The position numbers and the translations under genes are program-made. A stretch of 64,000 nucleotides of DNA from contig NZ_JAVALZ010000001.1 in NCBI RefSeq assembly GCF_030730865.1, forward strand, positions 186,001-250,000, written 5' to 3'. Positions 1 to 64,000 of this stretch are shown piece after piece; positions within the stretch are counted from its first letter, which is position 1, and the number at the start of each line of letters is the position of its first letter. The notes under the pieces are model-generated. The model was not told the origin of the DNA. It did no database searches and saw only the letters and a program-made list of their open reading frames with translations. Origin of the DNA: Uliginosibacterium sp. 31-16 (lineage in GTDB: Bacteria > Pseudomonadota > Gammaproteobacteria > Burkholderiales > Rhodocyclaceae).

Positions 1-87
1 ATGATTCTTGGCCGCACGCCGAAACCCGATTGCTGCAGTGGCCCCGGCCAGAAGGCCGGCTGCGACTGCCAGTCCCCCAACCCCTGA
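1..87 (+). CDS. 3' end of a reading frame or small Cys-rich ORF (partial)
   Basis: An open frame runs from base 1 to a TGA at 85-87, ending in a Pro/Cys-rich tail with four Cys in about 13 residues (CCSGPGQKAGCDCQ). An ATG happens to sit at base 1, so this could be a complete 28-residue peptide. It is more likely the C-terminus of a gene entering from the left. Clustered Cys at a C-terminus can bind metal, but nothing here identifies the protein. The next gene starts 22 bases downstream on the same strand, so the two may be co-transcribed. Confidence 0.4.
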   Translation: MILGRTPKPDCCSGPGQKAGCDCQSPNP

Positions 88-109
88 TGACCCCTGAGGA
101 TGATTCCCC

Positions 110-673
110 ATGCTGCTGAAGAAATACGATGAAGCAGGCTGCCTGATCAACGCCAACCTGAACGAAGCCTGCAGTGGCGGCCTCAAGGCCTTCCGTGGCG
201 AGCTGATCGTGGTAGAAGGCGAGATGCTCGACAACTCCGGCCGCCGCAAGCCGCCACTCAAGGTCCTGCAACAGGCGGCCATCCTGGCGGACGACAGCCG
301 GCTCAGGTTCGTTTCAGGCATGCTCGACGACGTGGCCGACGTACCGGTGTTTCTGGAGCGCTATGGCAAGGATATGGGCAGCGACACGCTGGTGGTGATT
401 TTCGTGCCCAACATCGACAAGCCTGCCAGCCTCGCTCTGGGTGGCACGCTCGTTCATCTGGTGTCGATGGATGATGGCCTGCCCTGGCCCGAACTCATGC
501 AACTGGCCGGTCTGGAAAAAGCCGACATCAAGAGCCTGTCGCCTGCCGACAAGGTGCAGGCGGTCTTCAAGGAGCTCACCGGTTTCCGCCCGCGCAACGC
601 CGTCAGCGTCGAGCTCGCCAGCGTCGCTGCGCTCAACAACGGCAAGCGCCGGGAAATCCGCGGCGCCGTGTAA
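110..673 (+). CDS. Hypothetical protein, 187 aa
   Basis: I do not recognise this protein. It is a soluble-looking 187-residue sequence with no signal peptide, no membrane segment and only one Cys (in NEACSGG near residue 21). A GAGG ribosome-binding site lies about 10 bases before the ATG. The middle has a hydrophobic strand (DTLVVIFVPN) followed by a second (GTLVHLVSMDD), suggesting an alpha/beta fold. The C-terminus is basic (NNGKRREIRG). It directly follows the Cys-rich frame ending at 87 and is followed by a copy of the dispersed intergenic repeat, so it probably ends its transcription unit. Codon use looks like that of its neighbours. Confidence 0.75.
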   Translation: MLLKKYDEAGCLINANLNEACSGGLKAFRGELIVVEGEMLDNSGRRKPPLKVLQQAAILADDSRLRFVSGMLDDVADVPVFLERYGKDMGSDTLVVIFVPNIDKPASLALGGTLVHLVSMDDGLPWPELMQLAGLEKADIKSLSPADKVQAVFKELTGFRPRNAVSVELASVAALNNGKRREIRGAV

Positions 674-691
674 ACCGGCATTCAGCCACCT

Positions 692-806
692 GCCTGAAGA
701 GCCGCATCCAGTCCCGGTTTCAGGCAGGGCTTGCCGCACACCCAATCCCGGCGGTCATTTCCGGAACGGCATGCCGCAGAAGCCCGCCGCATGCGGCTCT
801 GCAGCC
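692..806. repeat. Dispersed intergenic inverted-end repeat, long form (copy 1)
   Basis: The left end GCCTGAAGAGCCGC (692-705) and right end GCGGCTCTGCAGCC (793-806) are near-perfect inverted repeats about 115 nt apart. The element fills the gap between two convergent genes. The same ends recur in at least seven other gaps of this window. Confidence 0.75.
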
Positions 807-820
807 ACCTTGAGTTTTTT

Positions 821-2107
821 TCAAACCGCCCCAGATCGGCGGGACTGCAACGTTTCCGCCTGCGTCCCCAGCCACAAGGCGATTCCCAGCCAGGCTGCCG
901 CCAGCGGCACCGACAGCCAGGCAATCTGGCCGGCGCTCCAGCCCAGCGCGCGCAGGCCATTGAACATCCACGCCGAGGCCGTGTCGCCAGTACGGTGCAC
1001 CAGCGTGTCGATCACGTTCTTGGCCCGGTATTTCTGCGCGGCGGGCAAAGCATTGAACAGGGTCTCGCGGGCCGGCTTGCTGATCGAATACTCACCGGCC
1101 CGGCGCAGCACGCCGAAACCGACCAGCACGCCCAGCACCGGCCACAGGGCAAACACCGCAAAGCCCAGCAAGGACACCAACGGCATCGCCGCCAGCAGGG
1201 CCCGCGTGCCCAGACGCCGGATCAGGCGCCCGAATGCCGCCGTCTGCACCAGCAAGGTCAGCACATTCACCGCCAGATCGATCTGCGCCAGCAACTGGGT
1301 ACGAACGGCGCTGTCCGCGATATGCCGGGGCAGGAGTTCCGCACTCTGGAAATACAGAAAGGTCGACAGCAGCGCATAGCTGAACAGGAAGGCGCAGATC
1401 GCCAGCAGGTAGCCCGATCGGCAGACCTCGCCCAGGCCGCTCCACACGCCTCCGGCCAGCACCTGCTCTTCACCTTCCGGCGCAGTCTGCCCGGTCGCGC
1501 CGGTGTGCCGCGCCCAGGCACGCAAGCGCAGGATGGCGACAATCGCCAGCCCGAGCAGCGCGGCAGAGACCAGCATCAGCAGCTTCGCACCGACCAGCCG
1601 CACCAGCCCGGCGGTGAGCAGCGGGCCGAGCAAGGCCCCCACGGTCCCGCCCGCGGCAATGAAACCGTACAGGCGTTGCGCCTGCTCCGTATCGAACAGG
1701 TCGGCCATGAAGCTCCAGAACACCGACACGACGAACAGATTGAACACGCTGACCCACACGTATAACACCCGTGCCAGCAGTGGCCCGGGGTGCCCACCGG
1801 TCTCGAAGACAGCGTAGAAACCAATCAGATTTGCCACGCAGAACGCATACAGCCAGGGCAACAGGCGGCGACGCGGAAAACGCCGGGTCAGCCAGCCAAA
1901 CACCGGCACCAGCACCAGCATGCTCAGGAACACGGCAGAGAACAGCTCCTGCAACGCCCCCGCCCCGACCTGCATGGCCATCTCGTCGCGGATCGGGCGC
2001 AGCACGTAATAGCTGGCCAGCAATGCCAGGAAATACACGAAGGCCCATAAGGCCGCCGCCAGCTCTTTCGGGGTGGCGCCACTCAGGCGCAGGGCCAGAG
2101 CTTTCAT
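821..2107 (-). CDS. MFS-fold transporter related to the ATP/ADP (NTT/Npt) carrier family
   Basis: This is a 428-residue integral inner-membrane protein with about 11-12 hydrophobic helices. The segment SYYVLRPIRDEMAMQVG near residues 32-48 resembles the LRPIRDEMG signature of bacterial members of the NTP/NDP-exchanger (AAA/NTT) branch of the MFS fold. In free-living bacteria these homologues have no settled substrate, so nucleotide exchange should not be assumed. A central hydrophilic stretch (near RARARHTGATGQTA, residues ~200-215) links the two halves. It lies downstream of the BI-1-like gene on the same strand, but a hairpin terminator candidate sits between them. Substrate is unknown. Confidence 0.8.
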   Translation of the reverse strand: MKALALRLSGATPKELAAALWAFVYFLALLASYYVLRPIRDEMAMQVGAGALQELFSAVFLSMLVLVPVFGWLTRRFPRRRLLPWLYAFCVANLIGFYAVFETGGHPGPLLARVLYVWVSVFNLFVVSVFWSFMADLFDTEQAQRLYGFIAAGGTVGALLGPLLTAGLVRLVGAKLLMLVSAALLGLAIVAILRLRAWARHTGATGQTAPEGEEQVLAGGVWSGLGEVCRSGYLLAICAFLFSYALLSTFLYFQSAELLPRHIADSAVRTQLLAQIDLAVNVLTLLVQTAAFGRLIRRLGTRALLAAMPLVSLLGFAVFALWPVLGVLVGFGVLRRAGEYSISKPARETLFNALPAAQKYRAKNVIDTLVHRTGDTASAWMFNGLRALGWSAGQIAWLSVPLAAAWLGIALWLGTQAETLQSRRSGAV

Positions 2108-2131
2108 GGCAGGACCGGGCCTCCCTGTGCA

Positions 2132-2151
2132 AACGCCCCTTGCGGGGCGTT
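2132..2151 (-). terminator. Hairpin terminator candidate after the BI-1-like gene
   Basis: AACGCCCC, loop TTGC, GGGGCGTT form a perfect 8-bp stem. Read on the minus strand it ends in a short T tract (GCGTTTGC). It lies between the BI-1-like gene and the downstream transporter gene. The short T run makes it a weak intrinsic terminator. Confidence 0.5.
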
Positions 2152-2176
2152 CGGGTCCATCATGTCTAGCGCAGAA

Positions 2177-2881
2177 TCAGTCACGCCCGCTAAGCTGCAT
2201 CAGCAAGCGCAGCACGTACCACAACATCAGTGCCACCGACGCGAACAGGTGCAGCGCGGCACCGGCCGGACGATCCACCGGGTAGTGGTGAATGATCTTG
2301 CCCGTGTCGAACAGCACACAGCCGCCGGCAAAGACGATCATGATTGCCGAGAACCAGATGCCCAGCGAGAAGCCGAAGATCACACCGGTAACGATGGCGC
2401 CGATGGCGCACAGACCGGCCACCTTGAGGATGCCGCCAAGGAAGGAGAAATCGGTCTTGGAGGTAAATGCGGTCCAGGTCAGCGCAGCACACAACAGCAC
2501 GGTCAGAAAGGCTGCCGAACCGATGGCACCAGGCGCCACGTACTGGGCCAGGGCAAACATCGGTGCAAAGATCACGCTCTCGGCCACCACGTAGATGCCC
2601 AGCCCGCCGAGCTGGGCCGCATTGCTCGCGGCGCCGTCAGCCATGCTCGTCGCCAGCCAGCCCACCACCATGAAGCCCCCGAGGAACAGCAACCATCCAT
2701 ACTTGGCGCCGGCCATCCACTGCAGCATCTGCACGCCCACGCCCGCAGCATTGAGAATGAAGGACAGCAGCACGAACCCGGCGATCGCGCCGGCAAGATG
2801 CAGATAGGTTGCGCGCAGGAATGAGGCGCGTTCGGACAGACCGCTGAGCGCGGCCTGACCATCCGGATTGACTGGTTCCAT
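2177..2881 (-). CDS. Bax inhibitor-1 / YccA (TMBIM) family membrane protein
   Basis: A 234-residue protein with about seven transmembrane segments, matching the size and pattern of the BI-1/YccA family. After a short polar N-terminus (MEPVNPDGQAALSGLSERA) come the helices, including the conserved region around GIWFSAIMIVFAGGCVLFDTG with the acidic Asp near the last helices that the family uses for pH-sensing or ion leak. An upstream in-frame start exists 14 codons earlier, but ATG 2881 is preceded by a G-rich Shine-Dalgarno-like tract (GGGGGGAAAACC) and gives the normal family length. In E. coli the homologue YccA interacts with FtsH. The role here is inferred from family only. Confidence 0.9.
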   Translation of the reverse strand: MEPVNPDGQAALSGLSERASFLRATYLHLAGAIAGFVLLSFILNAAGVGVQMLQWMAGAKYGWLLFLGGFMVVGWLATSMADGAASNAAQLGGLGIYVVAESVIFAPMFALAQYVAPGAIGSAAFLTVLLCAALTWTAFTSKTDFSFLGGILKVAGLCAIGAIVTGVIFGFSLGIWFSAIMIVFAGGCVLFDTGKIIHHYPVDRPAGAALHLFASVALMLWYVLRLLMQLSGRD

Positions 2882-3009
2882 CGGTTTTCCCCCCGTTTGA
2901 TTGAACGAAATGCCGTCAGCCACAAGACTGACGGCATGAGCCGGATGGTACGCGACTCCGGCTGCAGGGCAAGCGTCCGTCTGGCCGCTGCTGATCCGCT
3001 CCTGGGGCT

Positions 3010-3084
3010 GCCTGCAGAGCCGCGTCGCGCCTGCCTCTCCAGCCTGCCTGCCCGCTCAGGCTTGCCGGGCGCGGCTCTTCAGGC
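3010..3084. repeat. Dispersed intergenic inverted-end repeat, short form (copy 2)
   Basis: GCCTGCAGAGCCGC (3010-3023) and GCGGCTCTTCAGGC (3071-3084) bound a 75-nt element lying just past the yegD stop codon, upstream of the BI-1-like gene. Confidence 0.75.
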
Positions 3085-3111
3085 ATGCCCGGTCGGCATA
3101 TTGCTGCCAGC

Positions 3112-4374
3112 CTAGCCATAGCGCCGCGCCGCTTCCACCGCCAGCCCCGAACCGATGCTGCCGAACAGATCCCCCTCGCAGGTGCGTGCATCCGGCAGCA
3201 GCGCCGCAATCTGTGCCCGCAATTGCGGCACGCCGCTGCCGCCACCGGTGAAGAACACGGTATCAACCGCACGGGCCGGGATGTTCGCCTGCACCAGCAA
3301 CTCGCCAACGGTTTGCGCCACGCGCGAAACCAGCTCGCCGGTCGCCGCACTAAACAGGGCCTGATCGATCTCGCCGCCCAGCTCCGGCCACAGCTCGCCC
3401 AGATCCAGCCGGGTGCTGTCGGCGGCAGACAGCGCAATCTTTGCTTCCTCCACCTGCAGCGCCAGCCAGTGGCCGGCGCGCCGGTCGATCAGGCGTGCCA
3501 GGCGTTCGAGCTTGTCGCGCTCTGCGCTCATGCGATAGAGCTGCTGGAAATCGGCATAGGCCGCGCGCGAATAGGCCAGCGGAATGGTGTGCCAGGTGGC
3601 GAGCTGGAAAAACAGCTGCGAGGGCAGCGCCGCGCCGTTCTGCGTGCGGCTGCCCAGCCCGAGCAGCGGCATGGCCGCCGCCAGATTCAGGGCCCGGTCG
3701 AAATCCGTGCCGCCAATATGCACGCCACCGTTGGCGAGCAGATCGTCGCGGCGTTCATCGAGCTGCGCCCGCTCGGGCGACAGGCGCACCAGGGAAAAGT
3801 CCGCCGTGCCACCGCCGATGTCGGCAATCAGCACCAGTTCCTCGCGGGCGAGCGTGCGCTCATAGTGAAAGGCCGCGCCGATCGGCTCGAACTGGAAACT
3901 CAGCTCGCGAAAACCCGCCGCCCGCGCAATCTCCGCCAGCGTGTCTTCAGCCAGTTTGTCCGCCTCCGGTTTGCCATCCACGAAGAACACCGGTCGGCCG
4001 AACACGGCGCAATCGAAGGGCCGCCCGGCGGCCAGCTCGGCACGCCGCTTGAGTTCGCTGATGAAGGTCGCCAGCAGTTCGCGGAAGGCCAGCGCCCGCC
4101 CACCGACCTCGGTATTGGCATCAATCAGGCCGCTGCCCAGCAGACTCTTCAGCGCCCGCACCAGACGGCCTTCATAACCATCCAGATACTGCGCCATCGC
4201 ATCGCGGCCAAAGTGCGTGCTGTTTTCGTCGGCATTGAAAAACACCGCCGAAGGCAGCGTCGGCCGCCCGCCTTCGAGCGCCAGCAGCGTCTCTGCGCCG
4301 GGACGCAGCTGACCCACCGTGGAATTGGAGGTACCGAAATCCACGCCACAGGCGCGGGCAGGTGCTACAGACAT
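3112..4374 (-). CDS. yegD: Hsp70-family protein, YegD-like
   Basis: A 420-residue actin/Hsp70-fold ATPase. The first phosphate-binding loop is at residues 10-20 (CGVDFGTSNSTVG), the second is LIADIGGGTADFSLV, and the adenosine motif VFFTGGGSGVPQL is near the C-terminus. Length matches E. coli YegD (~450 aa). Like YegD it has only the nucleotide-binding part, without the classical Hsp70 substrate-binding domain. The ORF extends upstream to 4503, but that extension is low-complexity and Pro/Phe-rich, so ATG 4374 (MSVAPARACGVDFG) is preferred. Biological role is not established. It stands alone, divergent from the autotransporter gene. Confidence 0.92.
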   Translation of the reverse strand: MSVAPARACGVDFGTSNSTVGQLRPGAETLLALEGGRPTLPSAVFFNADENSTHFGRDAMAQYLDGYEGRLVRALKSLLGSGLIDANTEVGGRALAFRELLATFISELKRRAELAAGRPFDCAVFGRPVFFVDGKPEADKLAEDTLAEIARAAGFRELSFQFEPIGAAFHYERTLAREELVLIADIGGGTADFSLVRLSPERAQLDERRDDLLANGGVHIGGTDFDRALNLAAAMPLLGLGSRTQNGAALPSQLFFQLATWHTIPLAYSRAAYADFQQLYRMSAERDKLERLARLIDRRAGHWLALQVEEAKIALSAADSTRLDLGELWPELGGEIDQALFSAATGELVSRVAQTVGELLVQANIPARAVDTVFFTGGGSGVPQLRAQIAALLPDARTCEGDLFGSIGSGLAVEAARRYG

Positions 4375-4842
4375 CGGAAAGCTCGGGAAGGGAAACGGGG
4401 GCGGATGATACCGGAGTGTCGGGAACGTTGGCAGGAAGGCTGAAGAGCCGCGCCCAGCAATGATCCGCAGCCGTATGGCCAGCACAGGCAACAGGGAAGC
4501 CACTGTTCACGCCACATCCCTCAAGAGCCTTGCTGCATGCGGCTCTGCAACACCCTGCAATGGAAGCGACTCCCGCTCCCACACCCCGACGTATAACGGA
4601 AGCAGTCCATTTCGCCCGGACTCAACAATCCAGCCACGAAGTCCGTCCATCACAAGCATGCCGCAAGAATTCAAGCTTCATGGAACCGGATCAACAGATA
4701 ACGACCATGCCCAAAGGGTTCATCCCATGCTCCGAACAAGTCATTACTTTTAGAATGGTTTTATCGCTCTGGCTCTCCACCTGACGTGAAAACCATCCCA
4801 TATATGAAAACAGCAATCCGTCACACACTTTCTGGAGTAAAC
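4375..4842. other. 468-bp divergent intergenic region
   Basis: The gap between yegD (minus) and the autotransporter (plus) contains repeat copy 3 at 4438-4549. An AT-richer stretch (about 4700-4842) presumably carries the autotransporter promoter and leader. I could not pick a convincing -35/-10 pair. No coding potential or RNA gene is apparent. The ORF upstream of 4843 has in-frame starts at 4786 and 4804 but no good ribosome-binding site. Confidence 0.5.
4438..4549. repeat. Dispersed intergenic inverted-end repeat, long form (copy 3)
   Basis: GGCTGAAGAGCCGC (4438-4451) and GCGGCTCTGCA (4539-4549) are inverted ends about 112 nt apart, in the yegD/autotransporter gap. Confidence 0.65.
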
Positions 4843-6759
4843 ATGAAGCCACGCCTCCTGTCTGTCGCCCTTGCCACACTGGGGCTCGCCGCCACCTCGC
4901 CGGCCCCCGCGGCCGGCAACGTATTGATCTACGACGGCGACTACAGCGATGTCGCCACCAGTCTGGCCGCACGCCAGACTGCAGCAGGCAACACGCCAAC
5001 GGTCATCAGCTGGAGTGGTGGCAGCCTTGCCGCACTGCCAGCGTCCCTCTCGGGCTACACGCAAGTCTGGGATGTCAACGGGCATCTCGCGCTTAGCACC
5101 TCCCAGGAGACGGCCTATCTGAGCTACATACAGGGAGGCGGCTCGCTGTTCCTGATGGGCGAAAACACAAGCTATGGCGCAGCCCGCAATGCCTCGCTGA
5201 TCAGCTTCATCGCCACCGCCGGTGGCGGCACGCTCAGCATCGTGGGCAACGGCGGCGCTGCGGAAACGGTCTCCAGTGCACTACAGAACCCGACCCCCCT
5301 CACGACCGTGAGTTACGCGGCTTCTGGCTCCTTCAGCTCCCCCGGCACCGGCATCTGCCTGACATCCAATTCTTCAGGCACGTGTTCAGCCATTGCTTTC
5401 AATGTGGGCACACTCAGCAATGCCCGCAACGGTTCGCTGGTCAGCGTGCTGGACATCAACTTCCTGGAAAGCTCGCGTATCGCCTCATTTCAGGGTTTTA
5501 TCGACAACCTGATCGCCTACATGGCAGCCCAGGCCGCTGCGGGCGAAGCCGCTGCCAGTGGCGGGGCGGGGAACTTCGTCACCCTCTCCAACAGCACCAG
5601 CCGCGGAGCAGCACGCGTTCTGGATGAACGCACCAGCGCCAGCATCATCGATGCGGACATGGCGCTGGCCATCGGGCGTCTCTCGTCCCTGCCCGCCGAT
5701 CAGAAGGTCGTGGCCCTGCAGCGACAGGCCCCGCAGACCGGACGTGCGGCCATCGTGGCGTCAAATCAGGCGGTAAGCGGCTCGCTGGATTCGGTAGCCA
5801 TGCGCCTTGAAGGCGTCCGCGAGCAGGGTTTCATCGTGGGGCTCGACGAAGACCTGATGAAGGGGCGTCTCAAACTGGCCGCAGCCGGTGACAACGTTGC
5901 AAGCCAGCTGGCTTCAGAGAAGACCCGCCGCAGCAACGCCTGGGTGAAGGCTTTTGGTGCCTATGCGAACCAGAATCTGGACGGCGACTACGCTGGCTAC
6001 CACGCCTCGACAGGCGGCATGGCACTTGGCGCAGACACCTTGCTGGACAGCAAACTCGTCGTTGGTGGCGCGTTCTCCTATGCAAAAACCGATGTAAGGA
6101 TGAGTGACTTCCGCAACGGAGACAGCACGAACATCAACAGTTACCAGTTCACCGCTTATGCCAGCCGTGACTTCGGCAAGTTCTATATCGACGGCATGCT
6201 GGCCTATGCCCGCCACCAGTTCAACGCCAACCGCGACACAGCCGTTTCCGGAACCGCAGCAGGAGAATTCGAAGGCAGCGAATATGCAGCCAAGGCTACG
6301 GTGGGGCTCCCTGTCAAACTGAGCGAGAAACTCACGCTCACTCCGGTGGCGGGCCTCGAAGCCAATCATATCTACTTCGAGTCTTATACCGAAACGGGAG
6401 CCGGAGCTCTCTCACAACGCGTCGACAATGACTCGGTTACCCGCGTACGCAGCATGCTGGGCAGCAAGCTATCGACGGAGTTGCAGACGGCGGGCGGAAT
6501 CAGCATCAAACCATCCCTTGATCTGGCATGGCGCCATGAATTCGAAAACGACGGCATGGACTCGACATCAACCTTCACCGGTGGTGGCGGCAGCTTCTCG
6601 ACTGCCGGCCAGAAGCTCGCCAGGAACACGTTTGCTCTGGGCGCCGGTGTAGCCATCCAGAAGACCAGGGACTTCAACCTCAAGATCCGTCTCAATTCAG
6701 AACTGGCCAAGGGCTACCAGTCTTTCGCCGGACAGATCCAGGGACAGTGGCTGTTCTGA
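4843..6759 (+). CDS. Autotransporter (type Va) with compact N-terminal passenger
   Basis: A 638-residue outer-membrane protein. ATG 4843 has a GGAG site 6 bases upstream and starts a clear Sec signal peptide (MKPRLLSVALATLGLAATSP, cleavage near APAAG). The mature N-terminus (residues ~24-230) alternates strands and helices, e.g. NVLIYDGDYSDVATSLAA and YIQGGGSLFLMGEN. That pattern looks like a ThuA/GATase-like alpha/beta domain rather than a beta-helix. An Ala-rich linker and helical segment follow (~235-365). The last ~260 residues form an autotransporter beta-barrel (NAWVKAFGAYANQNLDGD onward) ending in the aromatic C-terminus QWLF. Passenger function is unknown. A terminator follows the gene directly, so it is probably monocistronic. 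Confidence 0.88.
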   Translation: MKPRLLSVALATLGLAATSPAPAAGNVLIYDGDYSDVATSLAARQTAAGNTPTVISWSGGSLAALPASLSGYTQVWDVNGHLALSTSQETAYLSYIQGGGSLFLMGENTSYGAARNASLISFIATAGGGTLSIVGNGGAAETVSSALQNPTPLTTVSYAASGSFSSPGTGICLTSNSSGTCSAIAFNVGTLSNARNGSLVSVLDINFLESSRIASFQGFIDNLIAYMAAQAAAGEAAASGGAGNFVTLSNSTSRGAARVLDERTSASIIDADMALAIGRLSSLPADQKVVALQRQAPQTGRAAIVASNQAVSGSLDSVAMRLEGVREQGFIVGLDEDLMKGRLKLAAAGDNVASQLASEKTRRSNAWVKAFGAYANQNLDGDYAGYHASTGGMALGADTLLDSKLVVGGAFSYAKTDVRMSDFRNGDSTNINSYQFTAYASRDFGKFYIDGMLAYARHQFNANRDTAVSGTAAGEFEGSEYAAKATVGLPVKLSEKLTLTPVAGLEANHIYFESYTETGAGALSQRVDNDSVTRVRSMLGSKLSTELQTAGGISIKPSLDLAWRHEFENDGMDSTSTFTGGGGSFSTAGQKLARNTFALGAGVAIQKTRDFNLKIRLNSELAKGYQSFAGQIQGQWLF

Positions 6760-6781
6760 CTCAAGCTGCACCCACAAAAAC

Positions 6782-6805
6782 AGCAGGGGCAACCCTGCTT
6801 TTTTT
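6782..6805 (+). terminator. Rho-independent terminator of the autotransporter gene
   Basis: AGCAGGG, loop GCAA, CCCTGCT form a perfect 7-bp stem followed by a run of seven T, 22 bases after the stop codon. Confidence 0.9.
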
Positions 6806-6906
6806 ACGCTGTTTGCAGGGCACGTGCGCCAAGAGGCTCTTCACCCGCCTGTCGCAAGACGAAGGCGGCATGCGCCTCTCCAGGCAGACCGAGAAAGGCG
6901 GCGAAC

Positions 6907-8367
6907 TCAAGCCAGCCCGCCGAAGCACAGGTACTTGATGTCCAGGTACTCGTCCGTGCCGTAGTGCGAGCCCTCGCGCCCCAGCCCGCTCTGCTTGATG
7001 CCACCGAAGGGCACGACCTCGTTGGTAATCAGCCCGGTGTTGATGCCGACCATGCCGGTTTCCAGCGCCTCGGCCACGCGCCAGCAGCGCGCCACGTCGC
7101 GACTATAGAAATAGCTGGCCAGGCCGGATTCGCTGGCATTGGCCAGGCGCAGCAATTCTTCTTCGGTGTCGAAGCGGAACAGCGGCGCGACCGGACCGAA
7201 GGTTTCCTCGCGAGCCACGCGCATGTCTGCCGTGGCACCCGCCAGAATGGTTGGCTCGAAGAAGCCATGTCCGAGCGCGTGCCGCGTGCCGCCCATCACC
7301 AGCTGCGCGCCGTGAGCCAGCGCGTCAGCCACATGCGCCTCGACCTTGAGCAGCGCACGCTCGTCGATCAGCGGGCCGAGCGCGACCCCCTCCTCCAGCC
7401 CGTTGCCGACCTTCAGCTTGCGCACGGCCGTGGCGAGCTTGCTGGCGAAGGCGTCATGCACGCCGCTTTGCACGTAGATGCGGTTCGCGCAGACGCAGGT
7501 CTGGCCGTTGTTGCGGTACTTGGAGACGATGGCGCCTTCGACCGCCGCGTCCACATCGGCGTCGTCAAACACGATGAAGGGTGCATTGCCGCCCAATTCG
7601 AGGGACACCCGCTTGACCGTCCCCGCGCACTGCGCCAGCAGCTGCTTGCCGACTGCGGTAGAGCCGGTGAAGCTGAGTTTGGCGACAACAGGGCTGGCCG
7701 TCATCTCGCTACCAATGGCGTGCGCGTCGCCCGTCACCACATTCAGCAGGCCCGGCGGCAGGCCGGCTTCCTCCGCCAGCACCGCCAGAGCGAGCGCCGA
7801 GAACGGCGTCTGCGGCGCAGGTTTGAGCACCACTGCGCAGCCCACGGCCAGTGCCGGCGCGGCCTTGCGCGTCACCATCGCGTTCGGGAAATTCCACGGG
7901 GTGATCGCCGCCACCACACCGACCGGCTGCTTGATCACCACGATGCGCTTGTCGGCCTGCGGACTGGGAATGCTGTCGCCATAGGTGCGCTTGGCTTCCT
8001 CGCCGAACCATTCGATGAAACTTGCGCCATAGACGATCTCGCCACGCGCCTCGGCCAGCGGCCGGCCCTGCTCGCGGGTGAGGATCTGCGCAAGATCCTC
8101 CTGATGGGTCATCACCAGCTCGTACCAGCGCCGCAGCACCGCCGCACGCTCCTTGCCCGTGCGCTGTTTCCATTCGCGCTGGGCAACCTGCGCAGCAGCA
8201 ATCGCGCGCTGCGTCTCGGCAGCGCCCATGTGCGGCACGTGTCCGAGCAGCTCGCCGCTTGCCGGATTGTGAATCGGCTGCTGCACGCCGGAATCGGCCG
8301 CGCACCACAGGCCACCAATCAGGGCTTGCTGACGGAACAGGGAAGGATGATGAAGCGGGATGGACAT
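6907..8367 (-). CDS. gabD: NAD(P)-dependent succinate-semialdehyde dehydrogenase
   Basis: A 486-residue class I aldehyde dehydrogenase that oxidises succinic semialdehyde to succinate, the last step of the GABA shunt. Visible motifs are the cofactor-binding ITPWNFP and FTGSTAVGKQL, the catalytic Glu in LELGGNAPF, the catalytic Cys in NNGQTCVCANR and the C-terminal EVVPFGGIKQSGLGREGS typical of the SSADH group. A second Cys two residues after the catalytic one (CVC) matches the redox-switch arrangement known in GabD. It has no neighbouring gabT or permease, so the physiological substrate (GABA-derived or another semialdehyde) cannot be fixed from context. Confidence 0.93.
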   Translation of the reverse strand: MSIPLHHPSLFRQQALIGGLWCAADSGVQQPIHNPASGELLGHVPHMGAAETQRAIAAAQVAQREWKQRTGKERAAVLRRWYELVMTHQEDLAQILTREQGRPLAEARGEIVYGASFIEWFGEEAKRTYGDSIPSPQADKRIVVIKQPVGVVAAITPWNFPNAMVTRKAAPALAVGCAVVLKPAPQTPFSALALAVLAEEAGLPPGLLNVVTGDAHAIGSEMTASPVVAKLSFTGSTAVGKQLLAQCAGTVKRVSLELGGNAPFIVFDDADVDAAVEGAIVSKYRNNGQTCVCANRIYVQSGVHDAFASKLATAVRKLKVGNGLEEGVALGPLIDERALLKVEAHVADALAHGAQLVMGGTRHALGHGFFEPTILAGATADMRVAREETFGPVAPLFRFDTEEELLRLANASESGLASYFYSRDVARCWRVAEALETGMVGINTGLITNEVVPFGGIKQSGLGREGSHYGTDEYLDIKYLCFGGLA

Positions 8368-8461
8368 GACAGACCTCTTGGCAGTAAAACGTCAGGAAAA
8401 CAGACCGAAGTGTAGTCGACGGCTCAGCGTGCAGGCTTCTGCGACAATCCGGACATTGCTT

Positions 8462-8533
8462 GCTGAACAGCCGCGCCGGATGGGCGCCTGCAGGCAGGCC
8501 ACCTGAAAACCAAGACTGCGCGCGGCTCTCCAG
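8462..8533. repeat. Dispersed intergenic inverted-end repeat, short form (copy 4, diverged)
   Basis: GCTGAACAGCCGC (8462-8474) and GCGGCTCTCCAG (8522-8533) are imperfect inverted ends 72 nt apart, in the divergent gap between gabD and the 5'-nucleotidase gene. Confidence 0.55.
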
Positions 8534-8574
8534 TCACCCCACTGTTAACTTCCCACTGCCGACAGCCCGACACC

Positions 8575-9480
8575 ATGCCCTTCGATCTCTCCGACAAACT
8601 CGTCATCGGCATCTCCTCCCGGGCGCTCTTCGATCTGGAACTGGAGAACAGTCTTTATGAAAAGGAAGGCGTAGGCGCCTACGCCGATTACCAGCGCAGC
8701 CACGAGGATCAGCCGCTGGCGCGCGGCACGGCCTTTCCGCTGGTCGAAGCGCTGTTGCGCCTGAACAGCCTGCTGCCGGAGCGTCAGCTCGTGGAAGTGG
8801 TGCTGATGTCACGCAACACGCCGGACACCGGCATGCGCGTATTCAACAGCATCGAGCATTATCAGCTGCCGATTACCCGCGCTGCATTCTCGGGCGGGCA
8901 CCCGATTGCTGGCTACCTGCAATCCTTCAAGGTCGATCTGTTTCTCTCGAAATCGAATGACGACGTGCAGACCGCCGTCGACGCCGGAGTGGCCGCCGCC
9001 ACCCTGTATGCCCCGCCAGACGTGAGCGCTGCAGCGCACGAACAGATCCGCATCGCCTTCGACGGCGACGCCGTGCTGTTCTCGCCGGAGTCCGAACGCA
9101 TCTTCAAGGAACAGGGACTGGAGGCCTTTCAGGCCCACGAGCAGGCGCACCGTTTCGAATCGATGCAGGAAGGTCCGTTTGCCAAACTACTGGTGCTGCT
9201 CGCCCAGCTGCAGCAGAAATTCCCTGCCGAACGCTGTCCGGTGCGGATTGCCATCGTCACCGCCCGCTCCAGCCCGGCACATGCCCGCGTGGTACACACC
9301 CTGCGCGCCTGGGGAGTCAGTGTCGATGAAGCCTTCTTCCTCGGCGGCGTGGCCAAGGACAAGGTGCTGGCGGCCTTCGGGGCACACATCTTTTTCGACG
9401 ATCAGGATGTACACCTGAAAAGCGCTTCACGGGTCGTCCCCTCCGGCAAGGTGCCTTATCGAGGCGGCCATCTGGGCTGA
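8575..9480 (+). CDS. 5'-nucleotidase (cytosolic, PF06189-type)
   Basis: A 301-residue soluble protein of the 5'-nucleotidase family related to eukaryotic cytosolic NT5C1. It is expected to hydrolyse nucleoside monophosphates, although substrate preference in bacteria is little studied. Seen here: LVIGISSRALFDLELEN at the N-terminus (this family has Ser-Ser-Arg-Ala in place of a plain DxD loop), EVVLMSRNTPDTGMRVFNS, DLFLSKSNDDVQTAVDAG, RIAFDGDAVLFSPESERIF and FFDDQDVHLKSA near the end. These match the HAD-like core of the family. It is preceded by a repeat copy and divergent from gabD, and appears monocistronic. Confidence 0.88.
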   Translation: MPFDLSDKLVIGISSRALFDLELENSLYEKEGVGAYADYQRSHEDQPLARGTAFPLVEALLRLNSLLPERQLVEVVLMSRNTPDTGMRVFNSIEHYQLPITRAAFSGGHPIAGYLQSFKVDLFLSKSNDDVQTAVDAGVAAATLYAPPDVSAAAHEQIRIAFDGDAVLFSPESERIFKEQGLEAFQAHEQAHRFESMQEGPFAKLLVLLAQLQQKFPAERCPVRIAIVTARSSPAHARVVHTLRAWGVSVDEAFFLGGVAKDKVLAAFGAHIFFDDQDVHLKSASRVVPSGKVPYRGGHLG

Positions 9481-9605
9481 TGCCAGAAACCGGACACGAG
9501 CGTGACGTATTACCGCGCATGACATTTGCGATTTTGTTAAATTCTTCAAATAGCCATCCCTGCAGTACTGCATCCCCCTGAAACGACCTTTTACAGGACG
9601 ATCCC

Positions 9606-11516
9606 ATGCCCGCGGCCCTTCGCACCCTGAGCCTGCCAGTGCTCGCCTGCCTGCTCACGCTGGGCCTCACCGCCTTCGCCTGGCAACAGCAGCACAGTCT
9701 GGCCGAGCAAGAACTGCGCACCCGTTTCGATGCCCAGGTGAGTGAAACCACCCTGCGCCTGCAGCAGCAAATCGATGCCAGCGCACAACGCCTGCAAGGC
9801 GTGCACGCCCTGTATGGCAGTCACAGCAACATCAGCCGCGAAGCTTTCGCCAGCTTCCTCGAACAGCAGCCTTCGCTCACCGGCCTGCGCAGCATTCAGC
9901 TCGCCGCACTGATTCTGCCCGAGCAGCGCGATGCTTTCATCGAGAGCCAGCGCCAGGCCGGGTTGCGCGACTACATCATCCGCGCCGGTAGCGGACGCGC
10001 CCTGTACGCGCCGGTCAGTCAGATCGTGCCGGCCGCGAATGCCGGCCCGCTGGATTTCGGTCGCGATCTGCTTGCCGACCCGGAACAGCAGCGCGTACTG
10101 ACTCAGGCACGGGATACGGGCGAACCCGCTCTCTCCGGCAAGCTGAACCAGGGCACCGGGGGCGCCAGCAGTTTCATCATGGCCACCCCCTTGTATGCGG
10201 CAAGCAAAGCACACAGCAGCATCGACGAGCGTCGCAGCGCCATCATCGGCTGGGCCGTGGCCAGCTTCGACGCAGCCGAATGGCTGGCCGGCGCCTTCGA
10301 CGACCGCGGACCCACGCTAAGCTACAGCCTGTTCACGGGCCAGGACGACACGGAAGACAGTCACCTCGCTCAGAGCGATCCAGGCGCCAAGAGCCCGGCC
10401 AGCAAGCCGCTGTTCAGCGCTCGCCAGACCCTGCGGCTGGGTGATCAGAGCTGGACCTTGCAGGCCAGCAGCCCGCCAGACTTTGCTGCGACGTACGGAC
10501 ACGACTCGAGCACGCTGATCGCCCTGCTCGGCAGCGCGCTTGCCGTCGCGGTGCTGCTGCTCTGCCAGTATCTGAGCACTCGTCAGGCGCTGGCCAGCAC
10601 GGCCGCCGAAAAAGCCGCCGAGGCTCTGCATGAAGCGGAAGAACGCTGGCGCTTTGCGCTGGAAGGTTCAGGCGATGGCGTGTGGGACTGGGATCTGCAA
10701 ACCGGCAGCATTCACTTCACGCCTCGCTGCGACAGCATTCTCGGCGTCCCCACCAAAGGCGCCGCCGCCGCACTGATCCACCCCGAAGATGAAGCTCCCG
10801 AAAAAGCGGCCATGCAAGCCTGCCTTGACGGCAAGAGCAGCCAGTACAACAGCGAGCACCGCATGCAGGGCGAAGACGGTCAGTGGCGCTGGATTGCCGC
10901 CCGCGGCATGGTGCTGGCGCGAACCACCAGTGGTGCTGCTGCGCGCATGATCGGCACCGTCACCGACATCACCGAGCGCAAGACGGCGGCGGATCGCCTC
11001 AGCAACATGGCCCAGCACGACGCCATCACCGGCCTGCCCAATCGCACCCTGTTCTTCGATCTGTTGCAACACGCTCTGTTTCAGGCCAAACGCCATAAGG
11101 AAGTACTGGCCCTCGCCTATATCGATCTGGACAATTTCAAAGGCATCAACGACAACTTCGGTCAGAGCGTCAGCAACCGGCTGTTGCGCGAAGTCGGCGA
11201 AACCCTGGGCGCGACTCTCCGCGACTCGGACGCCGTGGCACATTTCGGCGGTGATGATTTCGCGGTCATGCTGCCCAGCCTGGCCAGCGAAACAGACGCG
11301 GCGCTAGTCGCCGAAAAACTGCGTCAGGCGCTGGACCGCGATTTCAACATCAATGGCCGCCACATCAAGCTCACCGCCAGCATCGGTGTCGCACTGTTCC
11401 CGCAACACGCCCGCTCAGCAGAGCCATTGATCAACTGCGCGGCCCGCGCCGTGCTGCAGGCCCGGAAAATCGGGCGCAACACGGTGTGCTTCGGCTTGAA
11501 TGCGGGGAAAGAGTAG
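9606..11516 (+). CDS. CHASE-PAS-GGDEF membrane sensor, probable (degenerate) diguanylate cyclase
   Basis: A 636-residue signalling protein. N-terminal transmembrane helix at ~8-26. Periplasmic CHASE sensor at ~70-230, containing the typical YAPVSQIVPAANAGPLDFGRD region. Second helix at ~300-322 (LIALLGSALAVAVLLL), PAS at ~345-460 (WRFALEGSGDGVWDWDL), GGDEF from ~470. The active-site loop reads GGDDF instead of GG[D/E]EF. The preceding Arg is His (AHFGGDDF) and the helical AD-x-A-L-Y motif is altered (NCAARAVLQARK). An RxxD inhibitory-site motif (RDSD) is kept. c-di-GMP synthesis may therefore be weak or lost. No EAL domain is present. Confidence 0.9.
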   Translation: MPAALRTLSLPVLACLLTLGLTAFAWQQQHSLAEQELRTRFDAQVSETTLRLQQQIDASAQRLQGVHALYGSHSNISREAFASFLEQQPSLTGLRSIQLAALILPEQRDAFIESQRQAGLRDYIIRAGSGRALYAPVSQIVPAANAGPLDFGRDLLADPEQQRVLTQARDTGEPALSGKLNQGTGGASSFIMATPLYAASKAHSSIDERRSAIIGWAVASFDAAEWLAGAFDDRGPTLSYSLFTGQDDTEDSHLAQSDPGAKSPASKPLFSARQTLRLGDQSWTLQASSPPDFAATYGHDSSTLIALLGSALAVAVLLLCQYLSTRQALASTAAEKAAEALHEAEERWRFALEGSGDGVWDWDLQTGSIHFTPRCDSILGVPTKGAAAALIHPEDEAPEKAAMQACLDGKSSQYNSEHRMQGEDGQWRWIAARGMVLARTTSGAAARMIGTVTDITERKTAADRLSNMAQHDAITGLPNRTLFFDLLQHALFQAKRHKEVLALAYIDLDNFKGINDNFGQSVSNRLLREVGETLGATLRDSDAVAHFGGDDFAVMLPSLASETDAALVAEKLRQALDRDFNINGRHIKLTASIGVALFPQHARSAEPLINCAARAVLQARKIGRNTVCFGLNAGKE

Positions 11517-11526
11517 CGCGCCGGAC

Positions 11527-12489
11527 TCAGCGCCCCAGATGCTCGCGCAGCATACGCGCCACGCCAGCCTTCCAGTCCGGCAGCGTAAGGCCGAACGCGG
11601 CCTGCAGCTTGCGGGTATCCAGGCGCGAATTGAGCGGACGCCGCGCCGGTGTCGGGTAGGCACTGGTCGGGATTGCACTCACCTCGCGCACTTTCAGCTC
11701 CACGCCCAGCGCACGCGCCTGCGCAAACACGAACTGCGCATAGTCGTACCAGTTCGTCTCGCCGGCGGCCACGCAATGATAAAGACCAAAAGGATAAGAG
11801 CCGGCGGCGGCGTGGCGAGTGCCGAGATACTGCTTGACCGCGTGTGCGCTCACGTCGGCCAGCAGGTCTGCTCCGGTCGGAGCGCCAATCTGGTCGGCGA
11901 TGATGCTGAGCTGCTCGCGTTCGCCCGCCAGCCGCAGCATCGTTTTCGCGAAATTGCCGCCACGCGCGGCATACACCCAGCTGGTGCGCAGGATCAGATG
12001 CCGGCAACCGCTCTGCTGGATCAGCTGCTCGCCTTCCAGCTTGGTTTGCCCGTAAACGCTGAGTGGGCCGGTTGGCGCCGTTTCATCGCGCGGGGCAGCG
12101 CCGCAGCCATCGAACACATAATCCGTCGAGTAATGCACCAACAGCGCGCCGATTTCGGCGGCCACCTGCGCTACAGCCCCCGGAGTCGTGGCGTTGAGCA
12201 GGCGGGCCAAGTCCGGCTCGCTCTCAGCCTTGTCCACCGCGGTATGCGCGGCCGAGTTCACGATCACATCCGGCCGGATCGCCCGCACGGTGGCTGCCAC
12301 CGCCTCCGGCTGGCTGAAGTCGCCACAGTAATCCGTGCTGTCGAAATCCAGCGCAATTACCTCGCCCAAAGGCGCCAGCGCACGCTGCAGCTCCCAGCCG
12401 ACCTGACCGCCACAGCCCAGAATCAATATTCGGGGCGCTTGGGTGCAGGGGGCTGGGTACTGAGTGGTTTTGGCGAATTGCTGCGACAT
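11527..12489 (-). CDS. rmlD: dTDP-4-dehydrorhamnose reductase
   Basis: A 320-residue NAD(P)-dependent short-chain reductase that catalyses the last step of dTDP-L-rhamnose synthesis. It has the Rossmann glycine motif (LILGCGGQVGWEL), YSTDYVFDG and the catalytic Tyr-Lys in SVYGQTKLEGE. The ORF opens 27 codons earlier, but ATG 12489 has GGAAGAG six bases upstream and fits the family length. It is third in the minus-strand order rmlB-rmlA-rmlD. A repeat copy lies between it and rmlA, so co-transcription with rmlA depends on reading through that 167-bp gap. The convergent GGDEF gene stops 10 bases away. Confidence 0.95.
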   Translation of the reverse strand: MSQQFAKTTQYPAPCTQAPRILILGCGGQVGWELQRALAPLGEVIALDFDSTDYCGDFSQPEAVAATVRAIRPDVIVNSAAHTAVDKAESEPDLARLLNATTPGAVAQVAAEIGALLVHYSTDYVFDGCGAAPRDETAPTGPLSVYGQTKLEGEQLIQQSGCRHLILRTSWVYAARGGNFAKTMLRLAGEREQLSIIADQIGAPTGADLLADVSAHAVKQYLGTRHAAAGSYPFGLYHCVAAGETNWYDYAQFVFAQARALGVELKVREVSAIPTSAYPTPARRPLNSRLDTRKLQAAFGLTLPDWKAGVARMLREHLGR

Positions 12490-12533
12490 GAATTTCTCTT
12501 CCGTTTCGGGTATGACCAGTTTTTCAAAGACCT

Positions 12534-12608
12534 GCCCGGAAAGCCGCCCCCCGCCTGCCTCTGCAGGCATGCAGGCGGGAGAGGCCCGCTGCGCGCGGCT
12601 CTTCAGGC
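12534..12608. repeat. Dispersed intergenic inverted-end repeat, short form (copy 5)
   Basis: GCCCGGAAAGCCGC (12534-12547, diverged) and GCGGCTCTTCAGGC (12595-12608, consensus) bound a 75-nt element between rmlA and rmlD. It also contains an inner palindrome, CCTGCCTCTGCAGGCATGCAGG.. region (12556-12575), centred on CTGCAG. Confidence 0.65.
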
Positions 12609-12656
12609 GGATGCCACCAAGCCGCTACACTCTTTGCTCGGTCCGGCGCACAGCGC

Positions 12657-13541
12657 TCAATAGATCTTCTCGCCCATGATCTGCAGCAGATACTGACCAT
12701 AACCACTCTTCGCCAGTGGCTTGGCAATGGCTTCGAGCTGGGCGTTGTCGATCCAGCCATTGCGCCAGCAGATTTCCTCCGGGCAGCACACCTTCAGCCC
12801 CTGGCGCTTCTCCAGGGTCTGGATGAACTGACTGGCTTCAAGCAGGCTGTCGTGCGTGCCGGTGTCCAGCCAGGCATCGCCACGCCCGAGCATCTGCACG
12901 TCCAGCTCGTTGCGCTCCAGATAGATCCGGTTCAGATCGGTAATTTCCAGCTCGCCACGCGCGGAAGGTTTCAGGTTGCGGGCGAAATCCACCACCTGAT
13001 TGTCGTAGAAGTACAGCCCCGTCACCGCATAGCGGCTGCGCGGCTGTTTCGGCTTCTCCTCCAGGCTGACGGCGCGGCCTTCGGCATCGAACTCGACCAC
13101 GCCATAACGCTCGGGATCGGTCACCGGATAAGCAAACACGCTCGCTCCGCTCGCACATGCGTCTGCCGCTTTCAGGCGCTCGGCCAGGGCGTGGCCGTAG
13201 AAAATGTTGTCACCCAGCACCAGCGCCGAAGGCCCGTTGCCGACAAAGTCCGCGCCAATGATGAAGGCCTGCGCCAGTCCGTCAGGACTCGGCTGCACCG
13301 CGTATTCAATTTTCACGCCCCACTGCGCGCCATCGCCCAGCAGCTGCTGGAAACGCGGAGTGTCTTGCGGCGTGGAGATCACCAGAATCTCGCGAATCCC
13401 CGCCAGCAACAGCACACTCAGCGGGTAATAGATCATCGGCTTGTCATACACCGGGATCAGTTGCTTCGAAAGTGCCAGCGTCGCCGGATGCAGACGTGTA
13501 CCGGATCCACCTGCGAGGATGATCCCTTTGCGTTGTGCCAT
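12657..13541 (-). CDS. rmlA: Glucose-1-phosphate thymidylyltransferase
   Basis: A 294-residue nucleotidyltransferase that makes dTDP-glucose from glucose-1-phosphate and dTTP, committing carbon to dTDP-rhamnose. The N-terminal pyrophosphorylase signature [16 protein letters not shown], the sugar-binding region [17 protein letters not shown] and EEKPKQPRS are all present. Upstream extension to 13688 is possible, but ATG 13541 ([12 protein letters not shown]) has AAAGGA about 8 bases upstream and the expected length. It lies between rmlB (59 bp upstream) and rmlD. The family is normally feedback-inhibited by dTDP-rhamnose. Confidence 0.96.
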
Positions 13542-13600
13542 ACCAAATCCTTTCAATCCTGATCGTTTCAGAGCGTCCTTACCGGCAGCGCTCCATCCGT

Positions 13601-14665
13601 TCAACGAACGCTGTAGTTCTTGTCCAGCCAGTCGCGATAAGCACCGCTCTGCACGTTTTTCACCCATTCCTGATTGGCCAGATACCACTCAACCGTCTTG
13701 CGGATACCGGTCTGGAAGGTTTCGGCCGGGCGCCAGCCCAGTTCGCGCTCGATCTTGCGGGCGTCAATCGCGTAGCGACGGTCGTGACCGGGGCGGTCGG
13801 TCACGTAGGTGATCTGCTCGCTGTAGGACTTGCCGTCCGCACGCGGCGAAAGCTCGTCGAGCAGCTTGATGAGGGTCTGGACGATTTCGATGTTCGGCAT
13901 CTCGTTCCAGCCGCCCACGTTATACACCTCACCCACCTTGCCCTTGGTCAGCACGGCGCGGATCGCGCTGCAGTGGTCGGTCACGTAGAGCCAGTCGCGG
14001 ATCTGCTGGCCGTCGCCGTAGATGGGCAGCGACTTGCCAGCGAGCGCGTTGGCAATCATCAGCGGGATCAGTTTCTCGGGGAAGTGGTAGGGGCCGTAGT
14101 TGTTGGAACAGTTGCTGGTGCTCACCGGCAGGCCGTAGGTGTGATGCCAGGCGCGCACGAGGTGATCCGAAGCGGCTTTGCTGGCCGAATACGGGCTGTT
14201 GGGCTCGTAGGTGTTGGTTTCGGTAAAAGGCGGATCGGTGGGCTTGAGCGAGCCGTAGACTTCATCGGTACTCACGTGATGGAAGCGGAACGCTGTTTTC
14301 GCCTCGCCCTCAAGCTCCGACCAGTAGCCGCGCGCTGCCTCCAGCAAGGTGAAAGTGCCATCGATGTTGGTACGCATGAACTCGCCGGGGCCATGAATGC
14401 TGCGATCCACGTGGCTCTCGGCGGCGAAATGCACGATCGCCCGCGGCTTGTGCGTCGCCAGCAGCGAATCGATCAGCGCGCGATCGCAGATGTCGCCCTG
14501 CACGAAAATATGGCGCGCATCGTTTTGCAGACTGGCCAGATTCTGCAGATTGCCTGCATAGGTCAGCTTGTCCAGATTGACCACGGGCTCATCGCATTGC
14601 TTGAACCAGTCCAACACAAAATTGCTGCCAATGAAGCCGGCGCCACCTGTCACCAGAATCGTCAT
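13601..14665 (-). CDS. rmlB: dTDP-glucose 4,6-dehydratase
   Basis: A 354-residue extended short-chain dehydrogenase/reductase, second enzyme of dTDP-L-rhamnose synthesis. Evidence: the NAD-binding start [17 protein letters not shown], the catalytic region STDEVYGSL (Asp-Glu pair), [15 protein letters not shown] (Tyr-x3-Lys) and [14 protein letters not shown], all diagnostic for RmlB. It is the first gene of the minus-strand rmlBAD set, so a promoter should lie in the 198-bp gap 14666-14863. I do not see a clear consensus there. The fourth pathway gene, rmlC, is not here but about 46 kb away beside galE. Confidence 0.97.
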
Positions 14666-14822
14666 TCCACGCTCCCGAAAATGAAGCGCGGATTATCCCA
14701 GATACCTCAGAACAAAGGAAACGATCGCCTCACAAAGAATACCAACGCGCAGAAAGGCCTTGGCAGTCACGGCAACCAACCGCATTGTGGCGCGTGACCC
14801 CGCCATCACGAACCACGTCAGC

Positions 14823-14845
14823 ACCTCCGGCAACACGGAGGTTTT
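14823..14845 (+). terminator. Hairpin with short T run, possible terminator
   Basis: ACCTCCG, loop GCAACA, CGGAGGT form a perfect 7-bp stem followed by TTT on the plus strand. No plus-strand gene lies upstream. On the minus strand it follows the secreted-protein gene but lacks a T tract. It may act as an mRNA 3' stabiliser. Confidence 0.35.
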
Positions 14846-14863
14846 ATACAGAGGCGGCCCGCA

Positions 14864-15382
14864 TCAAGGCCAGCGAATTCGCAGCTGGACGGCAAAGGTC
14901 GCGGGGGTTTTGGTCATTTCGGGAATGTACATCAGCGCGATTTCCGCATAACGCGTCGTCGCTATGAACTCAGGCACCGCCATCAGGTTGATGCCATGTT
15001 CATGGCCAAATGTTATTCCGTCGAGGTAGCCGGAGACGGCTCCTGCCACAACACCGAAATTGACCCCATTATCGCCCTCGCCCAGCAGGCGCCACTGGAA
15101 TTCGCGCCCGGCATAGACCGAGTAACGACGGTAACTGTTGTAGTACTCACCAATGACCCAGCCACCTTCGGCACGCACTCCGATACCCCGGTTATGTTCA
15201 TTCAGCTCCGAATGACCGCCTACGTGCTGCGACTCAAAACCGGTCACCACAGCCCAAGGCAGCGGCTGCATGGAATTGACAATCTTGCTGAAGCTCGTGG
15301 TGATCATGCCATCCTCTTCGGCCCGGGCAATGCTGGCGGCCAATAGAAGAACCAAGGCTGACAACCAGAATCTTGTTTTCAT
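14864..15382 (-). CDS. Small secreted or outer-membrane protein of unknown function
   Basis: A 172-residue protein whose ATG 15382 starts a clear signal peptide (MKTRFWLSALVLLLAASIARA), giving a mature product of about 150 residues. The mature part alternates polar and aromatic residues (GGWVIGEYYNSYRRYSVYAGREFQW, split over residues ~70-95) and ends IRWP. This suggests a small beta-barrel or an envelope beta-sandwich. I do not recognise a family. Weak resemblance to lipid-modifying barrels such as PagP is too thin to use. The longer frame to 15538 has no signal peptide at its start and is rejected. It is flanked on both sides by CCTCCG/CGGAGG palindromes. Confidence 0.75.
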   Translation of the reverse strand: MKTRFWLSALVLLLAASIARAEEDGMITTSFSKIVNSMQPLPWAVVTGFESQHVGGHSELNEHNRGIGVRAEGGWVIGEYYNSYRRYSVYAGREFQWRLLGEGDNGVNFGVVAGAVSGYLDGITFGHEHGINLMAVPEFIATTRYAEIALMYIPEMTKTPATFAVQLRIRWP

Positions 15383-15690
15383 TTTTTCCTCCAGCTGCAA
15401 ACACCCCGAGCTACCCGCCTGCAGCCTCCGGATCACGTTTCTGCAAAACCTCCGCACGGAGGCAGAAACGGATATGCAGCACTGCTCGCGTGCCCGGCAT
15501 GAACCGCACGAAATGCGGCGCCAGATCCATCGCTGCAAAAGCAGCGCAGGATGATTTCATCTACGGCCATTCCGACAAGCTGCGCAACCCGAACACCCTT
15601 ATAGGACGGGGCTTTCCGGCTTTCAGGTAAATTTTTCTTACAGGGATTAATGCGCGTTCTGAAGCGGAAAAATTCTTTTCAAAAGGCGAA
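15383..15690. other. Upstream region with an imperfect 13-bp hairpin
   Basis: About 308 bp between the secreted-protein start and the metY terminator, with no convincing gene. At 15436-15470 the arms CGTTTCTG + CCTCC and GGAGG + CAGAAACG pair around a GCAC loop, with a 5-nt bulge (CAAAA) on one side. The hairpin lies 54 bases upstream of the secreted-protein start codon and would be in its leader RNA or promoter. Confidence 0.5.
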
Positions 15691-15691
15691 A

Positions 15692-15719
15692 AAAAACACC
15701 GCCGGGTGGCGGTGTTTTT
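15692..15719 (-). terminator. Bidirectional intrinsic terminator of metY
   Basis: AAAAACACCGCC, loop GGGT, GGCGGTGTTTTT form a perfect stem with T/A tracts on both sides, 21 bases past the metY stop codon. Confidence 0.93.
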
Positions 15720-15739
15720 CATGGCAGGAAACGGCTGCT

Positions 15740-17011
15740 TCAGCTTGCGGAAAGGGCCTGATCGAGATCGGCGAGGATATCGTCGATGTGCTCGATACCG
15801 ATCGACAAACGCACCATATCTTCTGACACGCCCGCGCGCTTCAATTCCGCCTCAGAAAGCTGGCGGTGCGTAGTTGAAGCTGGATGGCAGGCAAGTGACT
15901 TTGCGTCACCTATATTCACAAGCCGGGTCACAAGCTTGAGCGCATCCTGGAATTTCGCTCCGGCTTCACGCCCGCCTCTCACGCCGAAGGTGAACAGGCC
16001 GGAGGCTTTGCCACCGAAATACTTGTCGACCAGCGGACGGCTCGGGTGATCGGTCAGACCGGCATAATTGACCCACGCAACCTTCGAATGCTGTTTCAGG
16101 AACTCGGCAGCCTTGAGGGCGTTTTCGCAATGGCGATCCATGCGCAGTGCCAAGGTTTCCAGCCCTTGCAGGATCAGGAAGGCGTTGAAGGGCGAGATGC
16201 ACGCACCCATGTTACGCAAGGGTACGGTGCGAGCGCGCCCGATGAAGGCCGCCGGGCCAAGGGCTTCGGTGTAGACCACGCCGTGATAGCTGACTTCCGG
16301 CTCGTTGAGGCGGCGGAAGCGCGCCTTGTGCTCGGCCCATGGAAACTTGCCACTATCCACAATGATGCCGCCGATGCTGGTGCCGTGGCCACCCATGTAT
16401 TTGGTCAGGGAATGCACGACGATGTCGGCGCCATGTTCGATCGGACGCGTCAGATACGGGCTGGGCACTGTGTTGTCGACAATCAGCGGCACGCCGTGGG
16501 CATGGGCTATTTCGGCAAAGGCGCCGAAATCGACCACGTTGCCAAGCGGGTTGCCAATGGATTCGCAATACACGGCCTTGGTACGTGCATCAATCTGGGC
16601 GGCCACGCTGGCCGGATCGCTGGCGTCGACAAACCGCACTTCGATGCCGTACTGCGGCAGGGTGTGGGCAAACAGGTTATAGGTGCCACCATACAGCGCG
16701 CTGGTAGCGATGATGTTGTCGCCAGCCTCGGCTATCGTCAGGATTGCGTAGGTAATCGCGGCCTGACCGGAAGCCAGGGCCAGACCACCGATGCCGCCTT
16801 CGAGCGCGGCCACGCGCTGCTCCAGCACATCGGTCGTGGGATTCATGATGCGGGTGTAGATGTTGCCCTTGACCTTCAGGTCGAAGAGGTCGGCGCCATG
16901 CTGGGTGTCGTCGAAGGCGTAACTGGTGGTCTGGTAGATCGGCACCGCTACGGCCTTGGTGGTGGGGTCCGGCGAGTAGCCGGCGTGAATGGCAAGGGTG
17001 TCAAAGCGCAT
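15740..17011 (-). CDS. metY: O-acetylhomoserine aminocarboxypropyltransferase (sulfhydrylase)
   Basis: A 423-residue PLP enzyme of the Cys/Met metabolism family. MetY makes homocysteine (or methionine) from O-acetylhomoserine and sulfide (or methanethiol). Evidence: [20 protein letters not shown] at the N-terminus, the PLP-lysine region [30 protein letters not shown], and the long central part typical of MetY rather than of MetB/MetC. ATG 17011 has GGGAGA five bases upstream. The 24-codon extension to 17083 is rejected. It is divergent from moaA and ends at a strong terminator, so it is a single-gene unit. No SAM riboswitch is recognisable in its leader. Confidence 0.94.
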
Positions 17012-17291
17012 GAAGGTCTCCCACAAAACCTCGCAATCTACGCCATGCGACATGTCTGGCAAAGGCCAATTTCCTCTATCCAAATAAGCTTTTCTGCTTC
17101 AATGAGATCCGTTTGAAACGTAGTCCTCCGCCAATCACCGTGCAGACACGGACGCGACGGACTGGAATTTCGTACGCACGGCAAGCATTGGTGGGCCGCA
17201 CGGGCTCGCGCCCTGAAATTGCTCCGTATCAAGGCACCCCCTGCTGCTTGCGCGGTTTTATTGCATACCCGTCTGAGGCCATAATGCAGCC

Positions 17292-18362
17292 ATGATCGCC
17301 ACCGAAACCCGCATTCCGCTCTCTGCCTTGCGTCGCAATACCGCCGCGCTGGCAGACCCTGTGCTGACGGATCGGCTCGGACGACCACTGCGCGATCTGC
17401 GCATTTCGGTGACGGATCGCTGCAATTTCCGCTGCAGCTACTGCATGCCACGCGACAAATTCGGCCGCGAGCATGCCTTTCTCAGTCATACCGAAATCCT
17501 GCGCTACGAGGAAATCACGCGACTGGCAAAGGTTTTCGCCGGACTAGGCGTGGAAAAGATCCGTTTGACCGGTGGCGAACCACTGATGCGCAAACACCTG
17601 GACCGGCTGGTTTCGATGCTGGCCGAGATTCCCGGCCTGGATCTGACCTTGACCACCAACGGAGCCCTCCTCGCCCGCCACGCAGCCACGCTCAAAGCGG
17701 CCGGTCTGCGCCGCGTGACCGTCAGCCTGGACGCGCTGGACGATGCGGTTTTCCGCCGGATGAGCGATGCCGGCTGTGGCGTGAATGAAGTGCTGGCAGG
17801 TATCGACGCGGCCGCCGCGGCGGGGCTCGGGCCGATCAAGATCAACATGGTGGTGCGCCGCGGCGTGAATGATCAGGAAATCCTGCCGCTCGCGCGCCGC
17901 TTCCGCCACAGCGGACACATCCTGCGCTTCATCGAATACATGGACGTGGGCAGCAGCAATGGCTGGCGCATGGACGATGTAGTGCCGGCGCGCGAAATCC
18001 TCGCACGCATTGCTGCCGAGCACCCACTCGAAGCGCTCGACCGGGACACGCCCGGCGAGGTGGCCGAGCGCTGGCGTTATGCCGATGGCGCAGGCGAAAT
18101 CGGTGTGATTGCCTCGGTAACCCAGGCGTTCTGCAAGGATTGCACGCGGCTGCGCCTGTCACCCGAAGGCAAGCTGTTTACCTGTCTGTTCGCCAGTCAG
18201 GGGCATGATTTGCGGGCCTTGCTGCGTGAAGAGCGCGACGATGCTGCGCTGGCCGGCTGGATCAGCAGCGTATGGCGCGAGCGCGGCGATCGTTATTCGG
18301 AGTTGCGCGGCACGGCACAGGCACCCACACAGAAAATCGAAATGAGTTACATCGGCGGATAG
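17292..18362 (+). CDS. moaA: GTP 3',8-cyclase (molybdenum cofactor synthesis)
   Basis: A 356-residue radical-SAM enzyme that, with MoaC, converts GTP to cyclic pyranopterin monophosphate. The N-terminal cluster ligands are in [12 protein letters not shown] (CX3CX2C). The C-terminal second cluster is in [19 protein letters not shown], and the chain ends with the conserved Gly-Gly (SYIGG) needed for activity in this family. LTGGEPL is also present. ATG 17292 gives the standard start before the core ([20 protein letters not shown]). mobA follows after 43 bp, so these two cofactor genes probably form an operon. The divergent region upstream (17012-17291) could hold the regulatory site. Confidence 0.97.
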
Positions 18363-18405
18363 GTGACATGCTCGCCCCGGCCCTCTTTGCAGAAAGAAAC
18401 GTGAC

Positions 18406-18975
18406 ATGAAACTCACCGGAGCCATCCTCGCCGGTGGTGCCAGCCGCCGCATGGGCGGGCAGGACAAGGGGCTGGTCGAGTTTCGCGGGCGCCCGCTGGT
18501 CGCCTGGGTCATCGATGCACTGGCGCCGCAGGTTGATGAAGTCCTCATCGTGGCCAATCGCAATCTTGAGGTCTATCGGGCCTTTGGTCACCGTGTGGTG
18601 AGTGATATTCGCCCGGACTTTCCCGGGCCGCTCGCCGGTTTCGAGGCTGCGCTGGCGCATGCACAGCACGACTGGATACTGACCTGCCCGACAGACGCAC
18701 CGCTACTGCCTCCCGACTACGCCTGCCTGCTGAGCCGCGCAGCGCCTGCGTCTCCAGCAGTGGTGCTCGTAGATGGCCACTGGGAGCCGCTCTTCAGCCT
18801 GCTACCCAAAACAGCGCTGCCCAATCTGAGCACCGCGCTGGATGCCGGCGAGCGCAAGGCCCAGCGCTGGCTGGCCAGCCTGGATCCCGTGCGGGTAAGT
18901 ATGGACAGCCATGCAGCACAGCTGCGCGACGCAGACTCGCCCGAGGATCTGGCTCGACTTGACGGGGCCAGCTGA
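18406..18975 (+). CDS. mobA: Molybdenum cofactor guanylyltransferase
   Basis: A 189-residue enzyme that attaches GMP to molybdopterin, making the MGD form used by DMSO-reductase-family enzymes. It shows the nucleotidyltransferase signature AGGASRRMGGQDKGLVEF at ~9-26, the metal-binding TCPTDAPLLPPD and the C-terminal DADSPEDLARL. Length matches E. coli MobA (194 aa). It sits directly behind moaA with no terminator between, so cofactor assembly and its final nucleotide addition are likely co-expressed. A chemoreceptor gene follows with its own promoter candidate. Confidence 0.95.
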   Translation: MKLTGAILAGGASRRMGGQDKGLVEFRGRPLVAWVIDALAPQVDEVLIVANRNLEVYRAFGHRVVSDIRPDFPGPLAGFEAALAHAQHDWILTCPTDAPLLPPDYACLLSRAAPASPAVVLVDGHWEPLFSLLPKTALPNLSTALDAGERKAQRWLASLDPVRVSMDSHAAQLRDADSPEDLARLDGAS

Positions 18976-18994
18976 TGCTTATGCATAGCCGCTC

Positions 18995-19022
18995 TTAAGT
19001 TCACTGGCGGTACGGCCGTAAA
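18995..19022 (+). promoter_or_regulatory. Possible sigma-28 (FliA) promoter for the chemoreceptor gene
   Basis: TTAAGTTC (18995-19002) and GCCGTAAA (19015-19022) are separated by 12 bases. Each matches 6 of 8 positions of the enterobacterial FliA consensus (TAAAGTTT-N11-GCCGATAA). The site is 60 bases upstream of a chemotaxis receptor start, the kind of gene FliA usually controls. Confidence 0.4.
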
Positions 19023-19081
19023 ACCCTTTCAGCATCAGCGATATTTCTGTCTGAGGCCCCGAAAAAGGAAGGATGAACGGC

Positions 19082-20698
19082 ATGAAACTCTCTACTCGCC
19101 TGAGCATCATCGTCGCCTGCAGCATTGCAGGTCTCCTGCTGATAGGTGGCCTGGGCCTGCAGAGCCTGCGCAGCAGCATGATGGCGGAACGCCACGCCCA
19201 GATTGAAACATTGCTGAAACTCTCGGTCGGGCTGGTCGAAAGTTTTCAGAAACAGGAGCAAAGCGGCAAGTTGAGCAAGCAGGAAGCACAGACCCGCGCC
19301 GCCCAGGCTCTGATGGGTCTGCAGTCGGGCACCGACTACGTGTTCGCCCGCGATGACAGCGATGTACTGGTCGCCCACTCCAGCGCAGCTCGCGTCGGAA
19401 AAGTGGATCTGGGCAGCAAGGTGCCGGACGGACGCACCACGGTACAAGTCTATCGCGACGGACTGGCCCAGCAAGGCAAACTGGCTTTCGTGGAAATCCT
19501 GACGGCCAAACCGGGTGACAAGTCCGACAACAAAATCCCCAAACTCAACGGCGTCACGCGCTTCGAGCCCTGGGGCTGGACGCTCGGCACCGGCTTCTTC
19601 CTGGACGACATCGACGCCGCCTATCGCCGCTACGCCATCACAATGGCGCTCGTCGGCCTCGTCATTCTGGCCGTCACGGCCGGCCTCTCCTTCGTATTCT
19701 CGCGCCAGATCTATGCCCAGCTTGGCGGCGAACCGGACTATGCCGCGGCCATGGTAAATGCGGTGGCTCGCGGAGACCTGACCCAACAACTGGCGACCGC
19801 CCCCGCCGGCAGCCTGATTCATGCGCTGGGTGAAATGCAGCGCGCCATGAAAGACCTGATCTCACAGATCCACAGTCAGTCCGAAGCGCTCAAACATGCC
19901 GCCAGCGAGATCAACACGACGATGGAAGAAATCAGCGCGTCCTCGCAGCAATCCTCGGACGCCACCTCCGCCACAGCCGCTTCGGTGGAAGAAATGGCAG
20001 TCAGCGTCGGCATGATTGCCGACAGTGCCCGCGACACAGAATCCAATTCAAGCCGCGCCGCCGAACTGGCCAGAGGCGGCACCACCCAGATTTCGGCCGC
20101 CGCGGTGGAAATCCAGAAGGTTTCCGAGCAGATCGAAACCGCCTCGGCCCAGATCGGCGAACTGGCCGAGCGCACGCATCACATCGGCGGCATCGCCAAT
20201 GTGATCAAGGAAATCGCCGCTCAGACCAATCTGCTGGCTTTGAATGCAGCCATCGAGGCCGCACGTGCCGGCGAACAGGGGCGCGGCTTCGCCGTCGTGG
20301 CCGACGAGGTGCGCAAGCTGGCGGAACGCACGACCAAGGCCACCAGTGAAATCAACGACACCATCCTGGCGGTGCAGTCTGATACCAGTGCCGTCGTGAC
20401 CAGCATGCAGGCTGTCGGGCCGCAGGTGGCGCGTGGCGTATCGCTGGCCGATGCCGCCGCCCGCTCCCTGAGCGAAATCAGCTTGAGCACCGAAGCGACG
20501 CTGGAAAAGATTCACGATGTAGCACACGCCACCTCGGAGCAGAATCAGGCCAGCAACAACATCGCAGCCAACATCGAGCGGATTGCCACGATGGTTGACG
20601 AATCGGATCGCTCGGTCCGCAGTGCCAGCGATGCGGTTGCCTCACTCAGCCGCATGGCTCACGACATGAACAGCGCACTGGCCCGTTTCAAACTCTGA
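19082..20698 (+). CDS. Methyl-accepting chemotaxis protein (Cache sensor)
   Basis: A 538-residue transmembrane chemoreceptor. TM1 is at ~8-28. The periplasmic single-Cache-like domain at ~35-185 contains [23 protein letters not shown]2 is at ~188-208, followed by a HAMP-like linker with the [10 protein letters not shown] sequence. The cytoplasmic signalling domain has the hairpin tip [20 protein letters not shown] and [16 protein letters not shown]. There is no C-terminal CheR-binding pentapeptide (it ends ALARFKL). The upstream ATG at 19073 touches the GGAAGG ribosome site, so ATG 19082, 9 bases away from it, is preferred. Ligand is unknown. Confidence 0.92.
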
Positions 20699-20706
20699 CC
20701 GGCGAT

Positions 20707-21963
20707 TCAACAACCTGCACGGGCGGTCTGGCGCGGCAGCCAGCGCGCCGCGCATGCTGACATCAGCAGGCACGCGAGTCCCATGCCGACAAAGGCAGGG
20801 GTGAGCCCGAAGCGGTCTGCCGCATGGCCAATCGCGATCGTGCCCAGCGGGCCGGGCAGGATGGTGGCAAAGCGCATCGAGGTGACCATGCGGCCAAGCA
20901 TGCCATCTGGCGTCACCGCGAGGCGCAGACTGAGATAATTGACCACGTAAAGCGTGCTGCCAGCGCTGAACACGAACAGCGCGAGGCCCGCCGCGAGGGC
21001 CACGAAATACCAATCCGGCTGGGGCAGCACGTACAGCAGGTAGCCGGCAGCGGCGAGCGCCACCCCTGCCACCAGTGCATTGCGGATACCGAAGCGCAGC
21101 TCCATGAAATGCGCCAGCGGCGCGCCGGCCAAGCCCCCCAGCGCCCCAAGCGTATTGATCAGGCCGATGGCGGCCTCACTCAGATGCAGATTGCGCGCGG
21201 CGTGCAATACATACAGCGCCTTGAACGAATCCGATAGCAGGATCCACACGGCCACCACGCCGACCAGCCCGCGCAACATGGGGGTTCGCCACACCAGCAG
21301 GAGCCCCTCGCGTATCTGTGCCAGCACCGAGGCACCGGCATGTGAAACGATCACTTCACGCAGACGGATGCTGCCGATGAGCAGGCCGGCGATCACAAAG
21401 CTGACGGCATCCACGCTGACCGCCAGAGGCGCACCCACGGCGGCAATCAGCAAAGCCGCCAGCGCCGGGCCGCAGACCTGCGCAACGGAGCTGGCGGCAG
21501 ACAGTTTGCTGTTGGCCACCACCAGGCGCTCGCGCCCGACCAGCAACGTAACCAGCACCTGCGTCGCAGAGCCCCCGATGGCTTCGGTGCTCGACACGAT
21601 GAAGCCCACCACATAGAGCACCCCCATCGAGAGGAAGCCGGTTTCAAAGCCGATCGGCACCAGAGTCAGCCCGGCCGCAGCAATGAAATTGAAGAGCACC
21701 GCCAGCCGCTTCTTGCTCGCCCGGTCGATCCACACTCCGGCGGGCAGGCCAATGGTGATGAAGGGCAGCAGCTCGCAGGCGGCGAGGATGCCCATCTCGG
21801 TAGCACTGGCATGCAGCAGGCTCACGGCAGTCAGCGGCAGTGCCATCATGGACACGGCCGTACCCAGCGCGGACAGGGTGCTGGCGAGAAACAGGCGCAG
21901 GAAGCCGGCATCACGCCACAGCGAGTCGGCCGGAATCGAGGAAAAAAGGATGCGGTGCAGCAT
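20707..21963 (-). CDS. MFS exporter, EntS/MFS_3-like
   Basis: A 418-residue major facilitator with about 12 transmembrane helices. The N-terminal block DAGFLRLFLASTLSALGTAVSM and GVWIDRASKKRLAVL (loop 2-3 motif) match the MFS_3 group, which includes the enterobactin exporter EntS and macrolide exporters. Residues such as TPDGMLGRMVTSMRFATILPGPLGTIA (near 350-376) are typical of this group. No siderophore or antibiotic biosynthesis genes lie nearby, so the exported substrate is unknown. It converges with the chemoreceptor gene, with only 8 bp between stop codons. Its upstream gap to proA contains a diverged copy of the dispersed repeat. Confidence 0.85.
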   Translation of the reverse strand: MLHRILFSSIPADSLWRDAGFLRLFLASTLSALGTAVSMMALPLTAVSLLHASATEMGILAACELLPFITIGLPAGVWIDRASKKRLAVLFNFIAAAGLTLVPIGFETGFLSMGVLYVVGFIVSSTEAIGGSATQVLVTLLVGRERLVVANSKLSAASSVAQVCGPALAALLIAAVGAPLAVSVDAVSFVIAGLLIGSIRLREVIVSHAGASVLAQIREGLLLVWRTPMLRGLVGVVAVWILLSDSFKALYVLHAARNLHLSEAAIGLINTLGALGGLAGAPLAHFMELRFGIRNALVAGVALAAAGYLLYVLPQPDWYFVALAAGLALFVFSAGSTLYVVNYLSLRLAVTPDGMLGRMVTSMRFATILPGPLGTIAIGHAADRFGLTPAFVGMGLACLLMSACAARWLPRQTARAGC

Positions 21964-21985
21964 GGGGGCGGCAGTTTGGCGCGAC

Positions 21986-22064
21986 GCCTGCGCACCGTCA
22001 AGGCTCGCTTGCGGAGCAAGTGCAGCACCCGCCCGGGACCCGCGCGCAGCGGCCTTCTTCAGGC
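21986..22064. repeat. Diverged fragment of the dispersed intergenic repeat (copy 6)
   Basis: GCGGCCTTCTTCAGGC at 22049-22064 matches the right end of the family with a 2-base insertion. The left end (GCCTGCGCACCG, 21986) is barely recognisable. Confidence 0.4.
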
Positions 22065-22201
22065 AGGCATGCGGCAGAACAAGGCGCAGTGCGGCTGCCC
22101 GGACCGTTCCCTCACGCGTCGCAGCGCTTCATCGCGCTTTCCCAGAATCCGCGACAATGCTCTAATCACGCCTCCCACCCGGCGTCACTTCTGGTTTGCA
22201 C

Positions 22202-23479
22202 ATGGATATCAAGAATTACATGCAGGATCTCGGCCGCCAGGCCCGCGCCGCCTCGCGCCTGATGGCGGCCGCCTCGACCGAAGCCAAGAACACCGCGCTG
22301 TGCGCCATCGCCGCGAAGATCCGCGAGCGCGCCGGCGAACTCCTCGCCGCCAATGCGCGCGACCTCGAGCAGGCCCGCGCTGACGGCCTTGAGCCCGCGA
22401 TGCTCGACCGCCTGACCCTCACGGCCAAAGGCGTTGAAACCATGGCCGCCGGGCTTGAGCAGATTGCCTCCCTGCCCGATCCGGTCGGCGAAATCACCGA
22501 TGTAAAACGTCGCCCCTCGGGCATCCAGGTGGGTCACATGCGTGTGCCGCTGGGCGTCATCGGCATCATTTACGAAGCTCGTCCGAATGTAACAGCAGAT
22601 GCCGCCGGGCTCTGCCTGAAGAGCGGCAACGCGGCTATTCTGCGCGGAGGCAAGGAAGCCCTGCACTGCAATCAGGCGATTGCCGCCTGCGTGCGCGAGG
22701 GGCTGGAAGAAGCCGGCCTGCCCGCGGCGGGCGTGCAAGTGGTGGAAACCACCGATCGCGCCGCAGTAGGCGAACTGATTACCATGCCCGCGTTTGTGGA
22801 TGTGATCGTGCCGCGCGGCGGCAAGGGCCTGATCGAAAGGATCAGCCGCGACGCCCGCGTGCCGGTGATCAAGCATCTGGATGGCAACTGCCACGTCTAT
22901 CTGGACGACGCGGCCGATGCCGCCAAGGCCCTGCCCATCGTGGAGAACAGCAAGACCCAGCGCTACGGCACCTGCAATACGGCCGAATCGCTGCTGGTGG
23001 CCCGCTCGCAAGCCCCTGCCCTGTTACCGGCCATTGGCGCCATGTTCGAGAGCAAGGGAGTGGAGATGCGCTGCTGTCCTGAGTCTCTGGCCATACTATC
23101 CGCAAACCCAAGCCTGACTCGGCTCTTGAAGGAGGCGACCGAAGCGGACTGGAGCGAGGAATATCTCGCACCGGTCATCGCCATCAAGGTCGTGGCCGGA
23201 CTGGATGCCGCGATCAACCATATCAACACCTACAGTTCGCAGCACACCGAATCCATCGTGACCGAGAATTACAGCCACGCCATGCGCTTTCTGCGTGAAG
23301 TGGACTCGGCCTCGGTGATGGTGAATGCCTCCACCCGCTTTGCCGACGGCTTTGAATACGGGCTGGGTGCCGAAATCGGCATCTCGACCGACAAGATTCA
23401 CGCCCGTGGCCCGGTCGGTCTGGAAGGCCTCACCTCACAGAAATGGATCGTGTTCGGCAACGGAGAAGTTCGCAAATGA
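22202..23479 (+). CDS. proA: Gamma-glutamyl phosphate reductase
   Basis: A 425-residue NADPH-dependent enzyme that reduces gamma-glutamyl phosphate to glutamate semialdehyde in proline synthesis. Visible: [33 protein letters not shown], the catalytic Cys in [13 protein letters not shown] and the C-terminal [25 protein letters not shown] two codons upstream (22196) is an alternative start. ATG 22202 is preferred, although no strong ribosome site is seen. proB is not adjacent, but the proline gene proC is in this window (50.7 kb). The stop codon overlaps the ATG of the next small membrane-protein gene, so the two are translationally coupled. Confidence 0.96.
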
Positions 23480-23691
23480 CGCGTGAAGGAATTTCCACCC
23501 TCCTGATGGTCACCGCCATCATCCTGCCACTGGCCAGCTGGAAGAATTTCCGCAGGCCTGGCGTCCCGTTCTGGCGGTTTGCGCCGCTGCACAGCGTGCA
23601 CAAATTCCTGTACCCGGTCGGCACCGCCTTGTACTGGATGGGCCTGGTCCTGGCCATCATCGGTCTGGCCGTGCGCTGGCTGCCCATCTGA
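23476..23691 (+). CDS. Small two-helix membrane protein, unknown function
   Basis: A 71-residue protein with two hydrophobic segments, [13 protein letters not shown] (~9-21) and [17 protein letters not shown] (~52-68), joined by a basic, aromatic loop ([22 protein letters not shown]). Its ATG overlaps the proA stop (ATGA), a strong sign of real, coupled translation. The next gene follows after 11 bp. I do not recognise a family. The topology suggests an inner-membrane protein with both ends in the periplasm or both in the cytoplasm. Confidence 0.75.
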
Positions 23692-23702
23692 GAGCCTCCC
23701 CC

Positions 23703-24281
23703 ATGCGCCTGAAACCGCTGCTGTTGCAAATCACCCTGTTTGGCTTGAGTGCCAGCGCGCTGGCGATGGATGTGGCAGGCGTCAGCTTCGAGGAGAAAAC
23801 CCGTCTCGGTGACAGCGAGCTCGTGCTCAACGGCGCCGGCATGCGCAACAAGCTGGTATTCAAGGCCTATGCAATGGGCCTTTACCTGCCACAGAAGATC
23901 GACACGGCGGCCGGCGTCCTCGCCAGCAAGGGGCCGCGCCGGATCCAGCTGGTCACGCTGCGCGACCTGACGGCCGAACAGCTGGCCGACGCCCTGATTG
24001 AATTCGTGCACAAGAATCACAGCGCCGCCGAACTTGAGAAACTCAATCCGCGCATTGAAACCCTGCGCGGCATCATGCTCGGCATTGGCAAGGCGCCGGA
24101 GAAAACCCGCATCCGTCTGGATTATTTTCCCGCCAGCGGCACGCGGGTTTATGTCGGCAATGAGCAAAAAGGTGCCGATATTCCCGGCGAAGATTTTTAC
24201 GCCGCCTTGCTGAAAATATGGCTGGGCGAACATGTACCGCAGGAATCCCTGCGCGACGCCTTGCTGGGGCGTAAAGGCTGA
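23703..24281 (+). CDS. Chalcone isomerase-like exported protein
   Basis: A 192-residue protein with a signal peptide (MRLKPLLLQITLFGLSASALA) and a mature domain of the bacterial chalcone-isomerase-like family. Characteristic features are GVSFEEKTRLGDSELVLNGAGMR, VFKAYAMGLYLPQKI and the C-terminal DIPGEDFYAALLKIWLGEHVP. The plant fold binds flavonoids and fatty acids. Bacterial periplasmic members have no proven reaction, so ligand binding is only an inference. It is third in the proA-71aa-CHI-ogt-xerD run, 11 bp after the small membrane protein and 5 bp before ogt. Confidence 0.85.
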   Translation: MRLKPLLLQITLFGLSASALAMDVAGVSFEEKTRLGDSELVLNGAGMRNKLVFKAYAMGLYLPQKIDTAAGVLASKGPRRIQLVTLRDLTAEQLADALIEFVHKNHSAAELEKLNPRIETLRGIMLGIGKAPEKTRIRLDYFPASGTRVYVGNEQKGADIPGEDFYAALLKIWLGEHVPQESLRDALLGRKG

Positions 24282-24286
24282 CGCAA

Positions 24287-24757
24287 ATGAGCCACGTCCG
24301 CGTGCTGGCCAGCCTGCCGACCTGCCATCTGGGCATGCGTCAGAATGCGGCGGGCCTGATTGAAGAAATTCTTTTCCTGCCGCTGGATGCCACACCTGAA
24401 ATTGCCAGCGATGCACTGGCAAAATCATTTATCGCCCAGATCGAGCAGTATCTAACGAGCCCTCAGCACACCCTTTCCTTGCCACTCGCACCGTGCGGCA
24501 CAGCCTTTCAGCAACGCGTCTGGCACGCCATTCGCAGCATTCCGGCAGGTTGCACACGTAATTATGGTGAATTGGCGGAGATTCTGGTTTCGGCACCACG
24601 CGCCGTCGGCCAGGCTTGCGGCGCCAATCCCTTTCCGTTGATTACGCCCTGTCACCGGGTTCTGGCCAAAACCGGGCTGGGCGGCTTTGCCCACGCGCAG
24701 AACGGCTGGCTGCTGGACACCAAGCGCTGGCTGCTGCAGCACGAAGGCGCACTCTAG
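24287..24757 (+). CDS. ogt: Methylated-DNA--protein-cysteine S-methyltransferase
   Basis: A 156-residue suicide DNA-repair protein that moves the methyl group from O6-methylguanine to its own Cys. The active-site motif PCHRV (LITPCHRVLAKTGLGGFA) and the DNA-binding helix region FQQRVWHAIRSIPAGCTRNYGELA are clear. Length and the short N-terminal domain fit Ogt rather than the two-domain Ada. Its stop codon (24755-24757) abuts the next ATG, so ogt and xerD are tightly coupled. Confidence 0.94.
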   Translation: MSHVRVLASLPTCHLGMRQNAAGLIEEILFLPLDATPEIASDALAKSFIAQIEQYLTSPQHTLSLPLAPCGTAFQQRVWHAIRSIPAGCTRNYGELAEILVSAPRAVGQACGANPFPLITPCHRVLAKTGLGGFAHAQNGWLLDTKRWLLQHEGAL

Positions 24758-25660
24758 ATGGCTGCGGCGGGCAGCACACATCCCGATATCGACGCCTTCA
24801 TTGACGATGTGTGGCTACAGGACGGGCTTGCAAAAAACACGCTGGAATCCTACCGCAGCGATTTGAATCTGTTTGCCCTCTGGCTGCAGGCACATTCAGC
24901 CAGCGAGCTCGTCCATGCCAGTCAGCAGGAACTGGCGCAATATCTCGCTGAAATTTCCTCGCGCAGCAAACCCTCCACCCAGCGCCGCATCATGTCGGCG
25001 CTGCGGCGCTTTTATCGCCTGCAATTGCTGAATCAGCGCATCCAGCAGGATCCGACGCTGGATCTGGGCAATCCGGCTACGGTTGAGCGCTTCCCGAAAA
25101 CGCTCAGCGAAACCCAGATCGAGAATCTGCTCGCCGCACCGGATATTGAATCGCCTTTCGGACTGCGTGACCGGGCGATGATTGAAACCATCTACGCCAG
25201 CGGTCTGCGGGTTTCGGAACTGGTAAATCTGAAAATTTCGGAAATGGATTTGAATCAGGGCCTCGTACGCATCACCGGCAAGGGCGCCAAAGAACGACTG
25301 GTACCTTTGGGCGAATGGGCGCTGGAATGGGTTCGGCGCTATTTGCAGGAAGCCCGCCCGGCACTTCTGAAAACCCCTTGTGATGAGGTTTTCCTGACCC
25401 GCTTCGGCAGTGCCATGAGCCGCCAGATGTTCTGGAACACCATCAAGCAGCATGCCCGCCAAGCCGGAATCGCCGAAAACCAGATTTCGCCACACACACT
25501 GCGTCACGCCTTCGCCACACATTTGCTGAACCACGGCGCCGATTTGCGTGTGGTGCAATTGCTGCTGGGTCATGCAGATATTTCAACCACCCAGATTTAC
25601 ACACACGTCGCCCGGGAACGCCTGAAACAACTGCATCAAATTCATCATCCGCGTGCGTGA
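24758..25660 (+). CDS. xerD: Site-specific tyrosine recombinase XerD
   Basis: A 300-residue tyrosine recombinase that, with XerC and FtsK, resolves chromosome dimers at dif. The N-terminal SAM-like core-binding domain runs from DVWLQDGLAKNTLESYRSDL. The catalytic residues are Arg in YASGLRVSELVNL, Lys in ITGKGAKERLVPLG, His-x-x-Arg in SPHTLRHAFATHLLNHGADL, the second His in LLGHADISTTQIYTHV and the nucleophile Tyr in the same stretch. Length and the GADLRVVQLLLGHADISTTQ segment are typical of XerD. It sits at the end of a housekeeping run with no mobile-element context. Confidence 0.95.
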   Translation: MAAAGSTHPDIDAFIDDVWLQDGLAKNTLESYRSDLNLFALWLQAHSASELVHASQQELAQYLAEISSRSKPSTQRRIMSALRRFYRLQLLNQRIQQDPTLDLGNPATVERFPKTLSETQIENLLAAPDIESPFGLRDRAMIETIYASGLRVSELVNLKISEMDLNQGLVRITGKGAKERLVPLGEWALEWVRRYLQEARPALLKTPCDEVFLTRFGSAMSRQMFWNTIKQHARQAGIAENQISPHTLRHAFATHLLNHGADLRVVQLLLGHADISTTQIYTHVARERLKQLHQIHHPRA

Positions 25661-25868
25661 CATATTCCACAGGGCAGGCAGGCTATTGCCCTCAGGAATA
25701 CCTCCATTCAAACGATGATTTGCGTTGATTTAAATATTGGTGGCAAAATTGGCCCCTTGGCATCCGCTACGCAACATTCAATAAATTCAAGCGGAGCCCA
25801 TACGAATCGGCCGGCCATATTCTTGAGTTCTTAATCAGGCCGACCATTGCAACGGAAAAAGGAAAAAT

Positions 25869-26240
25869 ATGCTGCTGACCAAATCCCAATTGAACAAGGC
25901 TTCCGACAAGGATCTCGATCAGGCCGTCGTCGCCATCAAGGCAGAAATCACCAAGCGCGCCAGCAATTCCAAGGAAAAAGCGCTGAAGGAATTGAAGGCT
26001 GTCGCAGCCAAGCACGGCATGTCGCTGGATACGCTGCTCGGCGGAAAACCGGGCAAGGCTGCTGCTGCCAAGGCTCCGCGCGCCAAGAAGGTCGCCGGCA
26101 AGGTCAAGGGCAAGGTCGCTCCGAAGTATCGCAACCCGGCCGACGCTTCGCAGGTGTGGACCGGCCGTGGCCGCCAGCCGCTGTGGGTGGGCGCAGCGCT
26201 GTCGGCAGGCCAGAGCTTGGACTCTCTGCTGATCAAATAA
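25869..26240 (+). CDS. H-NS-family nucleoid protein
   Basis: A 123-residue histone-like protein of the short betaproteobacterial H-NS type. It has a charged helical oligomerisation part (residues ~5-50, LNKASDKDLDQAVVAIKAEI), an Ala/Lys-rich linker (~55-85) and the C-terminal DNA-binding motif YRNPADASQVWTGRGRQPLWV. The linker (KAAAAKAPRAKKVAGKVKG) also looks histone-H1-like. H-NS proteins bind AT-rich DNA and silence acquired genes. The 208-bp upstream region is clearly more AT-rich than its surroundings, fitting self-regulation. A strong terminator follows. Confidence 0.93.
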   Translation: MLLTKSQLNKASDKDLDQAVVAIKAEITKRASNSKEKALKELKAVAAKHGMSLDTLLGGKPGKAAAAKAPRAKKVAGKVKGKVAPKYRNPADASQVWTGRGRQPLWVGAALSAGQSLDSLLIK

Positions 26241-26263
26241 ATCTGCGGCGGTCAGAAACAGAA

Positions 26264-26290
26264 AAGGCGACCAGACGGTCGCCTTTTTTT
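26264..26290 (+). terminator. Intrinsic terminator of the H-NS-like gene
   Basis: AAGGCGACC, loop AGAC, GGTCGCCTT form a perfect 9-bp stem and run into seven T. Confidence 0.93.
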
Positions 26291-26310
26291 CATCGGTACA
26301 GCCCAGCCAT

Positions 26311-26712
26311 TCAACTACGCGGCATGCCCATCTGCAGCGCACCGGCGGCCGGCGGGCCATCACCATTGCGACCGCGTTCGATATACACCCCGACCCGGCG
26401 CACATTACGCAACACGCCGGGCTTGGCAATCGACACCCGCACCCACGGGGCGTTGAATTCTTCGAACATCAGCGCCACCACGAATTCGCCCAGGGTTTCG
26501 AGCAGATTGAATTGACGTTGCGCCAGCACTTCACGAATTCTGTCGACAACCAGGTCATAACTGATGGTGTCCGCGATATCATCGCGCTCTGCCGCTGCAT
26601 CGGGCACACCGAAAGTCATGTTGATTTCCAGCGCTTGAGCCGCCGAGCGCTCACGCGGATAAATGCCGACGTGTGCGTCGACCAGCATGCCTTCGATGAA
26701 AATGAAATCCAT
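26311..26712 (-). CDS. folB: Dihydroneopterin aldolase
   Basis: A 133-residue enzyme of folate synthesis that splits 7,8-dihydroneopterin into 6-hydroxymethyl-dihydropterin and glycolaldehyde. It has the N-terminal MDFIFIEGMLVDAHVGIYPRER, the active-site Glu in NLLETLGEFV and Lys in VSIAKPGVLRNV. The nine-codon extension to 26739 lacks support. It is divergent from plsY with only 34 bp between start codons, and converges with the H-NS-like gene's terminator. The tail (~118-133, RGRNGDGPPAAGALQMG) is slightly longer than in E. coli FolB. Confidence 0.93.
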   Translation of the reverse strand: MDFIFIEGMLVDAHVGIYPRERSAAQALEINMTFGVPDAAAERDDIADTISYDLVVDRIREVLAQRQFNLLETLGEFVVALMFEEFNAPWVRVSIAKPGVLRNVRRVGVYIERGRNGDGPPAAGALQMGMPRS

Positions 26713-26746
26713 GAATGACCAACCCGGCCTGTGGCCCATTTGAGAA

Positions 26747-27388
26747 ATGTCGCTGATTCTACCCCTGCTGCTTGCTGCCTACCTGATTGGCTCCATCCCG
26801 TTTGCTGTGGTCGTGAGCCGCGCCATGGGCCTGACCGACCCACGCAGTTTCGGCTCCGGCAACCCCGGCGCCACCAATGTCCTGCGCAGCGGCAACAAAA
26901 CTGCCGCTCTGCTGACCCTGATCGGCGATGCGGCCAAGGGGGGCCTGGTGGTATGGGCTGCCCGTGCGTTTGCCGCCCCCATCGGCCTCGGTGCCACAGA
27001 TCTGGCGCTGATTGCGGTGGCCGTCTTCCTCGGCCACGTGTTCTCGGCTTTCCTGCGGGGCAAGGGCGGCAAGGGCGTGGCCACCGCAGCCGGCGTGCTG
27101 CTGGGAATCAACCCGCTGCTGGGCGGCGCGGTGCTGCTGGTATGGCTGGCTACCGCATTGATTTCGCGTTACTCCTCGCTGGCCGCTGTCGTTGCTGCAA
27201 TAGCCGCCCCGGCACTGACCCGTGGCATTACCGGATCGGAGTATTGGACGGTGGCAGTGATGGCCATGGTGACCGTGCTGATCTGGCGTCACAAGGACAA
27301 CATCCGCCGCCTGATCAAGGGAGAAGAGAGCAAGATCGGCAGCAAGAAAAAAACCCCAGCAGAAACCCCTGAGGACAGCGCCGGCTGA
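26747..27388 (+). CDS. plsY: Acyl-phosphate:glycerol-3-phosphate acyltransferase
   Basis: A 213-residue inner-membrane enzyme that starts phospholipid synthesis by acylating glycerol-3-phosphate from acyl-phosphate. It has five hydrophobic helices and the three family motifs: [24 protein letters not shown] and [18 protein letters not shown]. The C-terminal tail is basic and polar ([19 protein letters not shown]). The short spacer to folB means that the two divergent promoters must overlap each other or the genes. A perfect hairpin at 27427-27453 probably ends the transcript. Confidence 0.95.
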
Positions 27389-27426
27389 AGACCCGCCCCC
27401 TGCCTTGAGCTACAGGCATGCCCTTT

Positions 27427-27453
27427 GGAAAACCGCACCCAGCGCGGTTTTCC
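27427..27453. terminator. Bidirectional hairpin terminator between plsY and tsaD
   Basis: GGAAAACCGC, loop ACCCAGC, GCGGTTTTCC form a perfect 10-bp stem between two convergent genes. The A/T tracts are inside the stem base, as in many bidirectional terminators. Confidence 0.7.
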
Positions 27454-27504
27454 ACGAAGCCTCGCCGAAGCGCCTTGCTGGAAGTGCCTCTGCAGGAAGG
27501 CGGG

Positions 27505-28536
27505 TTACCCGGAAATTTCGGCCAAGGGCCAGCGCGGCTTGATTGCGAAAGCGCCCATTTCACTCGACACCGCCTTGCCCGCCTTGACCCGCATCGCGCA
27601 GGCAAAGGCAATCATCGCCCCATTGTCCGAGCAGTATTCCAGTTCCGGGAAATAGACTTGGCCGCCACGCTTGCCGACATCTTTCGTCAGGCGCTCGCGC
27701 AGACGCGCATTGGCACCCACGCCTCCCGCCACTACCAGCTGCGACAGGCCGGTTTGCGCCAGCGCAGCCTTGGCCTTGGCGCACAGCACATCCACCACGG
27801 CCTCCTGGAATTCGGCCGCCAGATCAGGAATCTGCGCCTCGGAAAAATCCGGTTTCTTCGTGGCCGTGAGCACCGCGGTCTTCAAGCCGCTGAAGCTGAA
27901 CATCAGGTCGCCGGAGCTTTTCATCGGACGCGGCAACTTGAATTTGCCTGCCTCGCCCTGCCCCGCCAGTTTCGACAGGATCGGCCCGCCCGGATAAGGC
28001 AAACCGAGCAGCTTGGCCGTCTTGTCAAAAGCCTCGCCGGCGGCATCATCCACACTTTCACCAAGCAATTCGTAATCGCCAACAGCGCCTACACGCATCA
28101 ACTGGGTATGCCCACCTGACACCAACAATGCCACAAAGGGGAAAACCGGCGGCGTAGCCGAGAGCATCGGCGAAAGCAGGTGCCCTTCCAGATGGTGAAT
28201 CGGAATCGCCGGAATGTTCAGCGCCAAAGCCAGGGATTCGGCCACGCTCGCCCCGACCAGCAGCGCGCCCGCCAGGCCGGGACCGGTGGTGTAACCAATC
28301 GCATCCAGTTCCTGCAGGGAATGCCCGCTCGCCGCCATGGTCTCGCGAATCAGCGGCACGATGCGCCGCACATGGTCGCGCGAGGCCAATTCCGGCACCA
28401 CACCACCATAGGCCGCGTGCATGTCGATCTGCGAAAATACCCGGTGCGCAAGCAGACCACGCTCAGTATCGACCAGACCAATACCGGTTTCGTCGCAGGA
28501 GCTTTCGATGCCAAGAACGAGTTGGGGCTTCATCAT
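27505..28536 (-). CDS. tsaD: tRNA N6-threonylcarbamoyladenosine transferase subunit TsaD
   Basis: A 343-residue essential enzyme that, with TsaB, TsaE and TsaC, puts threonylcarbamoyl on A37 of tRNAs reading ANN codons. It has the ASKHA-fold start [18 protein letters not shown], the metal-binding His pair in [20 protein letters not shown] and the C-terminal [15 protein letters not shown]. There are two adjacent ATGs (28536 and 28533), and I use the first. The longer frame to 28596 overlaps the rpsU promoter. It is divergent from the rpsU operon, the same arrangement as tsaD/rpsU in E. coli. The tRNA-Ile(CAU) downstream of rpoD would be one of its substrates. Confidence 0.96.
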
Positions 28537-28560
28537 GCGGCCGATTTTATCCCATCGCGC

Positions 28561-28589
28561 TTGACAGTCCTGAACAAGATGCTTGGAAT
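28561..28589 (+). promoter_or_regulatory. Sigma-70 promoter candidate for rpsU
   Basis: A perfect -35 box, TTGACA (28561-28566), and TGGAAT (28584-28589, 4 of 6 matches to TATAAT) are spaced by 17 bases. They lie 63 bases upstream of the S21 start codon, in the tsaD/rpsU divergent gap. Confidence 0.6.
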
Positions 28590-28651
28590 TTTGCAAACTT
28601 CCGGATAGACTGGCGAGCTCTTCTCATAGTTTGTCCAGCAAGGAATACAGA

Positions 28652-28864
28652 ATGCCTGGTGTACGCGTTAAGGAAAACGAGCCGTTTGAAGTCGCCATCC
28701 GCCGCTTCAAGCGCACCATCGAAAAGGCTGGCACGCTGACCGAACTGCGTGCTCGCGAGTCGTACGAAAAGCCCACGACCGAGCGCAAGCGCAAGAAGGC
28801 TGCGGCCGTCAAGCGTCTGCACAAGCGTCTGCGCAGCCAGACCCTGCCGCCGAAGATGTACTGA
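28652..28864 (+). CDS. rpsU: 30S ribosomal protein S21
   Basis: A 70-residue, very basic ribosomal protein needed for efficient initiation on natural mRNAs. The sequence [20 protein letters not shown] followed by the Arg/Lys-rich C-terminus ([17 protein letters not shown]) is the standard bacterial S21. ATG 28652 is fixed by the conserved N-terminus. It is the first gene of the macromolecular-synthesis operon rpsU-yqeY-dnaG-rpoD. A hairpin after it probably partly ends transcription, letting ribosomal protein be made in excess of primase and sigma factor, as known in E. coli. Confidence 0.98.
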
Positions 28865-28910
28865 TCGGTCGAGCGTCGTCCGCGACGCTCTCCCGCAAGC
28901 GGTAGAAGCA

Positions 28911-28942
28911 AAACCCGGAGCCCTCAGGGCGGCCGGGTTTTT
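28911..28942 (+). terminator. Hairpin (partial terminator) after rpsU
   Basis: AAACCCGG (28911-28918) pairs with CCGGGTTT (28933-28940) around an inner GCCC-TCA-GGGC hairpin, and T residues follow. It lies inside the operon, so it likely attenuates rather than fully stops transcription. Confidence 0.8.
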
Positions 28943-28970
28943 GTGTTCATGCACACTGGAGATTCACCTC

Positions 28971-29423
28971 ATGAGTCTGAAAGAACGCATTTCCGAGGAC
29001 ATGAAGTCCGCCATGCGCGCCAAGGAAACCGCCAAACTCGGCGCAATCCGTCTGCTGATGGCCGCCATGAAGCAACGCGAAGTCGACGAGCGCATCACGC
29101 TGGACGACGCAGCCGTGATTGCCATTACCGAAAAGCTGATCAAGCAGCGCCGCGACTCTGTCAGTCAGTACGAGGCAGCCAACCGCCAGGATCTGGCAGA
29201 CGCGGAAAAAGCTGAAATCGCCGTTTTGTCGGCGTACATGCCTGCCGCCCTGTCGGACGCAGAAATCGACGCGGCAATCAGCGCCTCGATCAGCGAGGCG
29301 GGCGCCACCGGCCCGGCCGACATGGGCAAGCTGATGGCCGCTCTCAAGCCGAAGCTGGCAGGCCGCGCTGACATGAGCGCCGTCTCTGCACGCGTAAAGA
29401 CCGCACTGGCCACCAAGGCCTGA
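28971..29423 (+). CDS. GatB/YqeY domain protein
   Basis: A 150-residue protein of the YqeY family. The fold resembles the tRNA-binding tail of the GatB amidotransferase subunit. Seen: MSLKERISEDMKSAMRAKE, LGAIRLLMAAMKQREVDER and the C-terminal MGKLMAALKPKLAGRADMSAVSARVK. ATG 28971 has GGAG 10 bases upstream. The upstream part of the longer frame overlaps rpsU and the hairpin and is not coding. A role in tRNA-dependent amidation or tRNA binding is only inferred. Its placement between rpsU and dnaG is common outside the enterics. Confidence 0.93.
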   Translation: MSLKERISEDMKSAMRAKETAKLGAIRLLMAAMKQREVDERITLDDAAVIAITEKLIKQRRDSVSQYEAANRQDLADAEKAEIAVLSAYMPAALSDAEIDAAISASISEAGATGPADMGKLMAALKPKLAGRADMSAVSARVKTALATKA

Positions 29424-29475
29424 TCTGCCAACACCTCACCGCATCAGCGGCGAGGCCATCGTTTTTGGAGCAGGA

Positions 29476-31245
29476 ATGATTCCCGAGTCGTTCATTCAGG
29501 ATGTTCTGGCGCGCACCGACATCGTCAGCCTGATCGAACGCTACGTTCCACTGAAGAAAGGCGGCGCCAATTACATGGCCTGCTGCCCCTTTCATAACGA
29601 GAAGAGCCCCTCGTTTTCGGTTAGCCCGACGAAGCAGTTCTATCACTGCTTCGGCTGCGGAGCACACGGCACCGCCATCGGATTTCTGATGGAATACAGC
29701 GGCATGTCTTTCCCGGAAGCCATCAAGGATCTCGCCCAGCAAGCCGGCCTTAAGATCCCGGAAGACAACGCACCGCAACAGGATCGCGCCCAGATCAGCT
29801 CTCTGCTCGACGTCATGGGGCGCGCCACACGCTTTTATCGCGAACAGCTCAAGCACTCCCAAAAAGCCATCGAATACCTCAAGCAGCGCGGCCTGACCGG
29901 CGAGATCGCCGCCCGCTTCGGAATCGGTTACGCCCCGGATGACTGGCAGGGCCTGCATGCCGTATTCCCGAATGATTACGACAGCCCAGCCCTGCTGGAG
30001 GCTGGACTGGTTATCCAGAATGAGGCAGGACGTCGCTACGACCGCTTTCGCGACCGCGTAATGTTCCCGATTCTCGACCAGCGCGGCAACATCATTGGCT
30101 TTGGCGGCCGGGTCATCGGCCAGGGCGAACCCAAATACCTGAACTCACCGGAAACGCCGCTGTTTGAAAAAGGGCGCGAGCTCTACGGCCTGTTCCAGGC
30201 GCGCCAAGCCATTCGCGAAAGCGGTGTGGTGGTGGTAGTCGAAGGCTACATGGATGTCGTCGCTCTGGCACAGTACGGCTTCGGCAGCGCCGTCGCCACA
30301 CTGGGCACCGCCACCACAGCCACCCACATCCAGAAACTGTTCCGCCAGTCAGAACGGGTCGTTTTCTGCTTTGACGGCGACAAAGCCGGCCGCAAGGCCG
30401 CGCGGCGCGCCCTGGAATCCTGCCTGGATCAACTTGCTGATGATCGCGAAGTCCGCTTCCTGTTCCTGCCCCCCGAACACGACCCGGACAGCTTCGTGCG
30501 CGAGCAGGGGCTGGAAGCCTTTCACCGTGCGATTCACGACGCACTGCCGCTATCGGAATTCCTGCTGCGCGAACTGCGTGGCGAACTGAATCTCGCTACC
30601 GCCGAGGATCGAGCCAAGCTTGTGCACGAAGCCAAAGCGCTCATTCCTAAAATTTCTGCTCCGGTGCTGCAACTGCAGACAGTACGCATGCTCGCCCAGG
30701 ACGTCGAGATGAGTTCCGATGAGGTTTCACGCGCACTGGGCCTCCGCGTCACAAGCCCCCGCAATAAAGCAGCGGCACGCCCTGCAGGCCGCCGCACAGC
30801 CCCCGCCGGCCCGCTACGCCAAATGTTGCGCCTGCTCGGCACTCAACCACAACTGATCGAACATCTGCCAGCCGATGCGGTCAGCCTGGCCGGCGACGGC
30901 CCCGAGGCAAGCATCCTGCAAACATTCCTGGATGCCCACGATCACCACGGCTTCAGCACCTCGACCGTTGCTGCCCTGTTTGAATCCTGCCAGGACGAAA
31001 CCCAAAAATTCATTCTCGGCGAACTCCTGCAAGCCTCCGATGAAGCGCGCGCAGACGATGCGGCAGCGCGCGAGGAACTGGAGGGGCACATTATCAATCT
31101 ACGCATAGCCCTGCTCAATCACGAGCACGCAGAATTGACACAGCGCATCCAGCAAGGCGAACGCCTTAACCAGGAAGAAATGCTGCATTTCAAGGCGCTT
31201 TCTGCACAAAAACAGACGCTTAGGTCTGGACAAAAGTCAGCCTGA
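29476..31245 (+). CDS. dnaG: DNA primase
   Basis: A 589-residue RNA polymerase that makes primers at the replication fork. Domains: the CHC2 zinc finger at ~38-65 (CCPFHNEKSPSFSV...FYHCFGCGAHG), the catalytic TOPRIM region with VVVVEGYMDVVALAQYGF and CFDGDKAGRKAARRAL (acidic metal ligands), and a C-terminal DnaB-interaction domain from ~440. Length is normal (E. coli 581). It follows yqeY by 52 bp and precedes rpoD by 55 bp, as the central gene of the macromolecular-synthesis operon. Confidence 0.97.
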   Translation: MIPESFIQDVLARTDIVSLIERYVPLKKGGANYMACCPFHNEKSPSFSVSPTKQFYHCFGCGAHGTAIGFLMEYSGMSFPEAIKDLAQQAGLKIPEDNAPQQDRAQISSLLDVMGRATRFYREQLKHSQKAIEYLKQRGLTGEIAARFGIGYAPDDWQGLHAVFPNDYDSPALLEAGLVIQNEAGRRYDRFRDRVMFPILDQRGNIIGFGGRVIGQGEPKYLNSPETPLFEKGRELYGLFQARQAIRESGVVVVVEGYMDVVALAQYGFGSAVATLGTATTATHIQKLFRQSERVVFCFDGDKAGRKAARRALESCLDQLADDREVRFLFLPPEHDPDSFVREQGLEAFHRAIHDALPLSEFLLRELRGELNLATAEDRAKLVHEAKALIPKISAPVLQLQTVRMLAQDVEMSSDEVSRALGLRVTSPRNKAAARPAGRRTAPAGPLRQMLRLLGTQPQLIEHLPADAVSLAGDGPEASILQTFLDAHDHHGFSTSTVAALFESCQDETQKFILGELLQASDEARADDAAAREELEGHIINLRIALLNHEHAELTQRIQQGERLNQEEMLHFKALSAQKQTLRSGQKSA

Positions 31246-31300
31246 TCGACTAAAATTTACGGTTTCCCAGAATTAACCCGCCCTTGAACCGAGGACCCTG

Positions 31301-33268
<1,968 letters not shown>

Positions 33269-33282
33269 TTTGTTTTACGGGT

Positions 33283-33305
33283 TTGTGCGGTCTCTGACCG
33301 CACAA
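33283..33305 (+). other. Perfect hairpin between rpoD and tRNA-Ile
   Basis: TTGTGCGGTC, loop TCT, GACCGCACAA form a 10-bp stem ending 4 bases before the tRNA 5' end. It has no T tract, so it is a poor intrinsic terminator. It may be an RNA-processing or 3'-protecting structure in an rpoD-tRNA co-transcript. Confidence 0.6.
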
Positions 33306-33309
33306 GCTT

Positions 33310-33592
33310 GGGCCTCTAGCTCACGCCTGGTTAGAGCAGCGGACTCATAAAATTTGTGCCGTACGTTTGGAAACTGCGTACGGGATGGTGTCAAATTCGG
33401 CGAAACCTACGTGCGGCAACGCATATGGCAACACCGAGCCAAGCTTCAGCGTGAAAACGCTGCAGAAGGTGTAGAGACTAGACGGCACCCACCTAAGGCA
33501 AAAGCTATGGTGAAGGCATAGTCCAGGGAGTGGCGAAAGCCACACAAACCAGAATCCGTTGGTACCGAGTTCGACTCTCGGGGGGCCCACCA
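33310..33592 (+). tRNA. tRNA-Ile(CAU), interrupted by a group I intron
   Basis: Exon 1 is 33310-33348 and exon 2 is 33553-33592. Joined they give a 79-nt tRNA with acceptor stem GGGCCTC/GGGGCCC, discriminator A and encoded CCA. The anticodon stem is GCGGA/TCCGT with loop CTCATAA, and the T arm is CCGAG-TTCGACT-CTCGG. The CAU anticodon in this frame, the A37/A38 and the non-initiator stem fit the minor isoleucine tRNA whose C34 is changed to lysidine to read AUA. Odd points: the D loop (ACGCCTGGTTA) has 11 nt, two more than usual, and position 48 is A. It lies 41 bp after rpoD and has its own strong terminator. Confidence 0.93.
33349..33552 (+). ncRNA. Self-splicing group I intron in the tRNA-Ile anticodon loop
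   Basis: The 204-nt intron starts directly after the anticodon CAU and ends at the terminal G 33552. P1 forms between exon CAU (33346-33348) and the guide GTG (33356-33358), giving a U-G wobble at the 5' splice site. P2 is CCGTACG/CGTACGG (33359-33383) with a GAAA loop. P5a-like TGCG-GCAA-CGCA lies near 33412. P6a-like CAGCGT-GAAA-ACGCTG lies near 33447. The conserved P3/P7 core AGACTAGACGGCACCCACC is at 33475-33493, and P9 is GTGGC-GAAA-GCCAC (33530-33543). From memory it closely follows the ~205-nt Azoarcus tRNA-Ile ribozyme (subgroup IC3). It has no ORF for a homing nuclease. Confidence 0.95.
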
Positions 33593-33616
33593 AAACATAG
33601 TCCAACAAGGACTTCT

Positions 33617-33656
33617 AAAAGCCGGAATCCTTTTACAGCAAGGATTCCGGCTTTTT
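33617..33656. terminator. Bidirectional intrinsic terminator after tRNA-Ile and malQ
   Basis: AAAAGCCGGAATCCTT, loop TTACAGC, AAGGATTCCGGCTTTT form a perfect 16-bp stem with a T tract on plus and on minus. It serves both convergent transcripts. Confidence 0.95.
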
Positions 33657-33680
33657 ATTGGTCGCGCCATCCGGGCAAAA

Positions 33681-35165
33681 TCAGCGTCGGTAGAGTTCGG
33701 AGAACCGAAGCAGCAGCTCGCCATGCCGAGGCTGCAGTTGCGCCCAGTCGAAGCGCCATTGCCAGTAGCCTTCAGATTTTCCCGGGAAGTTCATCCGCGC
33801 CTCACCGCCTAGCCCCAGCACATCCTGCATGGGATGGATGGCTGTATCAGCCACACTGGCGCAGGCCGCGCGGATCAAACTCCAGTGAATATCGTCACCG
33901 CTGCAGGCAAGGTAGTCACGCACATGCTGGCGCTCAATCTCGCTGATCTCGTGCCACCAGCCGCGTGTCGTGTCATTGTCATGAGTGCCGGTATAGACCA
34001 CCGTGTCCGGGCTGTAGTTGTGTGGCAAATAAGCGTTTTTATTGTCACCGCCAAAGGCAAAGTGCAGGATGCGCATGCCGGGCAGGCGGAACTGCTGGCG
34101 CAGTGCGTCGACCGCCGGGGTGAGGATGCCGAGATCTTCGGCGATGATCTTCTGCGGCCCAAGTGCAGCGTCGATGGCTTCAAACAGCGCGGCGCCCGGA
34201 CCGGGCAGCCAGCGCCCCTTTATGGCGTTGGGCTCACTGGCCGGGATCTCCCAGTAATCCACAAAGCCACGGAAGTGATCGATACGCACGATGTCGACCA
34301 GCTCGAATGTGCGGCGGATGCGGGTGATCCACCAGGCGTAGTTTTCCGCAGCGTGAGCAGGCCAGCGATACAGCGGGTTGCCCCAGCGCTGGCCTTCGGT
34401 ACTGAACGCGTCAGGCGGCACACCGGCCACCACTTCTGGTTTGCCTGTAGCGTCGAGTTCGAAGAGCTCTGGCCGCGCCCACACTTCGGCGCTCTGGTAA
34501 GCGATGAAGATCGGTGCATCGCCGATGATCTGGATGCCTTTTGAATTGGTATAGGCCTTCAACGCGTGCCACTGGCGGAAGAAGGCGCACTGGCAGAACT
34601 TCCAGAAATGAATGCGCTCGGCGTGGGCGATACGCGCTTCGGCCAGTGCCGCTGGTTCTCGTCTGGCGAGTGGCGCAGGCCAGTCGCACCAGTCCTGCCC
34701 GCCGTAGTGATCGGCCAGTGCCATGAACAACGCGTAGTCATCCAGCCAGTCAGTCTGCGCGGCACAGAAATCGGCATAGGCCTGGCGCGCGGCGCTGCTC
34801 GCGCCGAGGGTGAAATTCAGCGCGGCCTCATTCAGGCGGGCCATGCGCCAAGGCACCACCGCGGCGAAGTTGGTGCTGCCCGCGGAGAAGCCCGGATCGG
34901 GCGTGAGATCAGCAGGGAGCCAGCCCTGCGCCTGCAGCTCGGCCAGATCAATCAACAATACATTGCCCGCAAAAGCTGAACTGCTCATGTAGGGCGAGTT
35001 GCCGGGGCCGATGCCCCCCAGCGGCAGGATCTGCCACAGCGATTGCCCGCTGGCAGCAAGCCAGTCTATGAACTTGCGCGCCTCAATGCCCAGATCACCC
35101 GAGCCGTGCGGCCCCGGCAACGAGGTAGGATGGAGCAGGATGCCACTGGCACGAGGAAGTCGCAT
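33681..35165 (-). CDS. malQ: 4-alpha-glucanotransferase (amylomaltase)
   Basis: A 494-residue GH77 enzyme that transfers maltodextrin segments between glucans, releasing glucose and making longer chains for the phosphorylase. It has the N-terminal SGILLHPTSLPGPHGSGDLG, the nucleophile Asp in VDIVRIDHFRG, the acid/base Glu in KIIAEDLGILTP and the third carboxylate in YTGTHDNDTTRGWW. It is the short bacterial type, about 500 residues. It is the last gene of the minus-strand run glgP-glgB-glgX-malQ, 15 bp after glgX. It ends at the shared terminator opposite the tRNA. Confidence 0.96.
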   Translation of the reverse strand: MRLPRASGILLHPTSLPGPHGSGDLGIEARKFIDWLAASGQSLWQILPLGGIGPGNSPYMSSSAFAGNVLLIDLAELQAQGWLPADLTPDPGFSAGSTNFAAVVPWRMARLNEAALNFTLGASSAARQAYADFCAAQTDWLDDYALFMALADHYGGQDWCDWPAPLARREPAALAEARIAHAERIHFWKFCQCAFFRQWHALKAYTNSKGIQIIGDAPIFIAYQSAEVWARPELFELDATGKPEVVAGVPPDAFSTEGQRWGNPLYRWPAHAAENYAWWITRIRRTFELVDIVRIDHFRGFVDYWEIPASEPNAIKGRWLPGPGAALFEAIDAALGPQKIIAEDLGILTPAVDALRQQFRLPGMRILHFAFGGDNKNAYLPHNYSPDTVVYTGTHDNDTTRGWWHEISEIERQHVRDYLACSGDDIHWSLIRAACASVADTAIHPMQDVLGLGGEARMNFPGKSEGYWQWRFDWAQLQPRHGELLLRFSELYRR

Positions 35166-35180
35166 GAAACTTATCCTGAC

Positions 35181-37253
35181 TTATGACAGATGAAGCTTTG
35201 CGCCACCGGCAGCCAACAGCACCATGCTGTGCGCGCCAAGCGGGAAAGGCGTTTCGCCCGGACCATGCCAGTCGCGCTCGCCGCGTGTATCAGCCGTGTC
35301 CAGCCACACCCGCCATTCCCCGGCAGGCAAGGTGAAATGGCAATCAACAGGCTCGGCGTTGATCAGCAACAGCAACGGCACACTGGCGCGCCCGGGATGA
35401 TTGATCAGGCAACCGAGTGTGCGAGCGCCGTTGTCGCGCCACTCATGGCTGTGCAGAGCCTCGCCATCCTTGCGCAGCCAGAGCAGATCCTCGACACCGC
35501 GCCGGTACCAGTGGGTGGCAAAAAGCATGGCCTTGCGACGCAGCGCCAGCAGCCGGGCGGTATAGGCAATCAGATCCTGATCGGCGCGGGCCCAGTCGAT
35601 CCAGGTCGTTTCGTTGTCCTGACAGTAAGGGTTGTTGTTGCCCTGCTGGCTGTGCCCAAGCTCATCACCGGCGGCCAGCATGGGCATGCCTTGCGAGAAA
35701 ACCACGCTGGCCAGCAGCACCCGCTGCATCCGGGCGCGCAAGGCGAGCACAAGCGGATCGGTGCTGGGCCCTTCTTCACCGCAGTTGTTGCTGAAGTTGT
35801 GGTTGTGACCGTCGCGGTTGTCTTCACCGTTGGCCTGATTACGGCGGACCGCGTAGGTGAGCAGATCGCGCAAGGTGTAGCCATCGTGTGAAACGATGTA
35901 GTTGATCGAGGCCAGCGGCTCGCGGCGGTTGGCCTGAAACAGATCGGACGAACCACACAGGCGCATCGCGAAATCGCCACGCGTGCACGGCGCGTTCAGC
36001 CAGAAAGCGCGCATGGTGTCGCGGAAACGGTCGTTCCACTCATGCCAACCGCGCGGGAAGCCGCCGAGCTGATAGCCGCCGGGACCGATATCCCATGGCT
36101 CGGCGATCATCGTCACGCGCGACAATACGGGATCCTGCGCCACCGCAGCGAAGAACGCGGAGCGCGGATTGAAGCCGTTGTCGTCCCGGCCAAGGATGGA
36201 AGCGAGGTCGAAGCGGAAACCGTCGACATGCATTTCGCTGACCCAGTAGCGCAGGCTGTCCAGCACGAGCCGCAATACATTGGGCTGACGGATATCGAGC
36301 GTGTTGCCGCAGCCGGTGTCGTTGATGAAGATGCGCTTGTTGTTGGCGTCCAGGCGGTAGTAGCTGGCGTTGTCCAGTCCGCGAAAGCTGATGCTCGGGC
36401 CCGTGGCGTCACTCTCGGCGGTGTGGTTGTAAACCACATCCAGGAATACGCGGATGCCAGAGGCGTGCATGGCGCGAACCATGCAGCGGAACTCGTCGCG
36501 CACGGAAAGCTCCTCTGCCCCGCTGGCGTAGCGCGGGTCAGGTGTAAAGAAATTGAGGCTGTTGTAACCCCAGTAATTCACCAACCCCATCCTGGTGAGG
36601 CGCAGTTCATCAAGGTGGTAATGCACTGGCAGGAGGCTCAGTGCTGTTACGCCCAGACGTTTCAGATGCGCAATCGAAGCCGGATGAGCCAGACCGGCAT
36701 AGCTGCCACGCAAGGCTTCCGGGATGGCCAGGTTGCGCTGCGAGAAGCCTTTGACATGCAACTCGTAGATCACCGTGTCGGCCGCACTGCTCTCCGGCGG
36801 CTTGTCGTCGCCCCAGTCGAAGGTATCAGGGGCAGGTACGCGGGCCTTGAGCGCATACGGACCATTATCTTCGGGACACGGCTGTTCATGGCTCTCCGGG
36901 ATCGCGCAGAAGTTCGCGTCATCCCAGTTGAAGCGGCCGACAATTTCGCGGGCATAAGGGTCGAGCAGCAGCTTTTCCGGATTGAAGTAATGCCCTTCCT
37001 GCGGCGCCCACGGCCCCTCGCAACGCAAGCCGTAGATGAGGCCCGGTTTCGCTTCGGGCAGGTAGCCGTGCCAGACGTCGAGCGTATGACTGCGCAGCGG
37101 CAGGCGCGCCAGCTCGGTGGCACTGTCGGTGTCGAACAGGCACAGAAAGACAGCGCTGGCATTTGCCGAGAACACCGCGAAATTCACGCCTCCTTCATCG
37201 GCTTGCGCGCCAAGTGGCCAAGGTTTGCCGGGCAGGAGGGTATGCAGTTCCAT
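35181..37253 (-). CDS. glgX: Glycogen debranching enzyme (isoamylase type)
   Basis: A 690-residue GH13 enzyme that removes the short alpha-1,6 branches left by the phosphorylase. The N-terminal CBM48-like part starts GKPWPLGAQADEGGVNFAVFS. The catalytic barrel shows VVYNHTAESDATGPSISFRG (region I), VDGFRFDLASILGRD (nucleophile Asp), TMIAEPWDIGPGGYQLGGFP (acid/base Glu) and NYIVSHDGYTL. ATG 37253 has GAGGAG 7 bases upstream, and the 19-codon extension is not needed. glgB ends 10 bp before it and malQ starts 15 bp after it, so the three are surely co-transcribed. Confidence 0.96.
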   Translation of the reverse strand: MELHTLLPGKPWPLGAQADEGGVNFAVFSANASAVFLCLFDTDSATELARLPLRSHTLDVWHGYLPEAKPGLIYGLRCEGPWAPQEGHYFNPEKLLLDPYAREIVGRFNWDDANFCAIPESHEQPCPEDNGPYALKARVPAPDTFDWGDDKPPESSAADTVIYELHVKGFSQRNLAIPEALRGSYAGLAHPASIAHLKRLGVTALSLLPVHYHLDELRLTRMGLVNYWGYNSLNFFTPDPRYASGAEELSVRDEFRCMVRAMHASGIRVFLDVVYNHTAESDATGPSISFRGLDNASYYRLDANNKRIFINDTGCGNTLDIRQPNVLRLVLDSLRYWVSEMHVDGFRFDLASILGRDDNGFNPRSAFFAAVAQDPVLSRVTMIAEPWDIGPGGYQLGGFPRGWHEWNDRFRDTMRAFWLNAPCTRGDFAMRLCGSSDLFQANRREPLASINYIVSHDGYTLRDLLTYAVRRNQANGEDNRDGHNHNFSNNCGEEGPSTDPLVLALRARMQRVLLASVVFSQGMPMLAAGDELGHSQQGNNNPYCQDNETTWIDWARADQDLIAYTARLLALRRKAMLFATHWYRRGVEDLLWLRKDGEALHSHEWRDNGARTLGCLINHPGRASVPLLLLINAEPVDCHFTLPAGEWRVWLDTADTRGERDWHGPGETPFPLGAHSMVLLAAGGAKLHLS

Positions 37254-37263
37254 CCGTGACTCC

Positions 37264-39435
37264 TCAGGGCTGCCACTCGAAGATAACGGTGGCCAGCGGT
37301 GGCAGATCAATCAGGATCGAATCTGGCTTGCCCTGCCAAGGAACGAACTGACTGCTTGCCAGGGGTGTACCGACGTTGCTACCACCATAGTGCTGTGAAT
37401 CCGTATTGATACGTTCGGCGTAGGTGCCGCTGCGCGGCACACCCAGACGGTAGCCACGATGCACGGTCGGCGTGAAATTGCACACCACCACGACCGGGCG
37501 CACATCATCATGACCGTGGCGAATGAAGCTGTAGATCGAGTGCTCGGCATCGCTGTGCTCGATCCACTCGAAGCCGCCGCCCTCCACGTCGCGCTGATGC
37601 AGAGCAGCGCTGCTGCGGTAGAAGTGATTCAGGTCGCGTACCAGATGCTGCATGCCGGCATGCAGGGCGTCTCCGGTCAGATGCCAGTCCAGGCTCTGGT
37701 CATGATTCCACTCGCGTTCCTGCGCAAACTCGCCGCCCATGAAGAGCAGCTTCTTACCGGGGTGACCGAACATGAAGCCGTAGTAGGCGCGCAGGTTGGC
37801 AAATTTCTGCCAGCGGTCGCCGGGCATCTTGCCAAGCAGTGAGCCCTTGCCATGCACCACTTCGTCGTGTGAGAGCGGCAAGACGAAATTTTCGCTGAAG
37901 GCATAGACCAGCCCGAAGCTCATTTCGTTGTGGTGATGCTTGCGGTGGATCGGATCGCGCGCCATGTATTGCAGGGTGTCGTGCATCCAGCCCATGTTCC
38001 ACTTGTAATGGAAGCCCAGCCCGCCGGCGAAGGTCGGGCGCGACACGGCAGGATAGGAGGTCGACTCCTCGGCCAGGGTGATCGCCTGTGGGCGTTCGCC
38101 GCCAACGATCTCGTTCATGCGCTTGAGGAAGGCAATGGCTTCCAGATTCTCGCGCCCGCCCTGGGCGTTCGGAATCCATTCGCCCTCTTTGCGGCTGTAG
38201 TCGCGATAGAGCATCGAAGCCACGGCATCCACGCGCAGACCGTCGACGTTATAGCGCTCCAGCCAGTACAGCGCGTTGGCGATCAGGAAGTTGCGCACTT
38301 CGGTACGGCCGAAGTTGTAGATCAGGGTGTTCCAGTCCTGATGAAAGCCTTCGCGCGGATCGGCGTATTCATAGAGATGCGTGCCATCAAAATTGGCCAA
38401 GCCGTGTGCGTCGGTCGGGAAGTGGGCCGGCACCCAGTCCAGCAGCACGCCGATGCCGGCAGCGTGGGCCCGTTCGACAAAGCGGGTGAAGCCAGCGGTA
38501 TCGCCAAAACGTGCGGTCGGTGAATACAGGCCAATGCTCTGATAGCCCCAGGAACCATCAAAGGGGTGCTCGCTGATCGGCATCAGCTCCAGGTGGGTGA
38601 AGCCCATCCACTCAGCGTAGGACACCAGTTGATCGGCGAGTTCATCCCAGTTCAGCCAGTCGCGGCCGTCGTTCTTGCGCCGCCATGAAGCCAGATGGAC
38701 CTCGTAGATGCTCACCGGCTGGTCAAGTGCATTCGCGCGCTGACGCTCGGGCGATGACGCGACGGCGGGCGGCAGATGGCTGACCACGCTCGCGGTGGAG
38801 GGGCGCAGCTCGCTCTGCAGCGCGTAAGGGTCGGCCTTGAGCGGCAAAATGTGGCCGTTGGCAGCGCGGATCTCGTACTTGTAATGCGCGCCTTCCGGCA
38901 CATCGGGCAGGAAGATTTCCCACACCCCGCATTCGCGGCGCAAGCGCATGGGGTGGCGGCGATTGTCCCAGCCGTTGAAGTCGCCGAGCACGGCAACGCG
39001 CGAGGCATTCGGCGCCCACACCGCGAAGCTGGTGCCGGTGACGCCATCCATCTCGCACCAGCGCGCGCCAAGGATTTCGTAAGGGCGCAGGTGCGAGCCT
39101 TCGCCGAGCAGCCAGGCATCGGTTTCGCCGAGCACGGGCGGAAAGCGGTAGGGGTCTTCGAGCGTCACCGTGCTGCCGTCCTGCCAGGTGACGCGCAAGC
39201 GATAGTGAAAAGGTTTCTTTGCGTCGACCGGACCTTCAAAGAAGCCGGCCGGATGGCGTGCGACAAGCTCACCCCGCTTCTTGCGCGCACGATCCACTAC
39301 GCTGATTGCTGCGGCGCCGGGGATGAAGGCGCGCAGCTGATAGCCGCCCCCGGCACCGGTGTGCAGGCCCAGAATGGCGAAGGGGTCGTCGTGGCGGGCT
39401 TCGCAGAGGGCGGTGATATCAGTGTCGGTCAGCAT
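37264..39435 (-). CDS. glgB: 1,4-alpha-glucan branching enzyme
   Basis: A 723-residue enzyme that cuts linear alpha-1,4 glucan and re-attaches pieces by alpha-1,6 links. It has an N1 domain (~1-110, [13 protein letters not shown]), a CBM48 (~120-210, [20 protein letters not shown]), a GH13 barrel with [19 protein letters not shown] (nucleophile), [13 protein letters not shown] (acid/base) and [20 protein letters not shown], and a C-terminal beta domain. Both N-terminal modules are kept, as in E. coli GlgB (728 aa). It sits upstream of glgX and 193 bp downstream of glgP, with a dispersed repeat in between that might split the operon. Confidence 0.97.
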
Positions 39436-39505
39436 GCCTTGAGCTTATTCCATTTCCGCTTGCGTGGTTGCGATGTGCCTTGTTGTGCGCATGAAAGCCT
39501 GCTTG

Positions 39506-39619
39506 CCTGAAGAGCCGCCTCCAACAAGGATCTTCAGCGCCCCATCCCGAAGGCCCCTGCCCCGCCTTGCTGTCCAGGCACTCCGCCCGAAGAGCCCTGC
39601 TGCGCGCGGCTCTTCAGGC
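39506..39619. repeat. Dispersed intergenic inverted-end repeat, long form (copy 7)
   Basis: GCCTGAAGAGCCGC (39506-39519) and GCGGCTCTTCAGGC (39606-39619) are perfect 14-bp inverted ends bounding 114 nt. It is the cleanest copy in the window. It fills the glgP-glgB gap inside a same-strand gene run. Confidence 0.85.
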
Positions 39620-39628
39620 AGGTATTCA

Positions 39629-42058
39629 TCAGGGCGCCACCGGTATGTTCCAGATTTCCCGGGCGTATTGCGCAATCGTGCGATCCGAGGAAAACGTGCC
39701 CATGTTGGCCATGTTGATGATGGCCTTGCTCGCCCAGGCCTCGGGTTGCGCGTAAAGGGCATCAACCTTGAGCTGTGTATCGATATAAGACGCGTAATCG
39801 GCCAGCAGCATGTAGTGGTCGCCGCCCCACAGCAGGGCATCGACCAGACCGCGGTAGCGCCCGGGTTCGTCCGGCGAGAACTGGCCGCCAGAGATGGCGT
39901 CGAGCACCGTCTTGAGGCCCGGATTGCTCTCGTAGAGACGCATCGGCTGGTAACCACCTTTTTTCATGGCCTGCACTTCTGGTGTGCGCAGGCCGAAGAT
40001 GAAGATGTTGTCGTCGCCGACGTTCTCGCGGATCTCGATATTGGCCCCGTCATCGGTGCCGATGGTGAGCGCACCATTCAGTGCCAGTTTCATGTTGCCG
40101 GTGCCGGAGGCTTCGGTGCCGGCCGTCGAGATCTGCTCGGAGAGATCTGCGCCCGGCATGATCACTTCGGCCACCGATACGCCGTAGTTGGGGATGAACA
40201 CGAGCTTGAGCTTGTCGCCGATGCGCGGATCATTGTTGATGATCTCGCCCACGTCGTGGATCAAACGGATGATGGATTTTGCCGCCGCATAGCCGGAGGC
40301 CGCCTTGCCCGCAAAGATCGTGACGCGCGGCACCCAGTCGGCCTCGGGCGCTGCAATGATGGCCTGGTAGCGCCAGATCACGTGCAGCACGTTGAGCAGC
40401 TGACGCTTGTACTCGTGAATGCGCTTGATCTGTACATCGAACAGGCTGGCCGGATTGACCTTCACGCCGGTCGTGCGCTCGATCAGCGCGGCCAGGCGGA
40501 CCTTGTTTTCACGCTTGATTGCCATGAATTCGGAGCGGAATGCGGCATCGTCCTTTTTCGCCTCGACCTGCTTGAGCAGATCGAGATGGTTGCGCCAGTC
40601 CGGGCCAATGTTCTGGTCCAGCAGCGCAGCCAGCCCCGGATTGGCTTGAGCGAGCCAGCGGCGCGGGGTGATGCCGTTGGTCATGTTGGTGAAGCGCTCG
40701 GGCCACAGGAAGGCGAAGTCGGCGAAGAGCGTCTTGATCAGCAGATCCGAGTGCAGGGCTGACACGCCATTGATCATGTGGCTCCCCACCACCGAGAGGT
40801 TGGCCATGCGCACGCGGCGCTCGCCGTGTTCGTCGATCAGTGACAGGCGGGCCAGAAAGCCTACATCCCCGGGACGGCGCCTTTCGGCTTCGGCCAGAAA
40901 TTCGGCATTGATGCGGAAGATGATTTCCAGATGACGCGGCAGCACGTGCTGCAGCAGGCCGACCGGCCAGGTTTCCAGCGCCTCCGGCATCAGGGTGTGG
41001 TTGGTGTAGGAGAAGGTCTTCTGACAGATGCTCCAAGCCTGTGCCCAGGGCATGCTGTGCTCGTCACAGAGCACATGCATCAGTTCGGCCACGGCAATGG
41101 CCGGATGCGTGTCATTCAGATGAATCGCGACCTTTTCGTGCAGGTTGGCCAGGCTGCCATGCTCCATAATGTGGCGCAGCAGGATGTCACGCACCGAGGC
41201 GGCAACGAAGAAGTATTCCTGGCGCAAGCGCAGCTCGCGCCCGGCCGGAGTGCTGTCGTTCGGATAGAGTACCCAGGAAATGTTCTCGTACTCGTTCTTC
41301 ACCTGCGCGGCGCGGCCATAGTCACCCACGTTGAAAGCCTGCAGATCGAGGTCAGCCGGGGCGACGGCCTTCCACAGCCGCAAGGTGCTGACTTTCTGCG
41401 TACCGTAACCCGGAATCACCATGTCGTAGGCCTTGGCCGCCACCTCGCCGGCGTGGCGCCATACGGCACGCTCGCCAATGTGCTCGACCCAGCCGCCGAA
41501 GCGCACCGGGAAGCTGATGTCGGCACGCGGGAATTCCCAGGGCGTGCCATCGGCCAGCCAGGGATCAGGCAGTTCGGTCTGCGCGCCGCCGACGATTTTC
41601 TGCTTGAACATGCCGTACTCGTAGCGGATACCGTAGCCAAAAGACGGCAAACCAAGGTTGGCCATGGAGTCCAGAAAGCAGGCCGCCAGCCTGCCCAGGC
41701 CACCGTTACCCAGTGCGGCGTCGGGTTCGTGGTCCCTTACATCCTCGAGCGTGTGAGCATGGTCCATCATGCTCTTGGAGGCCGCATTGGTCAGGCGCAA
41801 CGCACCCAGAGCATTCGAGAGGGTTCGGCCGATCAGAAACTCCATCGACAGGTAATACACGCGCCGCGCCTTGTTCTCACGATCAGCGCTCTGGGATTGC
41901 ACCCAGCGCTCGGAGAGCTGTTCTCGTGCGACCTGCGCCACAGCCTTCATCAGGTCCGTGGAAGTGGCGTCATGACTTGCAACACCAACGGTCTTGAGCA
42001 ACTGCGCATCAATGGCCATGTTCATGGCCGTGCTGGAGTCTGGGATCGGGGTATTCAC
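39629..42058 (-). CDS. glgP: Glycogen phosphorylase
   Basis: An 809-residue PLP enzyme that releases glucose-1-phosphate from glycogen chain ends. Evidence: RRVYYLSMEFLIGRTLSNAL, GNGGLGRLAACFLDSMANLG, RIHEYKRQLLNVLHVI and the PLP-lysine region EASGTGNMKLALNGALTIGT. Start choice: GTG 42058 has a strong AAGGAG 5 bases upstream and gives a length like E. coli GlgP (815). ATG 42109 (826 aa) and 42193 (854 aa) have no visible ribosome site. It is divergent from glgC across a 270-bp gap, so synthesis and breakdown arms share a control region. The sequence starts VNTPIPDSSTAMNMAIDAQL. Confidence 0.93.
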   Translation of the reverse strand: MNTPIPDSSTAMNMAIDAQLLKTVGVASHDATSTDLMKAVAQVAREQLSERWVQSQSADRENKARRVYYLSMEFLIGRTLSNALGALRLTNAASKSMMDHAHTLEDVRDHEPDAALGNGGLGRLAACFLDSMANLGLPSFGYGIRYEYGMFKQKIVGGAQTELPDPWLADGTPWEFPRADISFPVRFGGWVEHIGERAVWRHAGEVAAKAYDMVIPGYGTQKVSTLRLWKAVAPADLDLQAFNVGDYGRAAQVKNEYENISWVLYPNDSTPAGRELRLRQEYFFVAASVRDILLRHIMEHGSLANLHEKVAIHLNDTHPAIAVAELMHVLCDEHSMPWAQAWSICQKTFSYTNHTLMPEALETWPVGLLQHVLPRHLEIIFRINAEFLAEAERRRPGDVGFLARLSLIDEHGERRVRMANLSVVGSHMINGVSALHSDLLIKTLFADFAFLWPERFTNMTNGITPRRWLAQANPGLAALLDQNIGPDWRNHLDLLKQVEAKKDDAAFRSEFMAIKRENKVRLAALIERTTGVKVNPASLFDVQIKRIHEYKRQLLNVLHVIWRYQAIIAAPEADWVPRVTIFAGKAASGYAAAKSIIRLIHDVGEIINNDPRIGDKLKLVFIPNYGVSVAEVIMPGADLSEQISTAGTEASGTGNMKLALNGALTIGTDDGANIEIRENVGDDNIFIFGLRTPEVQAMKKGGYQPMRLYESNPGLKTVLDAISGGQFSPDEPGRYRGLVDALLWGGDHYMLLADYASYIDTQLKVDALYAQPEAWASKAIINMANMGTFSSDRTIAQYAREIWNIPVAP

Positions 42059-42328
42059 GGCATCTCCTTGAATCAGTCCGCTGGGGATATCCAGTTTGTT
42101 GTTTGTCATTTTCAGGCAAGACGATACAAATTTGCCACATGCCCGCACGCCCGCCTTGTTTCGGTGCATGGAGCGCAATAGACTCTGATCCATGCAATTT
42201 GCGGGCCTTGCTCAAGTGGGGCCGTACATGCTCTGTGCGCATGATAGTCATAGCGCTGTCTTGATGCAGGCACATTACATGCTCGTATCCGCTGTTTCAT
42301 TTTTTGAACGAATGGACAAGGAAAACAA

Positions 42329-43600
42329 ATGGCTTACTCCGACCTGGCGCAGAGTCTTGATCTTCCAAAGCGTACGGTTGCCTTGGTGCTGGCCGGAGGA
42401 CGCGGGAGCCGTCTGAAAAACCTGACCGACCGCCGCTGCAAGCCCGCGGTGTATTTCGGGGGAAAGTTCCGGATCGTTGATTTCGCCCTGTCGAACTGTC
42501 TCAACTCGGGCATCCGTCGCATTGGCGTGATCACCCAGTACAAGTCGCACAGCCTTCTGCGCCATCTGCAGCGTGGCTGGGCCTTCCTGAAGCCCGAGAT
42601 GAACGAGTTCATCGATCTTCTGCCTGCGCAGCAGCGCACCGAAGATGAGCGCTGGTACAGCGGAACGGCGGACGCCGTATTCCAGAACCTGGACATCATC
42701 TCCGGCTATAGCGCCGACTATGTGCTGGTGCTGGCGGGAGACCACATCTACAAGCAGAACTATGCACTGATGATCGCAGACCACGTTGCCAAGGGGCGCG
42801 AGTGCACCGTGGGATGCATCGCCGTACCCCGCAAGGAAGCCCGTGATTTTGGCGTGATGGCGGTGGATGAGAACAACAACATCATTGATTTTGTTGAAAA
42901 GCCGGATGTCCCGCCGGCCATGCCCGATAACCCCGAGATGTCGCTGGCCAGCATGGGGATCTATGTTTTCAACTCCAGCTATCTGTACGCGGAACTGGTG
43001 CGCGACCTTGCCGACCCCAACTCCAGCCATGACTTCGGCAAGGACATCATCCCCCGTGCGGTGCGGCATGGGCATGCCGCCGCGCATCCGTTCGCACTCA
43101 GTTGCGTGCGCAATCGGGCCGGCGAGGTTCCATACTGGCGCGATGTGGGCACCGTCGATGCCTACTGGGATGCCAATATCGATCTCACGGCGACCGAGCC
43201 GCAACTGAACCTGTATGACACCAACTGGCCGATCTGGAGCTACCAGGCGCAGTTGCCGCCCGCCAAGTTTGTCCACAATGAACCGGGCAGGCGCGGAGCG
43301 GCAACCGAATCAGTCGTCTCCGGCGGCTGCATCGTGTCTGGTGAAGTCCTGCGTACCCTTCTTTTCAGCAATGTACGAGTGCACTCGCATGCTTATGTGA
43401 GCTGGTCGGTACTGTTGCCCGGGGTGCAGGTGGGACGCAATGCACGTTTGAACAAAACCGTGATCGATCGCGACTGCATCATTCCTGATGGGATGGTGAT
43501 TGGCGAAGACCCGGAACTTGATGCCAAGCGGTTCTACCGTACGGCTGGAGGTGTAACGCTGGTGACGCGCGACATGTTGATCGCCCTGCAATCGTCATGA
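42329..43600 (+). CDS. glgC: Glucose-1-phosphate adenylyltransferase
   Basis: A 423-residue enzyme making ADP-glucose, the committed step of bacterial glycogen synthesis. It has the pyrophosphorylase motif [55 protein letters not shown] and the left-handed beta-helix C-terminus ([20 protein letters not shown]). The N-terminal Arg/Lys-rich activator region is present ([13 protein letters not shown]). An AAGGAAAAC ribosome site precedes ATG 42329. Family members are allosterically controlled by glycolytic intermediates and AMP. The stop codon overlaps the glgA start (ATGA). The 270-bp gap to glgP must carry both promoters. Confidence 0.97.
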
Positions 43601-45069
43601 AAGTTCTGCATGTTGCGGCGGAGATATTTCCGCTGGTAAAAACGGGCGGGTTGGCCGATGTATTGGGCGCTTTGCCGCAAGCACTGATCGGGCAAGGAAC
43701 GGATGTACGCCTGCTTCTGCCTGGTCTGCCTCCCATTCTCGACGCGGTCCTGTCCCCCACGCTCGTGTGCGAAATCGGCGCTGTATTCGGGGCGGCTAAA
43801 GTACGCCTGATCCGGGGACACATGCCGTTCAGTCATGTGCCGGTGTACGTGGTTGATGCGCCCTATTTCTATCGACGCAGCGGCAGTCCCTATCAGAGCA
43901 GCTCCGGAGTCGAGTGGCCCGACAATCTGCAACGTTTCGCCTTGCTCGGCTGGGTTGCGGCACAGCTTGCTGCGGGCGAGCTGGATGCGGGCTGGCTGCC
44001 AGACGTCGTCCACGCTCATGACTGGCATGCGGCAATGGCCTGTGCGTATATCGCCCAGCACTTGCCAACCCGAGCTGCCCGGGTGTTTACGGTGCATAAC
44101 CTGGCCTATCAAGGCCTGTTCTCGCTGAACGACTTCCATTTGCTCGGTCTGCCGGGGCGCTTTGCCGCACCCAGCGCACTCGAATACCACGGCCAGCTTT
44201 CTTTCATGAAAGCCGGTCTGAAATTCGCGAACGCCATCACTACGGTAAGCACCAGTTATGCCCGCGAGATTGCTACGCCGGAGTTCGGCTGTGGTCTGGA
44301 AGGTGTGATCCAGAGTCGTGCCGGCTGTGTTTTCGGAGTACTCAATGGCGTGGACTACGCGGTATGGAATCCGGAACACGATACCGGCATTGCCGCGCCT
44401 TACTCTGCCGATCAGCTTGACGGCAAAGCCTTGTGCAAAGCCGGGTTGCAAGCCGAGATGGGGCTGACACAGGACGCAAAAGCACTCCTGTTTGGGGTCG
44501 TCAGCCGTCTGACTTCACAGAAGGGGCTCGATCTGGTCCTCGCCGCATTGCCAGCCCTGTTGCAGGCTGGCGCTCAAATTGTCGTGCAGGGGAGCGGTGA
44601 CAGCGCGCTTGAGACCGCATTCATTGAGGCTGCCAAAAATCATCCGCGGCAGATTGCCGTACGCATTGCCTATGACGAGGCTCTGGCCCATCGCATTATC
44701 AGCGGCGCAGACAGTCTGCTCATGCCTTCTCGTTTCGAACCCTGCGGTCTCACTCAGTTATATGCCTTGCGCTACGGCTGCTTACCCTTGGTACGCCATG
44801 TAGGCGGCCTGGCCGACACCGTCGTCAATGCCAGCGCAGCCCATCTTGAAGCAGATCAGGCGACAGGATTCTGTTTTGTCGAAGCCAGTGCCCATGCCCT
44901 GAGTGTTGCCATGCACCAAGCAATCAAACTCTATCAGCAACCGGGTGTCTGGCAAAAAATCATGCGTCGGGCGATGCAGCAGGAGTTCTCCTGGGATGTG
45001 GCAGCCAGAAGCTATCTGGATCTGTACAAAAGACTGACAGAAACAATGCGATTGCCGGTCAGCCCATAG
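43597..45069 (+). CDS. glgA: Glycogen synthase (ADP-glucose)
   Basis: A 490-residue GT5 glucosyltransferase that elongates alpha-1,4 glucan from ADP-glucose. It shows the N-terminal ADP-glucose loop [55 protein letters not shown] and the C-terminal active-site segment [19 protein letters not shown]. It overlaps glgC by 4 bases, so the synthesis pair is translationally coupled. No gene follows before the 45.2-kb terminators, so the unit is glgC-glgA only. Codon use changes little across the pair. Confidence 0.97.
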
Positions 45070-45230
45070 CCTTCATGAGGAGAGGCTCCAAGCATTGCAG
45101 CGCAGTGATTTGAAAACCGCCGCCAGCGGCCTCTTCACAAACATCGCTCTGGATGATTCGTAAAATGGAGGTTTGGGCCTGGGCCCATCCATCTTTCGCC
45201 TGTCACGGCGCTTTTCGAAGTCAGAAACGC

Positions 45231-45267
45231 AAAAATGCCGGTCATTGAAAGTGACCGGCATTTTTTT
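45231..45267. terminator. Intrinsic terminator downstream of glgA
   Basis: AAAAATGCCGGTCA, loop TTGAAAG, TGACCGGCATTTTT form a perfect 14-bp stem followed by more T, about 160 bases past glgA. The gap before it, 45070-45230, shows no gene. Confidence 0.92.
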
Positions 45268-45291
45268 AGACAAACCCTTAAAGTACAAAGC

Positions 45292-45321
45292 AAAAAGCCC
45301 AGTCTTTCGACCGGGCTTTTT
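45292..45321 (-). terminator. Intrinsic terminator of the tRNA-Thr/tRNA-fMet unit
   Basis: AAAAAGCCC and GGGCTTTTT pair with an inner GTC-TTTC-GAC hairpin (one A/C mismatch). On the minus strand the T run follows the tRNA-fMet 3' end by 12 bases. Confidence 0.88.
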
Positions 45322-45333
45322 ACTGAAGGTATT

Positions 45334-45410
45334 GGGTTGCGGGGACAGGATTTGAACCTGTGACCTTCGGGTTATGAGCCCGACGAGCTGCCAGACTGCT
45401 CCACCCCGCG
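45334..45410 (-). tRNA. tRNA-fMet(CAU), initiator
   Basis: Read on minus, CGCGGGG starts the acceptor stem with C1 opposite A72 (unpaired, the initiator hallmark). The anticodon stem has the three G-C pairs (CGGG-CTCATAA-CCCG) that load the ribosomal P site. The loop is CTCATAA. The acceptor 3' strand CCCCGCAA is followed by CCC, not CCA, so the terminal A must be repaired after transcription. It is 51 bp downstream of tRNA-Thr on the same strand. Confidence 0.95.
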
Positions 45411-45461
45411 TCAGAGAAAGAAGATTATGCGCTACAACCTTCTAAAAATCAAGAACTAATT

Positions 45462-45537
45462 TGGTGCCGCTTGTCTGACTCGAACAGACGACCTACCGCT
45501 TACAAGGCGGTTGCTCTACCAACTGAGCTAAAGCGGC
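45462..45537 (-). tRNA. tRNA-Thr(UGU)
   Basis: Read on minus, a 76-nt tRNA with acceptor GCCGCTT/AAGCGGC, D arm GCTC-AGTTGGTA-GAGC and anticodon arm CCGCC-TTGTAAG-type loop with TGT. The T arm starts GTCTG-TTCGAGT, and the tRNA ends with encoded ACCA. It precedes tRNA-fMet and shares its promoter candidate at 45589-45594. Confidence 0.96.
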
Positions 45538-45588
45538 ACTGCATGCCTGACCAAGGCAAAAACAACCAGAAGTCCAATCAGGGCGCGG

Positions 45589-45594
45589 ATTATA
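45589..45594 (-). promoter_or_regulatory. -10 box (TATAAT) of the tRNA-Thr/fMet promoter
   Basis: On the minus strand a perfect TATAAT is followed by a GC-rich discriminator (CCGCGCCC), the pattern of stringently controlled stable-RNA promoters, 52 bases upstream of tRNA-Thr. I see no good -35 hexamer. Confidence 0.55.
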
Positions 45595-45666
45595 GCTCAT
45601 CTTTGGGATTCATCATGCACCTTCGCATGTTATCTTCGTCTCCTCTGAATCAGGAGATTCGATTTC

Positions 45667-47202
45667 ATGTTGTCTGCGCAACGCTCTGCCCCTTTGCGCG
45701 TCCTGTTCGTTGAAGATGATGAGAACGACGCCCTGCTTCTTGCGCGCCATCTGCGCAAGGAGGGCTATATGCTGGAAAGCCGCCAGGTAAATGCCCTGGA
45801 CGCACTGGAAAAAGCGCTCGGCGAAGCTGATTGGGATGTAGTGATATCGGATTATTCCTTGCCCGGTTTTTCAGCAGTGGAAGCCTTGAAGACGGTTCAG
45901 GACTACATGGCCGACATTCCCTTCATCGTCGTTTCGGGAATGCTGGACGAAGCAACTGCTTGCGCCATGATGCAGGCGGGAGCGCAGGATTATCTGAGCA
46001 AGGACAAGCTGGATCGGCTTGCTCCCGTAATTGACCGTGAACGCAGCGAAGCCCAGATCCGCCGCGAACGACGCATGGCACTGGAGGCCGTACGGGCCAA
46101 CGACGAACGTTTCCGCGCTTTGGCCGCGAATGTCCCGGGGGTTTTGTTCCAGATGCAGGCCGCGCTGACGGGCAACCTGCGCTTTCTGTATGTGAGCGAA
46201 GCCAGCCAGATGCTGCTGGGAGTATCGTCAGAAGCACTTCTGTTGCGCCCGGATCCACTTCTTGGACTGATTACCGAGGATGACCGCGCCGGCTTCTGCT
46301 CTGCGCTGGAGCAGGCTGGTTCGCGCAGCGCCACCCTGAACTGGGAAGGTCGCGTACTGCTGCCAGGAGGTGATCTGAAATGGATCAACATCCGCTGCTC
46401 ACCCCGCTATCTTGATGATGGCGTCACCTTGTGGGAAGGCGTGATGTGGAACATAACCCAGAGTCGTCGCGCCGAGGCAGAATTGCGCGACTCACGCGCC
46501 CAGCTCGCCGAACTGTCGGAGCACCTGCAACGCATCAAGGAAGATGAGCGGGATCGGATAGCCCGCGACATACACGATGTGCTCGGGGGTACCCTCGTGG
46601 GCATCAAAATATCGGCCAAGCTTTTGGCAGGCAAACTTGAACAGGACGAGGCTCTGAAAAAGCGCGTGCGCGACATCGAAACCATGCTGGACGAAGCCAT
46701 CACAACGGCCGGCCGGGTTGCTCGCGAGTTGCGTCCAGGCATTCTGAAGGAGTTCGGGCTGGCCGCTGCAGTTGAAAGCTTTGCAGAAGACTTCACGCAC
46801 CGCGCCGGGGTTCCCTGCGCGGTACTGTGTGCAGACCACGACATCGAAACCGATGAAGACACGGCATTGGCGCTGTTCAGAACCTATCAGGAGGCGCTGA
46901 CGAATGTAACCAAACATGCCCAGGCCAGTCACGTTGAAGTGCGCCTGACGCAGGAGTACGACGAGATCGTGCTTGAGATCAGCGACGATGGTCGCGGGCT
47001 TCAGCCCGAGGATCTGCTCAAGCCGAAATCTTTTGGCCTGCGCGGCATTCGTGAGCGACTCACGGTATTGGGTGGCAGCATGGAATTAATGGTGCGGGAA
47101 CCCCATGGCACAACCATGGTGTTACGCGCACCGCTAGGGGGGCGACGCCCTGAACTGGATGCGGACTCGGCCGCAGTTTCCGATAGACAGGCTACAGCCT
47201 GA
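45667..47202 (+). CDS. Receiver-PAS-histidine kinase (NarX/DegS type)
   Basis: A 511-residue cytoplasmic signalling protein with no membrane segment. An N-terminal receiver (~10-125) has the acidic pair VEDDEND, phospho-Asp 62 (VISDYSLPG) and the conserved Lys in YLSKDKL. A PAS-like sensor spans ~145-275. A HisKA_3 dimer/phosphoacceptor has RIARDIHDVLGGTLVGIKI (His), and the HATPase has YQEALTNVTKHAQASHVEV and ISDDGRGL. It starts with CAGGAG 10 bases upstream. The next gene is a NarL-type regulator 13 bp downstream and is its natural partner. The receiver in front of the kinase suggests that the kinase is itself controlled by another phospho-donor. Confidence 0.93.
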   Translation: MLSAQRSAPLRVLFVEDDENDALLLARHLRKEGYMLESRQVNALDALEKALGEADWDVVISDYSLPGFSAVEALKTVQDYMADIPFIVVSGMLDEATACAMMQAGAQDYLSKDKLDRLAPVIDRERSEAQIRRERRMALEAVRANDERFRALAANVPGVLFQMQAALTGNLRFLYVSEASQMLLGVSSEALLLRPDPLLGLITEDDRAGFCSALEQAGSRSATLNWEGRVLLPGGDLKWINIRCSPRYLDDGVTLWEGVMWNITQSRRAEAELRDSRAQLAELSEHLQRIKEDERDRIARDIHDVLGGTLVGIKISAKLLAGKLEQDEALKKRVRDIETMLDEAITTAGRVARELRPGILKEFGLAAAVESFAEDFTHRAGVPCAVLCADHDIETDEDTALALFRTYQEALTNVTKHAQASHVEVRLTQEYDEIVLEISDDGRGLQPEDLLKPKSFGLRGIRERLTVLGGSMELMVREPHGTTMVLRAPLGGRRPELDADSAAVSDRQATA

Positions 47203-47215
47203 AGGAATGGATGTC

Positions 47216-47857
47216 ATGACAGAAAAGATTCGTGTACTGATTGCTGACGACCACGCCATCATCCGCCAGGGACTCAAACAGATTCTTTCGGACACCGAGG
47301 ATCTGGAGGTTACTGGCGAGGCCGATGGCGGAGTCCCTGCGGTACAGATGATCCGCGAGCATCAATATGACGTGGTGCTGATGGATGTTTCCATGCCGGA
47401 CCGCAACGGCATTGATTCGCTGAAAATGATCAGGAAGGAAAACCCGCGTCTGCCCGTGCTGATGCTGAGCATGCACCCCGAAGAGCAGTACGCCATCCGG
47501 GCGCTCCGCGCCGGGGCCGCCGGCTACCTGTCAAAGCAAGGAGCGCCGGAGCAACTGGTTACAGCCATCCGTCAGGTTGCCAGTGGCAAGAAATTCGTCA
47601 GTGCTGCCGTTGCCGAAGAACTCGCCAATTCCATCGGTGAAGACTTTGACAAGCCTGCGCACGAGAAGCTCTCTGACCGCGAATACCAGACCCTGTGCAT
47701 GATTTCATCGGGCAAGACACTGACCCAGATCGCCGAGCAACTGAATCTGAGCGTCAAGACGGTCAGCGTTTACCGTGCCCGTTTGCTGGAAAAAATGAAG
47801 CTGCGCAACAATGCGGAATTGACCCACTACGGTCTCAAGCACGGACTGGTAGAGTAA
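47216..47857 (+). CDS. NarL/FixJ-type response regulator
   Basis: A 213-residue regulator with a receiver domain (~5-120, DDHAIIRQG, phospho-Asp 57 in VVLMDVSMPDRNG, Lys in GYLSKQGAP) and a LuxR helix-turn-helix (~148-205, LSDREYQTLCMISSGKTLTQ then KTVSVYRARLLEKM). ATG 47216 has GAAGGA about 10 bases upstream. The ATG nine bases earlier is too close to it. It should be phosphorylated by the kinase just upstream. Its DNA targets are unknown, though the diguanylate cyclase gene 71 bp downstream on the same strand is one candidate. Confidence 0.95.
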   Translation: MTEKIRVLIADDHAIIRQGLKQILSDTEDLEVTGEADGGVPAVQMIREHQYDVVLMDVSMPDRNGIDSLKMIRKENPRLPVLMLSMHPEEQYAIRALRAGAAGYLSKQGAPEQLVTAIRQVASGKKFVSAAVAEELANSIGEDFDKPAHEKLSDREYQTLCMISSGKTLTQIAEQLNLSVKTVSVYRARLLEKMKLRNNAELTHYGLKHGLVE

Positions 47858-47928
47858 ATTGACTTTTCTGCGGGAACGCTGCTTTCTTCTGAGACGCGGA
47901 ACTGGCAACCGGGACGCGCTCGACAACC

Positions 47929-49695
47929 ATGGCTGACTTCACCTCTCCTTCTGAAATCGCTCGCGAAGTCTTTCGCCGCCTGACCGCACGCCGCATCCAG
48001 CCAACGCCTGAAAATTTCAGCGAGCTCTATCACCAGATCTCGGGCGTCCCGCCGGAAGAGCCCTTCCCGGACCGCCATCTGCGCCAGGTTGCAGCGGCCC
48101 TGCCCCGTGCAACCCCCGAACAATTGCGTCTGGCACGACAGTTTGAAACGGCTTTTTCCGAGCATAACTGGCAGTCGTTCAAGCAACAGCTGATCGTCCT
48201 GCTCTCCTCGCAGGAAACCGAACCACTGGCATGGGCAGCCCTGATTCGCGATCTGCAGGCCCAGTCCGAGCGCCGCCAGATGGGCCTCAGCAGCGTGACC
48301 AAGCACGAGGCACTGAACCGTGTTCTGGAGAGCAGCGCCAGCGATCAGGAGGCGTTGTTCTCCCGCCTGCAGGGTTTGGTCAAGGGCTGGGCTCAACTCC
48401 CCTCTGCAGGCAGCAATATAGAAGTCGACACGGAGTCCCCCACCCCTACGGTTACGGCCACAGCGCTCACCCAGAGAACTGTGCCGACCGATCTGACCCA
48501 AGCTCCCGAGCTGTGGCGCGACCTGATTGCCGATACGCTGGAGAGCGCGGTCGGCATGCTGCTCATTGACACGCCCGAACTCGCCAAGGAAGCCACTGCA
48601 CTCGCAAAACTGCTGCGTGATCCGGCCACGGGCGAGAGCGAAGATTTTTCGGCGCGGCTGCGTCAGTTCTCCTACAAGGTGCAATGGGTCGCTCAGGATC
48701 AGAGTTACATCCGTAGCGCCTTGCTCAATCTGCTGCGCCTGATCATCGAGAACATCGGCGAACTGGTCATTGAAGACAAATACCTGCAGGGCCAGATGGC
48801 CGTGTTGATGGAACTGTTCTCACGCCCACTCGACAAGGGCGTGCTGGAAGAACTCGGCGAGCGTCTGCGCGACGTAATCTACAAGCAGGGCACCATCAAA
48901 CGCAGCCTGAACGAAGCACAAAACCGTCTGCGCGACATGCTCGCGCATTTTGTCGAACGCCTCGGCGAACTCGCCGAGTCCACCGGCAGCTACCACGGCA
49001 AGGTCAGCGCTTTTGCCGAACAGATCACCAAGGCGTCCAGTCTGAACGAACTGGCCGGACTGGTTGACGAAATCGTCAAGGAAACGAAGCTGGTTGAAAA
49101 CAGCGCCCGCCACTCACAGGAAGAGCTTCAGAGCCTGCGCATTACCGTGGATCAGGCCAACAAGGAAATTGCCCGCCTGGAAGGCGAGCTGGAAACGGCC
49201 AGCGAGATGGTCCGCCACGACCCGCTGACGGGCACGCTCAACCGCAAGGGTCTGGACGAAATGCTTGCCCGCGAAACGGCACGCATGCAGCGCCGCGGCA
49301 GCAAGCTGAGCCTGGCCCTGCTGGACGTAGACGACTTCAAGAAACTCAACGACAGCCTTGGTCACACTACCGGTGACGAGGCACTCAAGCATCTGGCACT
49401 GGTGATCCGCGAAAACATCCGTCCGCAAGACTCCGCCGGACGCTACGGCGGCGAAGAATTCCTGATCCTGCTGCCGGACACCGGCCTGGAGGACGGCATC
49501 ACCGCCATGCGTCGCCTGCAGCGCGAGCTGACCAAACGCATCTTCCTGCACGACAACAGGAAGGTACTGATCACCTTCAGCGCGGGGGTCACCGAAATGC
49601 GTCCGGATGAAACCGTCCATACCGCGATCGATCGTGCTGACAAGGCCATGTACAAAGCCAAGAACGCTGGCAAAAATCGCGTCGAAGGAAACTAG
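47929..49695 (+). CDS. Diguanylate cyclase with a long N-terminal helical region
   Basis: A 588-residue cytoplasmic protein. Residues ~1-400 are largely helical and hydrophilic with no recognised sensor (MADFTSPSEIAREVFRRLTA at the start, a coiled-coil-like segment at ~385-425). The last ~165 residues are a GGDEF domain with intact active site GRYGGEEFLILLP. The substrate region LDVDDFKKLNDSLGH and the RxxD inhibitory site (RPQD) just before the active-site loop are also present. It should make c-di-GMP and be feedback-inhibited. With the upstream kinase and regulator it may form one module. The N-terminal region resembles that of other betaproteobacterial cyclases but I cannot name it. Confidence 0.92.
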   Translation: MADFTSPSEIAREVFRRLTARRIQPTPENFSELYHQISGVPPEEPFPDRHLRQVAAALPRATPEQLRLARQFETAFSEHNWQSFKQQLIVLLSSQETEPLAWAALIRDLQAQSERRQMGLSSVTKHEALNRVLESSASDQEALFSRLQGLVKGWAQLPSAGSNIEVDTESPTPTVTATALTQRTVPTDLTQAPELWRDLIADTLESAVGMLLIDTPELAKEATALAKLLRDPATGESEDFSARLRQFSYKVQWVAQDQSYIRSALLNLLRLIIENIGELVIEDKYLQGQMAVLMELFSRPLDKGVLEELGERLRDVIYKQGTIKRSLNEAQNRLRDMLAHFVERLGELAESTGSYHGKVSAFAEQITKASSLNELAGLVDEIVKETKLVENSARHSQEELQSLRITVDQANKEIARLEGELETASEMVRHDPLTGTLNRKGLDEMLARETARMQRRGSKLSLALLDVDDFKKLNDSLGHTTGDEALKHLALVIRENIRPQDSAGRYGGEEFLILLPDTGLEDGITAMRRLQRELTKRIFLHDNRKVLITFSAGVTEMRPDETVHTAIDRADKAMYKAKNAGKNRVEGN

Positions 49696-49722
49696 ACCAG
49701 GCCCGGAACCCGATTCTGGCAT

Positions 49723-49774
49723 GGTTCTTCAGGCAGGCACTTCCAAGAACTGCGCACAGCAAGCCTCTTCAGGC
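49723..49774. repeat. Partial copy of the dispersed repeat (two right-end halves)
   Basis: GGTTCTTCAGGC (49723-49734) and CTCTTCAGGC (49765-49774) are direct, not inverted, copies of the right end, 40 nt apart. Confidence 0.4.
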
Positions 49775-50077
49775 TAGCTGCTCCATCAGCCTCGCCACGC
49801 TTGGCTCTGCAGCCCCCTCTATCCGCACGACCTTCTGTCGGGAGCTCTCCCCGCTCAGCAGCATCACCGCCGCTTTCGGCACCCCCATGAACTTCGCCAG
49901 AAACGCCAGCAGGCAGGCATTCGCCTTGCCGTCCACGGGCGGCGCAGCAAGCCGGATCTTCAATGCGTCACCGTGCAAACCAGCAAACTCGGTCCGCTTC
50001 GCACCGGGCTGCACGTGCAGGCTGAGCGTCAGCACGCCATCGGGCTGACGGCGAAGCGGATGCACAAAGCCACTCAC
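49769..50077 (-). CDS. yggU: DUF167 family protein YggU
   Basis: A 102-residue small soluble protein of the YggU family. Evidence: LTLSLHVQPGAKRTEFAGLHGDALKIRLAAPPVDGKAN in the first half (reported here in shorter parts: VQPGAKRTEF and AAPPVDGKAN) and LLSGESSRQKVVRIEG. No biochemical role is proven. It overlaps yggT by four bases (ATGA) and is the last gene of the yggS-proC-yggT-yggU set. Its C-terminus overlaps a half-copy of the dispersed repeat by a few bases. Confidence 0.92.
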   Translation of the reverse strand: MSGFVHPLRRQPDGVLTLSLHVQPGAKRTEFAGLHGDALKIRLAAPPVDGKANACLLAFLAKFMGVPKAAVMLLSGESSRQKVVRIEGAAEPSVARLMEQLA

Positions 50078-50649
50078 ACGAAGAGCAAGCGAGCGACCCC
50101 GCCCTGCAGATTGTTGAGCATATACAGCAGAATCTGCAGCACCAGCAGCAAGAGCAGCGGCGAAAGATCCACGCCAGAGATAGGCGGCAGGATGCGCCGG
50201 AATGGCGCCAGGAAGGGGCGTGTCAACGCATTGATCGGACCGGCAAAAGGCGAATACGGATTCACCCAGGACAGGATCGCTCCCAGCAGCACCACGCCAA
50301 GCAACAGATACAAAGCAGAACGCAGCAACTCGAAGGCTCCGATGATCAGAACTCCGGTCATCAGCGGCAGCGGCTGGCCGAGACTGTGCCCTCCCAGCAG
50401 CGCCAGCAGCAACGCCAGCAAAGCCTGCAGCAGCCAGGCTGGCAGCAGCGCACTCAGGTCCAGCTTGCCAATGCTTGGGACTATTTTCTGAAACGGCAAC
50501 ACCGCCCAGTTGGTCGTTGCCAGGACGAACTGGCCAAGCTGGCTGACGAAAGAAATACGCATGAAGCGCATTGCCGTGCGCACCAGCAGCAGCATGGTAA
50601 AAAACCCGAACACGGCACTCAGGATCATTGACAGGATATCCAGCAGCAT
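50074..50649 (-). CDS. yggT: YggT family membrane protein
   Basis: A 191-residue inner-membrane protein with two YGGT repeats, each a pair of transmembrane helices (MLLDILSMILSAVFGFFTML at the start, a second set from ~100 with LYLLLGVVLLGAILSWVNPY). The WVNPYSPF motif before a short polar loop is typical. Related proteins in other bacteria affect osmotic stress and cell division, but the role is not defined. It lies 9 bp after proC, coupled by overlap to yggU. Confidence 0.93.
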   Translation of the reverse strand: MLLDILSMILSAVFGFFTMLLLVRTAMRFMRISFVSQLGQFVLATTNWAVLPFQKIVPSIGKLDLSALLPAWLLQALLALLLALLGGHSLGQPLPLMTGVLIIGAFELLRSALYLLLGVVLLGAILSWVNPYSPFAGPINALTRPFLAPFRRILPPISGVDLSPLLLLLVLQILLYMLNNLQGGVARLLFV

Positions 50650-50658
50650 ACGTTCTCC

Positions 50659-51477
50659 TCAGGCCTCGTCGCGACCAAGCTGGTCGCCCATTTCCGCGCC
50701 GCGCGCCGCCGCAGCGGCCAGCGCACGCGCCACCAGCGCCGGAAAACCGTCGTCCGCCATGCTCTGCAGCGCCGCGGCCGTGGTGCCGCCCTTGGACGTC
50801 ACCCGCTCACGCAGCACGGCAGGCGATTCCGGACTTTGCGCCGCCAATGCCGAAGCCCCGACCAGAGTCTCGATCGCCAGCTGCCGCGCGGTATCCGGCG
50901 GCAGGCCAAGTGCCTCCCCTCCGGCCTGCAAGGCTTCGATGAAGTGGAATACATAGGCCGGTCCGCTGCCAGAAAGCGCGGTTACCGCATCCATCTGGGC
51001 TTCTTCGCTCAACCAGACACTGCTGCCCACCGCCGCCATGATGCGGCTGACGGCTTGGCGCCCGGCCTCGGCCACGCTGGCATCCGCATACAGGCCGGTC
51101 ACGCCCTGCCCGATCAGCGCCGGGGTGTTCGGCATCGCCCGCACCAGCGTGGTGTAGCCGCCCAGCCAGCGCGACAGATCGGCCAGGCGCAAGCCCGCCG
51201 CAATGCTCACCACCAGCTGGCGCGTCAGTTGCCCCGCAAACGGGCTCAGGGCCTCGCGCATCTGCTGGGGTTTCACCGCCAGCATCAGCACATCGCAATC
51301 CAGCGCGGCCGTGTCCAGCTGTGCCACAGCACGCACGCCGAAATCCGTTTGCAAACGGGTACGCGCCGCCTCATACAGCTCCACAACCTGAATGTCCGCC
51401 GCCGCAAAACCCTGCTTGAGCAGCCCGCCAATGAGCGCGGAAGCCATGTTGCCGCCGCCAAGGAAAGTGATTTTCAT
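50659..51477 (-). CDS. proC: Pyrroline-5-carboxylate reductase
   Basis: A 272-residue enzyme for the last step of proline synthesis, reducing pyrroline-5-carboxylate with NAD(P)H. It has the Rossmann start MKITFLGGGNMASALIGGLL, VLMLAVKPQQM, RAMPNTPALIGQGVTGLYAD and the C-terminal dimer region ALSGSGPAYVFHFIEALQAG followed by VTSKGGTTAAALQSM. ATG 51477 is fixed by homology. The long frame to 51711 runs into the yggS gene. It belongs to the yggS-proC-yggT-yggU set. The other proline gene in the window, proA, is 27 kb away. Confidence 0.96.
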   Translation of the reverse strand: MKITFLGGGNMASALIGGLLKQGFAAADIQVVELYEAARTRLQTDFGVRAVAQLDTAALDCDVLMLAVKPQQMREALSPFAGQLTRQLVVSIAAGLRLADLSRWLGGYTTLVRAMPNTPALIGQGVTGLYADASVAEAGRQAVSRIMAAVGSSVWLSEEAQMDAVTALSGSGPAYVFHFIEALQAGGEALGLPPDTARQLAIETLVGASALAAQSPESPAVLRERVTSKGGTTAAALQSMADDGFPALVARALAAAAARGAEMGDQLGRDEA

Positions 51478-51514
51478 GTGTTGGTTCGTCAAACGAAATG
51501 AATGGAGTGAATCA

Positions 51515-52219
51515 TCACGAAGCGGGCTTCGCCGGCCGGCCACCAAAGATGGCCGTGCCGACCCGCACCAGCGTTGAGCCTGCGGCGATGGCCTGCGCCA
51601 TATCGGCAGACATGCCCATCGACAGGGTGCCCAGCGGCACATCCAGCTCTCGCTGCAACTGGTCGCGCAGCTCGACCAGCAGCCGGAACCGGCTGGCCAG
51701 CAGATGCTCATCCTCGCTCGGCTCGGGAATGCACATCAAGCCGCGCAGATGCAGGCGGGGCAAGGCCACCACGCCACGCGCCAGCGCCAGCAGATCTTCT
51801 GGAGCAACACCACTCTTGCTGGCTTCGCCGCTGACATTGACCTGCAAACACACGTTCAGCGGCGGCAGCTGCGCGTCACGCTGCTCCGCCAGACGCTGGG
51901 CGATTTTCAACCGGTCGATCGAGTGGACCCAGTGGAAATGCTCTGCCACCAGACGCGTTTTGTTGCTCTGCAAGGGGCCGATGAAGTGCCAGACAAGATC
52001 CGGCAGCTCCGTCAGTGCCACGACTTTTTCGACACCTTCCTGCACGTAGTTTTCGCCAAAATCGCGCTGTCCGGCAGTGTAAGCTTCGCGCACAGCCTCC
52101 GCAGGCCAGGTCTTGGAGACAGCCAGCAGATGCACAGAATCCGGATTTCGCCCGCTTTTCCGCTCGGCGGTGTCCATCTGGGCACGAACAGCTTTCAGGT
52201 TTTCGGCAATGCCGGGCAT
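51515..52219 (-). CDS. yggS: PLP homeostasis protein (YggS/PLPBP)
   Basis: A 234-residue single-domain PLP-binding protein of the alanine-racemase fold with no known catalysis. It buffers cellular pyridoxal phosphate. The PLP-lysine is in HLLAVSKTWPAEAVREAY, and GENYVQEGVEK, WHFIGPLQSNK and LSMGMSADMAQAIAAGSTLVRVG are family signatures. It is first in the set with proC, yggT and yggU, and divergent from pilT across 86 bp. The yggS-proC-yggT-pilT arrangement is widely conserved in proteobacteria. Confidence 0.96.
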   Translation of the reverse strand: MPGIAENLKAVRAQMDTAERKSGRNPDSVHLLAVSKTWPAEAVREAYTAGQRDFGENYVQEGVEKVVALTELPDLVWHFIGPLQSNKTRLVAEHFHWVHSIDRLKIAQRLAEQRDAQLPPLNVCLQVNVSGEASKSGVAPEDLLALARGVVALPRLHLRGLMCIPEPSEDEHLLASRFRLLVELRDQLQRELDVPLGTLSMGMSADMAQAIAAGSTLVRVGTAIFGGRPAKPAS

Positions 52220-52305
52220 ATAATTGGCTGAGTTAATCGGCGAAAAGGCCGAAAAAGTATAACAGTCCGCAGCAGACCCTCTTTGCCTCTGGAACCGTAT
52301 TCACC

Positions 52306-53352
52306 ATGGAAATCACCGAGCTGCTCGCCTTCTCCGTCAAGAACAAGGCATCCGACTTGCACCTTTCGGCCGGCCTGCCGCCGATGATCCGGGTCAATGG
52401 CGACATCCGCCGCATCAATCTGCCGCCGCTGGAGCACAAAGACGTGCACGCCATGGTGTACGACATCATGAACGACAGCCAGCGCAAGCAGTACGAGGAA
52501 TTCCTCGAGTGCGACTTCTCGTTTGCCGTACCGAATCTGGCCCGTTTCCGGGTTAACGCCTTCGTTCAGGAACGCGGTGCCGGTGCTGTATTCCGGACCA
52601 TTCCCTCCAAGGTGCTGACCCTTGAAGATCTGAACTGCCCGAAGGTGTTCAAGGAAATTTCCGACCAGCCGCGCGGCATCGTGCTGGTGACCGGCCCCAC
52701 CGGTTCGGGCAAATCCACCACGCTGGCGGCGATGGTCGATTACGTCAACGAAAACCAGTATGCCCACATCCTCACCATTGAGGATCCGATCGAATTCGTG
52801 CACACCAGCAAGCGCTGTCTGATCAACCAGCGCGAAGTGCACCGCGACACCCACTCCTTCTCCAACGCGCTGCGCTCCGCACTGCGGGAAGATCCGGACG
52901 TGATCCTGGTGGGCGAACTGCGCGATCTGGAAACCATCCGCCTCGCCATGACCGCGGCGGAAACCGGCCACCTCGTGTTCGGCACGCTGCACACCTCCTC
53001 TGCCGCCAAGACGGTTGACCGCGTGGTCGACGTGTTCCCGGCGGAAGAAAAGGAAATGATCCGCGCCATGTTGTCGGAATCACTGCGTGCGGTGATCTCG
53101 CAAACCCTGCTCAAGACCAAGGACGGCACAGGTCGCGTCGCCGCCCACGAAATCATGATCGGCACCCCCGCGATCCGCAACCTAATCCGCGAAAACAAGG
53201 TCGCGCAGATGTACTCCTCGATCCAGACCGGCATGCAATACGGCATGCAGACCCTGGACCAGAACCTGCAGGACCTCGTGCGGCGCAACATCGTTTCTTC
53301 AGGCGAAGCCCGCGTACGCGCCTCCAACAAGGATCTTTTCCCGGGCGCCTGA
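52306..53352 (+). CDS. pilT: Type IV pilus retraction ATPase PilT
   Basis: A 348-residue hexameric AAA-like ATPase that depolymerises type IV pili for twitching. It has the N-terminal PAS-like domain (SVKNKASDLHLSAGLPPMIR), Walker A GPTGSGKSTTLAAM, Asp box VILVGELRDLETIRLAM, His box GHLVFGTLHTSSAAKTVDR and the C-terminal AIRNLIRENK motif that marks true PilT. The length is typical. pilU follows after 61 bp in the same direction. Divergent from yggS. Confidence 0.97.
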   Translation: MEITELLAFSVKNKASDLHLSAGLPPMIRVNGDIRRINLPPLEHKDVHAMVYDIMNDSQRKQYEEFLECDFSFAVPNLARFRVNAFVQERGAGAVFRTIPSKVLTLEDLNCPKVFKEISDQPRGIVLVTGPTGSGKSTTLAAMVDYVNENQYAHILTIEDPIEFVHTSKRCLINQREVHRDTHSFSNALRSALREDPDVILVGELRDLETIRLAMTAAETGHLVFGTLHTSSAAKTVDRVVDVFPAEEKEMIRAMLSESLRAVISQTLLKTKDGTGRVAAHEIMIGTPAIRNLIRENKVAQMYSSIQTGMQYGMQTLDQNLQDLVRRNIVSSGEARVRASNKDLFPGA

Positions 53353-53413
53353 GCTCTTCGACAACGCTTTGACTTGATGTCGGGCCATTCGGCCCGACAG
53401 TTACGGAGGCAGC

Positions 53414-54547
53414 ATGGAACGCGACCAGGCACTCAAGTTTGTGCAGGATCTGCTCAAACTGATGGTCACCAAAAAAGGTTCTGACCTTTTCATCACCGCT
53501 GGCTTCCCGCCCGCGATCAAGATCGACGGCAAGATCGTGCCGCAATCCAATCAGATTCTCAGCCCGCAGCACACGCAGGACATTGCACGCGCAGTGATGA
53601 ACGACAAGCAGGCGGCCGAGTTTGAATCCACCAAGGAATGCAACTTCGCCATTTCGCCGTCGGGCATCGGGCGTTTCCGCATGAACGCCTTCGTCCAGCA
53701 AGGCCGCATCGGCCTGATCGCACGGACCATCGCGGCGCGCATCCCGACTCTGGATGAACTGGGCATGCCACCGATTCTGCGCGAAATTGCCATGTCCAAG
53801 CGCGGTCTGGTGATCTTCGTCGGCGGTACCGGTACCGGTAAATCCACCTCGCTGGCTGCGCTGGTTGATTACCGCAACGAGCACACCTACGGCCACATCA
53901 TCACCCTGGAAGACCCGATCGAGTACGTACACACCCACAAGAACTGCGTCATCACGCAGCGTGAAGTCGGACTGGATACCGAAACCTGGGAGGCTGGCCT
54001 GAAGAACACCCTGCGCCAGGCGCCGGACGTGATCCTGATGGGCGAAATCCGCGACCGCGAAACCATGGACTACGGCATCGCCTTCGCCGAAACCGGTCAC
54101 CTTTGCCTGGCAACGCTGCACGCCAACAGCGCCAACCAGGCCATCGACCGGATCATCAACTTCTTCCCGGAAGAGCGTCGCGCACAGTTGCTGATGGATC
54201 TGTCGCTGAACCTGCGCGCGCTGGTTTCGCAACGCCTGCTGCCGCGCAAGGAAAGCAAGGGCCGCGTGCCAGCCATCGAGGTGATGCTGAATTCGCCACT
54301 GATCAGCGACCTGATCTTCAAGGGCGAAGTCACCGAGCTGAAGGATGTGATGAAACGCTCGCGCGAAATCGGCATGCAGACCTTCGATCAGGCCCTGTTC
54401 GATCTGTACGAAGCCGGCCTGATCAACTTTGAAGACGCGCTGCGCAATGCAGACTCGGTCAATGACCTGCGTCTGCAGATCAAGCTCAACAGCAAGCACG
54501 GCGACAAGGATCTGCTGGCTGGCGTACAGAATCTGGACATCATCTAG
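53414..54547 (+). CDS. pilU: Type IV pilus accessory retraction ATPase PilU
   Basis: A 377-residue PilT paralogue. Walker A is GGTGTGKSTSLAAL, with VILMGEIRDRETMDYGI (Asp box) and GHLCLATLHANSANQAIDR (His box). The PilT-specific AIRNLIR is replaced by SPLISDLIFKGE, the usual difference for PilU. PilU adds force to PilT-driven retraction. It is coupled to pilT and has its own terminator 21 bp past the stop. The start at 53414 follows a GGAGG ribosome site. Confidence 0.95.
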   Translation: MERDQALKFVQDLLKLMVTKKGSDLFITAGFPPAIKIDGKIVPQSNQILSPQHTQDIARAVMNDKQAAEFESTKECNFAISPSGIGRFRMNAFVQQGRIGLIARTIAARIPTLDELGMPPILREIAMSKRGLVIFVGGTGTGKSTSLAALVDYRNEHTYGHIITLEDPIEYVHTHKNCVITQREVGLDTETWEAGLKNTLRQAPDVILMGEIRDRETMDYGIAFAETGHLCLATLHANSANQAIDRIINFFPEERRAQLLMDLSLNLRALVSQRLLPRKESKGRVPAIEVMLNSPLISDLIFKGEVTELKDVMKRSREIGMQTFDQALFDLYEAGLINFEDALRNADSVNDLRLQIKLNSKHGDKDLLAGVQNLDII

Positions 54548-54568
54548 TTTCTGCCGCTTCAAAAAAGC

Positions 54569-54605
54569 AAAGGCCGCGCGGGCATCACCGCTGCGGCCTT
54601 TTTAT
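54569..54605 (+). terminator. Intrinsic terminator after pilU
   Basis: AAAGGCCGC (54569-54577) and GCGGCCTTT (54593-54601) pair, and five T end the hairpin. Confidence 0.88.
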
Positions 54606-54610
54606 TGGCA

Positions 54611-54725
54611 GGCTGAAAAAGCGCATGTAACGGATGTCTTCGGGCATGCCTCCCGGAAAGCTCCGCCCAGCGGTCGTTTCGAGCAAGGCTGCCTAGAGAA
54701 GTCCGCCCTATGCGGCTCTTCAGCC
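54611..54725. repeat. Dispersed intergenic inverted-end repeat, long form (copy 8)
   Basis: The left end is diverged (GGCTGAAAAAGCGC, 54611-54624). The right end GCGGCTCTTCAGCC (54712-54725) is near consensus and overlaps the last codons and stop of the minus-strand methyltransferase gene. The span is 115 nt. Confidence 0.6.
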
Positions 54726-55883
54726 ATCAAGCCTTTGCGTTCGTTCGCGGTTCTGCCCGGCCACAAGTTTGAATTCAAACACCCGGCAATCCAGATCGCC
54801 ATTCATCAGCGGCGTGCGCTTGCTGGCCTTCAGGCCGATGAGCTTGGCCATCTCCAGATCGGCCGTAATGAAATAGGCATTCCAGCCGGCAAACCCGCGC
54901 TTGAGCGCATCACCCAGCTTGGGATAGAACTCGGCCAGCTCGTCGCCGGAAGACAGGCGCACGCCGTAAGGCGGGTTGCAGACGATCACGCCGGCATCGT
55001 CCGGCGCCTGCAGATCAAGCACGTCGCAAACCAGCAGTTCGACCTTGCCGGCCAGACCCGCCGCTTCCAGATTGGCCTCGGCACTGCGAATCTGGCGCGG
55101 GTCGATATCCGCGCCAAAAATCGGCAGCTCCGGCGCCTGCTTCTGGCGCTGCTGGGCGGCCTTGCGAATGCCCTGCCAGAGTTCGGCATCGAAATGACGG
55201 AATTTCTCGAAGGCAAAAGACCGACCCAGACCCGGCGCAATATCCAGCGCCATCTGCGCCGCTTCGATCAGGAAAGTGCCGCTGCCGCACATCGGGTCAA
55301 GCAACGTCTGGCCGGGCAGCCAGCCGCTGAGCTTGAGGATGCCGGCGGCGAGGTTTTCCTTGATCGAAGCCTCGACCTTGGCGCGCTTGAAGCCGCGCTT
55401 GTAGAGCGGCTCGCCGGAGGTATCCAGATACAGCGTGCAGGTATCCTCGGTGAGGAAGGCATGGATGCGCATGTCCGGCGACACCGTGTCGACATCCGGC
55501 CGGCCACCCTTGATAGCGCGGAAATGGTCGCAGATCCCGTCCTTGATGCGCAGGGTGACGAAGTTCAGGCTCTTCAGTGGTGACTTGATCGAGGTGACGT
55601 TGATACGGATCGGATTGATCGTGTCAAACGAACGCGCCCAGGTCACGGCACTGGCGAGACGATAGATTTCCTCCTCGCTGCGATAGCGCGTGAAGCCCAC
55701 CTTCCACAACAGACGCGTAGCGAGGCGACTTTCGAGATTGACGCGATAGGCATACGCCCAGTCGCCCTCGCTGGCGACACCGCCGTGAGTGATGTCGACG
55801 CGGCTGGCGCCACAGGCCTGCAGCTCTTCGGCGAGCAGGTGTTCGAGGCCACGCGGGCATGGGGCGAAAAAGGTTTCGGACAT
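54720..55883 (-). CDS. rlmL: 23S rRNA (guanine-N2)-methyltransferase, RlmL type
   Basis: A 387-residue SAM-dependent RNA methyltransferase. It has an N-terminal ferredoxin-like plus THUMP region (~1-150, PCPRGLEHLLAEELQACGA), LDPMCGSGTFLIEAAQMALD (SAM loop) and the catalytic VIVCNPPYGVRLSSG. It corresponds only to the N-terminal (RlmL, G2445) half of the fused enterobacterial RlmKL, so the RlmK activity must lie elsewhere. ATG 55883 is fixed by homology (MSETFFAPCPRGLE). The upstream extension is rejected. A dispersed repeat overlaps the 3' end. Confidence 0.9.
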   Translation of the reverse strand: MSETFFAPCPRGLEHLLAEELQACGASRVDITHGGVASEGDWAYAYRVNLESRLATRLLWKVGFTRYRSEEEIYRLASAVTWARSFDTINPIRINVTSIKSPLKSLNFVTLRIKDGICDHFRAIKGGRPDVDTVSPDMRIHAFLTEDTCTLYLDTSGEPLYKRGFKRAKVEASIKENLAAGILKLSGWLPGQTLLDPMCGSGTFLIEAAQMALDIAPGLGRSFAFEKFRHFDAELWQGIRKAAQQRQKQAPELPIFGADIDPRQIRSAEANLEAAGLAGKVELLVCDVLDLQAPDDAGVIVCNPPYGVRLSSGDELAEFYPKLGDALKRGFAGWNAYFITADLEMAKLIGLKASKRTPLMNGDLDCRVFEFKLVAGQNRERTQRLDG

Positions 55884-56009
55884 ATCAGATAGAAAGGCTA
55901 AAAATGGAGTGAAGTGAAACGGAACGGTTCTGGCAAGGCGCGCCGCCGCAGGCAGTACGAGCAGGTACGACAAGGCGGCGCAACGACGTCAGAAACATTT
56001 TTGGCCTTT

Positions 56010-56456
56010 CTAGAAAGGTTTGGTGATGACAAGAATCAGGATAGCGACGAGGAAAAACACTGGCACTTCATTGAACCAGCGATACCAGACATGACTGCGC
56101 GTGTTGCGGCGCGCGGCAAAATCGCGCAGCAGGCGCGTGCACCAGCCGTCGTAACCCGAAAGCAGAAGCACCAGACCGAGCTTGACCCACAGCCAGTGCT
56201 GCGACCACCAGAGTCCGGAATTATCCAGACCGTTCGAGAACGTGATCGACAAGCCCGCCAGCCAGGTGCCGACATGCAGCGGAATCGAGAAACGCTTGAG
56301 GCGTTGCGCCATGCCCAGCAGGCGGTCGTATTCCGCCACGCTGTCAGCCGGCACCGCGGCCAGATTCACATAGAGGCGCGGCAGGTAGAAGAGCGCCGCA
56401 AACCAGCTGATCACGAAAAACACGTGCAGAGCCTTGACCCACAGATACAGCATCAT
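56010..56456 (-). CDS. hemJ: CopD/HemJ family membrane protein
   Basis: A 148-residue inner-membrane protein with four transmembrane helices. It has the conserved start MMLYLWVKALHVFFVISWFA (His 11) and FYLPRLYVNLA. HWLWVKLGLVLLLSG and the Arg/Asp residues of the HemJ branch are also present. HemJ is the heme-binding protoporphyrinogen oxidase of many proteobacteria. The CopD family also contains uncharacterised proteins, so HemJ function is likely but not proven. Its ATG overlaps the stop of the upstream epimerase-like gene by 4 bases, so the two are coupled. Confidence 0.85.
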   Translation of the reverse strand: MMLYLWVKALHVFFVISWFAALFYLPRLYVNLAAVPADSVAEYDRLLGMAQRLKRFSIPLHVGTWLAGLSITFSNGLDNSGLWWSQHWLWVKLGLVLLLSGYDGWCTRLLRDFAARRNTRSHVWYRWFNEVPVFFLVAILILVITKPF

Positions 56457-57346
56457 CGATTTCCTTGTTGTTGCAATCCAGCACGCGCGGCCCGCAAGCC
56501 ATCGCGCACATCCGCGAAACGCGGCGTCCAGCGCAGTTCGCGCTTGATTCGTGCATTATCCAGCCGGCGCGATTCGCTCATGAAACTCATCGTCATCGGC
56601 GACAGGTGCGCCGTGCATTCGGCACGACTGGCACGCGGCGGACGGGGCAGCCCGAAGATATCCGCCATTGCGTCGTAGTAATCGCCCATCGCGAGGACCG
56701 AATCGTCGCACACATTGAACACGCGCAGGCGCGGTCCGCGAAACAGGGCCAAGCCACAGGCCCGGGCCAGATCATCGGCATGGATGTGGTTGGTGAACAC
56801 ATCATCCTCCGGCCGCAAGACCGGTTCGTCGCGCTCAAGGCGTGCCAGCGACAGGCGCTCCGCCGCATAGATGCCCGGCGCGCGCAGGATGCGCAAGGCG
56901 CAGCCCTGACGGATCGCAAAGGCCCGCAGGCGCAGCTCGGCCGCCACCCGCCGCTGGCCGCGGGCGCTTTGCGGGTGAACCGGACGATGCTCGGAAACCC
57001 GCGCCCCGCCACAATCTCCATACACCCCGCTGGTAGACACATACACGATGCGCCTCAGCGGGCCACCTGCCTGAAGAAGCATGCCCAGCAAGCGCTTCAG
57101 GCGCGGGTCATCAGCGCCCTCATTCGGCGGCGGCGCGCAGAGTAGCAAGGCTTCGGCCAGACCGGCGAGCCGGCGCAGACTGCCTGGCTCATCCAGATCA
57201 CCCATGACCGGCACAGCCCCGGCCGCGCGCCAGGCCGCAGCCGCTTCGGCACGCCGCACCAAGGCGTATACGCGAAAGCGCTGCCGCAACCAGGGCATGG
57301 CGCGCCAGGCCACGTCGCCCGCACCGATGATGAGAAGTCGTTCCAT
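56453..57346 (-). CDS. NAD(P)-dependent epimerase-like (YeeZ-type) protein
   Basis: A 297-residue Rossmann-fold protein of the extended SDR type. It starts with MERLLIIGAGDVAWRAMPWL (modified glycine motif G-x-G-x-x-x), has IVYVSTSGVYGDCGGARVSE and a variable catalytic site. The usual Tyr-x3-Lys is not obvious, since the residues after STSGVYGD do not place a clear Lys, so activity is uncertain. NHIHADDLARACGLALFRG and GDYYDAMADIFGLPRPPRAS match the YeeZ group. A weak repeat-like pair at 57069-57105 lies inside the coding region. It is coupled to the HemJ-like gene. Function is unknown. Confidence 0.85.
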   Translation of the reverse strand: MERLLIIGAGDVAWRAMPWLRQRFRVYALVRRAEAAAAWRAAGAVPVMGDLDEPGSLRRLAGLAEALLLCAPPPNEGADDPRLKRLLGMLLQAGGPLRRIVYVSTSGVYGDCGGARVSEHRPVHPQSARGQRRVAAELRLRAFAIRQGCALRILRAPGIYAAERLSLARLERDEPVLRPEDDVFTNHIHADDLARACGLALFRGPRLRVFNVCDDSVLAMGDYYDAMADIFGLPRPPRASRAECTAHLSPMTMSFMSESRRLDNARIKRELRWTPRFADVRDGLRAARAGLQQQGNR

Positions 57347-57438
57347 GGCAGGATTATCCCATGACCACTCGTCCGGATTGACCCATCAGGCAGGGCTTGG
57401 GCGATAATCCAGCCCATTCCCGTTTCAGTGCATGCCCC

Positions 57439-58461
57439 ATGTCCTTCAAGGTAACCCTGCAGCCCAGCGGCCGCCCTTTCACAGCGCAAGCCGATACATC
57501 CCTTCTGCAAGCGGCCCTGGATGCCGAACTGCTGGTGCCCTACGGCTGCCGCGACGGTGCCTGTGGCGCCTGCAAGGCCAAAATTCTCGAAGGCCAGGTC
57601 GACCACGGCAAGAGCCCCTTCACGACCCTGCCCGAAACCGACCGCGCTGCGGGCATGGCCCTGATGTGCTGTGCCCATGCCCGCAGCGATCTATCCATTG
57701 AATGCCGCGACGTACGCTCGGCGCACGACATCCCTGTGCGCAAGCTGCCCTGCCGCGTACAAAACCTCGAAAAGCTCGCCCCGGACGTGATGCTGCTGCG
57801 CCTGCGCCTGCCGCCCAGCGAGGTCTTCCAGTTCCTGCCGGGTCAGTACGTTGACTTCATGCTCGCCGACGGCCAGCGCCGCAGTTTCTCGATTGCCAGC
57901 GCTGCCCACGCCGACAACAGCCTGGAACTGCATGTCCGCCTGATTCCCGGCGGGCAGTTCACCAGTCATGTGTTCAGTGCCATGAAGGAACGCGACATCC
58001 TGCGTATCGAGGGGCCACTGGGCAGTTTTTCGCTGCGCGAAGACAATACGGCCCCCGTCGTGTTTCTGGCGGGGGGCACCGGTTTCGCGCCGATCAAGGC
58101 CATCATCGAAGACCTGATCGCCCGCGAAATCGAGCGTCCCATCACCCTGTACTGGGGGGCGCGCGAGCGCAGCGGCCTCTATCTGCATGAGCTGGCTGAA
58201 CGCTGGGCACGGCAACGCGCAGATTTCCGCTACGTCCCTGTCATTTCGGAGCAACCGCCGGAAGGCTGGTCCGGCCGGACCGGACTGGTGCATCATGCTG
58301 CCATGCAGGATATCCCCGACATGTCCGGCCATCAGGTGTATGCCTGCGGCGCGCCGGCCATGATCGATTCTGCAAAAAAGGATTTCAGCGAACGCTGTGG
58401 ATTGCCGTTAAGTTCCTTCTATGCAGACGCTTTCACCTTTTCCGCCAATAACCCGGTCTGA
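57439..58461 (+). CDS. Ferredoxin-NAD(P)H reductase fusion (CDP-6-deoxy-glucoseen reductase-like)
   Basis: A 340-residue electron-transfer protein. An N-terminal plant-type 2Fe-2S ferredoxin (~1-90) has ligands in YGCRDGACGACKAKIL and LMCCAHA. The FAD domain at ~100-200 has RSFSIASAAH. The NAD domain at ~205-330 has VVFLAGGTGFAPIKAIIED and YACGAPAMIDSAKKDF. This order matches AscD/RfbI-type reductases, usually named CDP-6-deoxy-delta-3,4-glucoseen reductase. No partner dehydratase for deoxysugars is nearby, so a general electron donor role is equally possible. The start is set at MSFKVTLQPSG. A 14-codon extension is in frame but unsupported. Confidence 0.85.
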   Translation: MSFKVTLQPSGRPFTAQADTSLLQAALDAELLVPYGCRDGACGACKAKILEGQVDHGKSPFTTLPETDRAAGMALMCCAHARSDLSIECRDVRSAHDIPVRKLPCRVQNLEKLAPDVMLLRLRLPPSEVFQFLPGQYVDFMLADGQRRSFSIASAAHADNSLELHVRLIPGGQFTSHVFSAMKERDILRIEGPLGSFSLREDNTAPVVFLAGGTGFAPIKAIIEDLIAREIERPITLYWGARERSGLYLHELAERWARQRADFRYVPVISEQPPEGWSGRTGLVHHAAMQDIPDMSGHQVYACGAPAMIDSAKKDFSERCGLPLSSFYADAFTFSANNPV

Positions 58462-58476
58462 CAGGGAGTCACACTC

Positions 58477-59616
58477 ATGAGTACCGGAGTCCTGATCACC
58501 CGCGAGCCCGTCGTCAACCAGCAACGCGCGATCACCGCCAACCGCCTGATCGTGCACGCACCGAACATCGCTACCGCCCTCCAGACGTTGGAAGGCCTGC
58601 GCCCGCACTGGCCGACCGTGCATCCGGTCTTCATCAGTTTCGGGCGCCTCGTGCCCACCGCCGAACTGCTCGCATGGCAAGCCCCCGAGAGCGCCCTGAT
58701 CGAGATCCCCGCGCCAGCCCTGCAGTACCCGCAGATTCAGGAACTGGTCGGCCAGCTCAATCAGGCAGGCGTACCGCTGGCACTCTCCTGGTATCAGCCA
58801 GGCGCCCAATGGCCGGCCGAGGTGGACTGCCGCTTCTCGCTGGCAGACTCCAACAAGGTCAGCTCTCCAATGGGCGCGCCGGGGCTGCCACTGGCCTGGG
58901 GACTGGCCGATGTACCGGCTTTTGAAAAAGCCGTGCTGCAGGGTTACACCGGCGCGGCCGGTTGGTTCTTCCTGAAGGGCGTCACGCCCGCCAAACAGCT
59001 CGCGCCCTCGCACGCCCAGATCGTGCGTCTGCTCAATCTGGTACGCAACGACGCAGACATCACCGAGATCGAAACAGCCCTCAAGCAGGATGTCTCCCTG
59101 CCCTACAAGCTACTGCGCTACATCAACTCCGCCGGCTTCGGCCTGATGGTCGAGGTGCAATCCTTCCGCCATGCCGTCACCATTCTCGGCCGCGACAAGC
59201 TCAACAAGTGGCTGTCACTGCTGCTCGTCTCCGCCAGCAAGGACCCTGCGGCCCCGGCCGTGATGCAGGCGGCGATTGCGCGCGGGCGGATGATGGAAAT
59301 TCTCGGAGCGCATTTCTTCGACAAGGCCCAGCTCGACAACCTGTTCATCACCGGCGCCTTCTCCCTGCTGGATGTGTTGCTCGGCACCGGCATCGACACC
59401 GTGCTCGAACAGATGACCCTGCCCGAAGCTATCGGCGAAGCCCTGCTGACCGGAGAGGGCGTCTATGCGTCACTGCTCAAGCTGGCGATCACGTCTGAAT
59501 CCTTCCTGCCTGACCAGATGCGCGCCCAGACCGATGCACTGGGCCTGAGCGATCAGCAGGTTTCAGAGGCCCTGCTGCAGGCGGTCGCATTTGCCGATGC
59601 GCTGAGTTTTGGCTGA
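58477..59616 (+). CDS. Degenerate EAL-HDOD (YuxH-type) signalling protein
   Basis: A 379-residue protein. The N-terminal ~165 residues look like a decayed EAL domain (REPVVNQQRAITANRLIVHA, corresponding to the RQPIFD-type start of EAL) but lack a recognisable EAL/catalytic acidic set. The C-terminal ~200 residues are a HDOD domain (ETALKQDVSLPYKLLRYINS and FRHAVTILGRDKLNKWLSLL). The architecture matches YuxH-like proteins, which bind rather than cut c-di-GMP or only scaffold partners. It lies 15 bp after the ferredoxin-reductase gene with no terminator between, so the two are co-transcribed. Function is unknown. Confidence 0.85.
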   Translation: MSTGVLITREPVVNQQRAITANRLIVHAPNIATALQTLEGLRPHWPTVHPVFISFGRLVPTAELLAWQAPESALIEIPAPALQYPQIQELVGQLNQAGVPLALSWYQPGAQWPAEVDCRFSLADSNKVSSPMGAPGLPLAWGLADVPAFEKAVLQGYTGAAGWFFLKGVTPAKQLAPSHAQIVRLLNLVRNDADITEIETALKQDVSLPYKLLRYINSAGFGLMVEVQSFRHAVTILGRDKLNKWLSLLLVSASKDPAAPAVMQAAIARGRMMEILGAHFFDKAQLDNLFITGAFSLLDVLLGTGIDTVLEQMTLPEAIGEALLTGEGVYASLLKLAITSESFLPDQMRAQTDALGLSDQQVSEALLQAVAFADALSFG

Positions 59617-59636
59617 TTTCCCTCTGCCAGCACGAC

Positions 59637-59659
59637 AAAGGGCGCCACGGCGCCCTTTT
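59637..59659 (+). terminator. Intrinsic terminator after the HDOD gene
   Basis: AAAGGGCGC, loop CACG, GCGCCCTTT form a 9-bp stem with a T tract, 21 bases past the stop. Confidence 0.88.
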
Positions 59660-59667
59660 CTTTGCCT

Positions 59668-59782
59668 GCCTGAAGAGCCGCATGCAGCCTTCCTCCGCGG
59701 CACACCCGCCTGAAGAAGACCGCGGCTAGCCAATCTTCGGCTCGCCATGCTGGAGATCCGCGCTGGATGAGGCTTTTCAGGC
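59668..59782. repeat. Dispersed intergenic inverted-end repeat, long form (copy 9)
   Basis: The left end GCCTGAAGAGCCGC (59668-59681) is consensus and the right end GGCTTTTCAGGC (59771-59782) is diverged. The span is 115 nt. It lies between the HDOD terminator and the galE stop. Confidence 0.65.
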
Positions 59783-59784
59783 CT

Positions 59785-60801
59785 TCATGGGTAACCATCC
59801 GGATTCGCGCTCTGCCAGCGCCAGGAATCCGCACACATTTCCTCAATCCCGCGCTCGGCGCGCCAGCCCAGCTTGTCGGCCGCCATCGCCGGGTCGGCAT
59901 AACACTGCGCCACATCACCGCTACGCCGGGCAACGATCTCGAAAGGCACCGGCTTGCCGCTGACCTTCTCAAACGCCCTGACCACATCGAGCACCGAATA
60001 ACCCATGCCGGTGCCGAGATTGACGGTCAGCACGCCCGGGTGCTGCGCCAGATAGTCCAGCGCCTTGACGTGGCCGATCGCCAGATCGACAACGTGGATG
60101 TAGTCGCGCACGCCGGTGCCGTCCGGCGTCGCGTAGTCGCCGCCGAAGACCGAGAGCTTCGCCCGCTTGCCCACCGCAACTTGCGAGACGAAGGGCATCA
60201 GGTTGTTCGGCATGCCGTTCGGGTCTTCGCCGATGCGCCCCGAAGGATGCGCGCCGACCGGGTTGAAGTAGCGCAGCAGCGCCACGCGCCATTCCTTGTC
60301 CACTGCGGCGAGGTCGCTCAGCACGAACTCCATCATCCACTTGGTGCGGCCGTAGGGATTGGTCGGGCCGGTCGGGAAGTCCTCGCGAATCGGCACGCTG
60401 GCCGGATCGCCATACACCGTCGCCGAAGAGCTGAAGACCAGCGTCTTCACGCCCGCCTCGTTCATCGCCTCGGCCAGCGCCACCGTACCGGCAATGTTGT
60501 TCTCGTAATACATCAGCGGCTTGGCCACCGACTCGCCGACCGCCTTGAGCGCCGCGAAATGGATCACCGCGTCGATCTTGTGCGCGGCAAACACCTCGCG
60601 CATCGCCACGCGATCGCGCACGTCGACCTGATGGAAACCCGCCAGCTTGCGCCCGGCCAGCTCCTCGACACGGCGCAGCGATTCGGCCTTGCTGTTGCAC
60701 AGGTTGTCGACCACCACCACCTCATGGCCGCTGGCGAGCAGCTCGACGCAGGTGTGGGAGCCGATGTAGCCGGCGCCGCCGGTGACGAGAACAGTCGTCA
60801 T
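59785..60801 (-). CDS. galE: UDP-glucose 4-epimerase
   Basis: A 338-residue SDR enzyme interconverting UDP-glucose and UDP-galactose. It has the NAD motif VTGGAGYIGSHTCVELL, the FSSSATVYGDP region and the catalytic Tyr-x3-Lys in NPYGRTKWMMEFV, plus YFNPVGAHPSGRIGEDP and GDVAQCYADPA at the C-terminus. It ends the minus-strand sugar-nucleotide run, 12 bp after rmlC. No galK/galT is nearby, so it probably supplies UDP-galactose for surface polysaccharide. Confidence 0.97.
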   Translation of the reverse strand: MTTVLVTGGAGYIGSHTCVELLASGHEVVVVDNLCNSKAESLRRVEELAGRKLAGFHQVDVRDRVAMREVFAAHKIDAVIHFAALKAVGESVAKPLMYYENNIAGTVALAEAMNEAGVKTLVFSSSATVYGDPASVPIREDFPTGPTNPYGRTKWMMEFVLSDLAAVDKEWRVALLRYFNPVGAHPSGRIGEDPNGMPNNLMPFVSQVAVGKRAKLSVFGGDYATPDGTGVRDYIHVVDLAIGHVKALDYLAQHPGVLTVNLGTGMGYSVLDVVRAFEKVSGKPVPFEIVARRSGDVAQCYADPAMAADKLGWRAERGIEEMCADSWRWQSANPDGYP

Positions 60802-60813
60802 CGCTCACATCCT

Positions 60814-61362
60814 TCAGGCGTAGGATTCACACTGCACGAACTTCTGCCCAACTTGGTCCTTGGCCGAGAGCTGCGGGGTGATGCCTTCGAGCGGCCAGTG
60901 CACGCCGACGATGGGGTCGTTCCAGGCGAGGCAGCGCTCGTGCTCGGGCGCGTAATAGTCGGTGGTCTTGTAGAGGAAGTCGGCCGTTTCGGAGAGCACC
61001 ACGAAACCATGTGCAAAGCCGGCCGGCACCCAGAACTGGCGATGGTTCTCGGCGGAGAGCTCGACGCCCTGCCACTTGCCGAAGGTGGGCGAACTACGCC
61101 GCATGTCCACCGCCACGTCCCACACCCGGCCCGCCACCACGCGCACAAGTTTGCCCTGCGCCTGCTGCAGCTGATAGTGCAGACCGCGCAGCACGCCGCG
61201 CTGTGAGCGCGAGTGATTGTCCTGCACGAAATTGACCTTCACGCCGGAGACCTCGGCAAAGGTCTTCGCGTTGAAACTTTCCATGAAGAAGCCGCGTTCA
61301 TCGCCGAAAACCTTCGGCTCCAGAATCAGCAGGCCTTCGAGTTCGCCCTTGATGACGTTCAT
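60814..61362 (-). CDS. rmlC: dTDP-4-dehydrorhamnose 3,5-epimerase
   Basis: A 182-residue cupin that epimerises C3 and C5 of dTDP-4-keto-6-deoxyglucose, the step before RmlD. It has FVQDNHSRSQRGVLRGLHYQ (catalytic His), VAVDMRRSSPTFGKW, WVPAGFAHGFVVLSE and YYAPEHERCLAWNDP. ATG 61362 has AAGGAAAT about 8 bases upstream. It is separated from rmlBAD by about 46 kb and lies between galE and srkA. The rmlBAD set lacks it, so the two loci must be co-regulated for rhamnose synthesis. Confidence 0.97.
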   Translation of the reverse strand: MNVIKGELEGLLILEPKVFGDERGFFMESFNAKTFAEVSGVKVNFVQDNHSRSQRGVLRGLHYQLQQAQGKLVRVVAGRVWDVAVDMRRSSPTFGKWQGVELSAENHRQFWVPAGFAHGFVVLSETADFLYKTTDYYAPEHERCLAWNDPIVGVHWPLEGITPQLSAKDQVGQKFVQCESYA

Positions 61363-61374
61363 GTTCTCATTTCC

Positions 61375-62352
61375 TTAAAACAACCATGGTTCGGCCATGC
61401 GCGGCACCTGGTCGCGCAAGGTGCCGATATGCTCTTCCCACCAGCCACGTGTATTGAACCACGGAAAGGCCACTGGAAAAGCGGGGTCTTCCCAGCGCCG
61501 CGCCAGCCACGCCGCGTGGTGGATCAGGCGCAGGGTGCGCAGGGCTTCGATCAACCCGACCTCTCGTGGATTGAAGTCGGCAAAGTCTTCGTAGCCGGCG
61601 ACCAGATCGCAGAGCTGGCGGGTCATCTCGCCACGCTCGCCAGAGAGCAGCATCCACAGATCCTGCACCGCCGGACCCATGCAGCTATCGTCAAAATCGA
61701 CGAAGTGCGGGCCGGCGTCGGTCCACAGCACGTTGCCCGGGTGGCAATCGCCGTGCAGGCAGAGCTGGCGGACCTCGCCGGCGCGCTCGAAGCTGGCGCG
61801 CACGCCGTCCAGCGCGCCGGTCAGCGCAGCACGATAGGCTTCGCGCAGATCCGCCGGCAGGTGCGGGCTGGCCAGCACGAATTCACCGGGCATGTCGCCC
61901 CAGTTCGCCACGTCCAGCAGGAGTCGATGCTCATAGGCGCGCGTGGCCCCCTGGGCGTGAATGCGCCCGATGAAGCGGCCCAGCCATTCGAGCACTTCGG
62001 GATGATCCAGCTCCGGCGTGCGCCCACCGCGCCGCTCGAACACCGCAACGCGAAAGCCGCCGGCATGCGCCAGGGTGTCGCCGCCGGGCAGGCACATCGG
62101 CGGCACAGCCGGAATCTCGTGCTCAGCCAGCAGTTGCGTGAAAGCATGCTCTTCGCGGATTGCCGCGTCAGACCAGCGCTCGGGGCGGTAGAACTTGGCG
62201 ACGACGAAGCCGCCCTCCTCCAGCCCGGCCTGATAGACGCGGTTCTCGTAGCTGTTCAGCGCCAGCAGGCGCCCGTCGGTGCGGAGCCCCGTCGCATCGA
62301 TAGCGTCCAGCACCCGATCCGGCGTGAGCGTGGAGAAAGGATGAGCGCTCAA
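61375..62352 (-). CDS. srkA: Stress-response kinase SrkA/YihE-like
   Basis: A 325-residue small-molecule-kinase-fold Ser/Thr kinase. In E. coli SrkA (YihE) counteracts MazEF-dependent death under stress. Seen: LNSYENRVYQAGLEEGGFVVAKFYRPERWS (split: LALNSYENRVY and FVVAKFYRPERW), catalytic loop LCLHGDCHPGNVLW and metal motif HFVDFDDSCMG. It is inserted between rmlC (12 bp downstream) and the membrane-protein gene (30 bp upstream) in an otherwise sugar-nucleotide run, so it is probably just co-transcribed. Confidence 0.93.
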   Translation of the reverse strand: MSAHPFSTLTPDRVLDAIDATGLRTDGRLLALNSYENRVYQAGLEEGGFVVAKFYRPERWSDAAIREEHAFTQLLAEHEIPAVPPMCLPGGDTLAHAGGFRVAVFERRGGRTPELDHPEVLEWLGRFIGRIHAQGATRAYEHRLLLDVANWGDMPGEFVLASPHLPADLREAYRAALTGALDGVRASFERAGEVRQLCLHGDCHPGNVLWTDAGPHFVDFDDSCMGPAVQDLWMLLSGERGEMTRQLCDLVAGYEDFADFNPREVGLIEALRTLRLIHHAAWLARRWEDPAFPVAFPWFNTRGWWEEHIGTLRDQVPRMAEPWLF

Positions 62353-62382
62353 TGGGCAACCTCGCTGAAGGCGATGTCGGGC

Positions 62383-63315
62383 TTAATTGCGCACCTTCTC
62401 AGCCTCGAGAAATATCTCGCGATAAGCAACATGAGCAGACGTGAACACCAGCGCAAGTATAGGAATCGAGATCAATGCCACGAGACAGGCCGACAGTAGT
62501 TTCGCAACGCCGGCAAGCAGCGGCGACATCGACGCCAAGTAAGCCAGCAAGTCGCTTGCTTCGTAAAAAATAAGCGTGCCAAGAAAAATCGCCGGAGCAA
62601 TAACAAGAAAAACCGCAGTCAGGCCGGGTTTGATGTTGCGCCAGGAACCCGATCTAGCACAGAACAATGCATCGCCAGGCGATAAGCCGTGAAGCATCAC
62701 CAGTGCCTGACCAAACAGAAAAGCTTGGCAGGAATAGACGGCCCCGGCCGTGAATAGTGCCAAACACAGGAGAAGGCCAAGTGGAGTGGTTAACACAACA
62801 GAGGGGTCAACCAGAGCGGCTCTCGGGAAGAAAAACCGCCCGAACAAAAGCATGAAAACGGCAAAGCCAAACAACAGCAACAGAACACGACCTGCGTATC
62901 GAACGCCAAACCCGAGTTGTTTTCCCCGACAACGCCAAGGCCCGGAAAACAACAGACGTAAATCCAGAGTCCCGTAGCGACCAAGGTTTTCACTTGCCAA
63001 CACCACGCCTCCCGTCAGCAACAACAGCAACACAATTTGCATGAATAGGGGAACGACCATCGGTAATGCATCTTGCAAGAAAAGCACTAGCAACCAAGGC
63101 AAGACACTGACGCCCACATACATCAACAGCATGAGCAGCCATCCGCCTGGCTGCACAGCAAACAGGCGCCACGCGGTGATGCACCAGCGAACACCCCGCC
63201 AGGCGGGCCACGCATTCCCGCGCGGAATCAGCGTCCCCTGAACAAACAGTGGCTCAATCTCATCCTGCAGACTGGCCGTGGGTGGCAGGTAGGGATTGCG
63301 AAGATGCTCTTTCAT
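62383..63315 (-). CDS. BPSS1780-like integral membrane protein
   Basis: A 310-residue protein with about six transmembrane helices, e.g. GWLLMLLMYVGVSVLPWLLV and LLLFGFAVFMLLFGRFFF. The N-terminal polar segment (MKEHLRNPYLPPTASLQDEI) and the plan ARRGVRWCITAWRLFAVQPG-type entry helix resemble the BPSS1780 family. No function is established. Its base composition is visibly less GC-rich than the flanking genes. ATG 63315 has AAAGGG about 9 bases upstream. It follows the guanylyltransferase-like gene by 47 bp, overlapping nothing, and precedes srkA. Confidence 0.75.
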   Translation of the reverse strand: MKEHLRNPYLPPTASLQDEIEPLFVQGTLIPRGNAWPAWRGVRWCITAWRLFAVQPGGWLLMLLMYVGVSVLPWLLVLFLQDALPMVVPLFMQIVLLLLLTGGVVLASENLGRYGTLDLRLLFSGPWRCRGKQLGFGVRYAGRVLLLLFGFAVFMLLFGRFFFPRAALVDPSVVLTTPLGLLLCLALFTAGAVYSCQAFLFGQALVMLHGLSPGDALFCARSGSWRNIKPGLTAVFLVIAPAIFLGTLIFYEASDLLAYLASMSPLLAGVAKLLSACLVALISIPILALVFTSAHVAYREIFLEAEKVRN

Positions 63316-63362
63316 TTCGAAACCCTTTACTCGGACAGGAAGAAGGCCGCCAGAAAAACGAC

Positions 63363-64000
63363 TCACCCGCGCGCATCACCCCAGCGCAGCGGGCAGCGGT
63401 CATCGCCCACGTAGACGGTGTGGCCGGTGCGGTCGACGTAGTAACGCGCCGACACGATCATCTCGGCAAAGGTCATGCTGGCGCCGATGCGGGTGTACTC
63501 GAAGAGCACGCTGCGCACCACCGTCGCGCCCTTGCGGATGTGGCTGCCATGGCCGATCCAGGTCGGGCCGATGATGGTGGCGCCTTCCTCGATTTTTACG
63601 GAAGAGCCGATGTAGACCGGGCCTTCAATGTTCACCTTGTCCCAGTCGATGTGGGTGTTCAGTCCGACGAACACGCCCGGGCGCACTTCCTTGCCGGGCA
63701 TGTCCATCTGCGCCACTTCGCCGCGCAGCACGCGTTGCAGCACGGTCCAGTAGTCGGTAACGCGACCGATGTCGATCCAGTTGAAGAAGCGGTTCTGGGC
63801 GAAGAAGGGCTTGCCCTGTGCCACCAGCGCGGGGAACAGTTCGCTGCCGATGTCATACACCTTGCCGGAGGGCACCATGTCCATCACGGCCGGTTCGAAG
63901 ATGTAGATGCCGGTCGAGGCCAGCGTGCTTTTGGCTTCTTCGGGCGCAGGTTTTTCCTGGAAGGAGATGATCCGGCCGTCTTCGTCCGACACGACGATGC
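63363..64000 (-). CDS. NDP-sugar pyrophosphorylase, mannose-1-phosphate guanylyltransferase-like (partial)
   Basis: The window edge cuts off the N-terminus, including the nucleotide-binding signature. The visible ~212 residues have the sugar-binding middle (IISFQEKPAPEEAKSTLAST and FFNWIDIGRVTDYWTVLQRV) and a left-handed beta-helix (NIEGPVYIGSSVKIEEGATI). A C-terminus ending in RWGDARG follows. This is the layout of GDP-mannose and related sugar-1-phosphate nucleotidyltransferases. The exact nucleotide cannot be told without the N-terminus. It is the most upstream gene of the minus-strand run leading to galE. Confidence 0.85.
   Translation of the reverse strand, partial: IVVSDEDGRIISFQEKPAPEEAKSTLASTGIYIFEPAVMDMVPSGKVYDIGSELFPALVAQGKPFFAQNRFFNWIDIGRVTDYWTVLQRVLRGEVAQMDMPGKEVRPGVFVGLNTHIDWDKVNIEGPVYIGSSVKIEEGATIIGPTWIGHGSHIRKGATVVRSVLFEYTRIGASMTFAEMIVSARYYVDRTGHTVYVGDDRCPLRWGDARG

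Follow-up and report, generated by a model that had tools for sequence, protein, structure and literature searches.

An Azoarcus-type group I intron in the tRNA-Ile(CAU) gene of Uliginosibacterium sp. 31-16, and related introns in inserts that split the same gene

The closest described counterpart of the locus reported here is the group I intron in the pre-tRNA-Ile of Azoarcus sp. BH72, crystal structures of which are cited in the relevant passages of a 2014 review (PMC3984707). The same passages place phage introns only in protein genes and see little evidence of horizontal intron movement between bacterial species. Group I introns in the tRNA-Ile2 genes of Acidovorax and Burkholderia are noted in a passage connected with tRNAscan-SE 2.0 (PMC8450103). 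The pertinent part of the work on Islander genomic islands describes how a tyrosine integrase splits a tRNA gene that island sequence then restores (PMC4383910). For archaea, Sugahara 2012, as cited in a passage of PMC8371274, proposed an encounter in which attP has the intron and attB lacks it. Randau and Soll, as cited in a passage of PMC4033280, proposed that split tRNA genes impede integration. Among the literature matches listed, titles and abstract openings contain no report of bacterial group I introns inside tRNA-splitting elements.

The window analysed here is a stretch of 64,000 nucleotides of Uliginosibacterium sp. 31-16. It holds an Azoarcus-type group I intron in a tRNA-Ile(CAU) gene, a new member of a known family. 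The gene and its surroundings are as follows.

31301-33268, + strand: rpoD, the upstream neighbour here and in most relatives examined (ORF; tblastn of the relatives' flanks, 33 of 36 loci)
33310-33348, + strand: 5' exon, tRNA-Ile(CAU) positions 1-36, with the anticodon CAT last (ARAGORN with introns; intron-free orthologues)
33349-33552, + strand: group I intron of 204 nt with a conserved G at its end (RF00028, E 2.3e-10; covariation; homologous introns)
33553-33592, + strand: 3' exon, tRNA-Ile(CAU) positions 37-76, with CCA encoded (ARAGORN with introns; intron-free orthologues)
33617-33659, + strand: hairpin followed by a T run, the probable terminator of the tRNA transcript (sequence; chance Rfam matches on the hairpin)
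33681-35165, opposite strand: ORF taken for 4-alpha-glucanotransferase from its protein sequence

The names of both neighbours are our assumption from the protein sequences, that of rpoD being matched by tblastn as well; the plus-strand output of the terminator scan does not contain the 33617-33659 hairpin.

A sequence-only reading had placed a tRNA-Ile(CAU) at 33310-33592 with a 204-nt element directly after the anticodon. This is confirmed by the orthologues and by ARAGORN, which with introns allowed reports one tRNA with the anticodon CAT and a 204-nt intron from gene base 40. Run without introns, ARAGORN misses the gene, and Rfam at the gathering score misses both gene and intron; since standard tools miss such a gene, annotated genomes may seem to be without tRNA-Ile2. 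In four congeners (G002, G004, G006 and G007) and in other genera the orthologous gene has no intron, its exons meet precisely at CAT/AATCC, and it occupies the same place after rpoD. The empty site agrees with the splice sites U33348/A33349 and G33552/A33553 that had been predicted. The window exons differ from those of G002 at two positions only, 15 and 48 of the tRNA in our own numbering. At these positions the window tRNA also deviates from the other six relatives with a long D loop, having C for T and A for G.

The assignment to group I is borne out by a significant RF00028 match to 33336-33545 (E 2.3e-10, 501 bases searched), though its 45.1 bits lie below the curated gathering score of 50 bits, which is a curation threshold and no biological feature. 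L036, the copy that appears nearest to the Azoarcus intron, reaches 49.1 bits and likewise stays below 50, and the gathering scan of five homologous loci, the Azoarcus-like one among them, gave no matches. The cut-off therefore misses members of the Azoarcus-type family too, and the low score of the window intron reflects a property of the model more than of this copy.

The P1-P9 structure was written from the window's copy and compared across 36 aligned introns picked from 71 non-redundant ones. Its elements are the following.

33356-33358, + strand: internal guide GTG, forming P1 with the exon CAT (33346-33348) and a U.G at the 5' splice site; unchanged throughout the 36 sequences
33359-33383, + strand: P2, 33359-33365 with 33377-33383, GAAA loop at 33370-33373; two-sided change in 6 of 7 stem pairs
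33387-33489, + strand: P3, 33387-33392 with 33484-33489; one pair changes from U-A to C-G with 100% of cells paired
33397-33437, + strand: P4, 33397-33402 with 33432-33437, around P5/P5a; C.A mismatch at 33401/33433 in the window's own copy
33406-33428, + strand: P5, containing CCUACG/UAUGG as a likely GAAA receptor motif, and P5a with a GCAA loop (alignments)
33439-33469, + strand: P6 and P6a; C-G to G-C in P6, two-sided change in 7 of 8 P6a pairs
33476-33523, + strand: P7, 33476-33480 with 33519-33523, pseudoknotted with P3; A-U to U-A with 100% of cells paired
within 33476-33523, + strand: P8, 33490-33493 with 33509-33512, enclosed by P7
33530-33543, + strand: P9 hairpin, GAAA loop at 33535-33538; two-sided change in 4 of 5 pairs

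Covariation support for this structure is strong. Over 57 pairs in 36 sequences, 94.1% of 2018 cells are paired, against 24-40% when the columns are slid by 1-3. Two-sided changes occur in 31 of the 57 pairs (shuffled mean 18.5) and in 178 cells (shuffled 41.6), and P3, P5, P6, P7 and P9 each contain them. The U.G at the 5' splice site and the terminal G are present in all 36 sequences, and the P3/P7 pseudoknot core is backed by the U-A/C-G change in P3 and the A-U/U-A change in P7. The folding test by itself is moderately supportive (z -2.59; none of 200 shuffled sequences scored as low). The P1, P2 with its GAAA loop, P3/P7 and P9 with its GAAA loop that had been read from the letters all hold, as judged by RF00028, the written structure and covariation. 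Against the structure stand unpaired rows in two P6a pairs (28 rows each), the P8 receptor pair (11), the outer P5a pair (10) and one P4 pair (6), and the C.A in P4 and T.C in P6a of the window's copy itself. The probable receptor motif in its P5 is CCUACG, with C for A relative to the CCUAAG of most rows in another alignment.

The Azoarcus sp. BH72 intron is like the window's in host tRNA, site, core, and the GAAA loops of P2 and P9. The window locus is 84% identical over 283 nt to that of G032, whose intron appears to match the Azoarcus one, and the two introns differ in length (204 vs. 205 nt) and in the P1 loop, P2, P5a and P6a; the differences in P5a and P6a that the first reading had suspected turned out to be real in the alignment. 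The C for A in the P5 receptor motif and the C.A in P4 are further features of the window's copy relative to this relative. The IC3 subgroup label of the Azoarcus intron is presumably shared. The window intron is a further naturally occurring version of this much-studied ribozyme.

We assume that the intron acts as its structure suggests. In the transcript the exon CAU would pair with the intron GUG, and a guanosine held in P7 would attack after U36. The freed U36 would then attack after the terminal G and join the anticodon loop, so that the predicted exon product would be CAUAAUCC, with the 204-nt intron freed. TilS would then modify C34 and the tRNA would read AUA. By this predicted chemistry the intron very probably removes itself from the pre-tRNA. 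Homing by an intron-encoded endonuclease was rejected: the intron is too short for such a gene, and the two listed ORFs of at least 90 aa that overlap it lie mostly outside.

In the genome assembly, which is 99.75% complete, the intron occurs once. Of its 43 tRNA matches, just two more have the anticodon CAT, namely fMet (L004) and one eMet-like tRNA (L010), and tilS is present (168.8 bits vs. a cut-off of 93.6). Because the gene is single, the other CAT tRNAs are of the Met type and tilS is there, the window gene is probably the AUA reader and would need splicing to work. The same 43 matches lack tRNA-Ile(GAT) and tRNA-Ala(TGC), so the rRNA operons are probably missing from the assembly, and a further tRNA-Ile(CAU) could conceivably lie there. 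That the window tRNA is instead an elongator tRNA-Met, as its ARAGORN label (derived from CAT) would have it, is highly unlikely given the separate eMet-like and fMet genes, the presence of tilS, and the pairs C4-G69 and C5-G68 in the acceptor sequence. These two pairs are TilS marks. Equally unlikely is a tRNA pseudogene in decay or an intron that has lost its splicing activity: the C.A in P4, the altered P5 receptor base and the changed tRNA positions 15 and 48 might point that way, but the tRNA stems and the intron core are retained, and this is the sole copy in a nearly complete assembly. Splicing as a regulated step that controls AUA decoding, the possible control point of the first reading, would fit a single-copy tRNA-Ile(CAU). 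It is very improbable, since the analysis met with no regulatory feature, some congeners have the intron and others do not, and AUA is rare (3 of the 170 Ile codons counted in six genes of the window). We are almost certain of the account as a whole, in which the only tRNA-Ile(CAU) gene seen, split between positions 36 and 37 (36/37) by an Azoarcus-type group I intron, would be spliced into a TilS-modified AUA reader.

Related introns turned out to be scattered. Counting the window's genome, the full intron is present in 6 of 61 near genomes, and an intron at 36/37 in 13 of 395 genomes of the family, a survey in which weaker places without a fetched locus were left unclassified. Three of the 13 belong to the window's genus, four members of which carry the tRNA without an intron. 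The window intron shares 78-91% DNA identity over nearly its whole length with 11 of the other 12 family members, and is matched by G159 in two pieces (87% and 76%). Of 369 genomes drawn from the class 16 gave a match, and among those classified the 36/37 tRNA-Ile type is found in the window's genome only; the others are mostly in tRNA-Leu, apart from single cases in tRNA-Ser, in an ambiguous tRNA and in tRNA-Ile at 33/34, and L132 has no tRNA call. A core pattern present in 13 of 13 was found in at least 119 stretches of named genomes and 13 of viral contigs. Among the 133 matches listed, 89 are of the tRNA-Ile 36/37 type (81 in named genomes and 8 in viral contigs). The 81 overlap in part with the 13 family genomes, and in a few cases one genome contributes two loci. 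The other 44 are of different types or broken at contig ends. In the plasmid and phage collections no place covers 80% of the query, the best plasmid match being a partial one on a Comamonas aquatica plasmid (88.7% over 37%).

Several further observations concern this wider family. A second intron position in tRNA-Ile(CAU), between U33 and C34 (33/34), is occupied by introns of about 230-260 nt in L052, L114, L118, L130, L315, L316 and L318; those of L315 (1259-1584), L316 (2558-2896) and L318 sit in the replacement tRNAs of split loci. Related introns are also found in tRNA-Thr(UGU), tRNA-Ser(UGA), an ambiguous tRNA that we took for Lys, and a tRNA called Leu(CAA) (L068 1013-1303, L070 916-1224, L125 and L127), and they are numerous in tRNA-Leu(UAA). 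Viral contigs with the tRNA-Ile intron include L265, L268, L269, L274 and L277; L265 has a terminase match, and in L268 and L269 the stretch also contains an ORF of an endonuclease family (phrog_15137). Remains of intron-bearing tRNA-Ile, in which the 3' exon and a 3' portion of the intron are all that is left, are seen in L278 (4800-4960), L280 (10290-10400) and L292 (4980-5070 and 7790-7860), L278 and L292 being from Polynucleobacter. In G797 several copies are scattered over the genome. ARAGORN inserts of 416 and 422 nt in L223 and L236 are an annotation trap, apparently because the program combines a severed 5' half with the intron-bearing tRNA that follows it.

Such severed halves are a recurrent feature. 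Among the matches listed, 32 of the 89 loci have, at a distance of 162-317 nt upstream of the tRNA with the intron, the 5' half of a tRNA-Ile(CAU) gene that has none; 31 of these halves stop after CTCAT, and the next two bases are AA in 32 of 32. None of the 8 viral loci has a severed half, and for three of the 57 loci without one the sequence available upstream is shorter than 330 nt. In the loci for which more sequence was retrieved, the search for the other half succeeded for seven inserts, each ending CTCAT/AATCC, so that the resident gene is split at CTCAT/AA. These inserts are listed by locus.

L063: 2.84 kb
L286: 2.9 kb
L285: 3.7 kb (Massilia atriviolacea)
L284: 8.6 kb (Gulbenkiania mobilis)
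L283: 10.1 kb
L278: 14.3 kb (Polynucleobacter)
L281/L282: about 24 kb

L286 aligns with both ends of L281/L282 at 97-98% over 1702, 183 and 451 nt, and therefore looks like the same element minus its middle. Pfam was run on part of the ORFs (8 of 12 in L283, 10 of 20 in L281/L282, 7 of 7 in L284, 1 of 3 in L285), and tyrosine recombinase genes appeared in two of these four inserts. In L283 a 473-residue protein right after the intron-bearing tRNA matches PF00589 at 1.6e-7 and a second protein at 7.5e-24. In L281/L282 a 473-residue protein has integrase N-terminal domains only, and a separate protein matches PF00589 at 8.4e-29. PF00589 was not found in the 7 of 7 ORFs of L284 or in the 1 of 3 of L285. 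In G013, where a severed half is present, L136 encodes a PF00589 protein (3.3e-24). An iterated profile on the locus ORFs gave three recombinase rows for two distinct proteins and was evidently too narrow, as Pfam later found more. Other cargo comprises MmeI-like domains and a beta-lactamase-family protein (L283), a DNA methylase, an SNF2 helicase and RadC (L284), AIPR (L285), and a type III restriction subunit (L281). In the sequence that separates the new tRNA from the severed half, an 11-bp tandem repeat (at least 9 of 11 matching) occurs in 24 of 32 loci, where shuffles expect 0.15. It lies 77-82 nt from the break in 21 loci, which include related and hence dependent ones. These repeats are putative recombinase arm sites.

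A sample not chosen by the intron was obtained by searching 399 genomes of the order for an exact pattern of the tRNA 5' half in which the ninth base after CAT is not G. The pattern matched in 14 of the 399, and ten of these, spread over eight families, have a severed half. The replacement tRNA carries the 36/37 intron at four of the ten split loci (G1174, G824, G1095 and G035) and a different group I intron at 33/34 at three (G1048, RF00028 E 4.5e-6; G918, E 1.5e-6; and G835). It is intron-free at two (G1150 and G972), and G1055 has no replacement within 5.6 kb, with an intact copy 56 kb away. Two further intron-free replacements, in G1134 and G1031, are among the matches listed. As background, the core pattern with one mismatch allowed was run on 325 genomes of the order, both patterns missing some cases. 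The 36/37 intron was found in 9 of the 325, namely in 3 of 8 split genomes (G824, G1095 and G035) vs. 6 of 317 others (G1021, G1028, G995, G865, G1016 and G000), which gives a Fisher p of 0.0008 with kinship ignored (0.001 with G1031 counted as split).

That inserts carry these introns is well supported. Owing to the enrichment of the 36/37 intron at split loci (p 0.0008), mobile elements look like intron vehicles: in many relatives the intron-bearing tRNA would be a replacement that arrives with an insert when the resident tRNA-Ile(CAU) is cut at CTCAT/AA, and some of these inserts encode tyrosine recombinases. When 95 distinct introns are placed on a tree, the presence of a severed half upstream, scored on looser terms (37 yes, 56 no, 2 without sequence), requires 23 changes (29 in shuffles), at least 13 of them on supported branches. 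The two tRNA backbone types change 7 times on the same tree, and inserts and introns therefore appear to have been reshuffled often.

The intron might moreover be useful to the element, interrupting the CTCATAA core in the replacement tRNA and so hiding that copy from the element's own or a competitor's recombinase. The positions 36/37 and 33/34 both fall within the core and are both used in replacement tRNAs (4 and 3 of ten split loci), and a second severed 5' half in G835 suggests that an intron-free replacement was struck again before an intron-bearing one arrived. Such a shield seems unlikely to us all the same, as the replacements in G1150, G972, G1134 and G1031 do without an intron, group I introns occupy the anticodon loop of other tRNAs anyway, and at least one 33/34 intron lies in an unsplit locus (G047, L052). 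L155 and L208, moreover, consist of foreign flank, CTCAT, intron and 3' exon with no 5' half, which suggests that in each of them a tRNA with the intron was itself cut at CTCAT; the genomes of both have an intact intron-free tRNA-Ile(CAU) elsewhere. The absolute form of the shield is in conflict with these two loci and was rejected.

The window's copy may be a resident descendant, judging by comparison with its congeners. No severed tRNA half is seen beside the window's intact tRNA (L032), and the 41 nt between rpoD and this tRNA resemble those of the intron-bearing congener G005. The best 11-bp tandem repeat upstream, within one offset range, matches at 7 of 11 positions (threshold 9). The nearest intron is that of Pseudoduganella ginsengisoli, from another family (91.2%, with rpoD at 71.8% nt), and that of G005 follows at 88.7% (rpoD 87.8% nt). 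Transfer into the window's genus is unsupported: an AU test does not reject a clade of the three intron-bearing congeners (p 0.605), and the tree grouping them scored higher. Arrival of this copy by a mobile element is possible, at a locus unmarked by element traces. The fullest scenario, in which integrative elements of Betaproteobacteria split the AUA tRNA gene in its anticodon loop and replace it with their own, introns at two core sites fend off recombinases and the window intron descends from such an arrival, is doubtful in its entirety, a shade more so than the shield by itself.

The context of the relatives matters more than the window intron and is the part that deserves follow-up. The ideas of vehicle and shield become testable in bacteria because intron-bearing tRNAs sit inside inserts that break the same gene. 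The tRNA-Ile2 introns of Acidovorax and Burkholderia resemble the window's in that they lie in tRNA-Ile(CAU) of related bacteria and are missed by standard tools, but the passage that notes them gives neither positions nor mobile-element context, unlike the present analysis (PMC8450103). The archaeal attP/attB proposal, as cited in the passage concerned, shares the idea of a mobile element as a vector of tRNA introns and differs in dealing with archaeal tRNA introns (PMC8371274). Compared with Islander islands, as the relevant part of that work presents them (PMC4383910), the inserts described here have a complete second tRNA with an intron within their left end, and they leave the resident gene as two severed halves.
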